The position numbers and the translations under genes are program-made. Under the pieces are notes generated by a model, which saw nothing but the letters and a program-made list of their open reading frames with translations, was not told the origin of the DNA and made no database searches. From NCBI GenBank assembly GCA_910575105.1, contig CAJTDK010000023.1, positions 1-54,648 on the forward strand: a DNA stretch of 54,648 bases, given 5' to 3'. Positions 1-54,648 of the stretch are shown one piece after another; position 1 is the stretch's first letter; each line of letters starts with the position of its first letter. The DNA is from Lachnospiraceae bacterium. Lineage in GTDB: Bacteria; Bacillota; Clostridia; Lachnospirales; Lachnospiraceae.

Positions 1-110
1 ATTTCGTACTGCTGGGAGGTGTGGTTGGCTTTGAGCATTTTCAGCTTGGAAACCTGCACATCCAAATCCATTTTTTCGCGGATGCGGTCGTCGCCGGTGG
101 CAAGGGCTTT
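1..110 (-). pseudogene. Downstream fragment of ICE helicase gene, split by the prophage (runs off window)
   Basis: The minus strand from 110 to 1 is open and reads K-ALATGDDRIREKMDLD, then a SKLKMLKANH-type stretch. This is typical of the very large SNF2-like helicase/methylase proteins of Clostridia conjugative elements. It is the continuation of the fragment at 50197-50993: the Val-Lys of that fragment joins directly to Ala-Leu-Ala-Thr here. The gene is therefore interrupted by prophage insertion, not naturally short. The rest lies outside the window. Confidence 0.8.
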
Positions 111-133
111 AATGTACGCTACTATTTGTTAGT
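88..133 (+). other. attL (serine-integrase attachment site, B-P' half)
   Basis: The crossover dinucleotide is TT at 109-110. Bacterial sequence lies to the left. To the right, after 11 nt, comes the arm CTATTTGTTAGT (122-133). The inverted copy of that arm lies 11 nt from the TT at the right end. Symmetric phage arms around a 2-bp core are what large serine integrases use. The exact outer limits of the site are not known from sequence. Confidence 0.8.
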
Positions 134-189
134 GAAAAAGCCGGAAATAAGCCCTCAAAAAAAATTTTTAAAATATTTCAAAAAAAGGC

Positions 190-218
190 TTGACGTACCG
201 TCTTTTCAGAGTTACCAT
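190..218 (+). promoter_or_regulatory. Putative sigma-A promoter for the left cargo operon
   Basis: TTGACG (190-195) and TACCAT (213-218) are separated by 17 bp. They lie about 60 bp upstream of the first small plus-strand gene, in an A/T-rich stretch. The -35 matches consensus at five of six positions; the -10 is weaker. Confidence 0.5.
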
Positions 219-278
219 ACACACACCTTAAGGGAACGGAAACAAAAAAAACGGAAGCAAGAAAGGCGGTAAAAATAA

Positions 279-473
279 ATGTTGGCATATGGTTACGAAG
301 TAGAAGGAAGCCCGGAAGCTCTGACGGATGTATCTGAAATTCTGGAAATGAAAAATTGTTGGATCAACTGGAATAACTTCAATACTGGCGATCTGTACTG
401 GGACGGAAATGGAAACGGTTATAAGGTAGAAATAAATCACGAAGCGAAGCAAGTAACGCTTAATGAATGGTAA
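279..473 (+). CDS. Small cargo protein, paralogue A
   Basis: This 64-residue protein has no family I recognise. It follows a GAAAGGCGG Shine-Dalgarno at 261-269. Its core, with a conserved FNTGDLYW segment and a following KVEINH segment, is matched in order by the next gene (LNTGDIYW, RVKINH). The two are therefore tandem paralogues. The composition suggests a small soluble beta-rich protein with no signal peptide or membrane segment. It sits in the plus-strand block just inside attL, a usual place for accessory genes expressed from the prophage. The end of this gene runs into the leader of the next. Confidence 0.7.
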   Translation: MLAYGYEVEGSPEALTDVSEILEMKNCWINWNNFNTGDLYWDGNGNGYKVEINHEAKQVTLNEW

Positions 474-489
474 GAAAGGGGATTCAATT

Positions 490-723
490 ATGAAAGCATT
501 CGGGTATAGTGTTCGTGGAAACAGAAGGGCCTTAATTAGTGTATTGCAAGTAGTAGAGGGCGGTTATGAGCTTCACTGGGAATCCCTCAATACTGGCGAT
601 ATCTACTGGGCGGAAAATGGCGAAGGGTTCCGGGTGAAAATAAATCATAAAACAAAAATAGTCATGCTTAACGAAGAAGATCAATCAAATATAACCGAAG
701 AGGAATTGTACGATATCAATTAG
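490..723 (+). CDS. Small cargo protein, paralogue B
   Basis: This is a 77-residue homologue of the preceding protein. The shared blocks are FGY/YGY near the start, NTGD(I/L)YW in the middle and K(I/V)(E/K)INH near the end. It adds an acidic C-terminal tail of about 17 residues. I chose the ATG at 490 because GAAAGGGGA lies just upstream; an in-frame ATG at 463 would overlap paralogue A and lacks a site. Function is unknown. The pair probably arose by duplication and is likely cotranscribed. Confidence 0.7.
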   Translation: MKAFGYSVRGNRRALISVLQVVEGGYELHWESLNTGDIYWAENGEGFRVKINHKTKIVMLNEEDQSNITEEELYDIN

Positions 724-767
724 CAAAACCGGGCGGCGTTGCTGCCGCCCAAAGAAAGGGGTAAATT

Positions 768-1064
768 ATGAAGCTGAATAAAGAAAAATTTTTAAAAACG
801 GAAGTAGGGGCGGAGTTAAAGTGCTGTATTATATCCTGGGATAAAGCTCTGGACTCCTGCCGGGTAAATGAATATTATACCGAAGAATATAAGCGCGAGC
901 GCAAGGTTGCCGACTGGTGCCAGGCTCAATGGGAAGTATATAAAATGGTTCTCCTGCAGTTCTTCGGTATCGAATACAACTTTACCCGGACGGACTCTTA
1001 CTTCGGGCTTGTAACTGCGGATGAGGAAAACTGGTTATTCAAAATTGAACGGGCGGCGGCGTAG
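768..1064 (+). CDS. Hypothetical cargo protein
   Basis: This 98-residue protein is preceded by AGAAAGGGG. It contains two Cys near position 20, a Trp/Tyr-rich middle and the segment YFGLVTADEENW near the end. No signal peptide, membrane segment or known motif is visible. It is probably cotranscribed with the two small paralogues upstream (45-nt gap). It is followed by about 350 bp without a gene. Confidence 0.6.
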   Translation: MKLNKEKFLKTEVGAELKCCIISWDKALDSCRVNEYYTEEYKRERKVADWCQAQWEVYKMVLLQFFGIEYNFTRTDSYFGLVTADEENWLFKIERAAA

Positions 1065-1071
1065 CTGCTGC

Positions 1072-1380
1072 CCCGGCACTAAACCGCCGACGCCTGGTCC
1101 AAAGTCCAGGGGGAAGAAGTAAGGCAGGCTCCCCGGCCTGCGGTGATGGGTGCTGTATATAAAATAAGGCTTCCCGGCCTGCGTGCCGTTCAACAAGTTT
1201 TACTGATTTTTAATGTGAAAATCTTAAAACCGTTTTTCGGGGAAACGGTGCAACTCGTAAACCTCGTAGGCTCCGCGCCTGGCGCGTGGAAGAAAGGTTA
1301 ATAGGTGATGTGAAGCCGAGCTATGCAAGCTCTACCCGTCGGGCCATACCGAAGGGCGGCCGGGAAGCCTTTTATATATA
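1072..1380 (+). ncRNA. Gene-free stretch with many stems; candidate structured RNA
   Basis: No reading frame is convincing here. Several perfect stems are present: CCTGG/CCAGG (1093-1110), GCAGGC/GCCTGC (1124-1141), ACCGTTT/AAACGGT (1229-1249) and GAGCT/AGCTC (1318-1332). A near-identical 16-mer, GGCTCCCCGGCCTGCG and GGCTTCCCGGCCTGCG, occurs at 1127 and 1168. The density of stems in a gene-free stretch suggests a structured transcript, but I cannot assign it to a known class. It could instead be a long leader of the downstream AbrB-like gene. Confidence 0.35.
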
Positions 1381-1387
1381 AAAATCG

Positions 1388-1401
1388 TTGCGACGTCGCA
1401 A
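1388..1401. promoter_or_regulatory. Palindrome TTGCGACGTCGCAA, copy 1
   Basis: A perfect 14-bp palindrome lies 16 nt upstream of the AbrB-like start codon at 1418, abutting its Shine-Dalgarno. The same spacing to an ATG is seen at copy 3. It may be an operator. Confidence 0.55.
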
Positions 1402-1417
1402 AAAGGAAGTGCAAGAA

Positions 1418-1612
1418 ATGAAGAAAATAAACGAAGGAAAAGAAACGCGGGAACTTAATCTGATCGCCAATAAGGGCGGCTCTGGCTCCGTTGGTTTCAA
1501 GCTCTCAATACCGAAGCCCTGGGCGGCTGCCCTGGGTGTGGATCTGAATAATAGAACGGTCGTAGCCTCTTTCGATGGCGACAAAATTATCATTTCTAAA
1601 CCGAAAAATTAA
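1418..1612 (+). CDS. AbrB/MazE-like DNA-binding protein
   Basis: This 64-residue protein has the swapped-hairpin layout of the AbrB/SpoVT/MazE family: an early beta segment, GFKLSIPKPWAAALGV (the family's 'xxIPKxxxxxLGV' signature), and a closing DGDKIIISKPK strand. Such proteins bind DNA as dimers and act as transition-state regulators or antitoxins. No toxin gene is next to it. The ATG at 1418 follows AAGGAAG; an in-frame TTG inside the palindrome at 1388 would add ten basic residues. It ends directly in a bidirectional terminator. A second AbrB-type protein is at 40379-40555. Confidence 0.8.
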   Translation: MKKINEGKETRELNLIANKGGSGSVGFKLSIPKPWAAALGVDLNNRTVVASFDGDKIIISKPKN

Positions 1613-1643
1613 GCCCCAACTGCCAACCGGCAGCGGGGCTTTT
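1611..1643. terminator. Bidirectional intrinsic terminator between convergent units
   Basis: AAGCCCC pairs with GGGGCTT around an inner CTGCC/GGCAG stem. T runs follow on the plus strand (CTTTT) and on the minus strand (TTAATTTTT). It separates the plus-strand AbrB-like gene from the end of the minus-strand late operon. Confidence 0.85.
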
Positions 1644-1724
1644 CCTGCGTCCTGGGGCCTGGGTTTTACCCCCTAAGACCCCCTCCGCCGCACATCATAC
1701 TACAAGTTTTAAAATCAGTCAACC

Positions 1725-3290
1725 TTAAATTTTTTTAAGGATGGAAGGCTCCGCCCAGCCCTGCCGGACGCCTCCCTTTTTAGCTGCAAGGCCAATATAA
1801 TATTTATACTTTGCCTTGTCTACCAGCTCCGTAACGTACATCGTCGCGCCGGTTTTCTTAATGGCTCCGCCGGTTCCGTTGCCGTTGCCGTAGAAAGTCC
1901 CGGTAACTTTTACTTTGTCCCCTGCCTTAAATGAAACAGGCGCCGCGCTGGCTCCTGCTCCTGCAGCGGTAATGTACTTCGCGGAAGCGAAGCCGTACTT
2001 ACCGGCCTTGTTTTTAATGTAATACCAGCGGGAACCGTCCGCCGCCTGGATCTCGTCGCATACGCTTATTTCTTCCCCGTCCTTAAGCGGGCTAAAGCTG
2101 CACTCGCCGTTTTCGGTTCCGGCCCACTTCCTTACCTTCAGCGCGGTCGTGGTTTTCCCCTTCCACTTCGCGTCCCGGCTCAATCCGCCGCCGGTTGCCG
2201 TGCTGCCAGGCTGCGGCGCATCCGGCTCCTGCTCCGTTGCCTTGCTGGCGTAGTCCGGACAAATAAAGCCCCGGATATATCTGCCGTTGATCTGCAGGTT
2301 CCTCCGGCCAACAACGCCGCCGCTCATATTGCCCTCAATAACTCGGATCGTGCTGCCGCTTATCGCCTCAACCATTCCGACGTGTTCCGGCGCTCCCTGG
2401 TTGTCTGTGGTCGCGTAGTTCGGGCCGTCGTCCCAATCGTAAAGAACTTCGTCACCCGGCTTCGGGACGTGGGCGTCGTTCTCCTGCCAGATTCCCATGG
2501 CCTTGGCCTGCTCAATCAAATAATAGCAGGAACACTCAACCGGTATAATATCCGTGAAGCCTGCCTTAATCGCCGCCGCGCTGGTCGTGGTGGCGCAGTA
2601 TGCGTCCGTGTAGGATACCTTGTACCCCCTGGGGCGCGGTGTGCGTCCGTTGTATGTGTCAATGATCGGGGCATGGCTCCGGTCGGAACGCTTAAGCCCC
2701 ACCCAGCCCTGCATAATGCCTACTACCTTCTGCCTTGCCTGCGTTTCCGTCATGCCGCTTCCTCCTTCCTTGCTTTCCTCGTAAAGCTCCGCGTATTGCT
2801 GGCCGTAGCTTGCCCGTTTCTTTCGGACGGCTTCGCTCTGGTCCTTCGGTTTTTCAAACTGCAGCAGAACGGCGTCGGAAGCCTCCCGGACGCTGGCGGC
2901 TGTCTTAAGAACTTTAAGAACTGCCGGGAAGCTCTCGGAAAGCTCCTTGTAAATAAATTCCGCCTGCGTCAATGCGTCGCCAATAGATGCGCCCTTTGCC
3001 TGGTGGAAAGCAAGCATAGCCTCCTTCCGGCTCCAAAAGGTGCATTGATGAAGGCCGTAGCCTGCGCCGTCGTGTACGAAGTTTTTGTAACTCCCGGAGT
3101 CTACTGCTGCCGTGTATCTCTCGTCCGTGAAGCCGAGCTTTTTCTCAAAACTGTTTTGCAGGTTCTTCGGGTTCATTCCGCTCTCCGCGTAAATGTTCCC
3201 GAAAAGCCCGAAAATACCATTGTTACAAAATTCCCTGCTTTTAAAAAAGGCGTAAAGCTCGCGCTCTACGCCTCCCCAAACAATACCCAT
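1725..3290 (-). CDS. Two-domain endolysin with C-terminal SH3-type wall-binding repeats
   Basis: This 521-residue enzyme degrades host peptidoglycan at lysis. Residues ~1-150 resemble the phage tail-lysozyme fold (IYAESG with the likely catalytic Glu; GYGLHQCTFW). Residues ~170-340 look like a CHAP/NlpC-type amidase with a Cys in YCATTT and a His in EHVGMVEAI. Two SH3-like modules follow, at ~355-430 and ~445-521. The last closely resembles the C-terminus of the baseplate hub protein at 11497-12825. The ATG at 3290 follows GAGAGTAGGAGG; the frame is open upstream but Arg/Thr-rich and overlaps the holin. It is the last gene of the late operon, just after the holin candidates. Confidence 0.9.
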   Translation of the reverse strand: MGIVWGGVERELYAFFKSREFCNNGIFGLFGNIYAESGMNPKNLQNSFEKKLGFTDERYTAAVDSGSYKNFVHDGAGYGLHQCTFWSRKEAMLAFHQAKGASIGDALTQAEFIYKELSESFPAVLKVLKTAASVREASDAVLLQFEKPKDQSEAVRKKRASYGQQYAELYEESKEGGSGMTETQARQKVVGIMQGWVGLKRSDRSHAPIIDTYNGRTPRPRGYKVSYTDAYCATTTSAAAIKAGFTDIIPVECSCYYLIEQAKAMGIWQENDAHVPKPGDEVLYDWDDGPNYATTDNQGAPEHVGMVEAISGSTIRVIEGNMSGGVVGRRNLQINGRYIRGFICPDYASKATEQEPDAPQPGSTATGGGLSRDAKWKGKTTTALKVRKWAGTENGECSFSPLKDGEEISVCDEIQAADGSRWYYIKNKAGKYGFASAKYITAAGAGASAAPVSFKAGDKVKVTGTFYGNGNGTGGAIKKTGATMYVTELVDKAKYKYYIGLAAKKGGVRQGWAEPSILKKI

Positions 3291-3300
3291 GATCCGCCTC

Positions 3301-3534
3301 CTACTCTCCGGCCTGGTCCTGGTCCGGGTCCTCAGCCTCAATGTTGGCCGCGTCCGTCAATCCTTCCCCGATAATGTAGGCAATCACGGAAGCCCCGGCC
3401 ATAATAAGCGCCGTTACCTGCGTCGCGTGGTTCTCGGTTCCGCCGGTGGCTACGATCATCATGGAAACGAAGGAAGCGACCGCCGTCCAAAGTTTCCGGC
3501 TCGTAAGTTTTCTTACCCAGTTAATTTTCTTCAT
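3301..3534 (-). CDS. Holin candidate
   Basis: This 77-residue protein has a positively charged start (MKKINWVRKLTSRK), two hydrophobic stretches (about 17-32 and 38-56) and an acidic tail. This is the layout of small phage holins, which make holes in the cytoplasmic membrane so that the endolysin can reach the wall. AAAGGAGG lies just upstream. It sits directly before the endolysin gene, as expected. Confidence 0.8.
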   Translation of the reverse strand: MKKINWVRKLTSRKLWTAVASFVSMMIVATGGTENHATQVTALIMAGASVIAYIIGEGLTDAANIEAEDPDQDQAGE

Positions 3535-3605
3535 TGTGTTGTCCTCCTTTAAGGTTTATTTTTTTTTGCGCCGGTGCTGCTCTGCAATCCGGCGCGGCTG
3601 CTCTG

Positions 3606-3914
3606 TTACATCCCAATCTGCTTGAAAACAAAACCGATAACAATGCCAATAATGGCGGTCGCTATGTAGCCTACAACTTTCCGCCACATTTCTCCGTCTT
3701 TGGCTTCAAGGTCCCGAAGCTGCTTTCCCTGCTGCTCCTGTTCCCTGGCCATGCTCTCAATGCTTACGGCCAACTTTTCAACGGAAGCGGTAAGCGTCCC
3801 GATCTGCCGCACGGTTTCCTCCAGCTCGTCGATCCGCTTATTCTGCCGCTTGTTTTCCTCGTCCTGCCGTTTTGCAAACTCCTGATGCTCCGCCCTGGTG
3901 ATGGGTGTGTCCAT
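3606..3914 (-). CDS. XhlA-like coiled-coil membrane protein of the lysis module
   Basis: This 102-residue protein has a long charged coiled coil (heptads from about 12 to 78) and one C-terminal hydrophobic segment (VVGYIATAIIGIVIGFVF). That is the layout of XhlA/haemolysin-type proteins, which work with a holin in Bacillus-type lysis cassettes. The ATG at 3914 follows GGGAGGGAAGG. It precedes the holin candidate by about 70 nt, which holds a GCGCCGG/CCGGCGC hairpin of unknown role. Confidence 0.75.
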   Translation of the reverse strand: MDTPITRAEHQEFAKRQDEENKRQNKRIDELEETVRQIGTLTASVEKLAVSIESMAREQEQQGKQLRDLEAKDGEMWRKVVGYIATAIIGIVIGFVFKQIGM

Positions 3915-4007
3915 ACGTCCTTCCCTCCCTTCCTGCAATAAAATAAGCCCCTTCCACGGCGCGTCCTGCGCCGTTTCCTGGGCCTTTTGCCTTTTAGTGT
4001 AGAAATA

Positions 4008-4202
4008 TTAGTCTAAGCCGATTCCCGCCCGGATTTCCGCCGCCTGGTTTATCCTGGCAATACACGGAAGGCCGTCCGCTTCCTCTGCGCTTATGTGCTG
4101 CATAAGAAGTAAGAAAAGCTCGTCTATAACGCCGCTCTGGATTCTTATAATGGCGTTCTGCTGCTCTACTATCTCCAGCGGGCCGCTGCTCCTACTCTCC
4201 AT
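4008..4202 (-). CDS. Hypothetical tail-module protein
   Basis: This 64-residue helical protein (EQQNAIIRIQSGVIDELFLLL) has no recognised domain. It overlaps the end of the XkdX-like gene by about 11 nt, so translation is probably coupled. A small helical gene is often found between XkdX and the holin in Firmicutes phages. A GC hairpin (ACGGCGC/GCGCCGT) follows in the gap before the XhlA-like gene. Confidence 0.65.
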   Translation of the reverse strand: MESRSSGPLEIVEQQNAIIRIQSGVIDELFLLLMQHISAEEADGLPCIARINQAAEIRAGIGLD

Positions 4203-4335
4203 ATTCCTCCCCCGTGATCTCCTGGTAGTCGGCTTCGGTGATGGTTCCCTTCTCCGCCCTCTCCGCGATCTGCTCCTTCGTCACTCTGCCTGCTGCGTAA
4301 AGCCGCTTAAGGCTGTTTACTAAAATGTTAGCCAT
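4192..4335 (-). CDS. XkdX-family protein
   Basis: This short gene encodes 47 residues. The pattern is that of the XkdX family found at the end of tail-fibre clusters in Firmicutes phages: an N-terminal amphipathic segment LKRLYAAGRVTKEQI followed by GTITEADYQEITGEEY. The ATG at 4335 overlaps the stop codon of the upstream gene by one base and follows GGAGGG. Its role is unknown; it is a reliable positional marker of the tail/lysis boundary. Confidence 0.8.
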   Translation of the reverse strand: MANILVNSLKRLYAAGRVTKEQIAERAEKGTITEADYQEITGEEYGE

Positions 4336-4610
4336 TATAAAAGCCCTCCTTCCATGAGCTGCATGGTGTACTCGTCAATAGCTGCCGTTACTGCTTCCTC
4401 CGTCCGGATTTCCTCAATGCTTTTAAGCATCTCGTACTCGCTTACGGGGATCTCCCTGCTCTCGCAGACGTAATCGGTGTAAGCTGCTGCTTCCTCTGTC
4501 GCTGCGTGTTCCTGCTGCTGAATGTTCCGGCGCTGGATGTAAGTGTCAGGCGCCACAAGCTGCAACTCTGCCGGTCTGCTGGCGCTTCGCTCCTTTGTCC
4601 ACTGCTTCAT
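4335..4610 (-). CDS. Phage tail accessory protein preceding XkdX
   Basis: This 91-residue protein has a pattern I associate with the gene just upstream of XkdX in many Firmicutes phages: DTYIQRRNIQ near residue 23, CESREIPVSEYEMLKSIEEI in the middle and a C-terminal IDEYTMQLMEGG. The function is not known; it may attach to tail fibres. It overlaps the 3' end of the reverse transcriptase gene by about 65 nt in another frame, so the retroelement sits within the tail operon. Confidence 0.7.
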   Translation of the reverse strand: MKQWTKERSASRPAELQLVAPDTYIQRRNIQQQEHAATEEAAAYTDYVCESREIPVSEYEMLKSIEEIRTEEAVTAAIDEYTMQLMEGGLL

Positions 4611-5778
4611 TTTTGTTTGCCCTCCTTGTCAATTTTGAAATAATTTTCTTAAGCCGTCTTACGTTTATATGCGGCTTAATATAGTCCTGGTATGCGTCGT
4701 ATGTGTCCGTACAACTGAACCACCCTATATAGCTTAACATTGCCTCTAAGTGCTTCTTAAAATATCCCCTCCCGGCCTCCTTCGCCCTGGCCAGCTTCTT
4801 TGCCAGCCTGGTAGCTGAAAGCATAATAGCCTTCCGCATGGTCGTCCGGTTGCGGAAGAAAAGAAAGCCCATGAAGTCAATTACGCGCCCTATGACCTTC
4901 CCGTTCTTTTTCTGAAAGTTGAACTTGAAAACCTGGTAATTTTTCTTTAGCTTCAAGCGGAACCGGCGCCCTATAAACTGCCTTGTCTCAGCTATGGCCT
5001 TGTGCAATTTCTTCTTGTTGTCGTCGCCCATGACTATGTCGTCCATGTAGCGTATAAGGTTTTTAATTCCTAATTTTTCCGTTATGAAACGGTCTAAAGG
5101 CTCCAACAAATAATTAGCCAGCCATTGTGAAATATAAAAGCCCAGGGGTATTCCCTTCTTAAAGCCTTGTAAGCAAAGCTCAACTATGTAAAGAAAAAGC
5201 TCGTCCTTTATTCTTATGCGAAGCTCCCGCATAAGAATGTCCAGCCGTATGCTGTCGTAAAAGTGGCGGATGTCTATCTTTGCAAAGTTCCGTATATTCT
5301 TTCCTTTGCGTATGATTTTTAAAAGTGCTTTCTTTCCGTAATGGGCGCCCCGCTTCGGGAAGCTGCCGCAGGAATATGGGTAAGCCGTGGCCGTTATAAT
5401 CGGCTCCAAAATAAGGACTATTATGTGGTGTAGCCACTGCTCGTGTATCTCCGGCATAAAAATCTTCCGGAGCTTCCCCTTCTCTTTTATAAGTTTCGGA
5501 GTTCGTCTTTTCGGTCTGTATGCCAGCTTCGGGTGTTCGACGGGAACGTCCGGCGGCTTCGTGTTTTCTATCATCCGCCGCATGGCGGTTACTTCGTTAT
5601 CAAGATCGGCGTCAATCTGTTGTATCTCTTTTCGCTTCGTTTTGCCCTTCCGCAGCTTCTTATATGCCTTCCGTATAATGTTTTCGTCAAGCATTTTGCG
5701 ATACAAATATTTATATTGTTTTACGCCTCTTTTCTCCGTGGCTTCCGTTGCTTTTAGCCACAGCTCTTTCCTCCGCAT
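4546..5778 (-). CDS. Reverse transcriptase of a diversity-generating retroelement
   Basis: This 410-residue enzyme copies the template RNA into cDNA with errors at adenines. The motifs are in order: KIDIRHFYDSI (first catalytic Asp, ~168), GIPLGFYISQW (~209-219) and RYMDD (~244-247, catalytic Asp pair). The Gln after Ser in the second motif is characteristic of DGR and not of group II intron or retron enzymes. The ATG at 5778 follows TAGGAG. Residues 1-80 are a basic helical extension. No Avd accessory gene is seen next to it. The template repeat and the target gene lie directly upstream on the same strand. Confidence 0.93.
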   Translation of the reverse strand: MRRKELWLKATEATEKRGVKQYKYLYRKMLDENIIRKAYKKLRKGKTKRKEIQQIDADLDNEVTAMRRMIENTKPPDVPVEHPKLAYRPKRRTPKLIKEKGKLRKIFMPEIHEQWLHHIIVLILEPIITATAYPYSCGSFPKRGAHYGKKALLKIIRKGKNIRNFAKIDIRHFYDSIRLDILMRELRIRIKDELFLYIVELCLQGFKKGIPLGFYISQWLANYLLEPLDRFITEKLGIKNLIRYMDDIVMGDDNKKKLHKAIAETRQFIGRRFRLKLKKNYQVFKFNFQKKNGKVIGRVIDFMGFLFFRNRTTMRKAIMLSATRLAKKLARAKEAGRGYFKKHLEAMLSYIGWFSCTDTYDAYQDYIKPHINVRRLKKIISKLTRRANKNEAVDKGAKRQQTGRVAACGA

Positions 5779-5971
5779 AAACAATACTCCTATAAGAATA
5801 TTTTTTCTTCTATCCTCTACGCACGGCAGGTGCGACCGCTTTACCGTGCGCCCTGTATCAAGTTAATTTACCACTTACCCTTCCAATTATGGCGGTTAAG
5901 GCGTATTTCAACGCCCAGGGGTGTAGGAATAGGGACGGCTTTAAGTTAATGCTCCGTATGAATAGAATAAA

Positions 5972-6073
5972 GGCGGCGCCGATGTTCCAGTTCGCATTCC
6001 CGGCTGTGTTGTTCCAATTCCGCGCCCGTGGGCCGCAGGTGAGGCCATTGTTGCAATTCCCGAACCGTAGGCA
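5972..6073 (-). repeat. DGR template repeat (TR)
   Basis: This 102-bp segment aligns without gaps to 6220-6321. On the coding (minus) strand it is rich in AAC/AAT codons: in the frame of the target it would read N-C-N-N-G and later R-N-W-N-N. All 15 differences from the variable repeat are at template A positions; none of the other 78 positions differ. Homology stops sharply at 6073. The gene-free stretch 5779-6183 holds this repeat, a GCACGG/CCGTGC hairpin (5821-5849) and the hairpin at 6152-6178. Confidence 0.95.
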
Positions 6074-6151
6074 AACGCCCCCAGGTGACGCCGTCCCTAT
6101 CCCCTTATATTTTGTTTTTATATTTTACGCTGCTTCAAAGCTCCGGTATCT

Positions 6152-6178
6152 CCTGGGGGAGTGCTTCGCGCCCCCAGG
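6152..6178. other. GC-rich hairpin between target gene and template repeat
   Basis: CCTGGGGG (6152-6159) pairs perfectly with CCCCCAGG (6171-6178) around an 11-nt loop. It lies just after the target stop codon, about 42 bp beyond the end of the variable repeat. In the Bordetella phage DGR a hairpin just past the variable repeat promotes homing; this one may do the same but is farther away. No T run follows, so a terminator is less likely. Confidence 0.5.
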
Positions 6179-6183
6179 CCCCC

Positions 6184-7473
6184 CTATACGGCTACGCCGA
6201 CAGGTGGTAAAAGAAGATCGGCGGCGCCGACGGTCCAGTCCGCAGCCCCGGCCGTGTCGTTCCAATCCCGCGCCCGGGGGCCGCAGGTGAGGCCACTGCC
6301 GCAACGCCCGAACCGCAGGCACGCGCCCGTAAACGTCTGCTTCGGGTCTTTTCTCCATAAGCCGTCGCAGCCTCCGGTCGCGCTGCTCCCTCCGTCCATT
6401 CCTAAAGCCGGGATACTGCCGTACCCCGGCACGGTTCTGAAATGGGCCGGGTAATCCAGGGCGTTGTGGTTACTGTCCCAGGTCTTGTTATCCGGTACGG
6501 CGATCCCGCTGTCCGTATACTTTGCCCCGGTCGGGTCGTAGGTGTAGTTTTTGCTTACCTTCACCCGCCCGTTTACAACTACCTCGTAAGGGTCGCGCAT
6601 CCACTGCTGGTAGCTGCCGATCACAATGCTATGGAAAATCTTGTTAAGGCTGTGCTGATCGTCGGTTCCGTAGAACTGGCCGCCGCCTACTACGGCATTC
6701 CGCTTTACTCCGTAGGTCGGGGCCTGGCTGGCGTCGTATCCTGCACAATTTCCGTACCCATAGGCTTCCTGCAGGTTCGTGGTCTTTGCGAACATAATAA
6801 GAAGGTCGGTAATGGTTTCTACAATCGGCCCGCCGTAGAACACCGCCCGGTTGCTGAAATTTATAATAGCTGCCTTTTCTTTATCCGTGGTATTGTTATA
6901 TGTGGGTTGTAAGTTCGCAAGGCTTACCATCTTCGGGCTGCTGCTGTCTGCTCCCAAAATGGAACCGTAGAACATGGGCAGCCATACGCCCTCCAGCTCC
7001 TGGTTGTTTAGGTCAATAAAACCCACCGGCTCGTAGCCGTCGCGGGCGGTAAGGGAAAAGCGCACGATCCGGTCGTTGCCGACCATTTCCTCGTTTTTAT
7101 AAATCTTCATAAGCCAGGAAAAGGCGCCGCCGTTGTAGCTGCTGTTTGCAACGTCGGAAGCTCCGCCGTCCTCGCGCTGGGTATAGTCTGTTTCCTTCAG
7201 TCTGTAATCCGGCGTACCGTCCGCCCGTACCATGTAAGGCTTATTCGCCTTAATGACCGGGAAGTCCGCCCAACTGTTCAAGGCCATTCCGCCGCTCTGC
7301 TTATTCCTTACCAGGGGCGTAAAATTCTTATTAAGCCCGATATACTCGATCCGGCTGCTGGGGCTTAAAATGTCGTTGTGTTCAATGAAGCCGTAAACCG
7401 GATCGGAAGCCAAAATATTATAAACCTTGTCCAGCGTTTCCTTGTCTGCAATATAAATCTTTTCTCCTGCCAT
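6184..7473 (-). CDS. DGR-diversified tail-tip protein (C-type-lectin-like variable domain)
   Basis: This 429-residue protein is probably the receptor-binding tip of the phage tail. The last ~230 residues have the Gly/Trp/Asn-rich look of the C-type-lectin/formylglycine-enzyme fold used by DGR targets (VWLPMFYGSIL, GYGNCAGYDASQ, WNDTAG). The variable repeat covers residues ~385-418. The N-terminal part probably docks on the tail. Its start at 7473 shares a base with the end of the tail-collar fibre gene, so the two are translationally coupled. The VR shows that retrohoming has altered the gene since it last matched the TR. Confidence 0.88.
   Translation of the reverse strand: MAGEKIYIADKETLDKVYNILASDPVYGFIEHNDILSPSSRIEYIGLNKNFTPLVRNKQSGGMALNSWADFPVIKANKPYMVRADGTPDYRLKETDYTQREDGGASDVANSSYNGGAFSWLMKIYKNEEMVGNDRIVRFSLTARDGYEPVGFIDLNNQELEGVWLPMFYGSILGADSSSPKMVSLANLQPTYNNTTDKEKAAIINFSNRAVFYGGPIVETITDLLIMFAKTTNLQEAYGYGNCAGYDASQAPTYGVKRNAVVGGGQFYGTDDQHSLNKIFHSIVIGSYQQWMRDPYEVVVNGRVKVSKNYTYDPTGAKYTDSGIAVPDNKTWDSNHNALDYPAHFRTVPGYGSIPALGMDGGSSATGGCDGLWRKDPKQTFTGACLRFGRCGSGLTCGPRARDWNDTAGAADWTVGAADLLLPPVGVAV
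6220..6321 (-). repeat. DGR variable repeat (VR), residues ~385-418 of the tail protein
   Basis: This is the copy of the template repeat inside the target gene. On the coding strand, 11 template A are G and 4 are C here. Asn codons of the template have become Arg, Gly, Ser, Asp, Asp, Ala, Asp and Thr. The invariant GC-rich end TCGGCGCCGCC (6220-6230) matches the expected initiation-of-mutagenic-homing element. The target stop codon follows 12 codons later. Confidence 0.95.
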
Positions 7474-8075
7474 TACTCGTCTACCTCCTGAATATAAATC
7501 AAGCCGTTATCAATTCCCAGCTTGTACTTCTGCTTCGTGGCGTCGTCCCGGATCTTGTTGGCGTCCTCAACAAGAAGGGCCGCGCCGGTGCTGTTGATCG
7601 TTACCTCCGCGCTGTTGTTTACGGTAGCAAAATAATCCTGCGTAATCTGCGCCGGATTATATCCGTTGTAGGGCGGCATAAAGTCACCGTTGTCCCCGGC
7701 GGTCGTGGTGATGCTGTAAAGCACTTCGGTGCTGCTTGCCCCGTCCTTTACTTTGGCGTATAAGCCCATCTCGTTAATGTAATACCCGGCGTTTACGAGC
7801 GTCTGCCCCGTTACGGGGTCCTGGTTCGTAATAAGCGCCGTTACCTTCACGCTGTAATCGCTGAATATGTCAATATCCGAAAGGGGATAGCTATTCTTAA
7901 GCGATTTTAAGGCCGTGCGCTTCTGCAAGGCATCCAGCGTCTTTTCCGCTGCGGTGTAGCTTCCGTTTCCGGTGGCGATCCGGGTAAACTCTATTTTTAT
8001 TTCCCCGGCCTGCGCCCTGGTAAGAAGCCGCGCCCCCGCGTTGGTCATTACTGCGTTGTTAAATGGCTGTGGCAT
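7473..8075 (-). CDS. Tail-collar-type fibre N-terminal protein
   Basis: This 200-residue protein starts FNNAVMTNAGARLLTRAQAGEIKIEFTRIA-like, the pattern of the phage tail-collar fibre family, where the N-terminus docks on the baseplate gpI/gpJ. Residues ~95-115 (NAGYYINEMGLYAKV) match the family core. It has no long fibre shaft, so it probably works as an adaptor for the diversified tip encoded by the next, overlapping gene. It lies 11 nt downstream of the gpI-like gene. Confidence 0.82.
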   Translation of the reverse strand: MPQPFNNAVMTNAGARLLTRAQAGEIKIEFTRIATGNGSYTAAEKTLDALQKRTALKSLKNSYPLSDIDIFSDYSVKVTALITNQDPVTGQTLVNAGYYINEMGLYAKVKDGASSTEVLYSITTTAGDNGDFMPPYNGYNPAQITQDYFATVNNSAEVTINSTGAALLVEDANKIRDDATKQKYKLGIDNGLIYIQEVDE

Positions 8076-8086
8076 CTTGTTTCCTC

Positions 8087-9094
8087 CTATTCTCTTACTA
8101 TGTTTTTATATTTACTACCAGCCGCCGCTCCGGCTGAAATAGTCCCTCTTACGGTCTGCCTCTGGGTGCTTAAGCCTTCCCGTACTGCTGCCGGTTTCTG
8201 TGGCGCTCCTGGGCCTGCTGCAGCTCCGGCGTATGCCTGGGCCTCTATCGGTTCCGCGTGTTCCTCCAAACCTTCTATAATGGCCGCCTGGCGCTCTGTG
8301 GCCGTCACAGCGCCGCCTATATACGCCTCCCCTATGACTTGCTTACCCTCGAAGCTAAAACCGTCCACAATGGCCGCCTGGCGCGTCCTGGTGGCTCCTG
8401 CTGCGCCCGTGAATACTTCGCCGGTGATTTCCTTACCCTCAACCTTAAAACCGTCTACAATGGCCGCAGGGTGGTTCTCCTGGCGCGTAGCTGCTCCGGC
8501 GTGTATGGTCTGCTCCGTCCTCCGGTCTACGCTGTATCCGTCAATAACTGCAGGGGGGCGGTAGTTTGGGAATTGTCCTACGCCTGCGAAAAGCTCTTGC
8601 TCTATGGTCCGGTGGATATCAATCGCCCGAAGGTGTGACCGGGTATTCTTTACCCGCCGGATCATGATTGAAAAAAAGTCGTTCATCTCCGGCGTTAATA
8701 TGGCGTTGGTGGCAATTTTGAAATAATAAGGCTTGTCGGCGTACTCGTACCACTCTTTCACTTCGCCTTCCCCGAAAACAACCGCTACAAGTTCCTCTAC
8801 GGCCTCCGGGGTTCCTGCGCTCATATACCAAATAAGCGTATTTTTTACAAGCCGCCGTTTTGTGTCAAGGTCCAGGGTACTCCGGTAATACTGGGTACGA
8901 AGTTCCGAAGCTAAAAGGTCTATAACTTCCTCCGGCTGCTCGTCTAAATTTGTATAAATATATAAGCGCCTGCTGTATCGGTAAAGAAGGCGGCAGGCTT
9001 GCTGCAGCGCGTAGCTCAACGCCTTTACTTCCGGCTTTTTGGTTATGTTTCCGGGCAGAATGTCTGTTATTTGCCCGTCGTAGTAACTAATCAT
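8087..9094 (-). CDS. Baseplate gpI-like protein with five-repeat C-terminal extension
   Basis: This is a 335-residue baseplate protein. Residues ~1-160 match the P2 gpI type: helical, with LLASELRTQYYRSTLDLDTKRRLVKN and MSAGTPEAVEELVA. After residue ~175 the protein has five imperfect repeats of about 30 residues built on AA(I/V)xxGxxxxxxxxxGxxxxGAA. At DNA level three of them (around 8277, 8367 and 8457) keep an exact 90-bp period. The extension is unusual for gpI and may form a fibre-like or docking element. The ATG at 9094 follows GGAGGG and overlaps the gpJ stop. Confidence 0.85.
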   Translation of the reverse strand: MISYYDGQITDILPGNITKKPEVKALSYALQQACRLLYRYSRRLYIYTNLDEQPEEVIDLLASELRTQYYRSTLDLDTKRRLVKNTLIWYMSAGTPEAVEELVAVVFGEGEVKEWYEYADKPYYFKIATNAILTPEMNDFFSIMIRRVKNTRSHLRAIDIHRTIEQELFAGVGQFPNYRPPAVIDGYSVDRRTEQTIHAGAATRQENHPAAIVDGFKVEGKEITGEVFTGAAGATRTRQAAIVDGFSFEGKQVIGEAYIGGAVTATERQAAIIEGLEEHAEPIEAQAYAGAAAGPGAPQKPAAVREGLSTQRQTVRGTISAGAAAGSKYKNIVRE

Positions 9095-10241
9095 CTTCAA
9101 GCCCTCCGTAAATTACGTTTACGCCGGTACACTGGGCTTTTGCTGTTTCGCCTATAACGCGGAAAACCGGCGCCCTTACGACCGCCCTTTTGGCTCCTGC
9201 GTCGTTTATGTTGGCGATCAGCTCGTCCGGGTTAATGTCCCGGCCAACTTTGGAAGCCTGCCATAGCTTATACTTTTCTACGGCGCTTTCCACCTGCGCC
9301 TGGATGGCCGTGGCCGCGTTGCTATCGCTGGTGTTAATGTAATAAGTCACGTCTATGCTGTATTCCTCAATTTCCGGCTTCTTTACTTGTACCTGGTCCG
9401 TAAGCGGGCGCTTTCCCCGCTGGTTTACTGCCGCCGTAACCGCTGCTATTGTGGTATCGTCCGGGACCGTCCCGTCCGTCATAACAAAGCGTATATCTAC
9501 AACGCCGGGGACCGGGCTGGTTATTTTAACATCCCCTATATTCGGGTTGCTGTCCTTTACCCAGTATTCGTAGGCGTCGTCCGGTCCTGCGGTTGAAAAG
9601 CTGGAAGGTGCAAGGTAAATTCTTTCGGCCATGTTCTGATCGGATTCCACCTCTGTCCCGCCGGTGCTTTTCTCCGTGTTTGAAACTTTGGAAACGAAGC
9701 CTATAGGGTCCACCAGCGTCGTAAGCTCCCCGGCTGCAAAGTCGTTTCCAATCGTCCCGGCCTCGGTGCATTCCGTCATAACTGTTATTTCCGTTTCCCC
9801 TGCCGGTATTTCTGCATACTCAATCGTAGCAAAGTAAACCTCGTAAGCCGCCGTTACCCTGGTCCCCTGGGGGATGCTGGTGGCTGCCTCCCTTTTCCCG
9901 GAAAGCGTGAACTTGACCGGAACCTGCGCGAACTTGGCCGGATTCCTTGTAACCTTCTTAAGCGCTCCCATATTCTCCAGGTAATCGTCGTAGGCGTATT
10001 TAAGAAAATTCATCTTGCCTGCCTTGTCTATGTTCTGCAAGCCCTGGTAAATTATCTGAGCGCAAGAAAGCATAATAATGCGGTTCGGGTCCGATTTTGA
10101 AAGCTGTATCTTCTTTCCCGTGACCTCCTGGTACTTCGCCACGAAGTCGGTTAATATCTTACTTTGCAAGTCCTCCAATGTAAGCCCGTCTATAAAGCTG
10201 ATATCCGGTAAATTATCTATTGTGTTAAGAATGTCCGACAA
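9087..10241 (-). CDS. Baseplate J-like protein (P2 gpJ family)
   Basis: This 384-residue protein forms the baseplate wedge of contractile tails. Family marks are the N-terminal TDFVAKYQEVTGKKIQLSKSDP, a central AYEVYFATIEYAEIPAGETEI, and GTEVESDQNMAERIYLAPSSFSTAGPDDAYEYWVKDSNPNI-like blocks, with VSDVRVPGVVDIRFV-type strands later. The start is TTG at 10241, seven bases after AGGGAGGTGG. It ends in TAG inside the start of gpI, showing that TAG is a normal stop in this phage. Confidence 0.93.
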   Translation of the reverse strand: MSDILNTIDNLPDISFIDGLTLEDLQSKILTDFVAKYQEVTGKKIQLSKSDPNRIIMLSCAQIIYQGLQNIDKAGKMNFLKYAYDDYLENMGALKKVTRNPAKFAQVPVKFTLSGKREAATSIPQGTRVTAAYEVYFATIEYAEIPAGETEITVMTECTEAGTIGNDFAAGELTTLVDPIGFVSKVSNTEKSTGGTEVESDQNMAERIYLAPSSFSTAGPDDAYEYWVKDSNPNIGDVKITSPVPGVVDIRFVMTDGTVPDDTTIAAVTAAVNQRGKRPLTDQVQVKKPEIEEYSIDVTYYINTSDSNAATAIQAQVESAVEKYKLWQASKVGRDINPDELIANINDAGAKRAVVRAPVFRVIGETAKAQCTGVNVIYGGLEDD

Positions 10242-10256
10242 TGTCTACCACCTCCC

Positions 10257-10607
10257 TTATTCCTGGCTTTCCGTGTCGGCGTCCTCGCCGGTGTCGTCCG
10301 GCTCCTTCTGGCCGATAACTATTTTAGGGGTCAGGTTTCCGTCCTCAGCCTGCGTGTACTCAATGCTTAATACTTCCGCCTTATCCTCGTATATCTCCGT
10401 TTTCTCTATAACTTCCAATGCAAAAAGATTTTGCGCTACGTTGGTAGGGCAGCTTTCAAAAGTTTGATCTAAACCAAATTTACGATCCCCTGGGCAGGTT
10501 CCTTCTGCCGTGCTGTAAAGTAAATCAAGGTTTCTTTGCATTTCTTCAAGCTCCGTCGCGTTAAGGTAATCGAAGCCAATTATAACCACCTCCGGCGTGT
10601 TGAACAT
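10257..10607 (-). CDS. Baseplate wedge protein, gpW/T4 gp25-like
   Basis: This 116-residue protein has the size, position (between gpU/gpV and gpJ) and ending expected for the gp25-like/gpW baseplate protein of P2-type phages. The central VAQNLFALEVIEKTEIYEDKAEVLSIEY fits the family's beta region. The C-terminal ~15 residues are an acidic tail (DDTGEDADTESQE). The N-terminal part is less typical, so the call rests mainly on position. Confidence 0.65.
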   Translation of the reverse strand: MFNTPEVVIIGFDYLNATELEEMQRNLDLLYSTAEGTCPGDRKFGLDQTFESCPTNVAQNLFALEVIEKTEIYEDKAEVLSIEYTQAEDGNLTPKIVIGQKEPDDTGEDADTESQE

Positions 10608-10625
10608 CTGGCCGCCTCCTTCCCC

Positions 10626-11021
10626 TTATAAGTATTCCTCTAGGGTAATGTCGCAAGTAATTTTTACGACCTCGCCCTTGTTTAGAATGGTTTCCCAGTT
10701 TTCGCTGATCTCCGTTATGGCGTATTTGTTGGAACCGACCTTTTTACTGCCAATAACTACGGTCTGCGGCTTCCCCGTCCGGATCAGCTTCTCTATGTTC
10801 TCTACGGTCTTTCGTGGCCGCACTCCGTGTTCCGCGTTTAATGTTATGCTGAAAGTTACTTGATCGGCGTCCGGCCCTAAAAACTGTTTTTTGGGTTTTT
10901 TGCCTATGCGCGGATGGGAAGCCCAGCGCCCTTTTACGGTTCGCTGCATTTTCGTAAAATTAAGGATCTTCCGGTCGCTGGTTTCAAATACAACCGTTTT
11001 CCCGATGTGTCCTATGGCCAT
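10626..11021 (-). CDS. Tail protein gpU-like
   Basis: This 131-residue protein resembles the P2 gpU family. It has FLGPDADQVTFSITLNAEHGVRPRK, then PQTVVIGSKKVGSNKYAI and a terminal ITCDITLEEYL strand. gpU helps complete the tail. Its start overlaps the end of the gpV-like gene, so the two are coupled. Confidence 0.85.
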   Translation of the reverse strand: MAIGHIGKTVVFETSDRKILNFTKMQRTVKGRWASHPRIGKKPKKQFLGPDADQVTFSITLNAEHGVRPRKTVENIEKLIRTGKPQTVVIGSKKVGSNKYAITEISENWETILNKGEVVKITCDITLEEYL

Positions 11022-11482
11022 TCAACTACCCCCTTCCCTACGCCTACGGCCTTCTCTAAAGCTGCAATCCTTTTTTCGTGGTCGTGGAGCTTTAAAAGAA
11101 GTTTCTCCGCCTCCGCGTCCTGGTGGGTTTCGCTGCCGTCTAAAGAAGCTATGACGGTATGCTCCGCCGCCAGGGTCAAAACGCCGTCTTTATAATTGAT
11201 ATAGGCTCCGCCGCCCAGGTCCTTGTGGAAGGTTCCGGGATTCCCTGCTGCGTTGTATTCGTTCCAATAGGTTCCTAAGATGATCCCCATCTCCCCGCCG
11301 TTGCTTAAATGAATAACGACAACCTTTGCCCCCAACTGCGGCAGCTTATATTCTTCGTTAAAGGTGGCGTATGGTAATAGCTCCGTGACCTCGCCGTCCC
11401 GGTCCTCAAAGACAACACTTACCATTCCCGTTTCTGCGTCTACGCTGCTTACGGTTCCGATTCTGTTTCCTCCGTCGCTCAA
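11012..11482 (-). CDS. Baseplate assembly protein gpV-like (spike)
   Basis: This 156-residue protein has the OB-fold start of gpV (RIGTVSSVDAETGMVSVVFED), followed by LPQLGAKVVVIHLSNGGEMGIILG and a short beta-helix section GGAYINYKDGVLTLAAE. A C-terminal coiled-coil (KLLLKLHDHEKRIAALEKA) replaces the metal-bound apex of P2 gpV. It should form the central spike trimer that pierces the host envelope. Confidence 0.88.
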   Translation of the reverse strand: MSDGGNRIGTVSSVDAETGMVSVVFEDRDGEVTELLPYATFNEEYKLPQLGAKVVVIHLSNGGEMGIILGTYWNEYNAAGNPGTFHKDLGGGAYINYKDGVLTLAAEHTVIASLDGSETHQDAEAEKLLLKLHDHEKRIAALEKAVGVGKGVVEWP

Positions 11483-11496
11483 TGCCTCCCGCCTCC

Positions 11497-12825
11497 TTAT
11501 GCTTTCTTAAGGCTGCCTTTATCGCACCAGCCGTACCGGGTCCCGCCCTTACGCTTGGCCACGCCGTACTGGTACTTATAGCCGCTTCCTAAAATCTGCG
11601 TAATGTACATCGTCATGTTGCTGCACTGGTTCGCCTTGCCGCCGTTGCCGCCCCAATATGCCGGGCCATTTACGATAACTTTATCGCCTACGGCGAGCGC
11701 TTCCGTTGCTGCTGGCTGCGTGGTTGCCTTCTTTGTAGCAACTGCTTTTTTCTGTCCCTGGTACTCCTTCATGACCGTTGCCTTCGTTATGCGCTTTTGG
11801 CAGCGGTGTAATTCCAGGGTCATTGTGTAGGCTGCGTCCGGCCCTATGTTGTGCGTTACTTTATCAACAAAGTATTTCCCGGAAAGCTCGCAAAGCCCTT
11901 TAATCCTTATCGTGCTTCCTGCCGCGATCCGGTTATTCGCCATAATAGTAACGCTCATCGTTACTGCCTTCTCGTTTTCGGCGTTTACTTTGGCGCAGGC
12001 TTTAAGCTGCGCCTCCTGCAAGCTCTCGACCTTCTCGTTAATGTTAAGTATGCGCTTCCCGCTGCCGACAACGCATTTCATTTCCTTGTCGTCTTTGCCG
12101 GAAGTGTACTTTATGCGGGCGCCGGTGTAAGTGCCTACAAGGGTCGTATTGTAGGACCAGTCCTGCAGGTCTACGGGCTTTAAGGTTGCAACGGGTTTCT
12201 TTGCCTCAAATGCGCCCTTATCGTAAATTACAATTTTCCCGCTATAGATTTTTATGGCCATCCCGTAATCTTCACAAACCTTCTTTAAAAAGCTGCTGTC
12301 GGCCTCGTTGCTCTGTTCAATGGTTCCGAGCTTAATCGTCCCGCCGGTATAGTGCAGCTTAAGGTGGTACTTTTTAGCAATCTCCGCGCCTACCTCCTTA
12401 AGCGTTGCTTTCTTCCAGGTCTTACTCCTGCCGGTGCTTCTGAAAGCGTTACCTTCCGGGACGGATACTCCGCCAATCGTGCAGGTAAGCTGTGGGCCGG
12501 TGTAGCTCAAATCGTCAAGGCAGAACTTCCCGCAATAGAAAGTTTTCTTTTTCCCTGCCTTGTCCCAGCTCTTTTCAATGATTTTAGCTGTCAACTTATC
12601 GCCCTTTTTGGGCATCCATTTATTCGCCCAGCGTAAGTCTATATTTGTTAAGGTTATGCTTATAGTATCGCTTTCCCCGGATGCCGGGTCGGTATAAGAA
12701 AAGCCCTCGTTATACTCCGCCATGACGGAAGCGGGGCGTTTCTTTGCCCCGCCCGCCTTTTTGGATTTTACCTTTTTTTGGTATGTTACGTTTACGCTTG
12801 CCTGCCTGGGTGTTTCTTTTGTCAT
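11497..12825 (-). CDS. Baseplate hub protein gpD-like with C-terminal SH3-type domain
   Basis: This 442-residue protein matches the late-control gpD/hub family: PASGESDTISITLTNID, WANKWMPKKGDKL and SSFLKKVCEDYGMAIKIYSGKIVIYD. Residues ~380-442 form an SH3-like module (VGDKVIVNGPAYWGGNGG … MTMYITQIL … GTRYGWCDKGSLKKA). It is closely similar to the last domain of this phage's endolysin, suggesting that the tail tip binds peptidoglycan during entry. It overlaps the gpX-like gene by 4 bp. Confidence 0.88.
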   Translation of the reverse strand: MTKETPRQASVNVTYQKKVKSKKAGGAKKRPASVMAEYNEGFSYTDPASGESDTISITLTNIDLRWANKWMPKKGDKLTAKIIEKSWDKAGKKKTFYCGKFCLDDLSYTGPQLTCTIGGVSVPEGNAFRSTGRSKTWKKATLKEVGAEIAKKYHLKLHYTGGTIKLGTIEQSNEADSSFLKKVCEDYGMAIKIYSGKIVIYDKGAFEAKKPVATLKPVDLQDWSYNTTLVGTYTGARIKYTSGKDDKEMKCVVGSGKRILNINEKVESLQEAQLKACAKVNAENEKAVTMSVTIMANNRIAAGSTIRIKGLCELSGKYFVDKVTHNIGPDAAYTMTLELHRCQKRITKATVMKEYQGQKKAVATKKATTQPAATEALAVGDKVIVNGPAYWGGNGGKANQCSNMTMYITQILGSGYKYQYGVAKRKGGTRYGWCDKGSLKKA

Positions 12826-13115
12826 TCGTCGTCCTCCGCTTCGTCCTCGTCGTTAAAGTCGTCGTAAGGGTCCGGCTCGTCCCCGTCCTCGTCGTCCTCT
12901 GCTCCGAGCCTCCACGGTGGCAGTTCCCCGTCCTCGTCCTCTGGCAAGCCTGGAGTATTAAGAACGGTTCCCGCTGAAAATACAAGAATATCTAAAAAAG
13001 GGTAGTTGTTAGCCATAAGGAAAGCGGCGTATTCCTCGCCGCCGTATACCTTATATGCTATCTGGTCCCAGGTTTCCCCTTGTATCGTGGTATATGTTGC
13101 TGCCAACTTTGCCAC
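12822..13115 (-). CDS. LysM-like tail protein gpX
   Basis: This 97-residue protein starts with a LysM-type fold (TIQGETWDQIAYKVYGGEEYAAFLMANN), as in P2 gpX. It ends with a striking Asp/Glu-rich tail of ~35 residues (DDEDGDEPDPYDDFNDEDEAEDDE within it). gpX sits at the hub-tube junction. The acidic tail is longer than in P2 gpX and could be a charge-based docking element. Confidence 0.85.
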   Translation of the reverse strand: MAKLAATYTTIQGETWDQIAYKVYGGEEYAAFLMANNYPFLDILVFSAGTVLNTPGLPEDEDGELPPWRLGAEDDEDGDEPDPYDDFNDEDEAEDDE

Positions 13116-13118
13116 CTC

Positions 13119-16100
13119 CTATAATTTCCGCCTCTGCTGATCTCTCTCGTACTGCTTCATCAGCTTGTTAAATTCTGCCTGGCTCAACTTGTCGGCCTCT
13201 GCGATCTCGTCCTTCCCGGCGCTCCCGTAAAGGTTGTAGACCGGGCTGTATTGAATTGTCGGGCCGCCTGCTCCTGCAAGCTCCGGCGTACCCTGGCCGC
13301 CGCCTCCGGTTCCTATGCCCTTCAGCTTTTCTATGAAAGCGTCAATAAGGGAAGCTCCGCCGCTGGCCGCTATGGCCTCGTTTAAGATTTCCTTCATCTT
13401 CGCCCATAATGTATCAAGTGGCAGAATTGCCTCCGGTCCCGCCTCTCCTACGCCCTGCATTCCTGCGGACGTGTTAAATATTGTCGGCTGGTCTATAATG
13501 CCGCCCAGCGCGTTCCAATTTACCGAAAACTGCGGTACGCTTACGCTTCCGCCGTCCCCGTAGGATACCGAGTTCGTTGAAACGCTTATAACCGGTATTC
13601 TTGGCTTCGGGATCGTTATGGTCATATTTTCAAATGCTGCTTTTACCGCGCTCGCTGCGGAGCGGGCCGCATCCGTGACGGTCGTTGCAAGGCGCTGCAT
13701 TGCCGTCTGTGCGTTTGTGTTGGCTTTTTGCCATCCGCTGTCTAAAGCGGTGTTTATATCCGTCCCCAGGGTCGTTGCCGCCTGGGTTACTGCCTGGCTG
13801 TTTCCGGTCATGCCGGTTCCTATTGCTGCGGCTCCGTCCGTTCCCGCTGCCGTCATGGTAGTGGTAAGGCCGGAAGTATCAACCGCAAGCGCCCCGGTGT
13901 TTATTGTCGCCCCGGAAAGCCCCGTATTGAGGCCGAGCGTTAAGGCTGCCGCTCCGTCCGTTCCTGCTGCCGTCATGCTTGTATTGATTGCCCCCGCGTC
14001 TAAAAGCCCGCTTGTGTCTATCGGGGTAGCAAGCCCGGCGGTGAGGCTGGTGTTTAGCGCTGCCGCTCCGTCCGTTCCCATACTGGTCATGTTGGCGCTG
14101 AAAGCCGCCGTATCAAGGCCGCCCGCCGCCATACTCTCTGTTAAGCCCGTAGAGAAGGCCGTCCCCGCCTGGGTTCCGGCTGCTGTCGCGCCCGTGGTGT
14201 CCATGGTGCTGAAAGCGTTTGTTGCCATGCTGTTTGCCGCTGCTGTTACCGTTCCGGCGTTGCTGCTAATACCGGATGCATAGCTGTTTACAACTGCCGC
14301 GCTCTGGCTGGAAGTGTCCGGGATGTCAACCTCTCCGCCCGTGAATAGGCTTTTTATGGCGCTCCACAAGCTCTTTCCCGTGCTGAGTATTCCGTCAATC
14401 AATCCCTTTATAATCTGGATTCCAACGTCAAGCCAGTTTGTATTTAAAATCGTATCAATAATCGCCCCGACAAGCTGCGGTATTGCTGCTATAAGCTGCG
14501 GTATTGCCTGGATCAATCCTGCCGCCAGCGTTATTACAATCTGGACGGCTGCCTGCACAATGTTCCCCAAATTCGCTATAATTCCCTGGATAAGTGAAAT
14601 TATTAGCTGTATGCCGCCCTGGATAATCATGGGTAGCATCTGCGTTATACCGGAAACAAGGCTTATAATAATCTGTACGCCCATCTGTAAAATAAGCGGC
14701 AAATTTGAAAGCAGCCCTTGTGCCAAACTCAAAATTAGCTGTATTCCAATTTGTAAAATCTGGGGCAGCATGGATAAAATTCCGGTCGCCAAATTGCCTA
14801 TAAGCAAAATAGCCGCGCTTATAAGCTGCGGCGCATTCGCGCCTATACTGTTCGCCAAAGTCTGAACCAGGGTTAATGCTGTCGTTGCAATCTCTGGCAG
14901 GCGTTGAATAATTCCCGCTACAAAATTCGTGATTGCCTGGGTTCCGTTGGTAATAAGTGCCGGAAGCTGGCTTGTAATACTGCTCGCCAACTGGGTTATT
15001 ATGTCGATTCCTGCGAGTAAAACCTGGGGAACCAACGAAAAAAGACCGTCTATGAAAACGGTCAATGTCTGCGCTGCTGCGTCTGCCAGGGGTCCCGCGT
15101 TATCTGCTATTCCCTGCACGAAACTGCCTATAAGGTCTACCCCCATAGAAACTACCTGCGGGGCGTAGTCCGCTATCGTGTTTACTACCTCGGCCATGCA
15201 GCCGCCTACTGCTCCGACCATGCCCTCCATGCCGCCGCTCTTGTACGCCTCGGAAAGCTCCCCGACCATGCTGGTGGCTAACTGGGTCATTTCCCTTAAA
15301 GGTCCGTTAAGATCCTGGTATATGCTGATTCCCAAATCGGAAAGCCCGGATTTTAAAATGTCAATATCTCCGTTAAGGTTGTCAAGCTGAATAGCATACA
15401 TATTTTCGCAAGCTCCGGCGCTGTTCTCCACTGCTGCGCTTAATTCGTCGAAGCGGTCCGTACAATTTGAAAGCATGGCGTTTGCTGCCGTAAGGTCGGT
15501 TTTATTGAATAGCGTCGATAAAATGCTATCTTTCGAGGCGTTATCCATCCCGGCCATGGCTCCCTGCAAGTCCTTAAATACGTCGTTAAGGCCGCGCATA
15601 TTCCCCTGGGCGTCGTATACGTCAACGCCTAAGCTCTGCAGGGAAGCTGCCGCCTTGTCCGTCGGGTTCTGCAAGGAAAGAATAATATTTCTAAGGTGTG
15701 TACCTCCTTCCGCGCCTTTTAGTCCGTTATCGGCCAAAATGCCGAGCGCTGTGTTAAGTTCCGTAGTCCCTCCGGCGAGTCCCTTTGCCGTTCCGCCTAC
15801 TGTTAAAATGGCTTCGCCCAACTGCGCGACGCTGGTGTTCGCCTTGCTGGCCGTCTGCGCCAACTGATCGGAAAACTGCGTAAGGTTCGCTTCGGTCGCT
15901 TCAATGCCCAGGGCGCTCATGCTGTCCGTTACCATATCGCTGGCGGCTGCCAGGTCCATGGCTCCCGCCCCTGCAAGTTTTAAAACGGTCGGCAGCGCTG
16001 TCGCTGCCTTGTCCGCGTCGTAACCTGCAAGGGCTAAATAGTTCAAGGCTTCCGCCGCCTCCGTCGCTGAGAAGGCTGTACTTGCCCCGCACTCCCTGGC

Positions 16101-16388
16101 GGCGTTCTCCAATGTTTCAAAAGCCTTTTGCCCCTCCGCCGTGGTCTTGTCGATCAGCATGGTGGCGGCGACCTGGCTCATGGCTCCTTCAAACTCCCGA
16201 CCGGTATTTATGGCAGCCATGCCTATGGCTCCTACGGCTGCCGCCGCTGCTGCTGTCGCCGCGCTGACCGCTTTCGTAATGCTGCCCAGGCCCTTTGTAG
16301 CTGCTCCGATGGCGCTCTTAAAAGAACTTTCAACCTTGCCCGCTATTTTAATAGCGATTTCCATTTCCTTGCCGCCGCTCGCTGCCAT
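13119..16388 (-). CDS. Tape measure protein
   Basis: This 1089-residue protein sets tail length. Residues ~75-370 are the TP901/Mu-type core (GREFEGAMSQVAATM, FSATEAAEALNYLALAGYD). Residues ~400-680 hold repeated ~22-residue hydrophobic units (QLIISLIQGI). Residues ~720-900 carry several AAGTDGAAAL-type repeats, also visible in the DNA around 13830, 13950 and 14070. The ATG at 16388 follows AAGGAGGTGA and lies inside the frameshifted tail of the chaperone, the usual arrangement. Confidence 0.93.
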   Translation of the reverse strand: MAASGGKEMEIAIKIAGKVESSFKSAIGAATKGLGSITKAVSAATAAAAAAVGAIGMAAINTGREFEGAMSQVAATMLIDKTTAEGQKAFETLENAARECGASTAFSATEAAEALNYLALAGYDADKAATALPTVLKLAGAGAMDLAAASDMVTDSMSALGIEATEANLTQFSDQLAQTASKANTSVAQLGEAILTVGGTAKGLAGGTTELNTALGILADNGLKGAEGGTHLRNIILSLQNPTDKAAASLQSLGVDVYDAQGNMRGLNDVFKDLQGAMAGMDNASKDSILSTLFNKTDLTAANAMLSNCTDRFDELSAAVENSAGACENMYAIQLDNLNGDIDILKSGLSDLGISIYQDLNGPLREMTQLATSMVGELSEAYKSGGMEGMVGAVGGCMAEVVNTIADYAPQVVSMGVDLIGSFVQGIADNAGPLADAAAQTLTVFIDGLFSLVPQVLLAGIDIITQLASSITSQLPALITNGTQAITNFVAGIIQRLPEIATTALTLVQTLANSIGANAPQLISAAILLIGNLATGILSMLPQILQIGIQLILSLAQGLLSNLPLILQMGVQIIISLVSGITQMLPMIIQGGIQLIISLIQGIIANLGNIVQAAVQIVITLAAGLIQAIPQLIAAIPQLVGAIIDTILNTNWLDVGIQIIKGLIDGILSTGKSLWSAIKSLFTGGEVDIPDTSSQSAAVVNSYASGISSNAGTVTAAANSMATNAFSTMDTTGATAAGTQAGTAFSTGLTESMAAGGLDTAAFSANMTSMGTDGAAALNTSLTAGLATPIDTSGLLDAGAINTSMTAAGTDGAAALTLGLNTGLSGATINTGALAVDTSGLTTTMTAAGTDGAAAIGTGMTGNSQAVTQAATTLGTDINTALDSGWQKANTNAQTAMQRLATTVTDAARSAASAVKAAFENMTITIPKPRIPVISVSTNSVSYGDGGSVSVPQFSVNWNALGGIIDQPTIFNTSAGMQGVGEAGPEAILPLDTLWAKMKEILNEAIAASGGASLIDAFIEKLKGIGTGGGGQGTPELAGAGGPTIQYSPVYNLYGSAGKDEIAEADKLSQAEFNKLMKQYERDQQRRKL

Positions 16389-16901
16389 AAATCTCCGTCA
16401 CCTCCTTCGCTATCTCCAATAATTCAAAAACGGACAGGCTCTCTAATGCGTCTAAGCCTGTCCGCAAAATAATTGAAAGATGTATTGTAAGTTTCCGAAG
16501 GCTGGAGCCGTCGGTGGGTTTTAGTCCTCGCCGTACAAAAAATTTGTTACGCGGTTTTTAACCTTGAGCGCCTCTTTCGGCGGTAATGCATTAAAAAATT
16601 CTACGGGCTTCCCGCTCGCCCTGGCGGAAATAAGGCAGGCGTATTCCAGGGACATCTCCGGTAATACGTTTACCGTTCCGCCGCGCTCAATGGTCTTATT
16701 TACTGCGATCATGTCTGCCGCGTGTAAGTCCTCTAAACCGCTTAAGTCCACACTCTCGTAGGATACGCCCTCAAAGGTATACGGCTTTTTAAAGAATACC
16801 AGGAAAGGGTTGTCCTCCATCTCCTGCTTTTTCCTTGCCTCAACTGCTGCCGCCTCTGCCTCTGCTGCCTGGGTTAAATTCTTCTCTTTTTCCATCAACA
16901 C
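16348..16901 (-). CDS. Tail assembly chaperone, -1 frameshift fusion (gpE+E'-like)
   Basis: The short chaperone frame shifts to -1 at the heptamer AAATTTT (16545-16539 on the minus strand, in phase A-AAT-TTT). After the shift the frame stays open for 63 codons to TAA at 16350-16348, past the tape-measure start. The fusion would be 184 residues. This is the same layout as P2 E/E' and lambda G/GT, where the fusion loads the tape measure during tail assembly. I traced the frame codon by codon and found no stop before 16350. Confidence 0.8.
16521..16901 (-). CDS. Tail assembly chaperone, short form (gpE-like)
   Basis: This 126-residue protein begins with a charged, Ala/Glu-rich helix, then NPFLVFFKKPYTFEGVSYESVDLSGLEDL, typical of the XkdN/gpE-like chaperones. 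It lies between the tube protein and the tape measure gene. Its last codons contain the slippery heptamer that yields the longer form. The start overlaps the end of the tube protein gene by 7 nt. Confidence 0.85.
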   Translation of the reverse strand: MLMEKEKNLTQAAEAEAAAVEARKKQEMEDNPFLVFFKKPYTFEGVSYESVDLSGLEDLHAADMIAVNKTIERGGTVNVLPEMSLEYACLISARASGKPVEFFNALPPKEALKVKNRVTNFLYGED

Positions 16902-17428
16902 ATTTTCCTCACTTTCTCTAATAAGTCTTTTCCGTGTACCTTGTAAACAAAGTTGAGCTTGTCAAGCTCAATCTCCGTTACGTTGTCGATCTCAATCAAA
17001 ATATAAAGCAGCTCCAGCTTTATGCTGCTTCCCGTTCCGGTTCCCTGCTTCGCCTTGCCGCCGGTGATTCCCTTATTCTTTCCGCGAACCACTACGCGCA
17101 TAGGCTTAAAGGCCGTTGCTCCGGTGTCGTTTACGGTATACTGGATCGAGCCTCTCAAAGTAACCGTAACGCTTGAAATGTCGTCGGAAAGAATGAATAA
17201 ATCTTTATCCATGGTTCTAAAGGGGATCTCCATCTCCATGCTCTGGAAGTGTCCCAGGGTGGGGTCGTCAACCTCGCCCAAAATACCGGGGCCGCTTAAG
17301 GTTTCCGTTAAGCTCTCGAAGTCCGGCAGCGTTACCTCGTCGGAAATGCCGACCAGCTTCGTCCCGTCTTTGTATACGTTGAATGAATTTATTTTTGAAG
17401 GAATATTGTAAGCCATATTACTCGCCAC
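16895..17428 (-). CDS. Major tail tube protein (gpFII-like)
   Basis: This 177-residue protein forms the inner tail tube. It matches the P2 FII family: IPSKINSFNVYKDGTKLVGISDEVTLPDFESL near the start, a middle GHFQSMEMEIPFRTM, and a late LYILIEIDNVTEIELDKLNFVYKVHGKDLL. It lies just after the sheath gene, overlapping its end, and before the chaperone, in canonical P2 order. Confidence 0.92.
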   Translation of the reverse strand: MASNMAYNIPSKINSFNVYKDGTKLVGISDEVTLPDFESLTETLSGPGILGEVDDPTLGHFQSMEMEIPFRTMDKDLFILSDDISSVTVTLRGSIQYTVNDTGATAFKPMRVVVRGKNKGITGGKAKQGTGTGSSIKLELLYILIEIDNVTEIELDKLNFVYKVHGKDLLEKVRKMC

Positions 17429-18881
17429 CTCCTAACGCTGCCTCTAACATGGTCGGGTCAAACTCCAATACGTTCAGAATATCCTCCGCCGGTGTGTACG
17501 GCGCCAGGTACTGGTGAAACTGGATTTTCCCGTTTAAAATATCCGTGATCGGGTTCTCGTCCTCGCTGAAAGTAATTCTTGCGCCCGCGCACTTCCCCTG
17601 GGCTGCGTAAGAATTGCCCCGGATGTTCTCTGCGTCACAAATCGCCTCAATAAGCCGCGTATTTGCGGGATCGTCTACCTTCTGGAAATAGCTTAAAATA
17701 AAGCTGTTTCCCCACCAGGAAAAGAAACGCCTGCAACAAAACCAGCGGTCTTTCGGGTCGGTGGTTCCGGGGTAAGCTGCGCTATTGTTTCCCCAGGAAC
17801 GGAAGCCGTTAAAATTGATCGCCGTGGAAACTCCGAAGCTGTTTACCAGGTTCGCCTGCTCCTGGTCTACTACGATCTCGCTGTCCTCGGCGTCGTCCAA
17901 ACAAAGGCCGGTAATGGGGATTGCCTTATTGCTGGCTGAAAGGTTCGGCACGTCGTCGTTGCTGGCATCAACGTAAGCGATCAGCGCTGAATAAATGGCG
18001 CTGAAATAATAAACCTCGTCCCCGATCCTTACCTTCGGCCATACCACTGACATATGCTCGCTTATAAAGCCGGATTTCTCCTTTACGGTCTTTACGTCTG
18101 TATACCTCGTCGCTCCGTCCTCCGTGCTGTCAAGGTCTGCGATACATTCGCAAGTGAAAAGCCCGTTAATTTTAAGGCACTTCGCCGCCATAACCGAAGC
18201 AACAACGGGATCTCTTGAATATCCGGGCGCGGTAATAAGTCCGGGCGTCATGCCAAAAAGCGGGTAAACCTGCCGTACAAGCTCCAGGCCGCTTTCCTTG
18301 CCGGTGCTTACGTTGTAGCCTCCCACAATGTCGTCCCGCGTTACCTGGGACGGGTCGATCTTCTCGCCGGAAACGCTTAAGGTTGTCGCGTCTTTCCCTG
18401 CTCCTTCCTCCAGAAGCGTAATAACCGCATAACCGTCGTTGTCGAAGCCGGTAACGTAATCCGCATCCGGCTGCAGCGTGGTTTCCCCGCTCTCAACAAC
18501 TAAGGTATCAAGCAGGACTCCCTCAACGTCTACGGTCGCCTGCAGGGCGTCTACCTGGTAGCTTTTTTTGGGGATTGCGTCCTTATGTTTCTTCGGGTCA
18601 AGGACGTTAATAAGCGCAATCGGCGCAACTGCAAACTTTTTAAAAGTCGCGCTTATGCTCTGGTTTAACGTGTAATCTTTTAAGTTGTTAGAATATCCAA
18701 CCGCCGCGCTGGCTTCCGCGAAGCTGTAAGCCAGCTTCACTACGTTGGTAGCGTTGTAGGGGTCCTCAGCCAAATTTACCGGGGAAACGCCTACTACTAC
18801 CTGGAAAGCCGCCGTACCGAGGATCGGCGCCGTGAGGCTGGTGGGGTTTTCTAAAATTCTTACACCATGGTTGTAAGCCAT
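17418..18881 (-). CDS. Tail sheath protein (gpFI-like)
   Basis: This 487-residue protein is the contractile sheath. Family signs are the N-terminal HGVRILENPTS, the central GLELVRQVYPLFGMTPGLITAPGYS and the C-terminal SWGNNSAAYPGTTDPKDRWFCCRRFF followed by FILSYFQKVDDPANTRLIEAICDAEN. Its presence fixes the phage as a myovirus. Length is close to the usual 390-490. Confidence 0.95.
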   Translation of the reverse strand: MAYNHGVRILENPTSLTAPILGTAAFQVVVGVSPVNLAEDPYNATNVVKLAYSFAEASAAVGYSNNLKDYTLNQSISATFKKFAVAPIALINVLDPKKHKDAIPKKSYQVDALQATVDVEGVLLDTLVVESGETTLQPDADYVTGFDNDGYAVITLLEEGAGKDATTLSVSGEKIDPSQVTRDDIVGGYNVSTGKESGLELVRQVYPLFGMTPGLITAPGYSRDPVVASVMAAKCLKINGLFTCECIADLDSTEDGATRYTDVKTVKEKSGFISEHMSVVWPKVRIGDEVYYFSAIYSALIAYVDASNDDVPNLSASNKAIPITGLCLDDAEDSEIVVDQEQANLVNSFGVSTAINFNGFRSWGNNSAAYPGTTDPKDRWFCCRRFFSWWGNSFILSYFQKVDDPANTRLIEAICDAENIRGNSYAAQGKCAGARITFSEDENPITDILNGKIQFHQYLAPYTPAEDILNVLEFDPTMLEAALGGGE

Positions 18882-18899
18882 CTCTTTTCTCTCCTTCCG

Positions 18900-19190
18900 T
18901 TATTCTTTGCTTTCTGCTGCTCTTTTGAAGAAAACGCTTAAGGCGCTTCCCTCCTTTGCCAGCTCCGCGCTGGCCTGCGCCAATCTCTCAACCGGCACAA
19001 TAAGTGAATTAAAAAAGGGCTGCGCTTTTGCGCGGTCCTTCAATGCATCCGGCAGGCCGTTGTTATATGTCGTATACTGCTTCGCTCCGGGAATATCCGG
19101 GCCAATATAGACCACGATCCCCTGCTGCTTCTCCGGCGCTTTTGCCGCCGCCTTCTTGGGCGTCTGCTTTTTCTCTGCTGCTTCGCTCAT
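18900..19190 (-). CDS. Small tail-completion-region protein
   Basis: This 96-residue protein begins with a Lys/Ala-rich disordered stretch (KKQTPKKAAAKAPEKQQ), then GIVVYIGPDIPGAKQYTTYNNGLPDAL. The latter resembles small proteins just upstream of the sheath in Mu-like and P2-like phages of Firmicutes. Function is not known. It overlaps the previous gene by 4 nt. Confidence 0.7.
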   Translation of the reverse strand: MSEAAEKKQTPKKAAAKAPEKQQGIVVYIGPDIPGAKQYTTYNNGLPDALKDRAKAQPFFNSLIVPVERLAQASAELAKEGSALSVFFKRAAESKE

Positions 19191-19705
19191 GCGTATGGGT
19201 CCTCCCTTCTTACTGCCGCAATCTCAAAAGTTAAATTCATGCCCCCAAAATAAAAGGGGTAGGATTCTTCGTCCTGCAAAGTCCATAATATGGGGTACTG
19301 TATCGTATACTTTCCGTTAAGCACCGGGAACTTTGCGAACCTCTCATAAATTTTGGCTATAATGTTTAAAATGTCTTTGTGTCCCTGCTTGTCGTAGTCC
19401 GGTTCGTATGTGCCAAAAAGCAGGGTTATGTTGGCCTCCTGGGCGCTGTTTTCGTCTTTTATTTCCCCGTCGGCAATCCGGACAACTATATACGGGTACG
19501 GGTCCGGCGCTGTCTGTTCTTCGGCCAGGCCGTTTTCTAAAAGCTCCGGCGGGATTTCCTCCTGCTCCGCCGGTTCCGGCATGGGTAAAAGCTGCTCAAA
19601 TATATTAAGCTCGCTTTCCTCCCCCTGCGGATTCTTAAGCCGGAAGCCCTTAAAAATCTTCTTAAGCTCGTCGGCCAGCTCCTGCTGCAGAAATGTAGCA
19701 ACCAT
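19187..19705 (-). CDS. Tail terminator-like protein
   Basis: This 172-residue protein lies between the gpZ-like protein and the sheath. The features DPYPYIVVRIADGEIKDE, ANITLLFGTYEPDYDKQGHKDILNIIAKIYERF and YPFYFGGMNLTFEIAAVRRED fit tail terminator/completion proteins of contractile phages. A Pro/Glu-rich insert occupies about 50-85. The assignment is by pattern and position. Confidence 0.65.
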   Translation of the reverse strand: MVATFLQQELADELKKIFKGFRLKNPQGEESELNIFEQLLPMPEPAEQEEIPPELLENGLAEEQTAPDPYPYIVVRIADGEIKDENSAQEANITLLFGTYEPDYDKQGHKDILNIIAKIYERFAKFPVLNGKYTIQYPILWTLQDEESYPFYFGGMNLTFEIAAVRREDPYA

Positions 19706-19709
19706 CTTT

Positions 19710-20291
19710 TTATCCCTCCAAAATCTTTCTAACCTGGGCTTGTACGTTCCGCTTAAGGTTTTCTTTAATATGCGGCTTTACTACGCCGTATACCCGTTTT
19801 TCGTTCCCCAGCATAACCGGGATAGAGTTGGCGGAAAAAGCCTTAATCGGTTTACGCTCGCTTCCGCGCCGCTGCGCTACTGCAACATGGCCGCTTGCGA
19901 ACTTTGTAACGAAGGCTTTAAGGCTGCCCATCTGCAGGGGCTTCATGCCGCCGGATTTTAATACTTTCGCCTTTACTACCTCCGGGCGGTTTTCTCCGGT
20001 CCGCATGGTGGCGGGGCTTACCTTAAAATCTTTCAGCCCCATAACCTTGCCCGTTGCCTTTATGGTCGCCTCCAACCTGGACGGGGTTGCGTTCTTGATC
20101 TTCATGGCCTTATTAAAGCGCCCGGTTTTTACGGTATAGGTTTTTTGTGCTTCGGTTGCCAGGTCCTTCCTGGCCTGCTTGGCCGTCTGGTTGATCGCGT
20201 TTTTTAATGCCTTCGGCGCCTCGCTTTTCATCCGGCCTAACCGCCGTTCAACCTGCTCCAGCATATTCCGGTCGTAGCTTATTTCTATCAA
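19710..20291 (-). CDS. Minor tail protein Z-like (gpZ family)
   Basis: This 193-residue basic protein fits the lambda gpZ-type tail completion family: MKSEAPKALKNAINQTAKQARKDL, then TVKTGRFNKAMKIKNATPS, and later MKPLQMGSLKAFVTK. It lies after the head-tail connector genes. It probably helps close the tail before it joins the head. Confidence 0.8.
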   Translation of the reverse strand: MIEISYDRNMLEQVERRLGRMKSEAPKALKNAINQTAKQARKDLATEAQKTYTVKTGRFNKAMKIKNATPSRLEATIKATGKVMGLKDFKVSPATMRTGENRPEVVKAKVLKSGGMKPLQMGSLKAFVTKFASGHVAVAQRRGSERKPIKAFSANSIPVMLGNEKRVYGVVKPHIKENLKRNVQAQVRKILEG

Positions 20292-20623
20292 CTTTTATTC
20301 GCCTCCAGGTGCAGAGAATATACCCCGCCTTCGTTTATGCTGTCGGTTACAATGAAAGTAACGCCGTCAATTTTGACCGGCTTGCCAATTCCCGGAAGTG
20401 GGCCGTAGTCCAAAGCGGAAACGTATATAAGCGTTTGCTTTTTGTATATCCCGTCCATGTTGCTTTTCATCCGCTTCTCGCGCTCCGTCAGCTCGTTATC
20501 GTCAATAATAATCTGCATCCGCTTTCCGTTTACGGTGTGTTCCTCTCCAAATTCCGCCGGGTTAAGAAAAACCGTTTTTACGTCCTGGCGCAAAAGCTCC
20601 TTAAAGCTCATCTTCTTAAGCAC
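20288..20623 (-). CDS. Head-tail joining protein candidate
   Basis: This 111-residue protein overlaps the gpZ-like gene by 4 nt. It contains HTVNGKRMQIIIDDNELTEREKRMKSNMDGIYKKQTLIYVSALDYGPLPGIGKPVKIDGVTFIV across its centre, a beta-rich pattern seen in head-tail adaptor/stopper proteins. The position between DUF2190 and gpZ supports that role. No catalytic motif is seen. Confidence 0.65.
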   Translation of the reverse strand: MLKKMSFKELLRQDVKTVFLNPAEFGEEHTVNGKRMQIIIDDNELTEREKRMKSNMDGIYKKQTLIYVSALDYGPLPGIGKPVKIDGVTFIVTDSINEGGVYSLHLEANKS

Positions 20624-20927
20624 GGGATTTCCTCCTTCCCTTCGTCGGCTCCGGCGGTGCGCCTCTTGCGCTCCTGGACGGCGGCTTCCCTGCTAAATCC
20701 TGCTCCGGCCCGGCGGAAGGGTAAGCGTCGCCCGTAAGCCCTGCGGGCGCCGTCCGTGCCTTCCCTTTTACCGGCTTTTTCTCCGGTTCCTCGTCGTCCT
20801 GCCAAATGGCCGCGCCGTTCCCGATCCACGCTTCTACAAGCCCGGCGTTATGTGTCGGCAGCTCGTCGCCCGGCTCATAGTTTACGCTTTCAAAAAGTAT
20901 CGGGGAAACGGCTATAAGCTGCTTCAT
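20616..20927 (-). CDS. Hypothetical head-module protein
   Basis: This 103-residue protein begins LIAVSPILFESVNYEPGDELPTHNAGLVEAWIGNGAAIW, a compact beta domain often found in small head-completion proteins. The rest is a disordered Lys/Pro/Arg-rich tail. It overlaps both neighbours by a few bases. Confidence 0.65.
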   Translation of the reverse strand: MKQLIAVSPILFESVNYEPGDELPTHNAGLVEAWIGNGAAIWQDDEEPEKKPVKGKARTAPAGLTGDAYPSAGPEQDLAGKPPSRSARGAPPEPTKGRRKSRA

Positions 20928-21259
20928 CAGCCTGCCAACTTAACAAGGATAACCGTATCGCTTGCGGCGGCTGCCTGCGCCGCGTAGCCTGCCAGGACGG
21001 TGCTGTCGCCCTCGGTGTCTGTAATCCCCGTCCCGTCGTAATATACGTCGGTTCCCATCTCAACGGCTCCGGTTGCTGTCTTGGGCATCTCAAAAACGCC
21101 CGTAACATGAAGCGAGCCAACTTCGCCGGGTAAAATGTCCGTTCCGGCGATTCCGATATGTCCTCCGAAAGAAATAATTGTGTTCGCCTCAATGGTCTTT
21201 GTCCCGGTGTTCGTATAGTCGAGGGCCTCCCCTCTCTGCCAAAATGCGGCCTTACTCAT
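20927..21259 (-). CDS. DUF2190-type capsid-associated protein
   Basis: This 110-residue protein has the DUF2190 pattern: FWQRGEALDYTNTGTKTIEANTIISF, VGSLHVTGVFEMPKTATGAVEMGTDVYYD and a final DTVILVKLAG strand. The family is usually found directly after the major capsid gene and is thought to decorate or stabilise the capsid. Gene order agrees. Confidence 0.85.
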   Translation of the reverse strand: MSKAAFWQRGEALDYTNTGTKTIEANTIISFGGHIGIAGTDILPGEVGSLHVTGVFEMPKTATGAVEMGTDVYYDGTGITDTEGDSTVLAGYAAQAAAASDTVILVKLAG

Positions 21260-21281
21260 GGTCTTGTCCTCCTTTTCTCTT

Positions 21282-22856
21282 TTATGCTGCTACGATCTTT
21301 TCTCCGGGGTTCTTTGCAATTCCGCGGAAGTCCCTTACGGCGATCCCCCAGTCAAGATAAATGTCCCACTGGAAGCCCAAAACGCCGGGCGTTTCCATGC
21401 GTCTTACGGTCGGGGTTTCCTGCCCGTTCAAATAGTCCACCTGGATGTGCTTCGCGCTGGCGGTATTTGCAACCATGAACCACGGTACGGCGTTTTCCCC
21501 TGCAAGGGCGTTAAGGACCGGCGTCTGAATAATATTGATCGGGTAGTTGTACAGCGGGTTAATATCGTTGTTATTGCTGCCTACGACCTGGGCGCTGTGC
21601 AGAATAACTGCAAGCTCAAACTCGTAGCCAACCGGCACAATAATGTGCTGCGGCGTAATATAAATCGCCTCTCCGAACTGGTCTTTCTGCCGCTGCATCT
21701 GTAAAATAATACTCTGGATCGAAGCCTGGGAAGGCTTGCAGCCGGTCTTAATCAGATTGTTGTGCTTCGCGTCGAAAAGGTTTACGCCGTCGAAAATCTT
21801 CCCGTTATTGTAAAGCAAGCCGTACACCTGCTTATCAATGGTTTTCTTCGCGGCCTGGGCGTAAAGTCCGGGAACCTCGGTTAAAAAGCCGATATCGTCG
21901 TTAATGAACGCCTGGCGGGTCATGCTGAATGTGCGCCCGTAGGTATCCAGCTTACGGTTCGGCAGCAGCTCCGTCCTCGGCTTGTCCGGCTTAAGCTCTC
22001 CGTTTTCGGGAACCAGTAAAAAGTCGCCCATGCCTCCGATCACGTACTCGTGGTCTGCCGTGGTCTTGAAGTCCTTCAGGCTGCCCTTCGTGGTCCATGC
22101 CTGGAAGGTCGTGGGTACTGCGTTGTAAAGCTGCACAATGCTTTTCCGGATCGTGTTGTCAAGGATCGCCGGAAAGGCCGACGTAGGGTTGTAGAACTGG
22201 CGGCAAAGCTCGCCGTACATCTCGTCGGGGTCCATCCGTAAAAGGGTTCTTACGTCGCGCCCGTCCCTGCTCAAACACTCAATACCCAGATCCCGCAGGC
22301 TCATGGATCTAAGCTCCTGCGCTCCGTCTGCCGGGTTCTCAACGGAAACGCCCGCCCGCATCATAAGTGCGTCGGTTGCTCTCTCTCTGAACGTGTCGCC
22401 CTCGTCCCTCGTAACCTGGACGCCCACCGGGCTGCCGGTCTGCCTCATGCTGTCAAGGATCGCGCTGCGTACCTGCTCCATGGTGGAACCGTTGCGGACG
22501 TACTCCGTAGGGTCAATGTCAAAATCTCTGCAAAGCGCCATAATCTCCGCTGCGCGGGTGCGCTCTGCCTCTGCTGCCCTCTGGCCGTCCTGGGGCGCCC
22601 CTGCTGCCGCTGTAGCCGTCTGGGCGGTGTTTCCCTGGGGTAATGCTGCCGGGGGCGCTGACGGCGCTCCTGCGCCTCCTGCAAGCCCTCTTTCCTGGGC
22701 GTCGATCTCTGCCTGGGCGTCGTCGATCTCGCGCTGCAGGTCGTTAAACTGTGCCTGCTCCTCCGCCGTCAGCGCCCGGTTCCCGTCCGCTTTGGCGGCG
22801 TTCACAATGGCCTGCTGCTTCAGCATGGCGGCTTCTTTTCTCTGTTTCGGTGTCAT
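21282..22856 (-). CDS. Major capsid protein with N-terminal scaffold-like domain
   Basis: This is a 524-residue protein. Residues ~1-60 are a charged coiled coil (EEQAQFNDLQREIDDAQAEIDAQERG) followed by an Ala/Gly/Pro-rich linker; this resembles the delta/scaffold domain that the protease removes. The rest has the major capsid pattern (MYGELCRQFYNPTSAFPAILDNTIRKSI, RTFSMTRQAFINDDIGFL, VPWFMVANT). It lies between the prohead protease and DUF2190 genes. Confidence 0.88.
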   Translation of the reverse strand: MTPKQRKEAAMLKQQAIVNAAKADGNRALTAEEQAQFNDLQREIDDAQAEIDAQERGLAGGAGAPSAPPAALPQGNTAQTATAAAGAPQDGQRAAEAERTRAAEIMALCRDFDIDPTEYVRNGSTMEQVRSAILDSMRQTGSPVGVQVTRDEGDTFRERATDALMMRAGVSVENPADGAQELRSMSLRDLGIECLSRDGRDVRTLLRMDPDEMYGELCRQFYNPTSAFPAILDNTIRKSIVQLYNAVPTTFQAWTTKGSLKDFKTTADHEYVIGGMGDFLLVPENGELKPDKPRTELLPNRKLDTYGRTFSMTRQAFINDDIGFLTEVPGLYAQAAKKTIDKQVYGLLYNNGKIFDGVNLFDAKHNNLIKTGCKPSQASIQSIILQMQRQKDQFGEAIYITPQHIIVPVGYEFELAVILHSAQVVGSNNNDINPLYNYPINIIQTPVLNALAGENAVPWFMVANTASAKHIQVDYLNGQETPTVRRMETPGVLGFQWDIYLDWGIAVRDFRGIAKNPGEKIVAA

Positions 22857-22868
22857 GTGGTCTACCTC

Positions 22869-23402
22869 CTATTTTCTGTTTTTATTTATTTGAAGCTGTG
22901 CCTCAAAGCAAGTTAAAGTTTCCGGAGCCTTTGGTTTCTGCTCCCTTAAGTTACGCCCTACTCCGACGGTAGCGTCCGCCGGTACGCTTACTATGCTTAT
23001 CTCGTAAGGCATCCACTCTCTTGCGACGTCGCAAGGGCCGTTAAAGCGTCCGTCGGTGGATACCTTCCCCGGCATAACTTCCTCAATCACGCCGATCTTG
23101 TACCCAACGGAAACGCCCTTAAGCGTCCCGCCTTTTACCTTCTGGAAAATAACCTCGCTTTTTTCGTCGCTGTCAAATTCTACCTCAGCCATGCCGCGCT
23201 GGTTCTCAATCCATGCCCGGTTAATTTTGCCTATAACCTTATCCCGGTTATGGTTGAAAAGAAGGACGCCTATGCTGTTAAGCCTGGTAAGGTCAACGGC
23301 TGCCGGGTTATGGTCTAAAATCTCCTTCCCCCAGAAACGCTCGTAGGGTTCTTCCGAAGAAAAGGAAAGAATAAACTTTCGCTCGTTCCCCTCGCCCTCC
23401 AT
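22869..23402 (-). CDS. HK97-type prohead protease
   Basis: This protease cleaves capsid scaffold regions during maturation. Family features are ERKFILSFSSEEPYERFWGKEILDH, LFNHNRDKVIGKI with the likely catalytic His, GGTLKGVSVGYKI with the Ser region, and WMPYEISIVSVPADATVGVGR. The start is uncertain. The family usually begins about ten residues before RAFSTATIRAMEGEG, but no ATG/GTG/TTG lies there; the ATG at 23402 is the first. The frame is open to 23630 across the portal gene's end. The palindrome copy 2 lies inside (codons for Cys-Asp-Val-Ala). Confidence 0.85.
   Translation of the reverse strand: MEGEGNERKFILSFSSEEPYERFWGKEILDHNPAAVDLTRLNSIGVLLFNHNRDKVIGKINRAWIENQRGMAEVEFDSDEKSEVIFQKVKGGTLKGVSVGYKIGVIEEVMPGKVSTDGRFNGPCDVAREWMPYEISIVSVPADATVGVGRNLREQKPKAPETLTCFEAQLQINKNRK
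23021..23034. promoter_or_regulatory. Palindrome TTGCGACGTCGCAA, copy 2
   Basis: The same perfect 14-bp palindrome as at 1388-1401 lies inside the prohead protease gene, where it encodes Cys-Asp-Val-Ala. Being inside a gene it may be a silencing or auxiliary site, or have another role. Confidence 0.4.
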
Positions 23403-23421
23403 GGCGCGTATGGTTGCCGTA

Positions 23422-25065
23422 CTAAACGCCCTTGTTTGATTCTCCCTCCTGCTGTCCGTTGCCGGCTGCTGGCTGTTCTGCCGGCTGGTTCCCTGGCTGC
23501 TGTCCTGCCGGCTGCCCTGGGGGCTGGTTTCCGCCGCCCTGGTCTGCGGGTACTGGTACGGCTGCCGGGTCCTGCTTGTCTTTTTCGTCTGCAGGGGTAA
23601 GGTCTGCTTCTGTTCTGTCAAATATAACACCTCCCATCTCTAAGCCTTTTTCCCTGGCGTATTCCAAAACGGCGACGGTTTCGTCTATCTGCTCTTTCCA
23701 GTCTTTGCCGTTCTCCGCCGCGATCTGCTGGTATGTCTTTTGTCCGGTCTGCAACGCGATCTTTGTTGCCATGGCCTCTTTGCTTGGGTCTATCCACTTT
23801 TTCGGGGCTGCCACCCATTCGTGCTTAAAATATTTCTGCTTATCTTCCCAAAATCCGGGAATATTGAACAGGCCGGAAAGAACGCCGGAAATTATGAAGG
23901 TTTCGTATACCTCATCCATCACAACCTCCTGCAGCAGCTCTATGTCCTCTATGTAGGTCTGGCCGTCCTCAATAATTCCCTGGCGGGCGCTGCTGTAATT
24001 GCTCTGACTCATGTCGCGGCTCGTGGCCTCGTAGCTTAAGCCCTGCCCGGCTCCTATGAGCCGCTGCTGCAGCTTGATGTAGCTGGCGGCGTCCGTCGCC
24101 TGCCCGGTCGGGTTTACGACCTGGATCTCGTCCCCGGCGTTAAGCTCCTTTATCATGCCGGGGCTGATCCGCTTCCCGTCGTAGTCCTCACGCGGCCTGC
24201 TGTCCTGGTTTATGCCCCTCGCAAAATTCCCCGTTGTGGGAATAATCTTTTTTACGAAAACCGCAAGGCAGGCGGCTATACGCTCCTTTACGCTTACGGC
24301 TGTCATAAACTCGTTTGCGTCCCTTACCCTGGTAATGGTGGGGGCCAGGTCGCTCATCTCGCGCACCTGGGATGGGCGGTCCTTCGTGAAGAAATAAATA
24401 ATATCCTTCGCCGGAACGTATACGGGGTCGATCTGCCCGAAGCCGTCTACGTTATACTGCCTTATCCAATAGCCGACCGGCTTGTTATAGGTGTTAAGCT
24501 CTATTCCTCCAATAACGCGGCACTTCGGGTTATGCGGCGCCACTCTACCGGTGTCCAGCTCGTCAACCTCCAGCGCCTGCAACTTAAAGGGAAGAAGGCC
24601 GCCGCCGGTGTAGCATTTCTTAAAAAGGATTCCGCCGTCTACTTTCTTCCGGCGCTCCGCCATTCTAAGCATCTGGTTAAAGCTCTGCGTTTCGGTTACG
24701 TCGCAATTTTTCCGCTTGCACCACTCCGCCCAGGCTTCCTGGATTTTTTTATTAAGGGTTTCGCTGCTGGTCCTCGCCCGAAGCGTCCAGCCGTGGCCTA
24801 CTACGTTCCGGCGGTAAGCCCCGATTATGCTGTTCGCCATGTCGCTGTTTCGTTCAAGGTCCCGCGCCCTTGCGCGGATCGTGTCCCTGCTGTAACGGTC
24901 CGTTTGCTCCGCGCTCTGGTTATAAGCCACCCACCCGGCGTTAAGCCGGTCGTAGCTTCCGGCGTCATAGTGGCGCTGTTCGTCCAGGTACTGCCGCCAC
25001 GCTTCCCGCCTGGCTCCTGCTGCCGGGGAAATGAAGCCGATTATATTGTCTAAAAAATTACTCAA
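23422..25065 (-). CDS. Portal protein, lambda family
   Basis: This 547-residue protein forms the dodecameric portal through which DNA enters the head. It has the lambda gpB-type pattern: RDLERNSDMANSIIGAYRRNVVGHGWTLRART near residue 70, VDGGILFKKCYTGGG, and later EATSRDMSQSNYSSARQGIIEDGQ. The C-terminal ~60 residues are Gly/Pro/Gln repeats (QPPGQPAGQQPGNQPAEQ), unusual and probably disordered. It overlaps the protease frame at its 3' end. Confidence 0.93.
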   Translation of the reverse strand: MSNFLDNIIGFISPAAGARREAWRQYLDEQRHYDAGSYDRLNAGWVAYNQSAEQTDRYSRDTIRARARDLERNSDMANSIIGAYRRNVVGHGWTLRARTSSETLNKKIQEAWAEWCKRKNCDVTETQSFNQMLRMAERRKKVDGGILFKKCYTGGGLLPFKLQALEVDELDTGRVAPHNPKCRVIGGIELNTYNKPVGYWIRQYNVDGFGQIDPVYVPAKDIIYFFTKDRPSQVREMSDLAPTITRVRDANEFMTAVSVKERIAACLAVFVKKIIPTTGNFARGINQDSRPREDYDGKRISPGMIKELNAGDEIQVVNPTGQATDAASYIKLQQRLIGAGQGLSYEATSRDMSQSNYSSARQGIIEDGQTYIEDIELLQEVVMDEVYETFIISGVLSGLFNIPGFWEDKQKYFKHEWVAAPKKWIDPSKEAMATKIALQTGQKTYQQIAAENGKDWKEQIDETVAVLEYAREKGLEMGGVIFDRTEADLTPADEKDKQDPAAVPVPADQGGGNQPPGQPAGQQPGNQPAEQPAAGNGQQEGESNKGV

Positions 25066-25076
25066 CTTTTGCCCTC

Positions 25077-25298
25077 CTATCTCCGGTCAAATACTGCGAC
25101 GTAGCAATCGTCCAAAAAGCCCGGCGTAGTTCCGGCGGCCTGCGCCATAAGGTCGTTCTTAATCTTGTATAGCGTGTTAAGGTCTGCCCGGTTAAGCTGC
25201 CGGGAACCGATTTTATAACTTTGCCCTCCTACGCAAATAGCGTAAATAGCGTTATTTACTTCGGTAAGCATTTCCTGCGCTGTCATCTGTTGTTCCAC
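25077..25298 (-). CDS. gpW-like head-tail connector
   Basis: This 73-residue protein sits between terminase and portal. It matches the short lambda gpW type: an N-terminal helix MLTEVNNAIYAICVGGQSYKIGSRQLNRADL followed by LNTLYKIKNDLMAQ. gpW fills the portal channel after packaging and provides the site for tail attachment. Confidence 0.85.
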   Translation of the reverse strand: MEQQMTAQEMLTEVNNAIYAICVGGQSYKIGSRQLNRADLNTLYKIKNDLMAQAAGTTPGFLDDCYVAVFDRR

Positions 25299-25313
25299 CC
25301 GGTTTCCTCCTTC

Positions 25314-27227
25314 CTATAGCCAGCTCTCGTTTTGGCTGATCCATTCTTCCTCCGGCGTGTACTGCTCCTTCTTTTCCGGCTGCGCCTGCTGCTGCTCGCC
25401 CTGCAAATGAAGCATCCGGACGCCCATGGTGTCGGCTGCTGCCATAGCGTATACTTCGGCATCTAAATAATGGTTGTCTGCGTGGCTGTGCTTCGGCACC
25501 CATTTAAGCCGGGGCTTGCTGTTTCCGTTCTTAACGAGGATTTTATGCTCCGCCGTTACCTGCTCGGCGTATTCTTCGTCGCAGCCCTGGTAAACCATCC
25601 AACTTGCCCGCCCGTTTTTCTTATGCATCCTGCTGGCGATCATGTCCTTATACTTGTCGCCGTCAACTATAACAAGCTCCATTCCGTATGCCCTGGATGC
25701 CTCTCTGTTTATGGTGCTTATTTTGAAATGGCTTTGCATGGGGTTACTGGAACCTTTGGCCGGTTTCGCCCAGTCCATATTGTCGACGCAAAAATCGTAA
25801 ACCGCGTCGGCCTCGTAGCCGGAGTCTATGAAGCAAAGGTTTACTATTGCAACGCCGCCGCCCTCCGTCTTATATTCAAGGTTCATAATTTTCTCAACCT
25901 CAGCCAGGTTGTATGCCTGGCCGTGGGCTACGTTCTGGCTTGTAACGTAATCGCCCCAGGCTCTTATGGTCCAATATACGCAGCTCTCTTGAACATCTAC
26001 GCCGCCGGTAAGTAGCTTCGCCCATCCTGGGACTATAAACTCCGGTAGCTCCGTCTGCCTATCTAAAACCAGCTCTTTGCTGGTCTTTAGCTTGGTATCT
26101 TCCCACGGTTCCGCAAGCCAGGAATTTACAAAGTTTTGAAGCTGCTCCGGATCGTCTTTACTGTCCATAAATTCCTTCGCAATTTCTGAAAAGCGGACAA
26201 AGGGGCTATAAAGCACGTTTATCCAAAAGCAAACCTTTTTTACGAACCGGGTTCTTTGCCTTACCGTTTCCCAGTGTCCCTTCTTTACGGCCTGCTGCTT
26301 CTGCGCGTCTGAAATAATGCAGCCGCATTCCTGGCAAACGTAAAAGGCAAACTCCGCCCGGTCCGCGTTGCTTAAGCCTTCCGACTCGTCTACCGGCTCC
26401 AATGTGCCGAGCTTCTCCTTTATGGCTTCCTCGCCGTATGCTTCCACCAGGTCCTTATCCTTGCCCGGCCACTTAAGGTTGTCAAAGATAAGCTCTATAA
26501 ACTCCCCGCAGTGCGGGCATGGTATGAAGAAATGCTTTTCCGCGTCTGCCCCTTCCTTCGCCTTCCATATGTGGTTCGTGCGTATGGTCGGGGTGCTGGT
26601 TATGTAGACCTTGCTGTTTCGGAAAGTGTGTGTACGTTCTTTCGCCAGGCTGATCGGGTCGGCCTCCTTCTTGCTGGCTCCTGGGTACTTGTCTACTTCG
26701 TCAAGAAAAAGATACTTCATGGCAAAGGAAGCAAGGCCGGAAGGGCTGTTACTCCAAACAAGTTTTATAAACATATCATCAAAGTCAAGCTCCAGGTTGC
26801 TGCTGTTCTTGTCGTACTTTTTGTAAAGCGTCGGCGTGCTTTCAATCATGGGCTTTATTCTTTTTTCCGATACGCTGTTCGCCATGGTTTCCGTCGGGTA
26901 AACAACTTCAACCGGTGAGGGGTCCTGCTGGATCGCGTAGCCTAACATATTAAGCTCGACCTCCGTCCCGCCTACCTGCGTACACTTGCAAAAAATAATT
27001 TCTTCCGTTTCGTAGTTTAGAAGCTCATTCATTATCTCTACAAGGTACGGCGTCCGCTCGTTATTCCATGGACCTGGTTCCGCGCTGGTCCTGCTGTCAA
27101 GCATCCTGTACTGCTCCGCCCACTCGGATACCGTCATTTCTTCCGGGGGGTTTAAGTATTCAAGCGCGGCTTTTTGGTACTGCTTGCAATCGTATTTTCT
27201 TATGCGTAGCTGTTTAGGCTTCTGCAC
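25314..27227 (-). CDS. Terminase large subunit, gpA family
   Basis: This ~637-residue packaging ATPase/nuclease is gpA-like: PPEEMTVSEWAEQYRMLDSRTSAEPGPW, then CTQVGGTEVELNMLGYAIQQDPSPVEVVYPT (ATPase region), KYLFLDEVDKYPGASKKEADP (Walker-B-like DE) and a zinc pair CPHCGEF … CQECGCI. The nuclease region includes AWGDYVTSQNVAHGQ and CFIDSGYEADAVYDF. I prefer the GTG at 27227, which overlaps the small subunit by 14 nt; a TTG at 27284 is also in frame. gpA-type terminases usually cut at cos sites. Confidence 0.92.
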   Translation of the reverse strand: MQKPKQLRIRKYDCKQYQKAALEYLNPPEEMTVSEWAEQYRMLDSRTSAEPGPWNNERTPYLVEIMNELLNYETEEIIFCKCTQVGGTEVELNMLGYAIQQDPSPVEVVYPTETMANSVSEKRIKPMIESTPTLYKKYDKNSSNLELDFDDMFIKLVWSNSPSGLASFAMKYLFLDEVDKYPGASKKEADPISLAKERTHTFRNSKVYITSTPTIRTNHIWKAKEGADAEKHFFIPCPHCGEFIELIFDNLKWPGKDKDLVEAYGEEAIKEKLGTLEPVDESEGLSNADRAEFAFYVCQECGCIISDAQKQQAVKKGHWETVRQRTRFVKKVCFWINVLYSPFVRFSEIAKEFMDSKDDPEQLQNFVNSWLAEPWEDTKLKTSKELVLDRQTELPEFIVPGWAKLLTGGVDVQESCVYWTIRAWGDYVTSQNVAHGQAYNLAEVEKIMNLEYKTEGGGVAIVNLCFIDSGYEADAVYDFCVDNMDWAKPAKGSSNPMQSHFKISTINREASRAYGMELVIVDGDKYKDMIASRMHKKNGRASWMVYQGCDEEYAEQVTAEHKILVKNGNSKPRLKWVPKHSHADNHYLDAEVYAMAAADTMGVRMLHLQGEQQQAQPEKKEQYTPEEEWISQNESWL

Positions 27228-27783
27228 GGTTCTTCTTTGCCTTTTTCTCCCCCGGTTCCTCCGGTACGCAACCGGAAACAACAAAAGCCCGAAGCATACG
27301 CTTTACTTCGGCATTCATCTCCTTCTCTACGCGGCGGGCCTCCAACGGTTCCAGGCTGTCGCTGATCATGCTTACAAGCCGGGAAGGAATACTTAACGCG
27401 AAGCGCTTAAACGTAACAAAAAATTTCTGGTAATCCAGCGCCACTTCCTCAACGTCAACATATTTCCCGGCGGCGATCTCCGCCCTCATGCGGTGCATCT
27501 CTCCCTGGCTTTCCTTCAAGGCGATTTCCGCCTCCAGCTTCTGCTGCCTTAACTCCGTTTCCTTTTCGGATTTCCCCTTGCCGTATGCCTTATCGCTCAA
27601 ATATTGAATGTACGTTTTAATGGTCGGCACCAGCTCGTAACGCCTGCCCTCTCCGGGGATCTCCGTAGTCTTAACTACGCCCTCCTGGGTAAGCTGCTGT
27701 ACTCTCCGGACGGTAACGCCGAAAATCTGAGCTATGACCTCAACCTTTACGAACTGGCCGCCGTTGTTTTTTTCTTCCGCCAT
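27214..27783 (-). CDS. Terminase small subunit, Nu1-like
   Basis: This 189-residue protein starts at ATG 27783, sharing a base with the methyltransferase stop. Residues ~10-45 form a winged-helix DNA-recognition domain (VKVEVIAQIFGVTVRRVQQLTQEGVV). A coiled coil follows (EKETELRQQKLEAEIALKESQGEMHRM), then a dimerisation/terminase-contact region. It recognises the phage genome for packaging by the gpA-like subunit. Confidence 0.88.
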   Translation of the reverse strand: MAEEKNNGGQFVKVEVIAQIFGVTVRRVQQLTQEGVVKTTEIPGEGRRYELVPTIKTYIQYLSDKAYGKGKSEKETELRQQKLEAEIALKESQGEMHRMRAEIAAGKYVDVEEVALDYQKFFVTFKRFALSIPSRLVSMISDSLEPLEARRVEKEMNAEVKRMLRAFVVSGCVPEEPGEKKAKKNRAEA

Positions 27784-29129
27784 TACTCTCCGCCCTCCCT
27801 TACTCTTACGGCTTTCTGGCCGGTGTATTCCTCCCAACGGTCTAAAATAATATCGCAGTACTTTTCGTTGATCTCCATAAGGTACGCGCTGCGGTTTAGC
27901 TGCTCGCAAGCGATCAGCGTCGTCCCGCTGCCTCCGAAGAAGTCAGCTACGCTGTCCCCGTACTTGCTGCTGTTGGAAATTAGCCGCCCGAAAAGGGATA
28001 CGGGCTTCATTGTCGGGTGCTTATCGCTGCGGGCTGGTTTCTTCTCGTATAAGACCGTTGTGTCCTGCTGCAGCTTCTCCCGGATGCCCTCAATGTATGC
28101 CACAAGCTCCGCTTTCTTCATGGCTGTAAAGTCTATGTCGTCCTCAATGAAAACGGTATCTTGCCCGCGTCCGCCTCCGAAGTAATGACCGGCGCCTTCC
28201 TTCCAACCGTAAAGAATAGGCTCATGCCGCCAGTGGTAATCCTGGCGGCCTATAACAAACTGGTTTTTCTCCCATATAAGCGTCTGCGCCTGGTAAAAGC
28301 CCGCCTCCCTCATGGCGGTTCGGAAGTTTATACCCTCGCTGTCGGCGTGGAAAATGTAAACCGAACAGCCGGGCCGCGCTGCTTCGTTGAAATTACAAAA
28401 CGCCTTGTACAGAAAACTGTAAAAGGCGTTATCGCTCATCTTGTCGTTTTGGATTTCATTGCTGGTCCTGGTTTTATTCCGTTTATAGGAACGCTCCAGG
28501 CTCTTGTCTTTGGTTTCGTAATCTACGTTATAGGGCGGGTCGGTGATGATAAGGTCCGCCGCTGCGCCCTCCATAAGCCGCTCAACGTCGGAAAGGTCCG
28601 TAGCGTCGCCGCACATCAGCCGGTGGCTGCCTAACTGCCAAATATCGCCGGGGCGCGTCCGTATCTCCGTAAGCTCCTTCAGCTTCTCGTCCGGGTCGTA
28701 GCCGTCGTCGTTTGCCTCCTGGGTAAGCTCAACGGCTGCAAAGAGCTTTTCGATCTCGTCGCCGTCGAAGCCGGTAAGGTTCACGTTATAGTCTGCCTTA
28801 TCTAAATCAATCAATAAATCTTTTAAGGCTGCCTCGTCCCATTCGCCGGTTATTTTGTTCAAGGCAATATTAAGCGCCTTTTCCCTGGTCTTGTCCATCT
28901 CAACAAGAATACAGTCCGCCTCCGTATAGCCTAAATCAAGCATAACCGTGCGGCGCTGGTGGCCGCCTATGATGGTATTGTCTGAATTTATAATAATCGG
29001 GTCAACGTACCCAAATTCTTCTATGCTGGCGGCTATGCGCTGGTATTCCGGATCGCTGGGTATCAGCGCTTTACGCGGATTATACTCCGCCGGTTTAAGG
29101 TCTGAAAGGTTCCGTTTTATCAGCTCCAT
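27783..29129 (-). CDS. ParB-domain/DNA adenine (or N4-cytosine) methyltransferase fusion
   Basis: This 448-residue protein has a ParB/Srx-like N-terminal domain (YNPRKAL … IIGGHQRRTVMLDLGY, residues ~1-130). A beta-class methyltransferase follows, with the catalytic motif DPPY (TDPPYNVDYETKD) first and the cofactor motif DFFGGSGTT near the end. Phages use such enzymes to protect DNA or alter regulation. The ATG at 29129 follows GGAAGGAGGG; the upstream in-frame codons are not needed. No restriction gene is adjacent. It heads the late operon, directly before terminase. Confidence 0.92.
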   Translation of the reverse strand: MELIKRNLSDLKPAEYNPRKALIPSDPEYQRIAASIEEFGYVDPIIINSDNTIIGGHQRRTVMLDLGYTEADCILVEMDKTREKALNIALNKITGEWDEAALKDLLIDLDKADYNVNLTGFDGDEIEKLFAAVELTQEANDDGYDPDEKLKELTEIRTRPGDIWQLGSHRLMCGDATDLSDVERLMEGAAADLIITDPPYNVDYETKDKSLERSYKRNKTRTSNEIQNDKMSDNAFYSFLYKAFCNFNEAARPGCSVYIFHADSEGINFRTAMREAGFYQAQTLIWEKNQFVIGRQDYHWRHEPILYGWKEGAGHYFGGGRGQDTVFIEDDIDFTAMKKAELVAYIEGIREKLQQDTTVLYEKKPARSDKHPTMKPVSLFGRLISNSSKYGDSVADFFGGSGTTLIACEQLNRSAYLMEINEKYCDIILDRWEEYTGQKAVRVREGGE

Positions 29130-29827
29130 GGTTCCGTTTTCCCTCCTTCCTATGCTTCGCGTAACGAAAAGCAAAATTTTTTTTCGATTTCAGCGCCGAA
29201 AATACTGCGCCTTCCCCGCCCCGCATGGCTTTTTAGGTCTTGGAAGTACCTTTTAATTTTTGTGCGGGTATACCTCCGCGCTGCGCTGTTCGCCTGGCTG
29301 CCTTGCGTCCTGGCTCTTTGCTTACGCTGTGCGCTGTGTGCCGTGGCTGCCCTTGCCTCCCTTGCCTCAATGCCTGCGCCGTGCTGTGCCTGCGTCGCCT
29401 GCCTTGTGTCATGCTCCTATGTATGCCTTGCCCCTTCTCTTGTGCCTGGCCTGCTGTGTCCTCTCTGTATGCTATGCTGCTATGCCTTGCTCTGTATGTA
29501 TAATAATAGACGTACTTTATACCCTGCTATTATGGGGTGTGCATAAATAATGCCCCTATAATACGCCTATATAATAGGGGGTGTATAAAATAGGGGCTTA
29601 TTTCCTGGCTTATATGCGGGGGTGCTGTTCTTTATTTCCCATGCTACTATAATAGCACACTTAAAAGTCCAATAGAGTCCGAACTTTAAAAAAGCCGCCG
29701 AAGCCTTGTATATACTGGCTTTCCTGCGCTTCCCCTGGGTGTAAAAATGCCCCGTAAAAATTCCCCTTGTAAAAAATGCGGGAAAAAATACGGGGTATTA
29801 TATGAGGGTATCATAGGGGGGCTATAT
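29130..29827. other. Gene-free 700-bp stretch ahead of the packaging genes
   Basis: No gene is convincing here. From about 29280 to 29500 the sequence is low-complexity, with GCCT/CTGC words on the plus strand, and open in all plus frames but with no ribosome site. From 29525 to 29600 it holds two similar blocks, TATTATGGGGTGTGCATAA and TAATAGGGGGTGTATAAA, and the inverted pair CCCCTAT/ATAGGGG. The place (before terminase, after the late regulator) suits a late promoter and the packaging (cos) site. Confidence 0.5.
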
Positions 29828-30334
29828 TCAACCGGCCTTTTTGTACTCCCTTAAAATCTGGCGGACCTTTTTATACTGCAATAGTTTTTCCAGCCCTTTA
29901 TCCTGGTAGGAAAAAAGCGAGCTTCGGCTTAAATTTAACTCGCGCTCAATGGCCGCCCAGGGCTTGCAATCAATAAAGCGAAGCTCCAACACCATCCGCT
30001 CCGTGCTGCTTTCCTCTAAGAAGTCCATAATATCCATGACTTTCAAAAGGGCTTTTTCTACCCGGCTTTTTTGGCTCTCTATCCGGGTTTCGATCTCGCT
30101 CATGCGGTAAACGAAAGAAGCGGCGCCGGGTCCGACCTTGTTTGTGCCTCCGTAATTTACCGGAGAATAACCGTAGCCGCCTATAGGGGTAGCCATTTCT
30201 TCCTGGATATTTTTAAGCCGTCTTTCAAGCTGCGTTCTCTTAATGCGGCCCGCGTAATACTGGTTTAAATACTGCTTTAGCAGCTCCTTATCCTCGTTTC
30301 TTTCGTTTTTCCGCTGTTTATTTTTCTGATCCAT
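29828..30334 (-). CDS. Late transcription regulator, RinA/ArpU-like (sigma region-4 type)
   Basis: This 168-residue protein has a basic, helical N-terminus and a C-terminal helix-turn-helix (STERMVLELRFIDCKPWAAIERELNLSRSSLFSYQDKGLEKLL) like region 4 of sigma factors. Proteins of this kind end the early operon in many Firmicutes phages and switch on late genes. It stands just before the large gap upstream of the packaging operon, which supports that role. Confidence 0.85.
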   Translation of the reverse strand: MDQKNKQRKNERNEDKELLKQYLNQYYAGRIKRTQLERRLKNIQEEMATPIGGYGYSPVNYGGTNKVGPGAASFVYRMSEIETRIESQKSRVEKALLKVMDIMDFLEESSTERMVLELRFIDCKPWAAIERELNLSRSSLFSYQDKGLEKLLQYKKVRQILREYKKAG

Positions 30335-30348
30335 CGGCTTCGTTCTCC

Positions 30349-30621
30349 TTATTCGTTTTTCTGCTCGGATCTGTCTAACTCAGCCGCCAAAAAATAAACC
30401 TTGCCGCCGAAAACCTTAAGCCGATACAATTCCCGCTTTTTCTGGTCCCAGTCTGAAATGGGAATACCTCTTTTTTGAAGAATTGCAAGGCTGTTATTGA
30501 TTCCGGCCACCAATGTGGCAATAGGTAAATTTTCAAGCATTTCCTGCGCCTGCCTGGGGTCGTTTAAGTTCGGCCCCTTCGCCTTCCCGTGCTTTATGGC
30601 TCTTGCCTGCTTTCTGTTCAC
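30349..30621 (-). CDS. Hypothetical phage protein
   Basis: This 90-residue protein has a basic start (MNRKQARAIKHGKAKG) and then PIATLVAGINNSLAILQKRGIPISDWDQKKRELYRLKVFGGKVYFLAAE. This is a pattern I associate with small proteins next to the late regulator in Firmicutes phages. Function is unknown. It is separated by 14 nt from the regulator gene. Confidence 0.65.
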   Translation of the reverse strand: MNRKQARAIKHGKAKGPNLNDPRQAQEMLENLPIATLVAGINNSLAILQKRGIPISDWDQKKRELYRLKVFGGKVYFLAAELDRSEQKNE

Positions 30622-30715
30622 GCTTTTCCTCCTTCCTTTTCCGCTTCTCCTGCCGCCTTACGCTGGCGATTGCTGCTCCGGCGGTCGGGTCCTTATATCC
30701 TTCTTTATTTCTCAA
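30533..30715 (-). CDS. Small basic protein (GYKDPTAGAAIASVRR type)
   Basis: This 60-residue reading frame starts with GYKDPTAGAAIASVRRQEKRKRK, a pattern frequent in small Firmicutes phage genes placed between VRR-NUC and the late regulator. It overlaps the VRR-NUC stop by 4 nt at its start and the following gene by about 90 nt at its end. The N-terminal half looks genuine; the Lys/Glu-rich C-terminal half is less certain. Confidence 0.55.
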   Translation of the reverse strand: MRNKEGYKDPTAGAAIASVRRQEKRKRKEEKREQKAGKSHKAREGEGAELKRPQAGAGNA

Positions 30716-31134
30716 TTTCCCGGATCGCCTCCGATCTCTTTCTGCAATATCCTTGTTACCTCAGCCGTATATGTAACAACGTAAGCCTTCCCGCCCGCCT
30801 CCTGGATCTGCTTTATGGTCCGCTCCTGGATTTTGCTCAATACTCCGATAAAGGGCCGCTTTACCTCGAAGCCGTAAAACCTGCCATTTACTATGGCGCA
30901 AACGTCCGGTATTCCCTGGCGGCTATACGGCCCCGCCGCCGCCTTCCAAACGAAAGCGGAAGGCAGCAGCTCCTTTATGTGTTTTATGATCTTATCCTGG
31001 TAATAGCTTTCTTTTGGCAAGTGCGCCCGCAGGTACTTCTCCGCCTCCGTGGTCGTCCGGCAGGATATGTCCTTCGTGGTCTTAAGGTACTTTATGACCT
31101 CTGCCTTGGTTCTGAACTGTTCAAAATCAATCAT
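30712..31134 (-). CDS. VRR-NUC domain nuclease
   Basis: This 140-residue protein is a PD-(D/E)XK-type nuclease of the VRR-NUC family. The core is GIPDVCAIVNGRFYGFEVKRP (Asp, then Glu-x-Lys), followed by QERTIKQIQEAGGKAYVV. It probably acts in recombination or genome processing, possibly with the helicases. The ATG at 31134 follows AAAAAGGGAG and lies exactly 16 nt after palindrome copy 3; an in-frame TTG within the palindrome would add ten residues. Confidence 0.88.
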   Translation of the reverse strand: MIDFEQFRTKAEVIKYLKTTKDISCRTTTEAEKYLRAHLPKESYYQDKIIKHIKELLPSAFVWKAAAGPYSRQGIPDVCAIVNGRFYGFEVKRPFIGVLSKIQERTIKQIQEAGGKAYVVTYTAEVTRILQKEIGGDPGN

Positions 31135-31150
31135 CTTTTCTCCCTTTTTG

Positions 31151-31164
31151 TTGCGACGTCGCAA
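31151..31164. promoter_or_regulatory. Palindrome TTGCGACGTCGCAA, copy 3
   Basis: The palindrome sits in the short gap before VRR-NUC, 16 nt from its ATG, with the same phase and spacing as copy 1 before the AbrB-like gene. It shares a further five bases (CGGTT) with copy 4. It may be an operator. Confidence 0.55.
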
Positions 31165-31167
31165 CGG

Positions 31168-31329
31168 TTACGCTTTCTTCTGTCCGTTGTATTTGTCGTA
31201 AATGGGTTCCAATTTCTCCAACATCTCCATAGTGGCGTTGGCTATAACCATCTTTTCCTGCATCTCCAGCTTGCTTTTGTTTACCCTCTTAAGCCAGGCG
31301 TTAATCTGCTGCATTTTCTGTTCTGTCAC
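31168..31329 (-). CDS. Small helical early protein (GTG start)
   Basis: This 53-residue gene starts at GTG 31329, 7 nt after AAAGGAGGG, inside the 3' end of the gene upstream. The protein is a single charged helix region (TEQKMQQINAWLKRVNKSKLEMQEKM, then MEMLEKLEPIYDKY). It ends just before palindrome copy 3. Function is unknown. Confidence 0.7.
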   Translation of the reverse strand: MTEQKMQQINAWLKRVNKSKLEMQEKMVIANATMEMLEKLEPIYDKYNGQKKA

Positions 31330-31558
31330 TGTCGCTTCCCTCCTTTTTCCCAGGCTCCGGCTGCTGCGCTGCCAACTGTGCGAAGAAAGCCGCTAAAGGG
31401 TTTATTGCCGGTTGCTCCGGGATATTTGTGTTAATAACCATAATAACCGCCGTTGCTATCTGCGCCGCAAGGTTCGGATTTTTTACCTCCTGCAGTGCCA
31501 AATTGTAAGAATGAATATACGCCGTAGTAAGCGTTTTTGTTCTCTGTTCAATATCCAT
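31301..31558 (-). CDS. Hypothetical early protein
   Basis: This 85-residue protein starts at ATG 31558 after AAGGGGGAAT. It is helical, with TTAYIHSYNLALQEVKNPNLAAQIATAVIMV in the middle and a Gln/Pro-rich end. No motif is recognised. Its last codons carry the ribosome site and start of the next small gene, so translation is coupled. Confidence 0.65.
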   Translation of the reverse strand: MDIEQRTKTLTTAYIHSYNLALQEVKNPNLAAQIATAVIMVINTNIPEQPAINPLAAFFAQLAAQQPEPGKKEGSDSDRTENAAD

Positions 31559-31559
31559 C

Positions 31560-31835
31560 TTATTCCCCCTTCTTATCTTCTCCGGCTCCCTCAAATACTG
31601 CCTCAATGCTGGCTTTTATGTCTGCCAGCTTCTTGGCTCCGATTCCCTTCGTATTCTCAATCGCTTTCATGATTGCCGTAATGTCAATGCCTGGGACGCT
31701 CTCTCTGCCGTCCTGGAAGCCGAAGCCGTAAAGGTCCGTACAGAACGCCGTGAACTGCTGGCGGTCGTACTTTTTAATACTCTTATACATATCCCTGGTA
31801 ATCTCCGGCATTTTGCCTTTTCTATTTCTGTTCAT
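31560..31835 (-). CDS. Hypothetical early protein with helix-hairpin-helix-like end
   Basis: This 91-residue protein starts at ATG 31835 after GGAGGCGGAG. The C-terminal half holds KAIENTKGIGAKKLADIKASIEAVF, which resembles a helix-hairpin-helix (TKGIGAKKL) non-specific DNA-binding motif. The N-terminal part is basic. It ends one base before the start of the following gene. A DNA-binding role is an inference. Confidence 0.65.
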   Translation of the reverse strand: MNRNRKGKMPEITRDMYKSIKKYDRQQFTAFCTDLYGFGFQDGRESVPGIDITAIMKAIENTKGIGAKKLADIKASIEAVFEGAGEDKKGE

Positions 31836-32208
31836 GCTTCTCCGCCTCCTTACAAAAATTATCAATCAATTTAAAGAACGCCCGCGCCCCTTCCGGGTTC
31901 CGCTGTCCTGCCTTGGCCATCGCTATGGCGATCCGCTGCGCCTCAACGTCCAGCGCTACTACCTGGCCGCCGTCCGTGTTATCCGGGTCAAGCTCCGGCC
32001 ATGCTGCAGGCGGTATGTTCCCGGAAGGGAAGGCCGCGCAAGTGTAACGCAAGATTCCGCTGGGATATGGCTCTGGATCTGTAATGTGAAGCGGGCAGCC
32101 CTGGCAGGTGTCGTGGTGGTTTCTGCAATTTTTTATTAAAATCTCGTATGCCGCCATAACTGTTTCCGGCTCAACCGGGAAGCGCTGCGGCTCTCTGCTT
32201 TTATTCAT
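31822..32208 (-). CDS. Hypothetical Cys-containing early protein
   Basis: This 128-residue protein contains NCRNHHDTCQGCPLHITDPEPYPSGILRYTCAAF near residue 27-60. This set of Cys/His (C-x4-H-x2-C-x2-C … C) could bind zinc. The C-terminal part is helical. It overlaps both neighbours slightly. Function is unknown. Confidence 0.65.
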   Translation of the reverse strand: MNKSREPQRFPVEPETVMAAYEILIKNCRNHHDTCQGCPLHITDPEPYPSGILRYTCAAFPSGNIPPAAWPELDPDNTDGGQVVALDVEAQRIAIAMAKAGQRNPEGARAFFKLIDNFCKEAEKHEQK

Positions 32209-32431
32209 GCCTTGTCCCCCAATCTGAAATAAAACGGTTTACAATAGCTTCTTTTAATGTTTCGTTGTCGCTCCTGGCAATCCTCAATTCCTCCTTAAGC
32301 TGCGCCGCTATCTTCTGGGCTTCTTTCACCTGGCTTCCTAAAATGCAATTCTGGGCCGCCAACTGCTGCAGCTCTTTCTTCTGGTTCTCTATGATCTGCT
32401 CTTTGGTTAATTCCACCTTTTTGTCCTCCAT
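32201..32431 (-). CDS. Small coiled-coil early protein
   Basis: This 76-residue protein is almost entirely a coiled coil (ENQKKELQQLAAQNCILGSQVKEAQKIAAQLKEELRIA). Such small helical proteins are frequent in early phage operons. No further function can be inferred. It overlaps the next gene by 8 nt. Confidence 0.65.
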   Translation of the reverse strand: MEDKKVELTKEQIIENQKKELQQLAAQNCILGSQVKEAQKIAAQLKEELRIARSDNETLKEAIVNRFISDWGTRHE

Positions 32432-32433
32432 GC

Positions 32434-32949
32434 TTATACCTCGCTGAATACCTCTTTATACTTTGCCACCTCGTTTAGAAATTCTTCGGTTTTTCCCACA
32501 TTGGCGTGTTTTATGAATACTGGTTCCCAATTCCATAAGCCCTGCTTCCCGGAGGTCGGTATCGGGTTTTTGAATAGCTGCGGCTTTTCCAGCCTCCATG
32601 CGTATCTGCCGACCGTAAAATCGCCGTAAAGAAATTCTTCCGGACAAAGCTCTTTTATAAAGTCGTGGTATGTCTGATCTATCAGCTTGCAATCCGTCAA
32701 AATCGCCTTGCCGATTATGACTCCAGTCGGTATTTTCTCCCGCCAATTTACAAAACCTAATCCGAGGGTATCTCTTATCTTTTTCCGGCTCTCTGCTGTC
32801 ATGAGCCGCTCGGTCTGTGAATAAGGTTTCTTCGCCGCATGGATCAAAATCTCGCCCCGGTAATTTGTCCGCCAGCTTCTCGTTTCGTCGTGCTTCTTGC
32901 CTTCCGCCAAAAGCTGCGCCCAGGGCTGCCAAACGGTTATAGCTTTCAA
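32434..32949 (-). CDS. ASCH-domain protein
   Basis: This 171-residue protein matches the ASCH family: MKAITVWQPWAQLLAEGKKHDETRSW at the start, YRGEILIHAAKKP, and later ILTDCKLIDQTY and YAWRLEKPQLFKNPIPTSGKQGLWNWE. ASCH proteins are thought to bind or process RNA or modified nucleosides. They occur in many phages. It overlaps the HD-domain gene by 4 nt. Confidence 0.9.
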   Translation of the reverse strand: MKAITVWQPWAQLLAEGKKHDETRSWRTNYRGEILIHAAKKPYSQTERLMTAESRKKIRDTLGLGFVNWREKIPTGVIIGKAILTDCKLIDQTYHDFIKELCPEEFLYGDFTVGRYAWRLEKPQLFKNPIPTSGKQGLWNWEPVFIKHANVGKTEEFLNEVAKYKEVFSEV

Positions 32950-33704
32950 TCTTCCGCGCCTCCTATCGCCTCAGCCTCCTGGAAGTCGCGCCCAGATCCG
33001 CCGTCGCCTCCCCATGGCTTTTCTCCTGCGTCTGCCTGCTCCTTGGTAAGCACCTTATTATCCTTTTCCCCCTCTAAAAGTGTACTTGCTTCCTGGTCTG
33101 CTTCGTGAAGGGCAAGTATAAGCGGATATTTGCTCATAGCCTGGGTAAGCTGTAAGTGCAGCTCCTTTGGTTCTGAAAATCCCATATGCCAGCGGATGGC
33201 GAAGCGTTCCGGGCCGGTAAGCCTCATAAACTGTTCAATCATCATAACACTCTTTTCTCCGTGTCCGTATGGCACCCGGTCGTCTACGGTGTAGCAGGGA
33301 ACTGATTCCCAAATGAAGGCCCCGGCGTTATCCTTTTTTACTTGCCAGCGCTCCGCCGCTAATACCTTCTCCGGGTCATAGGTCTTTTGGTTCTTAAAAT
33401 CGATCTTGTAAAAATGCGTTTTACAAAGGTCGTGAAGCAAGGGGCAAAGAATAAGGGCATCTTTCCCGGCATCCTCCAAAATACAAGCCCAGGTACTGTT
33501 TTCTTTTTTCCTCTGCAAGCAATCGTACACGTTGAGGCTGTGCTGCAATAAGCCGCCCTCAATGCTTAAGTGGAAGCGGGTAGAAGCCGGAGCCGTGTAA
33601 AAGTCGCTCTTGTCCCGGATGTACTCCAAAAGCTGCGCCAGCCCTTCCCGCTCTACCTGGTTTAAAAGTCCCTCAAACCTCTTTACGTTTTCTTCTCTGT
33701 TCAT
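32946..33704 (-). CDS. HD-domain phosphohydrolase
   Basis: This 252-residue protein contains the HD signature: FHLSIEGGLLQHSLNVYDCL (first His), LILCPLLHDLCKTHFY (the His-Asp pair) and later YGHGEKSVMMIEQFM. HD enzymes bind metal and hydrolyse nucleotides or phosphodiesters. The C-terminal ~60 residues are charged. It may adjust nucleotide pools or signal nucleotides during infection. It overlaps both neighbours by 4 nt. Confidence 0.88.
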   Translation of the reverse strand: MNREENVKRFEGLLNQVEREGLAQLLEYIRDKSDFYTAPASTRFHLSIEGGLLQHSLNVYDCLQRKKENSTWACILEDAGKDALILCPLLHDLCKTHFYKIDFKNQKTYDPEKVLAAERWQVKKDNAGAFIWESVPCYTVDDRVPYGHGEKSVMMIEQFMRLTGPERFAIRWHMGFSEPKELHLQLTQAMSKYPLILALHEADQEASTLLEGEKDNKVLTKEQADAGEKPWGGDGGSGRDFQEAEAIGGAED

Positions 33705-34201
33705 GGTGTTTCCTCCTTTTGCTCGGTTGTTTTATTTTTATTTTCTTTTATGAAAATCAATATTGCCGCCCCTGGGGGCTTCTCTTTGCTTATCCACCCA
33801 CCCGCCGCCTCGTCGTAGAACATATCCACAATATCGTTGTAAATAAGCGGCGGCTGTGGATTATCCGGGTCCCAGGAAGGCCCGGCGGCGTAGATGCAAG
33901 TGTGGCGGTCGAAGTATGCTTTATATATCCCTTCTACCTTCTGGCGGTGTTCCTGGGCGATCTGCTTTATCTTCTCTAAGTCAAATTCCCGGAAAGCTGC
34001 CCGCCCCACTCGCTTTCCGATCTGCCCCTCTTTAAAAGCCCGGTTAATCTCGTCTACAAGCTGCTTCCCTTCTTCGTCGTCCCGGAAGCGCAAGCCGTCC
34101 AAAATGAAAAGCCTTAAATATTCCTCCAATTCCTCTTTAAGCTGCTGCTTCAATTTCTCAAACGGTTTTTTATATTTCCCTGCTAATTCCTCCGGCGGCA
34201 C
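33701..34201 (-). CDS. Hypothetical early protein, start uncertain
   Basis: This protein has at least 166 residues and no recognised domain; it is helical, with KYKKPFEKLKQQLKEELEEYLRLFILDGLRF. The GTG at 34201 lacks a ribosome site. The frame stays open to 34279 and encodes a convincing helix (ATEKAVKALEKAAITLEKYRKN). A perfect AGGAGG (34288-34283) lies 9 nt before an in-frame ACG at 34273, so the true start may be a non-standard or mutated codon there. Confidence 0.7.
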   Translation of the reverse strand: MPPEELAGKYKKPFEKLKQQLKEELEEYLRLFILDGLRFRDDEEGKQLVDEINRAFKEGQIGKRVGRAAFREFDLEKIKQIAQEHRQKVEGIYKAYFDRHTCIYAAGPSWDPDNPQPPLIYNDIVDMFYDEAAGGWISKEKPPGAAILIFIKENKNKTTEQKEETP

Positions 34202-34285
34202 AAGCGTTTTGTTTTTCCGGTATTTTTCAAGTGTTATCGCCGCTTTTTCAAGGGCTTTTACTGCCTTTTCCGTAGCCGTTCACCT

Positions 34286-34583
34286 CCTATCGCCTTTTTC
34301 AACCTATCGCCTTTTACTTTTCCTTTGGCGATAGGTAAAAACCTTGTATTTATCGGGCTTAAAAGCATTTCCTATCGCCTATCGCCTATTTTTCGGAAAC
34401 ATACCCTTACTTTTTGGAAAAGGTCAAAAATTTTCGACCTTTTTTCTTTTCCAATAAGCCTATATAATAGGCGATAGGGAGATAGGATATATATAATAGG
34501 CTCTGAAAGCCGCTTGTTTTCGGGCTTTTTTACCTATCGCCTAACCTATCGCCTAACCTATCGCCTAATTTTTAGGCGATAGG
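34286..34583. repeat. Ten-copy CCTATCGCC iteron cluster; candidate replication origin
   Basis: CCTATCGCC occurs at 34286, 34303, 34371, 34378, 34533, 34545 and 34557. Its complement occurs at 34327, 34470 and 34575. The three copies from 34533 have a 12-bp period (CCTATCGCCTAA). The last of these forms a perfect 12-bp hairpin with the copy at 34575 (loop TTT). The A/T-rich spacer and the place just after the primase-helicase gene suggest an origin. The gene-free stretch 34202-34595 holds nothing else apart from the upstream extension of the preceding entry. Confidence 0.75.
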
Positions 34584-34595
34584 AAAAAGCACAGT

Positions 34596-37382
34596 TTAGT
34601 ACGGTAGTTCTGCTTCTTCTTCCGCTTCCTCGAAGGGCGATTTTGCGTCAAGGTCTAATTGCTGCCACTCTCCCGCTTGTGGTTTTTCCTGGGCGCCAGC
34701 CGCTTCCGCTGCCTCGTCCTCGTCCAATGGGTCAACGGCTTTTGAAAATCTCCCTAAATCAAATTCAACAAAACGGCTCGTCCTGTTATCAAACCATTTT
34801 GAGATGCTGTATTCCCTCCCGCCGTTTTTCTTTGGCTGGGAAGCAATAATATTTTTGTCTGCTAAATATTTCATGGTTTTCCGGGGGCTATATCCTGCCT
34901 TTGTTAATGCCTGGTTAAGCAAGGAAGGAAATATATAGGCTTTATCCTGCATGGAACTTATGAAGCCTAAGCAAGTCCCCATTGCCTTGTCCCCGAACTG
35001 GGCGCGGTTGCTTAATATCCAATCAACTATAAATTGTGTCGCGTTCTCGTTTACGTCGCTTACTCCTGCGGTAAGCTGTTCTTGTATAATCGTCTTTGCC
35101 ATCTGTATGGCTCGTTTCCAGGATTCGTTTCGTATTTCAAGCGGTTTCTTACGTTTTTCGCTGTTCTGATAACAATTTTCGGCTTCCTGGTCACAATTTT
35201 GGCCGTTTTGCTCCGCTTCTGTATTTCCAAATATCCAGGTATCAATAATCGCATCTGCAAGGGCGACCGCGCTTATCCCGGCTATGTGGGCGCCGCTGGT
35301 TCCGTTGGCTGCTGCGTAAATTTCTTCTACCATCTTTTCGTACTGGTCCGTTATGGTGCGCTCGTCGGTTTCAAGAAGCCGGGTTATAAATTCCGGCCCG
35401 GCCCAGCCACAATTTACGGGCGCCTGCTGGTGCATAAGGCTGGCGGATTTTTCGTCGGTAAAAGGGCCGCCGTATATCTCCAGGACGCGGGTGCTTACGC
35501 CGGTCTGCGTCGTGTCTGTGCTTAAGGGTTCCTCGCCCGTGGCGATTGCTACGGTGCGCCATGTGTTAAGCGCCTGCAGGCCGCCGCCTTTGCTGCCCCT
35601 GGCGCGTCCGGTTCCGCTTGCAATCATGTAAACAATCTTTTCCAGGTTCTCCTGCTTCTGGCCTGCAAGCTGCCGCTCGTCAATGCCGAGGGGAAGGTCG
35701 TTATAAAAGCCCGCCATCCTCTCCAGGGCGACCTGGGTAGCGTTGAAATTTACCATAAGGCGCTCCGGATCGCCCCAGGCTGAAAGCGCCGCCTTAAGTG
35801 CTGCCGTCTTTCCGCCCTTGCTGCCGCCCCAGTTATATACAAAAAATATCCGCTGTTGCAATATCCGAAGCAACGGGGCCGCGAAGCTGGCCGCCAAAAT
35901 AAAGCGGAACTTGTCCCGGCTCCGGTGCGGCTGCATGGTGTTTTTCCATCCCTCAAAGGTTCCGGCGGTGTGGTATGCTGCCGCCCATCCCCTTAAGGAC
36001 GGCTCAATATCCAGGACTATGTCGTCCCCGTGTCCTGGAAGAAAACGGCCTTTTGTCTGCCATCCGAAGGTGGACGTAGAGTCTGCTTTTTGTATAATGT
36101 CTATGTTCTCCGCCTCCAATGCCGCCAGGAAGCTCACCACCTGCTTGGCGTTCTCGCTGGTGATGGTGCATCCTAAATCTGCAAGGGCGGTTATGTTCCG
36201 TGATGTGAATATGGTAGAACGCGGGTATATAGCGCGGCTCCACTGGCCGTCCCGCTTAAAGGCAATCTCTATTTTTTCCTCGCCGGTTTCCATGCTCTTT
36301 AGCCGCTGCGTTAATATGATCGGCGTCCTGCAGACCATGGTCGGTATCGCCTTCTTTTCGTCTATGTGGCTTATGCCCTTCTCTGAATATAGCCAGCCCT
36401 CCGGCTGTCTAAGGTTTACGGGGGCGCCCTTTATGGCTTCCGGTATCGCTCCGGCCAGGTCGTCAAGGTCCAGCTTCTGGGCGTGTTTTATGGCCTTCTG
36501 TATTTTCTCGGATGCCTTTTCCGCTCCGTCCCTTAAGTAAAGCTCCGACGGATCCTTGACTCCGAACTGCTTGCAGCTCCAGGTGTAAACCTCGCCTAAA
36601 AATTCTTCCTCCTTCAATATCCGGCAAACTTTAGCGAGGAACGTCTGGCCGCCCTGGTCTGGTTCCTGGTGTATATATAGCTTAATGTCATGCAACTTCG
36701 GAACCATCCGGGCGTTGAAGTTCGCCGCCCCTGGTGATCCGAGTGCCGGAACTTTCAAATACCATAAAGTTTGGGTATCGCTTTCCCCTTCTACAAGGGC
36801 CGCCCATCCGGTTTTCCGTATCTCCGGCAGCCGCCAGTCGCCGTATAAAATCAACTTCCCGGCGCTGCCCCAGCTCCACCTAAACTCCTTATCTCCGTAA
36901 CGCTTCCGAAAGATCGGCGTTGTGTTTTCTTCGTTGAAGTATGGCGTTTTAAGGTACTGCGTCCCGTCCTTGTCTTTGGCGGTGCTGATGCCGCAGGTGT
37001 CCTTTAAGAAGTCCTCCGGCAAGTGCTTATTAAAGGTATACTCTGCAAGGGTGTAGCTTTTATTTTTCGGCTTGGCTGGCTTGTTTTTCTTCGGATCCGG
37101 CTCGGTCAGCTTTCCGTACTTCTCTAAAATCTGCTTATATGCTTCCTTGGTGTCTACGTTGTGAAGCTCCGCCCAGAAACTTACGAAGTTTCCCCCGCGG
37201 TCCTCTGAGAAGCAGTGCCACTGTCCGGTTTTTAGGTCTGCGCTGAAACTGTTCTTTTTGTCGTCGTGGAAGGGGCAGCGGCCGACTAAACTGCTGCCGC
37301 TGGGCTTCGCGCCTTTTATGACGCTTCTGTACTCCGCTTCGTAATTGACGAAGTCGTCTATATTAAGCTGTTCGGCGTTCAT
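34596..37382 (-). CDS. Primase-helicase with zinc finger, TOPRIM and DUF927/D5-type helicase
   Basis: This 928-residue protein primes and unwinds phage DNA. Residues ~30-65 form a CHC2-like zinc finger (GRCPFHDDKKNSFSADL … CFSEDRGGN); the fourth zinc Cys seems to be Ser. Residues ~190-300 hold a TOPRIM domain (ALVEGESDTQTLW). Residues ~480-700 contain the helicase ATPase with Walker A WGGSKGGKTAALKA. The C-terminus is acidic. It overlaps the next upstream gene by 4 nt and is followed by the iteron cluster. Confidence 0.9.
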   Translation of the reverse strand: MNAEQLNIDDFVNYEAEYRSVIKGAKPSGSSLVGRCPFHDDKKNSFSADLKTGQWHCFSEDRGGNFVSFWAELHNVDTKEAYKQILEKYGKLTEPDPKKNKPAKPKNKSYTLAEYTFNKHLPEDFLKDTCGISTAKDKDGTQYLKTPYFNEENTTPIFRKRYGDKEFRWSWGSAGKLILYGDWRLPEIRKTGWAALVEGESDTQTLWYLKVPALGSPGAANFNARMVPKLHDIKLYIHQEPDQGGQTFLAKVCRILKEEEFLGEVYTWSCKQFGVKDPSELYLRDGAEKASEKIQKAIKHAQKLDLDDLAGAIPEAIKGAPVNLRQPEGWLYSEKGISHIDEKKAIPTMVCRTPIILTQRLKSMETGEEKIEIAFKRDGQWSRAIYPRSTIFTSRNITALADLGCTITSENAKQVVSFLAALEAENIDIIQKADSTSTFGWQTKGRFLPGHGDDIVLDIEPSLRGWAAAYHTAGTFEGWKNTMQPHRSRDKFRFILAASFAAPLLRILQQRIFFVYNWGGSKGGKTAALKAALSAWGDPERLMVNFNATQVALERMAGFYNDLPLGIDERQLAGQKQENLEKIVYMIASGTGRARGSKGGGLQALNTWRTVAIATGEEPLSTDTTQTGVSTRVLEIYGGPFTDEKSASLMHQQAPVNCGWAGPEFITRLLETDERTITDQYEKMVEEIYAAANGTSGAHIAGISAVALADAIIDTWIFGNTEAEQNGQNCDQEAENCYQNSEKRKKPLEIRNESWKRAIQMAKTIIQEQLTAGVSDVNENATQFIVDWILSNRAQFGDKAMGTCLGFISSMQDKAYIFPSLLNQALTKAGYSPRKTMKYLADKNIIASQPKKNGGREYSISKWFDNRTSRFVEFDLGRFSKAVDPLDEDEAAEAAGAQEKPQAGEWQQLDLDAKSPFEEAEEEAELPY

Positions 37383-37732
37383 CCTATCACCTTCTTAATT
37401 TCTTTACGGGTCATATATACTACCCTTCCGCGCATCCTGTCCCTTGTAGCCTGGCGTATTTCCCGCCGCATCCCTTCGCTTATCCAGCCGCCTATAATAA
37501 TTAAAAGAAACTCGTCAGCCTCTCGAAGCTCCTTAAGCCCTATTTCAAGCCCGATCTGCCGCTCTTTCTCCTGGCTCTCGTCCAGGAACTGCGTATAGAA
37601 TAAATGCGGGGCGACCGGGATCTTCCCCTCTAAAACAATCTTTTTGCAGAAATACCTCGCCACCTTGCGGTTAAATTCCATCCCGCTTTCCGTGAACGCT
37701 CTATAACGTGAAATTATATATACCTTGTCCAT
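37379..37732 (-). CDS. Nucleoside deoxyribosyltransferase-like protein (DUF4406/DUF7768 type)
   Basis: This 117-residue protein has the Rossmann-like pattern KVYIISRYRAF … RYFCKKIVLEGKIPVAPHLFYTQFL … GLKELREADEFLLIIIGGWISEGMRREI. It matches the small phage proteins related to nucleoside 2-deoxyribosyltransferases. It could act on nucleotides; no enzyme activity can be shown here. The ATG at 37732 follows TTGGAGGATAAG. The 60-nt gap before it contains eight G in a row. Confidence 0.8.
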   Translation of the reverse strand: MDKVYIISRYRAFTESGMEFNRKVARYFCKKIVLEGKIPVAPHLFYTQFLDESQEKERQIGLEIGLKELREADEFLLIIIGGWISEGMRREIRQATRDRMRGRVVYMTRKEIKKVIG

Positions 37733-37793
37733 GCGCTTATCCTCCAACCGTTTTTTAACTGGGGGGGGAGCGCCCCGCCCCCAGGTTCTGCCT

Positions 37794-38600
37794 TTAATCA
37801 AAGGGCAGCTTCTCGTCGCTCCCTTCCGGCACTTTCATAAAGCCTGCCTCGTCGGCTTTCGGCGCTGCCGGCTCGCCCTGGCTGCTGCTTCCGGTTGTGG
37901 TGTAGTCTGCGTCGTCTACGTCGATCTGGCGGTGCTGCTGCTTAATAAAGTCCTTCATGACTCCGGCCTCTTTTTCCTTTTCGGGGCTTAACTTTCCGAC
38001 GAAGGTAAATACTGCGCGGCTGTATGCGATCCCGTTGGCGTTCTTTTCTTTCTTCAGTGTAATCTTGGTTACTACCTGCCAGCAACGGAAGCCCTTAAGG
38101 ATCACCCGCTTGGCGATATAATCGCGCATATACTTAAGGCTGGTAGGCGGCAAGGAAAGCACTAGGGGTACGGGGTTCCCCTCTCTCAAAATAAATACCC
38201 TGTGTACGTTCTTACAAGCCTTCCCCTTGTCGTCGCTGCCGAACTGGTTATAAGGGCAAGAGGCACAGTCCTTAATTTCTCCGGTTTCCCTCTCTACGCC
38301 CTGCTTTCCGTCGAAGCTGCTGCAGTCCGGCTGCTCGTTGCCTCCTGCAAATTTATTGATCCAGTATGCGTTGACCGGGTGGTGGTCCAAAATAACGCCT
38401 ACGATCTCCGTTGCGCTCTCCGGGTTTTCGTCGTCCTCTCCGGGAACCTCAAAGGCAAGGCCGCCGCCGGAAGGAATTTTAACGCGGTCGAAAGGAAGGG
38501 CGCCCAGCCCGTCCATTTCCTCCGCTACTGCCTGCGCTAAATCTCCGCTTATGGTCTGCAGGTCGAAGCTGTCTACTACTTTCAATTCGTTCTTTGCCAT
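37794..38600 (-). CDS. SSB-like protein with acidic C-terminal tip
   Basis: This 268-residue protein lies upstream of the primase-helicase. Residues ~110-130 contain CASCPYNQFGSDDKGKACKNVHRVF, a Cys set that may bind metal. It ends EGSDEKLPFD, much like the acidic-aromatic tip by which SSB proteins recruit partners. I infer a single-strand DNA-binding role; the OB fold itself cannot be confirmed by eye. Confidence 0.65.
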   Translation of the reverse strand: MAKNELKVVDSFDLQTISGDLAQAVAEEMDGLGALPFDRVKIPSGGGLAFEVPGEDDENPESATEIVGVILDHHPVNAYWINKFAGGNEQPDCSSFDGKQGVERETGEIKDCASCPYNQFGSDDKGKACKNVHRVFILREGNPVPLVLSLPPTSLKYMRDYIAKRVILKGFRCWQVVTKITLKKEKNANGIAYSRAVFTFVGKLSPEKEKEAGVMKDFIKQQHRQIDVDDADYTTTGSSSQGEPAAPKADEAGFMKVPEGSDEKLPFD

Positions 38601-38622
38601 GGTGTTATATCCTCCTTTTTAT

Positions 38623-38943
38623 TTATGCGCCCGGCGCCAAAAGCGGCGCGGCTGCGTCCTGTGCTGCTTCCTTGCCGGCCCCGTTGCTCTCCTGGGGCTG
38701 GATCTTCTCTACTTCCTTAATGCGGTAGCAGGTTTCGATGCTTGCCTGGCGGTACTTGTTTTCGTGCTGCCCGTCCAGGGTGGTGGTAACAAAGTAGCCG
38801 TTTGAAAGTCCGGCAAACCTGCAGACTACGTCCTCCGGGGTCCGCCTGCTTACCCGAAGCATAATAGCGTCGCCCTCTTTCAAGACCTGGCCGTCGCTGG
38901 CCTCTACCTCAACCTTTACAATTTCATTTACTTTTAAAGCCAT
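38623..38943 (-). CDS. Hypothetical early protein
   Basis: This 106-residue protein begins with beta-rich sequence (VNEIVKVEVEASDGQVLKEGDAIMLRVSRR, YFVTTTLDGQHENKYRQASIETCYRI) and ends with a disordered Ala-rich tail. It may be a small nucleic-acid-binding barrel. No family was recognised. It is in tight linkage with the SSB-like gene. Confidence 0.65.
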   Translation of the reverse strand: MALKVNEIVKVEVEASDGQVLKEGDAIMLRVSRRTPEDVVCRFAGLSNGYFVTTTLDGQHENKYRQASIETCYRIKEVEKIQPQESNGAGKEAAQDAAAPLLAPGA

Positions 38944-38955
38944 CTCGTGTCCTCC

Positions 38956-39507
38956 TTAACTTTCTTCCGGATTCCCGTCCGGATCGTACCCCTCGGCTTC
39001 CTCCTGCGGCCCACCGTCGCCCTTTTCGTCCTCGCCCTGGGTTTCCTCGGCTTCCTCAAACTCGCCGCCCTCCTGGGCCTCCTGGGCGCTCATTTCGGCT
39101 ATTGCCTGCTCTATCGGTGTCCGGCTGTCGTAGCCGTAATAAAGGTCGTTTAATATTCGGGTAGCGTCCGCCGCCATCCCTATCGCTTCCATGGCAAGCT
39201 CCAGCGCCTGGCTGTAAATATCGCCGCAAATACTCACGCCGTCCTCGCCCTTTACCTGCAATAATGCCAGGTAGTCATCCATTCCCCGCTTAAGGGCTTT
39301 CTGCTTCGCGCCGATCTTGCTGAACGCTTCCGCCGCAATCCCATAACCCTCGTGCTTGCTTTTTACCTGCTTAAGCGGCCAGCCGCTTTCCTCAGCCTCC
39401 ATCCGGCGCTTATCGTAAAAGAACTTAATAACCTTCCCTACGTTGGTCTTAAGGTCCTTTTCCGATTCCAGCCTCACGTCAATTTCCATCTGCTCGTAAT
39501 CGCTCAT
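38956..39507 (-). CDS. Hypothetical early protein with acidic tail
   Basis: This 183-residue helical protein (LESEKDLKTNVGKVIKFFYDKRRMEAEE, then LALLQVKGEDGVSICGDIYSQALELAM) ends with an Asp/Glu/Gly-rich tail of ~50 residues. No family is recognised. It lies in the replication gene cluster. Confidence 0.65.
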   Translation of the reverse strand: MSDYEQMEIDVRLESEKDLKTNVGKVIKFFYDKRRMEAEESGWPLKQVKSKHEGYGIAAEAFSKIGAKQKALKRGMDDYLALLQVKGEDGVSICGDIYSQALELAMEAIGMAADATRILNDLYYGYDSRTPIEQAIAEMSAQEAQEGGEFEEAEETQGEDEKGDGGPQEEAEGYDPDGNPEES

Positions 39508-39515
39508 AGGCTCTT

Positions 39516-39965
39516 TTATTCCTCCTTCTTTTTCTTGGCGTTCTTTGCCGCCTTATTTGTTTCTTTTCTCTTGGCTACGTCGTAATACTGGTAGGGCTTA
39601 ATAAAGTCCTCGAAGTCCTCCGGCAGCTCGCCGTCGTTTTCCTCTACAAGCCCCGCCATGGCCCCGTTCAAGGTCTGGGCGTTTACGGTGCGCTTAATAA
39701 TATCGCCCAGCCCGTGTTCCTCCAATGTGTCATAAAATGCTTCCTCGTCGCAGTCCCCAATCTTGTTATACTTGGTCTTGTCCTGCAAACTGTAAAGGAA
39801 GCCGCCCCGGCTTACCTTCGGGCTTTCTGCGTCGATCATGGCCTGCGCCAGCTCTTTCCGCTTCGCCTCTAATGCCTTATTGTTTTCCGTTGTCGCATCC
39901 TTCAGTTCGTCCTTCTTGTCCAGAAGCTCCTTATACTCGTCAATCAATGTAAAAATATCTGCCAC
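39516..39965 (-). CDS. Hypothetical coiled-coil protein, possibly Gam/Gp157-like
   Basis: This 149-residue protein starts with a coiled coil (LIDEYKELLDKKDELKDATTENNKALEAKRKELAQAMI). It continues with a compact region (GGFLYSLQDKTKYNKIGDCDEEAFYDTLEEHGLGDII) and a Lys-rich tail. The layout resembles coiled-coil proteins paired with SSB-like and recombination proteins in phages. That role is an inference. Confidence 0.6.
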   Translation of the reverse strand: MADIFTLIDEYKELLDKKDELKDATTENNKALEAKRKELAQAMIDAESPKVSRGGFLYSLQDKTKYNKIGDCDEEAFYDTLEEHGLGDIIKRTVNAQTLNGAMAGLVEENDGELPEDFEDFIKPYQYYDVAKRKETNKAAKNAKKKKEE

Positions 39966-39967
39966 TT

Positions 39968-40171
39968 TTATTCCTCCTTGCGAAGCCGGGCTATAACCTT
40001 TGTCAAGTGTTCCGGCTTATAATTTTTGTAGGGACTTTCTTGGTAAAAACCGCCATCTGAATGGATTCCATACCGCCTGTAATACTTCTCCGCCTGCTCC
40101 AGCGTTATCTTTCCTTTGTTGCTTACTTTAATCTTTCCGCCGTCGCTATACTGAAAATTTATTTTCCACAC
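39968..40171 (-). CDS. Hypothetical small protein
   Basis: This 67-residue protein has FQYSDGGKIKVSNKGKITLEQAEKYYRRYG and later YQESPYKNYKPEHLTKVIARL. The family is not known to me. It overlaps the end of the upstream small Cys protein by 13 nt. Confidence 0.65.
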   Translation of the reverse strand: MWKINFQYSDGGKIKVSNKGKITLEQAEKYYRRYGIHSDGGFYQESPYKNYKPEHLTKVIARLRKEE

Positions 40172-40386
40172 GGCTGCGCCTCCTTCTGGTTAAGCGGACA
40201 CCACTTCGGCGCCGTCTTTGTTGGTATCTCGCTTTCGCGGCTCCGGGTGATGATCCGGTGCGGCAGGCACTCGGTTTTTGCCTCCGGGTGCATACAATAA
40301 AACTGGTTCCGGCCGCACCTTACGATCTCCGGCTCCATATGCTGGCAAGTCTTACAAACTGCCTTTTCTTTGCTCGGTTTACTCAT
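40159..40386 (-). CDS. Small Cys-rich protein
   Basis: This 75-residue protein contains CKTCQHMEPEIVRCGRNQFYCMHPEA and a later KWCPLNQ. The paired Cys suggest a small zinc-binding module. Its start overlaps the end of the AbrB-like gene by 8 nt. Confidence 0.7.
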   Translation of the reverse strand: MSKPSKEKAVCKTCQHMEPEIVRCGRNQFYCMHPEAKTECLPHRIITRSRESEIPTKTAPKWCPLNQKEAQPCGK

Positions 40387-40555
40387 GGCTTTCCTCCTTC
40401 CTTTTTGCTATAATGAAAACTTTTTCCCCTTCAAGGTCCGCAAGGGCTACGCTCACCCTCTGATCCGGCTCGAAGCCTGCGGCCTCTCTAAAATCCCTCG
40501 GAAGAATTAAGCGCCCCTTGCCGTCAAGGTTCCGGGTTACTTTAATACCCTCCAT
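40379..40555 (-). CDS. AbrB/MazE-like protein, second in the phage
   Basis: This 58-residue protein has the AbrB signature KVTRNLDGKGRLILPRDFREAAGF (the 'GRxxLPxxxR' turn), then VSVALADLEGEKVFIIAKR. It is a likely dimeric DNA-binding regulator. The ATG at 40555 coincides with the end of the HNH gene upstream. It is only distantly similar to the plus-strand protein at 1418. Confidence 0.85.
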   Translation of the reverse strand: MEGIKVTRNLDGKGRLILPRDFREAAGFEPDQRVSVALADLEGEKVFIIAKRKEESHE

Positions 40556-41067
40556 CAACGCTGCCTCCTATTATTCCTCCGATTGTTCTGCTGCTCTTTC
40601 ATGGTCGCCCACTTGCAATTATCCGGAGAATAGCCTTTATTATTGTCCTTACGGTCAATCGTCAAATTATGGGCATATCCGTTCTTTAAAGCCCAATCGT
40701 AAAACGCTTCAAAGTCCTTTTCCCATTCTTCGCATACTGTTATTCCGCGCCCACCGTAGTTATCGTACTCGTTGGCTTTGGGGTTTCCGCAGCGTTGTTT
40801 CATGCTTGTCCAAATATTATATAAGCGCGTATTCCTTTTTCCGTGTTTATAGTTTCGCTCTGATATCGCTCTGGACACGCTTTCGCTTCTTTTGCAACCG
40901 CAGCTTAAAAGTTTCCCGCTTGTAAAATCTGTTCCGGCTGAAACAAATTCTTTTTCACAATACTTGCAACGGAAACGCCAATAATAACGCCCATTTCTTT
41001 TCTCCGCAACTTCAAGAGCCGTAACTCCCCCGTTGCTTTTTCCGGTTAAATCTTTAAATGCTGGCAT
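40555..41067 (-). CDS. Free-standing HNH homing endonuclease (AP2-like N-terminus)
   Basis: This 170-residue protein matches the phage HNH family: the N-terminal FKDLTGKSNGGVTALE and YYWRFRCKYCEKEF, a Cys cluster (CGCKRSESV), then TRLYNIWTSMKQRCGNPKANEYDNYGGRGITVCEEW and LTIDRKDNNKGYSPDNCKWAT. Such genes are selfish and move between phages. It lies next to the SNF2 helicase part B. Confidence 0.9.
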   Translation of the reverse strand: MPAFKDLTGKSNGGVTALEVAEKRNGRYYWRFRCKYCEKEFVSAGTDFTSGKLLSCGCKRSESVSRAISERNYKHGKRNTRLYNIWTSMKQRCGNPKANEYDNYGGRGITVCEEWEKDFEAFYDWALKNGYAHNLTIDRKDNNKGYSPDNCKWATMKEQQNNRRNNRRQR

Positions 41068-41079
41068 TTTGTTCGCCTC

Positions 41080-42447
41080 CTAAAAATAAGCCTTCCAGTT
41101 GTCTACAACTGTTTTTGCTAAATCTTCTTTTTTTGCAAGTGCTTTTAAAATAATCTCGTCTACGGTTTTCTCTACTACCAAATGAATATATGTGCAGGTG
41201 TTTCTCTGCCCTATTCTGTGAATACGGGCGAGGCTCTGGCTGTAAGCTGCGTAGTTAAAATTTTCGCTGTAATACACGCAGGTATCTGCGGCGGTTAAAG
41301 TAATGCCCAGCCCGGCGGTGTCAATCTGTGCGAGGAATACCTTTATTTCCGGTATCTTCTGGAAGTCTGCTACAATCGGCCCCCGGTCGTCGATCTTGAT
41401 GTCGCCGTATATGCTCCGGTACTGTATCTTTTTCTTTTCCAGGAGCTTCTGTATTAAGTCAATCTCCGGGCGGAACCGGCAGAAAATAACCAGCTTCTTT
41501 CCCTCGCCTATAACGTAATCCTCTAAAATATCCTCCAGGGCGTTTAGCTTCCCCTTAAAGACAAGCTCCGGCTTCGTCCCTTCGTCTGCCTGGATAAAAC
41601 CTCCGGTAAACTGCTGCAGCCGTAGAAGTTTTGTAAGTACGGTCGGGGCTGTTATCATGCCGCCGTTCTCCAGCTCCGCGAAGCTGTCTTTTTTAATTTT
41701 GTCGTAAAGCTGTTTCTCCTTCCCTGCAAGCTGAATATACCGCGTTAAAAATGTCTGCTCCGGCAAGTCGAGCGCTTCCGCCTTCGTTACCCGGTACGCT
41801 ATGCTATGCTCCTTTTGGATAAGCTGATCTAAGTCCTTATAGCCTACAATCTGCTTTCGGTTAAAGCCGCCCATAATGGCGTAGCGCCCCCGGAAAGCGT
41901 AGAAGTTATAGCCGAAAATGTTAGGGTTTAAAAATCGGTACTGGCTGAAAAGGTCTATAGCGTCATTCTGTACCGGCGTACCGGAAAGAATAAGTTTATA
42001 CTTCGCTATGTCCCCGATCTGGTGCATTGCTTTGCTCTGCTCCGCATCGGGCGTCTTGATCCGCTGGCTCTCGTCTGCTATAACCATATCCGGCTTCCAA
42101 TCAATAAGCGCCTCAAACAATCCCTCGCGCCATGTGCTTTCGTAGTTTATGACCGCAACCTTAAGCGCCTTAAAAGGGAAATTGTTAAGAGCTTCCAACT
42201 CCTGCAGGCGCTTTTTCTTATCGCCTAAAAGCACGTTTACCTTGTATTTAAAGTCCGCGTAATCCTTAAATTCCTTCGGCCATACGCTGCAAACCGAAGT
42301 AGGCGCAACCACTAAAACCTTCTCAATGGCTCCCTTCTCGTATGCTGCCCCGGCGATTGCAATCGCGGTTAATGTCTTGCCGCAGCCCATTTCAAACAAA
42401 AGCCCGAAGCCTTTACCCTGGGCGGCGGCCTGCTGCCTCTTTACCAT
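41080..42447 (-). CDS. SNF2-type helicase, part B (Walker A onward)
   Basis: This 455-residue protein carries all ATPase motifs of SNF2 helicases: LLFEMGCGKTLTAIAIAG (motif I), MVIADESQRIK (II), LILSGTPVQNDAIDLF (III), and QSLARIHRIGQRN (VI). It lacks the N-terminal Q-motif region; that region is found, as a separate ORF, at 43561-43947. It has its own start with AGGAGGAAAAAGG ahead. The two parts may make a working two-chain helicase or a broken gene. Confidence 0.85.
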   Translation of the reverse strand: MVKRQQAAAQGKGFGLLFEMGCGKTLTAIAIAGAAYEKGAIEKVLVVAPTSVCSVWPKEFKDYADFKYKVNVLLGDKKKRLQELEALNNFPFKALKVAVINYESTWREGLFEALIDWKPDMVIADESQRIKTPDAEQSKAMHQIGDIAKYKLILSGTPVQNDAIDLFSQYRFLNPNIFGYNFYAFRGRYAIMGGFNRKQIVGYKDLDQLIQKEHSIAYRVTKAEALDLPEQTFLTRYIQLAGKEKQLYDKIKKDSFAELENGGMITAPTVLTKLLRLQQFTGGFIQADEGTKPELVFKGKLNALEDILEDYVIGEGKKLVIFCRFRPEIDLIQKLLEKKKIQYRSIYGDIKIDDRGPIVADFQKIPEIKVFLAQIDTAGLGITLTAADTCVYYSENFNYAAYSQSLARIHRIGQRNTCTYIHLVVEKTVDEIILKALAKKEDLAKTVVDNWKAYF

Positions 42448-42458
42448 CCTTTTTCCTC

Positions 42459-42839
42459 CTACTTGCCAAATACGGCGGCCTTTAAAAGTTCTTCCATGGT
42501 CTGGTTAAGGGCATCCTTCTTTTCCTGCTCCGTAAGGCTGCTTTTAATTTCTTTGCTTTTCGCCTCCAAAATCTGCGCCGCCATGTGAAGGTTGAAGCCT
42601 GCCCTTACTGCGTTTTTACTGGATTTCTCAATCAAAGAAGCGATAAGGTTTCCTACAGTGTCCGCGTAAATTACGTCCGGGATCTCTCTGCCAATAAATG
42701 ACGCCTGCGCCTCAATAATTTTAGCTTTCCCGTTCAAAAACTCCCCGGCCTTGCTTACCGTGAAGCAGATAACCGTATCGCCGTTAAGCTCCTGCTTGTG
42801 GCCGTCCTCGTGTTCAATCAATACTTTTACTTCGCTCAT
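42459..42839 (-). CDS. Hypothetical early protein
   Basis: This 126-residue protein begins SEVKVLIEHEDGHKQELNGDTVICFTVSKAGEFL, a beta-rich pattern, and ends with helices. The ATG at 42839 follows AAGGAAGG. The frame is open upstream to the small amber-ended ORF at 42924-43013, with only the TAG between them. It lies between the two helicase parts. Confidence 0.65.
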   Translation of the reverse strand: MSEVKVLIEHEDGHKQELNGDTVICFTVSKAGEFLNGKAKIIEAQASFIGREIPDVIYADTVGNLIASLIEKSSKNAVRAGFNLHMAAQILEAKSKEIKSSLTEQEKKDALNQTMEELLKAAVFGK

Positions 42840-42923
42840 TCTGTTTATACCTTCCTTTTCGTTTTTATTTATATCAAGGCTCAACGCCTTAATAGCTTCG
42901 TCGAGGGCTTCTGTATCGCCCCA

Positions 42924-43013
42924 CTAAATGCTGGCCGGATCGTCCTTGTCGATCATGCTTTTACAATGGTCCCGCAAGTCCTCCAACCGTTCAATAACAG
43001 CCCGCTTGTCCAT
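42924..43013 (-). pseudogene. Small early gene ended by an early amber codon
   Basis: The reading frame begins KRAVIERLEDLRDHCKSMIDKDDPASI and then meets TAG. The continuation (W-GDTEALDEAIKAL) matches a small phage family of about 55-60 residues whose next residue is usually Trp, so TAG probably replaces TGG. Without the stop it would run in frame into the 42459 gene. The start ATG at 43013 follows a run of 11 G. It is probably a broken or shortened gene; readthrough is possible but unsupported. Confidence 0.5.
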
Positions 43014-43016
43014 GTA

Positions 43017-43580
43017 TCAAATACCCCCCCCCCCGCGTTCTTCGCGCCCTATTGTTGCGGCTACTTCCTGGCGGATGCGCTTCCGGTCTTTCCAAAAGTC
43101 CGTTATAGAAGTCCCACCGCCCCTCATAATCTCTATGGGCGTTTCGCCCTCTGCCATCCTTACAAGGTGTTTTCTCTGCCTCTCCGTAAGCGCTGGCATA
43201 ACCTCGCTTAAAAGGTCCTCTATGTTCTGCTTGGCTTCAATTTCCCGGATAACGTCGCGCTGGTCTGCAAGCTGTCCCAGGTACTCGTTGCCTTCCGCGT
43301 TAAGATCGTTAAGGCTGAATATTATGTAAGTGTCCCTCAGCCGGTCCGCGTGGTATTTCTTTATTTTCGCGGATTCCATCTTCTTAAAGGCAATCGTTGA
43401 AAACTTATACTTGTCCCGAAGCTCTGGCTTTCTGTGCCACTCTTTTACCGCCTGCAGGTAAGCTATGGCGCATATATCGTAATGTTCCGCTTCGGGAAGC
43501 CGGTAGTAATTCAAGAAAGAATATATAAGCCCGTGATTTTCCGCTGCAAATTCGCGCTCTTTACTGCTTAATGCTTCCAT
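43017..43580 (-). CDS. Sigma-70-like phage regulator
   Basis: This 187-residue protein has a region-2-like N-terminus (KEREFAAENHGLIYSFLNYYRLPEAEHYDICAIAYLQAVKEW, then KYKFSTIAFKKM) and a helix-turn-helix C-terminus (ALTERQRKHLVRMAEGETPIEI, then FWKDRKRIRQEVAATIG). It probably directs phage early or middle transcription. It ends in four Gly codons from an 11-G tract. It lies between the two parts of the SNF2 helicase, overlapping the end of part A by 20 nt. Confidence 0.85.
   Translation of the reverse strand: MEALSSKEREFAAENHGLIYSFLNYYRLPEAEHYDICAIAYLQAVKEWHRKPELRDKYKFSTIAFKKMESAKIKKYHADRLRDTYIIFSLNDLNAEGNEYLGQLADQRDVIREIEAKQNIEDLLSEVMPALTERQRKHLVRMAEGETPIEIMRGGGTSITDFWKDRKRIRQEVAATIGREERGGGGI
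43024..43034. repeat. Homopolymer of 11 C (11 G on coding strand)
   Basis: The tract forms the last codons of the sigma-like gene (Gly-Gly-Gly-Gly-Ile-stop) and the ribosome-site region of the next small gene. A change in length would alter the C-terminus of the first protein and may change initiation of the second. A sequencing error is possible. Confidence 0.7.
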
Positions 43581-43947
43581 GGCCGCCCTCCTTATCCTCC
43601 GGCGGCGGCACTAAACCGAAAGTAATAAGCGCCATGTTTGCCGCCCTGGTCTGGTGCTTGTAAAGGGGAAACTTTACCGGGTATTTGTAAAGCGGTTCCG
43701 GCTCCGGCTTCATGCGCTCCGCGTCTACGGCCTGGGCTATAATATTAAGCCGCTGCCGCTCCGCCTCAATGGGCGCCGGAAGCCGTACAATCCCGGCCAG
43801 CTTGTTTAAAAGCTCAATCTCTGCCGGGCCGTAAAACATACGCTCTGCTTTGCTCCACTTCATCTTGCCCCAGCTTTTAATAATCGTGAATTGTGTGTTA
43901 TCGGCGTCTTTTATAAGGATCTGCCCTTCCTTCATGGCCATCTTCAA
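43561..43947 (-). CDS. SNF2-type helicase, part A (N-terminal Q-motif region)
   Basis: This 128-residue protein contains YPVKFPLYKHQTRAANMALITFG, which is the Q-motif stretch that lies just before Walker A in phage SNF2 helicases. It stops after LVPPPEDKEGG. The expected next segment (GKGFGLLFEMGCGKT) begins the separate gene at 42447. About 1.1 kb with three genes lies between them. The start is TTG 43947, ten bases after GGAGG; ATGs at 43941 and 43935 are alternatives. Confidence 0.8.
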   Translation of the reverse strand: MKMAMKEGQILIKDADNTQFTIIKSWGKMKWSKAERMFYGPAEIELLNKLAGIVRLPAPIEAERQRLNIIAQAVDAERMKPEPEPLYKYPVKFPLYKHQTRAANMALITFGLVPPPEDKEGGHGSIKQ

Positions 43948-44579
43948 TTTGCTTTCGCCTCCTTCTCTGTATAAAATGTATGGTTCCCGTGTATGAAAAG
44001 CCGTTCAAGGTTCCGGCTGTGCCAGGTGCTTTCCCCGTCCTCCGGCGTCCGCTCGAAGTATAGCGCCCCCTGGCTTCCGTCCCAGCCCTGGATCTGTATC
44101 AAGTCAAGCGCCGCCCAGCAGTCCGCGTCCGGCTTTACTCGGTCGTATCTGCCGTTATGGTAAGAAGTAAAGGCGTTCTCCTGGGAAATAACGCCGCCTA
44201 CGGTGTCCGGGAACTTCCCGGAGTGCTGCCGGTTATAAATTACAAGAATAACAAGCGCTTTCCCTTCGGTGTCCTCGCCTTCCGCCTCCGCCATGGCCAT
44301 CTTTGCGGCCTTGTATTCTTCGGCGGCTGTCCAGCCTAAGTCCTTCCCCTCCTGCGCCTCGCTGGGCGCCGCTGTAGGCGTTTCCGGTGCTATGGTGGGC
44401 ATTTCCCCGACCGCGTCCGTTTCCTCCAATGCTGGGCGCTCCTGGTTCGTCACAGCGTATACTGAAAAGAACACGCTTCCGGTTGCCAATAGAAAGGCGC
44501 TGCTTATTGCTATCCGCTTTATCAAGTACCGGCGCCGCGCCCTCCGCCTTCTCCGTCTGCGGTATTCTCTGCGCGTCAA
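43944..44579 (-). CDS. SleB-like cell-wall hydrolase with N-terminal membrane anchor
   Basis: This 211-residue protein begins with an Arg-rich cluster and one membrane segment (RIAISSAFLLATGSVFFSVYAV), then a Pro/Glu/Thr-rich linker. The C-terminal ~110 residues match the SleB (hydrolase 2) fold: AMAEAEGEDTEGKALVILVIYNRQ with its likely catalytic Glu, then FPDTVGGVISQENAFTSY and QGALYFE. It lies in the early region, far from the lysis module, so a role at entry or in exclusion of other phages is possible. Confidence 0.85.
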   Translation of the reverse strand: MTRREYRRRRRRRARRRYLIKRIAISSAFLLATGSVFFSVYAVTNQERPALEETDAVGEMPTIAPETPTAAPSEAQEGKDLGWTAAEEYKAAKMAMAEAEGEDTEGKALVILVIYNRQHSGKFPDTVGGVISQENAFTSYHNGRYDRVKPDADCWAALDLIQIQGWDGSQGALYFERTPEDGESTWHSRNLERLFIHGNHTFYTEKEAKAN

Positions 44580-46129
44580 TCCTCCGCACCTCCTTCGGCG
44601 TCCATCTTTTCAAGTAAAAGGGTTAAGGCGTCAACCAGGATCTTATGCTCTTTAATGAACTTCGCCGGGCAGTCGGCCTCGCGGCCTCCGTCAAGGTAGC
44701 CTTTTTCTTTCTTAAGAATGGACTCAACGTCAAAACGGGCGTATTCCTCCGGGTTCGGTTCCGCTTCGGCCTCCGGCTCCTGGGTCTTTTCCTCGTACCC
44801 CATGCAGCCGTTCTCGTGGGTCTTTTTGCCTGCGCACTCTCCCTCATGCTCGCAAGTGTCGCAAAGTACCGGCTCCGGCTCCTGGGTGGTGATGGGCTGT
44901 TCTTCGCTGCTCTCAACCTCCCGAAAATCGCCGTCTATGATTTCCGGCTTTCCCGGTTCCTCCGCCTCTGCCTGCAGCTTCGCGGCGGCCCTGGCTGCCT
45001 TCTTTTCTTCGGCTTCAATCCGGCGCTTTTCCTCCTGCTGCTTAATAAGGTCGCGGACGTTTTTCTGCGCCCCGTTGGAACGCTCCACAAAGTCGGCCTT
45101 CTTTTTCTCCGCCTCCTGGATCTCCTTAATCCGTTTAGCAATCTGCACCCAGGTAAGCTCCTTTTTGTGGTTGATCCGGATGCCCCTGGCGCTCCCGGTG
45201 TAATCCTGCAGCGCGGCTCCCCTGCCGCCTCCGCCTCCTGCGTTTTTGTACCGTTCCTTTAAGTCCTCCGCCGTGATGTTGTCCGTGGTCTTAATACCGG
45301 CCCAGTCGTAAAAGGCTTTTATATCGCGGTCGGAAGGTTCCGGCCTCTTTGCTTCGGCCTCGCGCTGCTGCTTCCGCAGTTCCTCCTGGGCCTGCTTTTT
45401 CTCGTCCTCGTCCTTTTTCTTTGCGACGTCGCAACGGTTGAAGCAAGTTTTATTTGTGCAATTAAGGCAGCAGGGGTCTGGCTCTTTGTCGCCTTCCCGT
45501 ACCGGGGCGAGTTCCGGGTGTAAAAGCTGGCACTCGTCTTTGTAAAGGCTGTAGGCTATATTCTTTTTCCATTCTTCGTTGTTTACCCTGGTACAAGGGA
45601 ACGGGTTCCCCAGCGGGGCGGTTCTGCAGTGCCTGGGTTCCTGCCTTATGGCGCACTCCCTGCAACATGAAAAGCAATCGTATTTTCCGTCGCCGCATCC
45701 TGGTGTGGTAAGTAAGGAACCTTCCGGGCGCTCCGTTTTCGGAAAGCCGTAGAAGGAACGCGGCGCCTCCTGCCTTTTCTTCATGGCGCGTATCTCCCGG
45801 ACCGTTGTTTCCTGCGTTACCTTTTCGAGTTCCTCGTCCGGCAAGCCTAACATTTCCTGCAGCTTGCTTACGCCCATCCCGATGTACTTCTCCGCCATAT
45901 GCTCCCCGCCGTCAATGGAAAAACGGGCGTTAATGGCCATGAAACGTGAAGCGCTGGAAGTGCTTAAGCCGTACTCGCCTTTTGCGAAGTCCCATATATT
46001 TTTATAGCCGTCCTCCGTGAAAAGCGTGTTTTCGCTGATCTGCCGAAGGAAGTAGCCAACCATAAAGAAGTCTTCGGCGGCGTCGTTTAAGTGGTTCCTT
46101 ATCCCGCTTTTCAAGTCCTGGTATTCCAT
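44576..46129 (-). CDS. Large Cys-rich early protein with coiled coils
   Basis: This 517-residue protein has an N-terminal domain (GIRNHLNDAAEDFFMVGYFLRQI … NIWDFAKGEYGLSTSSASRFMAIN) typical of host-contact or replication-linked phage proteins whose function is not known. Cys clusters follow (CGDGKYDCFSCCRECAIRQ … CCLNCTNKTCFNRC), suggesting zinc binding. Long Lys/Glu coiled coils and a further Cys pair (CDTCEHEGECAG) complete it. The palindrome copy 4 lies inside. It is the largest gene of the first early block. Confidence 0.7.
   Translation of the reverse strand: MEYQDLKSGIRNHLNDAAEDFFMVGYFLRQISENTLFTEDGYKNIWDFAKGEYGLSTSSASRFMAINARFSIDGGEHMAEKYIGMGVSKLQEMLGLPDEELEKVTQETTVREIRAMKKRQEAPRSFYGFPKTERPEGSLLTTPGCGDGKYDCFSCCRECAIRQEPRHCRTAPLGNPFPCTRVNNEEWKKNIAYSLYKDECQLLHPELAPVREGDKEPDPCCLNCTNKTCFNRCDVAKKKDEDEKKQAQEELRKQQREAEAKRPEPSDRDIKAFYDWAGIKTTDNITAEDLKERYKNAGGGGGRGAALQDYTGSARGIRINHKKELTWVQIAKRIKEIQEAEKKKADFVERSNGAQKNVRDLIKQQEEKRRIEAEEKKAARAAAKLQAEAEEPGKPEIIDGDFREVESSEEQPITTQEPEPVLCDTCEHEGECAGKKTHENGCMGYEEKTQEPEAEAEPNPEEYARFDVESILKKEKGYLDGGREADCPAKFIKEHKILVDALTLLLEKMDAEGGAED
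45421..45434. promoter_or_regulatory. Palindrome TTGCGACGTCGCAA, copy 4
   Basis: This copy encodes Cys-Asp-Val-Ala inside the 517-residue early protein, as copy 2 does in the protease. The next five bases (CGGTT) also match copy 3. Confidence 0.4.
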
Positions 46130-46163
46130 CTTATCCCTCCTTGTCTACCTGGCTTCTTTTTCC

Positions 46164-46328
46164 CTATGCCCGGCTGGCTTTCGGTTCCTCTGCCGTCCGG
46201 CTGGGTCTGGAGCTTATAAGAAGCTCCGCAATCAATCTATATACGGCTTCGGTTTTTCCAGTGGGCGGTATCGTCCGCCCCTCTATGCTCTTAAGCTCCG
46301 TACCGTCCGCTAAAATGTGTTTAATCAA
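46164..46328 (-). CDS. Small early protein (TTG start)
   Basis: This 54-residue gene starts at TTG 46328, overlapping the previous stop by 4 nt. AAGGGAGGCGGGG lies at good spacing. The protein begins IKHILADGTELKSIEGRTIPPTGKTEAVYRLIAEL, a coherent beta-then-helix pattern seen in small phage proteins. Function is unknown. Confidence 0.7.
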   Translation of the reverse strand: MIKHILADGTELKSIEGRTIPPTGKTEAVYRLIAELLISSRPSRTAEEPKASRA

Positions 46329-46789
46329 TCCGCCCCGCCTCCCTTAATCCGCTCCCGCCAGTCTGAATAAATGCAAACGTAACGGCGGAAGGTTGCGTTT
46401 TTCTCCGCCTCGTAAACGGTGCAGGTATAATCTACTTTGCCTCCGCTCTTTACTGTCCGGATTGCTTCAAGTTCTGCCAAATGCTTTCTTACGCAGCGGG
46501 CGCTTAATTTCTGCTTGGTGCAATACTCGTTAAAGTCGCTTACCAGGATCCGGTACTCCCCGCTTACTGGCTCTTTCCCGGCGGTGATGTCTGTTAAAAA
46601 TTTCTCTGTATCAATGAGGAAAGCCTGTTTTGTAAGGGCCTTCCATTCTGCCATTTCGTCTATGCCTCCAATGTCAAGCCCGGCCTGTTTGAATATGTCC
46701 CATATAATGGGCATTCGTTCCTCTGGAACCGTAACGACAATCTTTGCTATCTGGATAGCCGTTTTAATATCAATGCTTTCTTTGTCCAT
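46325..46789 (-). CDS. Hypothetical early protein with winged-helix-like end
   Basis: This 154-residue protein has a helical N-terminus (IKTAIQIAKIVVTVPEERMPIIWDIFKQ). The C-terminal half (RILVSDFNEYCTKQKLSARCVRKHLAEL … YEAEKNATFRRYVCIY) looks like a winged-helix DNA-binding domain, similar to the C-terminal part of phage primases. It may bind DNA. The evidence is pattern only. Confidence 0.65.
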   Translation of the reverse strand: MDKESIDIKTAIQIAKIVVTVPEERMPIIWDIFKQAGLDIGGIDEMAEWKALTKQAFLIDTEKFLTDITAGKEPVSGEYRILVSDFNEYCTKQKLSARCVRKHLAELEAIRTVKSGGKVDYTCTVYEAEKNATFRRYVCIYSDWRERIKGGGAD

Positions 46790-46870
46790 GTGCTGCTCCT
46801 TTTTGCTCGTGAATGTTTATATAACTGCCGAAGCCGCCCCGCCCGCCAAAGCGTAAGCCGCCCGGTGTCC

Positions 46871-47059
46871 TCATACTGCCGCCCCTTCCATCTCCCTGGC
46901 AATCCGCGCCCCGGTTTCTACGCCGTCAATGTAGGCGGTAGCGACTGCCGTAAAAAGCGGCTGCTTTTCTTCCGGTACTCCCATCAGAACGTCAATAAGG
47001 CGCTTCGCGCTTCTGATCTGTTCTTCTGTGTAGCCCTCAACTCTTTTAACTGCTGCCAT
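46871..47059 (-). CDS. Small early protein
   Basis: This 62-residue protein (YTEEQIRSAKRLIDVLMGVPEEKQPLFTAVATAYIDGVETG) is helical and typical of small proteins directly after Cro in Clostridia phages. Function is unknown. It is followed after 82 nt by the 46325 gene; no convincing gene lies in that gap. Confidence 0.7.
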   Translation of the reverse strand: MAAVKRVEGYTEEQIRSAKRLIDVLMGVPEEKQPLFTAVATAYIDGVETGARIAREMEGAAV

Positions 47060-47074
47060 GTCCTTACCTCCTTC

Positions 47075-47284
47075 TTAAGAAATCAATGTTTCAATGGTTA
47101 CGCCCAACACCCGCGCCAACGGCTCCAAATGCTCCACCCTCAGAAGCCTCCTATTGTTCAGAATGTCTGTAAGCTGCTGGTCCGTCAGCCCTGCCTGTTC
47201 TGCTACAAAAGTCTGTTTAAGGCCCTTTGTGCGGATAAGGTGTCTAATGTTATCAATAGTCTTTTGCTGGTTTTTCGCGGCCAT
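47075..47284 (-). CDS. Cro-like HTH regulator
   Basis: This 69-residue protein is a single helix-turn-helix domain (TKGLKQTFVAEQAGLTDQQLTDILNNRRLLRVEHLEPLARVLGV). It is the first gene of the leftward early operon, divergent from the CI-like repressor, which fits a Cro role. The ATG at 47284 follows GGAAGGAGG. It probably binds the inverted repeats upstream. Confidence 0.88.
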   Translation of the reverse strand: MAAKNQQKTIDNIRHLIRTKGLKQTFVAEQAGLTDQQLTDILNNRRLLRVEHLEPLARVLGVTIETLIS

Positions 47285-47318
47285 CCGTTTCCTCCTTCCT
47301 TGTCAGTTAAGGGTTTTT

Positions 47319-47366
47319 ATAATTACTTACTTGTCAATGGTTTTTTATTGGCAAGTAAGTAATTAT
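47319..47366. promoter_or_regulatory. Operator candidate: 15-bp inverted repeat before cro
   Basis: ATAATTACTTACTTG (47319-47333) is perfectly inverted as CAAGTAAGTAATTAT (47352-47366), with an 18-bp spacer. A second pair, GTACCCT/AGGGTAC, is at 47370-47392. They lie between the leftward promoter and the cro start, in the usual place for repressor binding. Confidence 0.7.
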
Positions 47367-47412
47367 GTTGTACCCTTCTGTAAGGAGGGTACGTTTTATT
47401 GATTCTGCAATA

Positions 47413-47441
47413 ATCATATATTGCTTAGTCCATCTTGTCAA
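47413..47441 (-). promoter_or_regulatory. Leftward early promoter (PR-like)
   Basis: On the minus strand TTGACA (47441-47436) and TATGAT (47418-47413) are spaced by 17 bp. The -35 is a perfect match and the -10 differs at one position. It should drive cro and the early operon. Confidence 0.8.
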
Positions 47442-47470
47442 TAGCTTTTTGTTGATTTTGAAATATTTTA

Positions 47471-47499
47471 TTGACTTTGAAATATTTTCAATATATAAT
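47471..47499 (+). promoter_or_regulatory. Rightward repressor promoter
   Basis: TTGACT (47471-47476) and a perfect TATAAT (47494-47499) are spaced by 17 bp, directly upstream of the repressor gene. The direct repeat TTTGAAATATTTT flanks the -35 (around 47457 and 47476) and may be an operator. Confidence 0.85.
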
Positions 47500-47523
47500 C
47501 GTGGGGAAAGGAGGAAAATCTGA

Positions 47524-48015
47524 ATGAATACAAGGATTAAGAAGCTACGAAAAGCTCTGGATCTTACGCAACAGGTATTTGCTGAAAAAATAGGATTAAA
47601 GCAAAATTCTATTGCCCTTATTGAAAGCGGAAAAAGAAATATTTCCGATCAAGCTGTTCTTTCTATCTGTAGGGAATTTAATGTAAATGAGGAATGGCTT
47701 CGGACTGGCTCTGGAGAAATGTTTAGGGCTGCGCCCAGCTCTGCGCTGGATGCTCTGTCCAAAGAGTACGGCTTATCAAATGCCGCCTATGTTATGGTTG
47801 AAAAGTTTGTGAACCTCAAACCGGAAGCCCAGGAAACAATCTTTAATTATGTTCGGGAAGTTGCGGCGGCTTTTCAATCTGGGGAAATTTCCCCGGCGGC
47901 TCCTGCTGCTCCGCCCACTGATTTTTCAAAACTATCTGTAGACGAAAAAGTCGAACTTTACCGCCAGGAACTTGAAAAGGAAGAAAAAGCGGCGGAAAAG
48001 TCCGAAGTATCTTAG
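47524..48015 (+). CDS. CI-like HTH repressor
   Basis: This 163-residue protein has an N-terminal HTH (LRKALDLTQQVFAEKIGLKQNSIALIESGKRNISDQAVLSICREF). The rest is helical, with a Lys/Glu-rich end. It has no LexA-type peptidase domain, so induction must differ from RecA-driven self-cleavage. A strong promoter and GGAAAGGAGG lie just ahead. It is divergent from cro and should hold the prophage silent. Confidence 0.88.
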   Translation: MNTRIKKLRKALDLTQQVFAEKIGLKQNSIALIESGKRNISDQAVLSICREFNVNEEWLRTGSGEMFRAAPSSALDALSKEYGLSNAAYVMVEKFVNLKPEAQETIFNYVREVAAAFQSGEISPAAPAAPPTDFSKLSVDEKVELYRQELEKEEKAAEKSEVS

Positions 48016-48043
48016 TAAAACGTATAGAAAGGGGATTGCTTTT

Positions 48044-48492
48044 ATGAAATACTTAAAATTTTTCAATAAGTGGAAACTTGCGCTTGCCGCCTTGTTTGCT
48101 ATCAGCGCACCCTATAGTCTAATTACCCCCCCCCCCCAGAACAACCGTTCTATGAGTCGGTAATTGTTGCTATAGTATGCCTTTTAATTGCTGCGGCTCT
48201 GCTTCTTTCGGATATTTTATATATTAAAGCTCCGGCAGAGAAGCTCTGGAAACGCTGGGCTTTTGTTGAAGGTGAAAAAGCCCAGGCACGAAAAGAAAGG
48301 GCGGCTTATGGTGAATTAACGCCGACCTACATAGATACCGAATTAAAATATGGTTTATTTGCTGGTGCTACTGATGGGAAATACCGGGCAACGCTCCGTC
48401 GCTGCTCCTGCCCGGATTTTAAGAAAAGAAAAGTTCCTTGTAAGCATATGTATTATCTTGCTTCAAAATGCGGCGTAGAAAGTTTGAAATAA
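48044..48492 (+). pseudogene. Two-TM/SWIM zinc-finger protein gene, out of frame at a poly-C tract
   Basis: ATG 48044 follows AGAAAGGGGA. The frame encodes one membrane segment (KLALAALFAISAPYSLI), then reaches 12 C (48126-48137) and stops at 48163 after 39 residues. One more C (or two fewer) joins it to a frame open to TAA 48492: a second membrane segment (VIVAIVCLLIAAALLLSDIL), then a SWIM zinc finger (CSCPDFKKRKVPCKH). The full protein would be 149 residues. It lies in the lysogeny operon after the repressor. It could be phase-variable, broken or a sequencing error. Confidence 0.75.
48126..48137. repeat. Homopolymer of 12 C inside a coding sequence
   Basis: The tract separates the two halves of the SWIM/membrane gene by one frame. 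Tracts of this length mutate often by slipped-strand mispairing, giving ON/OFF switching. Confidence 0.8.
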
Positions 48493-48545
48493 AAAGGAAC
48501 CCCGCTCCCAGCCATTGGCGTGGCTTACGGGGACGGGGCGGCTTG

Positions 48546-48598
48546 TTGGCCATGTTATAAACATTCCGAGCAAATGTATTATAGCATGGTCCGGCCAA
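48546..48598. promoter_or_regulatory. Imperfect inverted repeat upstream of integrase
   Basis: TTGGCCATGTTATAAACATT (48546-48565) is inverted, with small gaps, at 48573-48598 (AATGT … TATAGCATGG … GGCCAA). A C/G-rich hairpin (CCCCG … CGGGG) lies just before, at ~48501-48540. The site may control integrase expression. Confidence 0.45.
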
Positions 48599-48654
48599 AA
48601 ACACAAGTACAAGGCGGGGCTATTTTTGCGCCCGTTTTTAAGGAGGTCTATGCT

Positions 48655-50148
48655 ATGAAACAAAAAGAATTAAACCATACTCCGGCGGCTTTCTCTCTGG
48701 ATAACGTCGCCGACCTGTATATCCGCGTGTCGACTACGGAGCAGGCCGAGGAAGGTTATAGCGTCGGGGAACAAGAGGCCCGGCTCCGCTCCTACTGCTC
48801 CGCTATGGGCTTTACTGTAAACGCGGTCCATATAGATCCGGGGTACTCCGGGGCTACGCTGGACCGGCCTGGTATCAATAAAGTTATAAAGGATGTCCGG
48901 GCCGGTTATGTGAAAAAGGTTATCGTCTGGAAGCTGGACCGGCTTTCCCGCTCTCAAAAAGACGTTCTTGTCCTGCTGGAGGATGTCTTTTTAGAAAATG
49001 GCTGTAACTTCGTTTCCCTTATGGAAAGTTTCGATACGGCTACGCCCTTCGGGCGGTGTATGGTCGGTATACTGGCGGCCTTCGCTCAAATGGAACGGGA
49101 AAATATAAAGCTCCGCACAATGATGGGGAAGCAAGCCGGGCTTAAGGAAGGCCGTTACTTCTCCGGACGCGCTCCTATCGGGTATCAATACCAAATGCAA
49201 CCAAACGGCAAACTTGCCCTTATTGTCGATCCGTATGCCTCTAAAGCTGTCCGGGATATGTTCCGGCTTTATGCCTCCGGGAAAAGCGAGAGCGCGGTCG
49301 CTGGGTATATACAAGAAAATTACGGGCTATTCCCTGGGCTTGACCGCCACTCCGCCGTCGGGCGGATAAGCCGTATTATGCGTAATCCGGTTTATATGGG
49401 AAAAGTAAGAATGAAAGAAGAATGTTACGAAGGGCGGCACGATCCCCTGGTGGCTCCCGATCTATGGCAATCTGTCAATGATCGCTTAAGCCAAAACCTG
49501 CAGGCGTTCAAACGCTCCTACGGCGAGTCAGACGGGCTGCTCTGCGGCCTTCTGTTCTGCGGGGACTGCGGCGCCCGGATGGCGATCCGCTCCTGGAAGA
49601 AAAAAAGCGGGGAAAAAGTCAAGAAATATATGTGTTATTCCGTAAGCCGCGCTACTCCGGCTATGATCCGCTCTGAAAACTGTAGCAACCGTAAAAAGCA
49701 TCTTACCCTGGCGGAACTTGACGCCCTGGTGCTGGAAGAAATTAAAAAGCTCGCCCTTGATCCGGCTGCCCTCGATCCTCTTATCGAAGAAAGCGCCGAA
49801 GAAGCCGCGCCCGACCTTCCGGTGTTCCAGGAGCGTATGGCAAATGTGGAAAAGCAACTTACGCGCCTTCTTAATCTGTATCAATCCGGAGTCATGGAAC
49901 TGGAAGAAATACAAGGCCGCCTTGCTGCTCTTAAGGAAGAACGGGAAGCGGTTCAGAAACGGCTGGACGAAGCCGAAAAGGCAAATACCGGGAAGCTGTC
50001 AAAAGAGGCAGCTATAGCCTCCCTCGCAAGCCTGGGGGCTGTTATAGAAAGCGGGGACAACGCTGCGCTTTATGACCTGGTGCATACCCTTATAGAAAAG
50101 GTCGTGTACCTCAACGGGGATATAACTATATACTGGGCTTTCTGCTGA
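48655..50148 (+). CDS. Large serine recombinase (phage integrase)
   Basis: This 497-residue enzyme inserts and excises the prophage. Residues ~20-160 form the resolvase catalytic domain with nucleophile Ser26 (LYIRVSTTEQ) and VIVWKLDRLSRS. The recombinase domain follows (RAPIGYQYQ), then a zinc ribbon (LFCGDCGARM … CYSV … CSNRKK) and a coiled coil (ERMANVEKQLTRLLNLY). The ATG at 48655 follows AGGAGG at 8 nt; the open frame upstream is not needed. It lies next to attR. No excisionase-like factor was recognised. Confidence 0.95.
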   Translation: MKQKELNHTPAAFSLDNVADLYIRVSTTEQAEEGYSVGEQEARLRSYCSAMGFTVNAVHIDPGYSGATLDRPGINKVIKDVRAGYVKKVIVWKLDRLSRSQKDVLVLLEDVFLENGCNFVSLMESFDTATPFGRCMVGILAAFAQMERENIKLRTMMGKQAGLKEGRYFSGRAPIGYQYQMQPNGKLALIVDPYASKAVRDMFRLYASGKSESAVAGYIQENYGLFPGLDRHSAVGRISRIMRNPVYMGKVRMKEECYEGRHDPLVAPDLWQSVNDRLSQNLQAFKRSYGESDGLLCGLLFCGDCGARMAIRSWKKKSGEKVKKYMCYSVSRATPAMIRSENCSNRKKHLTLAELDALVLEEIKKLALDPAALDPLIEESAEEAAPDLPVFQERMANVEKQLTRLLNLYQSGVMELEEIQGRLAALKEEREAVQKRLDEAEKANTGKLSKEAAIASLASLGAVIESGDNAALYDLVHTLIEKVVYLNGDITIYWAFC

Positions 50149-50171
50149 AAACAAGCGGCTATTGTTTTTTT

Positions 50172-50215
50172 ACTAACAAATAGCCGCTTACTTCTTGACC
50201 TCGGCGTAGGAAAGA
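50172..50215 (+). other. attR (serine-integrase attachment site, P-B' half)
   Basis: ACTAACAAATAG (50172-50183) lies 11 nt before the TT core (50195-50196). It is the exact inverted copy of the attL arm, also 11 nt from its core. The bacterial half begins GACCTCGGCG. The rejoined attB would read GGGCTTTGACCTCG on the plus strand and restores the helicase frame. Confidence 0.8.
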
Positions 50216-50993
50216 GCGGTGGCGTCCACATCCTCGGCGGAGCGGGCGGGGCTTTTGGAGGTCATGATCTGGCCGATAAATTTCTGCTTGTTTTCCACCA
50301 GCCCCCAGTTGTAAGCGTCGAATGTCCCTTTGGTGACATACTTGAACATTTTCACAGACGCATTCATGTTTCCCTGGCGCAGAGAACGGCCCGCCCGCTG
50401 CTCCAAATCGGCAGGACGCCAGGGGCAATCGAGATCGTGGGACGCGACAATGCGGTTCTGCACATTCGTGCCTGCGCCCATTTTTGCCGTGGAGCCGATT
50501 AAAACACGCACCTGCCCACGCCGCACCTTGGCGAACAGTTCCGCCTTTTGGGTTTCCGTGTTGGCGTCATGGATAAAAGCGATTTCCGCTTCGGGGATGC
50601 CCTTGGCAATCAGCTTTTCCTTGATGTCGTCATAGACGTTGAATGAGCCGTCGCCTTTGGGTGTGCTGAGGTCGCAAAACACTAACTGCGTCCCTAAAAT
50701 CTCTGTGCTGGCCTGCCATTCCTGCACGATGTTTTTCACGCAGGCATTGACCTTGCTGTCCGGGTCGTCGGGTAGGAGCGGGTTTTGCAGCCGCTGATCC
50801 AGCGCCAGCTTGCGCCCGTCCGAAGTGATGCGCAACATATTGTCGATATGGGGGTCAACCTGGCCTCCGCGCACACTTTCCGCACGCTCGCCAAGTTCCT
50901 CCACCATTTCTTTCTGGAACCCGCTGGGTTCGGTAGTGACGGTGATGTATTCTGCTTTTGGCACGGGGAGGTTGAGCATCTGCTCCGGCTACC
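50197..50993 (-). pseudogene. Upstream fragment of ICE helicase gene, cut at both ends
   Basis: The frame holds the C-terminal helicase lobe of a large ICE SNF2-like protein: MLNLPVPKAEYITVTTEPS, IAFIHDANTETQKAELFAKVRRGQVRVLIGST and DLDCPWRPADLEQRAGRSLRQGN (motif VI). It is joined to the left flank across the prophage. On its upstream side the frame is cut at ~50993 by a stop, exactly where a plus-strand recombinase remnant begins. The gene was thus already truncated, apart from the phage insertion. Confidence 0.82.
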
Positions 50994-51430
50994 GCCACTT
51001 AATCCATGACTGCACCATGCACCATATCCCCACGGCGAAGATTGAAGCCGCTATCCTTGCCGTTATCCAGCGCGTGAGCTGGTATGTGCGGCACAATGAA
51101 AAAGAGTTTGCCGAGCGTGTCCGGGAAGCGTCCGACCAGAACCAAGAGAAAACCGTCAAGGAATGTAAGCAGAAAATCAACAAGGCACAGAAGCGGCACA
51201 AAGAGCTGGACGGGCTTGTGAAAAAGCTGTATGAGGGCAACGCCACAGGCAAGATACCCGACAAGCATTTTACTCGGTTGCTAAATGAATATGACGAGGA
51301 ACAGACCGGGCTGGAAACGTCCATAGCGGAATGGCAAAGGCAGATTGAGAACTGGAACGCCGACAGGCTGAAAACAGACCAGTTTATCCAGCTTGTGAAA
51401 CGCTACACTGATTTCTCTGAATACACAGTG
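50994..51430 (+). pseudogene. C-terminal remnant of a transposon serine recombinase
   Basis: The plus-strand frame reads CTMHHIPTAKIEAAILAVIQRVSWYVRHNEKEFAERV, a coiled coil, and IPDKHFTRLLNEYDEEQTGLETSIAEWQ. This is the C-terminal part of Tn4451/Tn1549-type large serine recombinases. The catalytic domain is missing upstream and the frame breaks after RYTDFSEYT. It is a decayed remnant, most probably of the ICE's own or a nested transposon. Confidence 0.75.
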
Positions 51431-51469
51431 CCTTGCAGATGTTGCAGGAGGAAATGGAGGTGCTTTTGC

Positions 51470-51835
51470 ATGGACTACCGCCAGCACCGGGCGGCGTGTC
51501 GGCTTGTGCATGAGTGTTGCAACTACGATAACGGCAACTGTATTGCGCTGGACTATGGAGAGCCTTGTGTATGCGTCCAGAGTATCAGTTATTCGCTTCT
51601 CTGCCGCTGGTTCATTGCCGCCGTGCTTCCCCTTGACTGGAAGCTGGAAGCCGCTCTTTTGCACCGGGCAGAACTGAAACGCTGTACCGAGTGTGGCGGT
51701 CAGTTTCTCCCCAAATCGAACCGGGGGAAATACTGCCCGGATTGCGCCGGACGCATGAAAAGAGCCAGAGCCGCACAGCGCAAACGGAAACAGAGGGGGA
51801 AATGTCACGCTTTAGAAAATACAGAACCCCCGTAA
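51470..51835 (+). CDS. Cysteine-rich VLP protein of CTn/Tn1549-type elements
   Basis: This 121-residue protein starts MDYRQHRAACRLVHECCNYDNGNCIALDYGEPCVCVQSISYSLLCRWF, and ends with a zinc pair (CTECGGQFLPKSNRGKYCPDC). These are the marks of the Cys-rich VLP family present in Clostridia conjugative elements. The ATG at 51470 follows AATGGAGG. It may bind DNA or the relaxosome; its job is not known. Confidence 0.85.
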   Translation: MDYRQHRAACRLVHECCNYDNGNCIALDYGEPCVCVQSISYSLLCRWFIAAVLPLDWKLEAALLHRAELKRCTECGGQFLPKSNRGKYCPDCAGRMKRARAAQRKRKQRGKCHALENTEPP

Positions 51836-51908
51836 AACAAGGCTTTGCGACTACTGCTCAATGGGTATGTGATACTTTTATCCTTTACCCCCGGAAAAGC
51901 TGTTTTAA

Positions 51909-52685
51909 ATGCGTAACAGAAGCCACAGACAGGAGGTGAAAACCATAGCTGAATACATTACAGCCAACACTACAATGCCGCCCTTTTTCCCCTATCCCCG
52001 TTTTCTGCTGAAAATGGACTTGTCACAGACTGCAAAGCTGCTCTATGCGCTGCTCCTTGACCGTTCCACCCTCTCACAGAAAAACGGCTGGCAGGACAGC
52101 GAGGGCAGGACATACATTGTCTATCCCATTACGGAGATAGCGGAAATACTGGATAAAAGCACCATGACAATACAGAACTCCCTAAAAGAACTGGATATTG
52201 CCGGGCTTTTGGAGAGGGAACGCCGGGGATTTTCCGCGCCGAACCGCCTTTATGTGAAAGTGCCGGAAGTAGTAAAGGTTTCTTTAGATATGACACAAAG
52301 AAAACTTGATGTCAGTCCTACAGAAAACTGTACATCAGACACAAAGAAAACTTTACCTATGATACAAAGAAAACTTTACCCTAACCAACTAAATATAAAC
52401 AAACTAAAAGAGAGCCAACGAATGGGAGTGAGTGGAGAGCCGCCCGCGCCCTATGGCAAATACCAGAATGTTTTCCTCACTGAAAGCGAATATGCGGAGC
52501 TGAAGCAGGAATACCCGGACTGCCTTGAACGGCTTATCGAGGAAATGAGCCGGTATATTGCTTCCAGCGGGAATGATTATGTGAGCCATGCCGCCACGCT
52601 TTACAGGTGGGCGGACAGGGAGAAAAAGGAGAACCCGAAAAAGGGAATCCCCGATTATTCCTACAAGGAGGGCGAGAGCCTTTGA
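51909..52685 (+). CDS. Replication initiator-like protein (RepA_N type) of the ICE
   Basis: This protein has about 240-258 residues. It starts near AEYITANTTMPPFFPYPRFLLKMDLSQTAKLLYALLLDRSTLSQKNGW, then IVYPITEIAEILDKSTMTIQNSLKELDIAGLLERER, a winged-helix initiator pattern. AGGAGGTGA lies just before an ATA codon (about 51948) where the family usually has ATG; the in-frame ATG at 51909 lacks a good ribosome site. The start may be ATA or the upstream ATG. Confidence 0.85.
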   Translation: MRNRSHRQEVKTIAEYITANTTMPPFFPYPRFLLKMDLSQTAKLLYALLLDRSTLSQKNGWQDSEGRTYIVYPITEIAEILDKSTMTIQNSLKELDIAGLLERERRGFSAPNRLYVKVPEVVKVSLDMTQRKLDVSPTENCTSDTKKTLPMIQRKLYPNQLNINKLKESQRMGVSGEPPAPYGKYQNVFLTESEYAELKQEYPDCLERLIEEMSRYIASSGNDYVSHAATLYRWADREKKENPKKGIPDYSYKEGESL

Positions 52686-52748
52686 CGGCAGAGATATAAC
52701 GCCCCGTAAACAGGGCGTGAAAAAGACCATGAACAAGGAGGACAATTT

Positions 52749-53600
52749 ATGAGCGATTATGACAACGCTATTTTCCGGCTTGCCACGGCACAGGAAGCAG
52801 AGCCGGAGGACTACACGGGCGAGGACGGGCTTTTGTACTGCGGGAGCTGCCGCCAGCCCAAAGAAGCCTACTTCACCGAGGGAAAAGGGCTTTTCGGACG
52901 TGACCGCCACCCCAAAGAATGTGACTGCCAGCGCAAGCGGCGGGAAAAGCAGGAAGCCGCCGACCGGGAACGCAAGCACCGTGACACCGTGGAGGAATTA
53001 AAACGCCGGGGCTTTTCCAACACCGCCATGCGCCAGTGGACTTTTGAGAACGACAACGGCAAATGCCCCCAAATGGATAAGGCTTTATTCTATGCGGCGA
53101 ACTGGGAGGAAATGAAAGCGGAAAATATCGGCTATCTGCTATGGGGCAAGGTAGGCACAGGCAAGAGCTATTTTGCCGGGTGTATCGCCAACGCCCTCAT
53201 GGAGCGTGAGATTTCCGTGTGCATGACGAATTTTGCCCTTATCCTCAATGACCTTTCCGCCAGCTACAATGGCAGGAACGAATACATAGACCGCCTTTGC
53301 CGCTTCCCCCTGCTTATCCTTGACGATTTTGGCATGGAGCGCGGCACGGAATACGGGCTTGAACAGGTTTACAACGTAGTTGACAGCCGATACCGAAGCC
53401 GCAAGCCGTTGATTGTCACAACAAACCTCACGCTGGAGGAATTGCAGCACCCGGAGGACACCGCCCACGCCCGGATTTATGACCGTCTGCTTGAAATGTG
53501 CTGCCCGGTATTCTTCACCGGGGAGAATATCAGAAAATCCACGGCACAGGGGAAAATGGAACGGTTAAAAGGATTGATGAACGGAAAGGAGAGCCTATGA
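52749..53600 (+). CDS. DnaC/IstB-like ATPase of the ICE
   Basis: This 283-residue protein has an N-terminal zinc-finger-like part (CGSCRQPKEAYF … CDCQRKRREK) and an AAA+ ATPase: LLWGKVGTGKSYFAGCIANAL (Walker A) and PLLILDDFGMERGTEYGLEQVYNVVDSRYRSRKPLIVTTN (Walker B, sensor). It probably loads a helicase with the RepA-like protein encoded just upstream. AACAAGGAGG precedes the start. Confidence 0.92.
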   Translation: MSDYDNAIFRLATAQEAEPEDYTGEDGLLYCGSCRQPKEAYFTEGKGLFGRDRHPKECDCQRKRREKQEAADRERKHRDTVEELKRRGFSNTAMRQWTFENDNGKCPQMDKALFYAANWEEMKAENIGYLLWGKVGTGKSYFAGCIANALMEREISVCMTNFALILNDLSASYNGRNEYIDRLCRFPLLILDDFGMERGTEYGLEQVYNVVDSRYRSRKPLIVTTNLTLEELQHPEDTAHARIYDRLLEMCCPVFFTGENIRKSTAQGKMERLKGLMNGKESL

Positions 53601-53782
53601 ACAATGACACCAGCAAGACCAGCCGTACCGCCGCCCCTCTGGACGCGAAGCCCGACCTTGTGAAGCGGATAGGGAATACCACCTTTGACATACACATCCA
53701 TTTCAGCGAAACAAGCCGGGAAACCTTTACGAACAAGGTAGTGCGGCTTATTGAGAATGACAAGGACAGTGTAACCGATTGA
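53597..53782 (+). CDS. TnpW-like small transposon protein
   Basis: This 61-residue protein overlaps the DnaC-like stop by 4 nt (ATGA). It contains LVKRIGNTTFDIHIHFSETSRETFTNKVVRLIEND, the signature of the small TnpW family found in Clostridia elements. The role is not known. It is followed by the VirD4/TraG remnant. Confidence 0.85.
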   Translation: MNNDTSKTSRTAAPLDAKPDLVKRIGNTTFDIHIHFSETSRETFTNKVVRLIENDKDSVTD

Positions 53783-53818
53783 AAAAAAGATACATTTTTT
53801 CTTTTTCCCTATTGACTA

Positions 53819-54550
53819 ATGCCAAAAGGCACTGTCTTAATCGAGTGCGGGAAGCTCTTACAGCGGGGCGGCTATCGGATAAAAGTGCTGAACACAATCA
53901 ATTTCAAAAAGTCCATGCGCTACAATCCCTTTGCCTATCTGCGGAGCGAGAAAGACATTTTGAAGCTGGTAAATACCATAATCGCCAACACCAAAGGCGA
54001 CGGGGAGAAATCCGGGGAGGATTTTTGGGTAAAGTCGGAACGGCTTTTTTACTGCGCCCTTATCGGCTATATCCACTATGAAGCCCCGGAGGAAGAAAAG
54101 AATTTCACGACGCTGCTTGAAATGATAAACGCCAGCGAAGCCCGCGAGGACGACCCGGAATTTCAAAGCCCTGTTGACCTCATGTTTGAACGGCTGGAAG
54201 AAAAAGACCCGGAGCATTTCGCTGTCCGGCAGTACAAGAAATTCCTGCTGTCGGCGGGCAAGACGCGAAGCTCTATCCTCATTTCCTGCGGTGCGCGGCT
54301 TGCGCCCTTTGACATTCGGGAGCTGCGGGAGCTAATGGAAACGGACGAAATGGAGCTTGACACGCTGGGGGACAGAAAGACCGCCCTTTTCGTCATTATC
54401 AGCGACACCGACGACACCTTTAATTTCGTCGTGAGTATTCTCTACACCCAGCTATTCAACCTCTTGTGTGACAAGGCAGATGATGAATACGGCGGGCGGC
54501 TTCCCGTCCATGTACGGTGCTTGCTTGATGAATTTGCCGTGCGCTCGTAA
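53819..54550 (+). pseudogene. VirD4/TraG coupling protein, internal fragment
   Basis: The frame holds the middle of a VirD4-type coupling ATPase: PKGTVLIECGKLLQRGGYRIKVLNTINFKKSMRYNPFAYLRSEKDIL, KSEDFWVKSERLFY-type sequence and LVHVRCLLDEFA (Walker B). The N-terminal membrane part and Walker A are missing: the sequence upstream is TnpW. It ends abruptly after DEFA with VRS-stop. The fragment cannot drive conjugation. A GCGGAAC/GTTCCGC hairpin follows at ~54550-54570. Confidence 0.82.
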
Positions 54551-54648
54551 GCGGAACCCATTTGTTCCGCGCGGGCTTGTTTGTAATCTATCTTTAGCAA
54601 GATAGTAGGTTCAATGTGAGGGCTTCATTTGAAGCCTAATTCCTATCA

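Follow-up and report, generated by a model that had tools for sequence, protein, structure and literature searches.

Over 30,000 diversity-generating retroelements (DGRs) are reported by Roux et al., who also describe phage lineages that seemingly diversify their host attachment proteins (PMC8144416). In BPP-1 (AY029185), a target with a variable repeat (VR) at the 3′ end of a tail gene, a template repeat (TR), a spacer RNA, and a reverse transcriptase (RT) follow one another in that order, with Avd between target and TR. Comparing the BPP-1 repeats over 119 nt, we found changes at 17 of 23 template adenines and at no other position, and the Rfam Phage_DGR RNA (RF03022) matched at 2750–2882, between TR and RT. 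According to passages of the papers concerned, this spacer folds and recruits the RT–Avd complex, Avd is needed in BPP-1 (PMC12875486), and a hairpin after the VR is required for efficient homing (PMC3240598); PMC3521204 gives (I/V/L)GxxxSQ as the signature of DGR RTs. A DGR that lacks any accessory gene has been described (PMC4159848). The closest described system is that of FP_Epona (MG711462; PMC5883640), whose target is annotated as a BPP-1-like major tropism determinant. The FP_Epona paper reports Avd only in Mushu and Lagaffe and suggests another small protein for the remaining phages, and an Avd-free DGR of the Epona type is already published there.

The window (the whole 54,648-nt stretch of DNA analysed, which is one entire contig of an 86-contig, 4.24-Mb genome) holds a new example of this system, the type itself being already known. 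It shares with FP_Epona the order baseplate J, tail P2-I, tail-collar fibre, Mtd-like target, RT, small protein, and XkdX. The FP_Epona RT is 62.8% identical to that of the window, its TR and VR differ at 13 of 26 adenines and at no non-adenine position, the same adenine-only pattern as in the window, and both elements contain the Rfam RT-4 RNA; they differ in sequence and in that the FP_Epona host is Faecalibacterium prausnitzii. The window resembles BPP-1 in gene order, in the position of the VR at the 3′ end of a tail gene, in the adenine-only changes, and in having a hairpin after the VR; unlike BPP-1, it has RT-4 in place of the Phage_DGR RNA, no Avd between target and TR, and a target in which the Mtd domains were not found.

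Minus-strand matches in the window include terminase, portal, head protease, head protein, tail sheath, tape measure, baseplate J, and Tail_P2_I, as well as a fibre N-terminal type protein, the target, the RT, a 91-aa protein, a holin-type gene, and an endolysin, and the plus strand has an integrase (phrog_95) at 48520–50148. From these structural, lysis, and integrase matches, we infer a temperate, contractile-tailed phage. The nearest named relatives are Lachnospiraceae, with a mouse-gut origin read from strain and catalogue names, and the phage's host is probably a Lachnospiraceae bacterium.

The target gene (6184–7473, minus strand) encodes a 429-aa protein that matches phrog_5302 ('tail protein', E 1.6e-87) and could be aligned with 19 relatives; the VR encodes part of its C-terminus. 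Directly upstream lies a 200-aa protein of tail-fibre N-terminal type (7473–8075, minus strand; phrog_7037 tail fiber, E 6.2e-45; a sub-threshold match to Pfam Phage_tail_fib, E 0.0017). Gene order, PHROG annotation, and the BPP-1 model together point to the target as a predicted receptor-binding tip. Searches of the target against Pfam, NCBIfam, and PDB sequences gave no convincing domain match, and hhalign to Mtd gave none. We also considered a C-lectin fold, for which sequence searches returned PDB matches at E 0.099 and E 0.33 and, in 1 of the 19 members, a Pfam match at E 0.032; we took all three as chance. The RT gene (4546–5784, minus strand, 412 aa) adjoins the repeats and encodes LGFYISQ in motif 4, of the form that marks DGR enzymes, and a catalytic YMDD motif (RVT_1, E 2.3e-16; phrog_1423, E 2e-92). 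Its best PDB sequence match is 8ub7_A (E 7.3e-15), which is the BPP-1 enzyme, as two aligned stretches are letter-identical to the brt product of AY029185. In this alignment the window RT has Arg at the position of R74 of 8ub7 and Leu at that of I181, residues that we take to govern adenine errors. The sequence-only reading had given the same coordinates for target and RT and the same RT motifs, and had called the target the last tail gene; the target does lie in the distal tail module, but the 91-aa small tail-type gene and an XkdX-like open reading frame come after the RT. The XkdX-like frame was recognised by eye, and the gene at the same place in FP_Epona is annotated XkdX.

The TR (5972–6073) and VR (6220–6321), both on the minus strand, align without gaps over 102 positions, 24 of which are template adenines. 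Realignment reproduced the earlier count: all 15 differences fall at template adenines (11 A to G, 4 A to C, and none A to T), with none at the other 78 positions, and the chance that 15 randomly placed differences would all land on adenines is 3.7e-12 (hypergeometric). The changes touch 12 codons, altering 9 residues, 8 of them Asn in the template, and leaving 3 codons silently changed. The last 11 nt of the VR (6220–6230) are GC-rich, identical in the TR, and resemble an IMH end. Most near relatives have a matched repeat of 109 nt, which in the window corresponds to a TR of 5972–6080, and extending the 102-nt repeat by these 7 nt adds two differences, both at non-adenine positions, at 6322 and 6323 on the upstream edge of the VR. 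Since one relative, L073, has the template letters at both positions, the easiest explanation is that the most recent conversion of the window VR stopped short of them. An exact 28-nt TR pattern sought in viral_contigs gave no match.

The sequence-only reading had held that the prophage diversified its target and had proposed comparing the VR among related prophages, and that comparison bears the claim out. L073, in the named Lachnospiraceae genome G016, carries the same phage, with 20 mismatches to the window over 9514 bp, all within 6231–6323: 18 are VR sites at which the template has adenine, and 2 are at the VR edge. The TR is identical in the two, and so are 1395 nt towards the RT. The VR has thus diversified recently between otherwise identical phages as the TR stayed unchanged. 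Across 88 sequences (69 viral loci, 18 genome loci, and the window), a TR/VR pair was recovered in 75, giving 65 distinct pairs; the 13 without a pair comprise 11 whose contig stops less than 500 nt from the RT match on its upstream side, one that is cut within the target (L086), and L087. In the 65 pairs, 848 of 1633 template adenines differ compared to 39 of 5574 other positions, so that 848 of 887 mismatches lie at adenines, a pattern that our scan favours because it penalises non-adenine mismatches. The adenines changed to G in 382 cases, to T in 257, and to C in 209; among the 39 non-adenine mismatches, 19 were T to G. Changes from A to T, absent from the window (0/15) and L074 (0/11), occur in L073 (4/13) and L075 (3/15). 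We also assembled 15 near-identical pairs that have the same TR and match at 99% or more in each flank yet differ in the VR, dropping loci that duplicate a sequence already included (L039, L055, and L077). In these pairs, which share genomes and so are not independent, differences occur at 219 of 379 adenine sites; the rest of the VR has 16 in 1151 sites and the flanks 49 in 29586. Non-adenine sites in the VR therefore differ more often than the flanks.

Behind the VR, two minus-strand inverted repeats could form the hairpin of a DGR target site. The shorter (CGGC-GTA-GCCG, 6189–6199) lies between VR and stop codon, at the position of that hairpin; the other (6152–6178) is GC-rich, has an 8-bp stem and an 11-nt loop containing GCGAAGC, lies behind the target gene, and has the same sequence in L073. 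Neither loop matches the 4-nt GRNA loop given in a passage of PMC3240598. In relatives the sequence of the short stem varies and its pairing is kept. Of the 64 clade loci considered (L060–L072 were left out), 63 yielded 24 distinct segments and L089 failed to match the pattern. A simple count over these segments gives 10 distinct stems of at least 4 bp in 22 segments and 2-bp stems in the other two (L023/L024 and L020); the mean stem was 4.8 bp compared to 3.0 bp (maximum 3.6) in 200 mononucleotide shuffles. Counting either hairpin, with stems of at least 7 bp and loops of 3–12 nt within 100 nt, we found such stems behind the VR in 27 of 47 distinct stretches, compared to a mean of 2.1 and a maximum of 5 in 50 mononucleotide shuffles, and behind the TR in 6 of 47.

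The spacer between TR and RT is occupied by the RT-4 structured RNA (RF03025; 5808–5925, minus strand), a full-length match of 113.7 bits (gathering threshold 73.5; E 4e-20) that lies 46 nt from the TR and 23 nt from the RT frame; the Rfam name makes no mention of DGRs. RT-4 was found in the window and in 16/16, 14/17, and 3/10 further sequences scanned, and thus in all 34 scanned members whose RT is at least 58% identical. The scanned sequences that lack it are BPP-1, six with RTs about 30% identical (L060, L062, L065, L070, L071, and L072), and three relatives at 38–44% (L139, L145, and L146), two of which carry RT-18. Because RT-4 occupies the place of the Phage_DGR RNA of BPP-1 in 34 of 34 clade members, it most likely forms the spacer in this clade of DGRs and, by analogy, would act in priming or in recruiting the RT. 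Among the papers listed by our literature searches, none linked RT-4 with DGRs, and we make no claim that the link is unpublished. The spacer RNA, the hairpins, and the absence of Avd all go beyond the account of the sequence-only reading.

Avd, which is frequent in DGRs and not defining for them, was not found in the window, and searches of the window's own genome with PF05635 and PF22296 returned no match. PF22296 likewise matched none of 15 viral records and nothing in L073's genome, and PF22296/bAvd matched nothing in the whole FP_Epona record. As 14 control genomes gave no Avd match either, we added the BPP-1 record as a positive control, in which the model did find Avd. In the host genomes of relatives, PF22296 matched in 6 of 11, at 10 places (G017, G020, G271, which is below the cut-off, G272, G273, and G274). 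All 9 places examined, the weak G020:C7 being omitted, have within ~1 kb an RT closer to that of BPP-1 and lie on a contig that differs in length from that of the prophage; these matches are separate, Avd-bearing DGRs. That Avd was detected next to an RT in these very hosts indicates that the model does recognise Avd there. In those host genomes, Avd may be supplied in trans. Given the need for Avd in BPP-1, its absence counts against our best explanation. Further points on that side are the raised rate of change at non-adenine VR sites relative to the flanks, the share of T to G among the non-adenine mismatches, the two edge differences in the window, and the hairpin loops that depart from GRNA. 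It is a tentative and somewhat doubtful idea that the clade represents an Avd-independent form of DGR in which RT-4, alone or with longer RT ends or the 91-aa protein, does the job of Avd.

Two direct repeats of ~100 nt could in principle reflect an ordinary duplication followed by point mutation, or strong selection on the C-terminus of the target. We rejected both, as the differences are confined to template adenines, include three silent changes (P 3.7e-12), and recur with the same base pattern in 65 distinct pairs. When control scans tolerated C, G, or T in place of A, segments were found in 22, 24, and 23 of the 88 sources, and among 6 examples inspected per scan, each with 6 to 12 mismatches, no more than 3 (and in some cases 0) fell on the tolerated base; the probability left to this explanation is negligible. 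A decayed DGR, in which the VR was diversified in the past and this strain's element no longer works, deserves more weight, since a single genome is a snapshot and since, in PMC11792537, activity at read level was not evident for every Faecalibacterium DGR examined. The RT frame is intact, however, with both its YMDD and SQ motifs, and differences from L073 restricted to the VR and its edge over 9514 bp place diversification later than the split of two otherwise identical copies. We therefore regard decay as improbable, and the comparative evidence that the window DGR is active as strong.

A further question concerns the 91-aa gene (4335–4610, minus strand; phrog_20201), which overlaps the 3′ end of the RT gene and might encode a dedicated DGR accessory replacing Avd rather than a tail protein. 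The RT is present within the retrieved stretch in 47 of 48 viral loci matching the 91-aa profile, the remaining locus being cut 62 nt upstream; the protein occurs in 3 of 250 host-family genomes, each time directly after the RT; the gene persists in L057, where the remaining tail genes belong to none of the shared clusters; and the small protein suggested in PMC5883640 for Avd-free phage DGRs would fit. Against such a role, a weak relative in L141 (E 2.1e-4 when 15 loci were searched, too weak for the genome-wide limit of E 0.001 and so not reported there) lies directly after a phrog_5302 tail gene; the 4.7 kb available for that locus contain no RT, and short frames resembling XkdX come next. 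Moreover, three family genomes with a 36–42% identical RT gave no match to the protein, which is acidic (pI 4.5) compared to the basic Avd of BPP-1 (pI 9.6), and the gene occupies the usual place of small tail genes. We thus consider a dedicated accessory unlikely and the gene probably a tail-module gene beside which the DGR sits; its product is possibly a DGR partner, and its near-exclusive link to DGR loci is not fully explained. By eye, a look-alike of the gene is present in L151. A 130-aa protein at the same place in L060 and L062 gave no convincing profile match.

Taken together, an SQ-type RT, adenine-only TR/VR differences, a GC-rich 3′ end, hairpins, a spacer RNA, and near-identical phages support a DGR, and we put the probability at about 96% that the window holds a working Epona-type DGR in a temperate, contractile-tailed phage, probably of Lachnospiraceae. 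In this DGR, RNA of the TR and the downstream RT-4 spacer would be reverse transcribed by the adjacent RT, which would misread template adenines during cDNA synthesis; the mutated cDNA would then replace the VR at the 3′ end of the distal tail-protein gene, with homing guided by the shared GC-rich 3′ end and presumably helped by the hairpins behind the VR. As the TR is left unchanged, the process would be repeatable.

One phage in two copies, the same over 9.5 kb save for the VR and its edge, provides a clean natural record of DGR activity. If the Avd-independent form is real, RT-4 would be a family of DGR template RNAs with its own RT partner. A clade that lacks a recognisable Avd, carries RT-4, and occurs in named isolates such as Acetatifactor muris DSM 23669 (locus L076) makes a test of the need for Avd possible.

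The target of the window's DGR belongs to the phrog_5302 family of tail proteins, and a gene of this family also lies in another locus (L141) in which no RT was found within the 4.7 kb covered; thus, the target family occurs outside DGRs too. T>G substitutions accounted for about half (19 of 39) of the rare non-A mismatches in the TR/VR pairs. Elsewhere in the window, a DNA methyltransferase with a ParB-like part (27783–29174) adjoins the terminase.

In the DGR loci of two 38–40% relatives, L139 and L146, Rfam RT-18 RNA (251–329 and 1176–1248, respectively) adjoins the RT, suggesting that RT-18, like the RT-4 RNA of the window's DGR clade, is a DGR spacer RNA. The window's own genome also contained weak RT matches on contigs C43 (7456–7926; 34% identity, in an open frame of 587 codons) and C2 (51402–51986; 29% identity, 636 codons), which are perhaps group II intron proteins. 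Separate Avd-bearing DGRs (L156–L164), in which a BPP-1-like RT adjoins Avd, were also present in six host genomes of relatives.

Strain 1XD21-72 carries two DGRs of the window's type on separate contigs (L084 and L085), which differ in both TR and VR. The DGR regions of L007/L077, L055/L076, L078, and L084 were near-identical but had different VRs, and the genomes that contain them are variously named Acetatifactor muris, 1XD8-76, C64_1, and 1XD21-72; thus, a single phage seems to have spread among several hosts.
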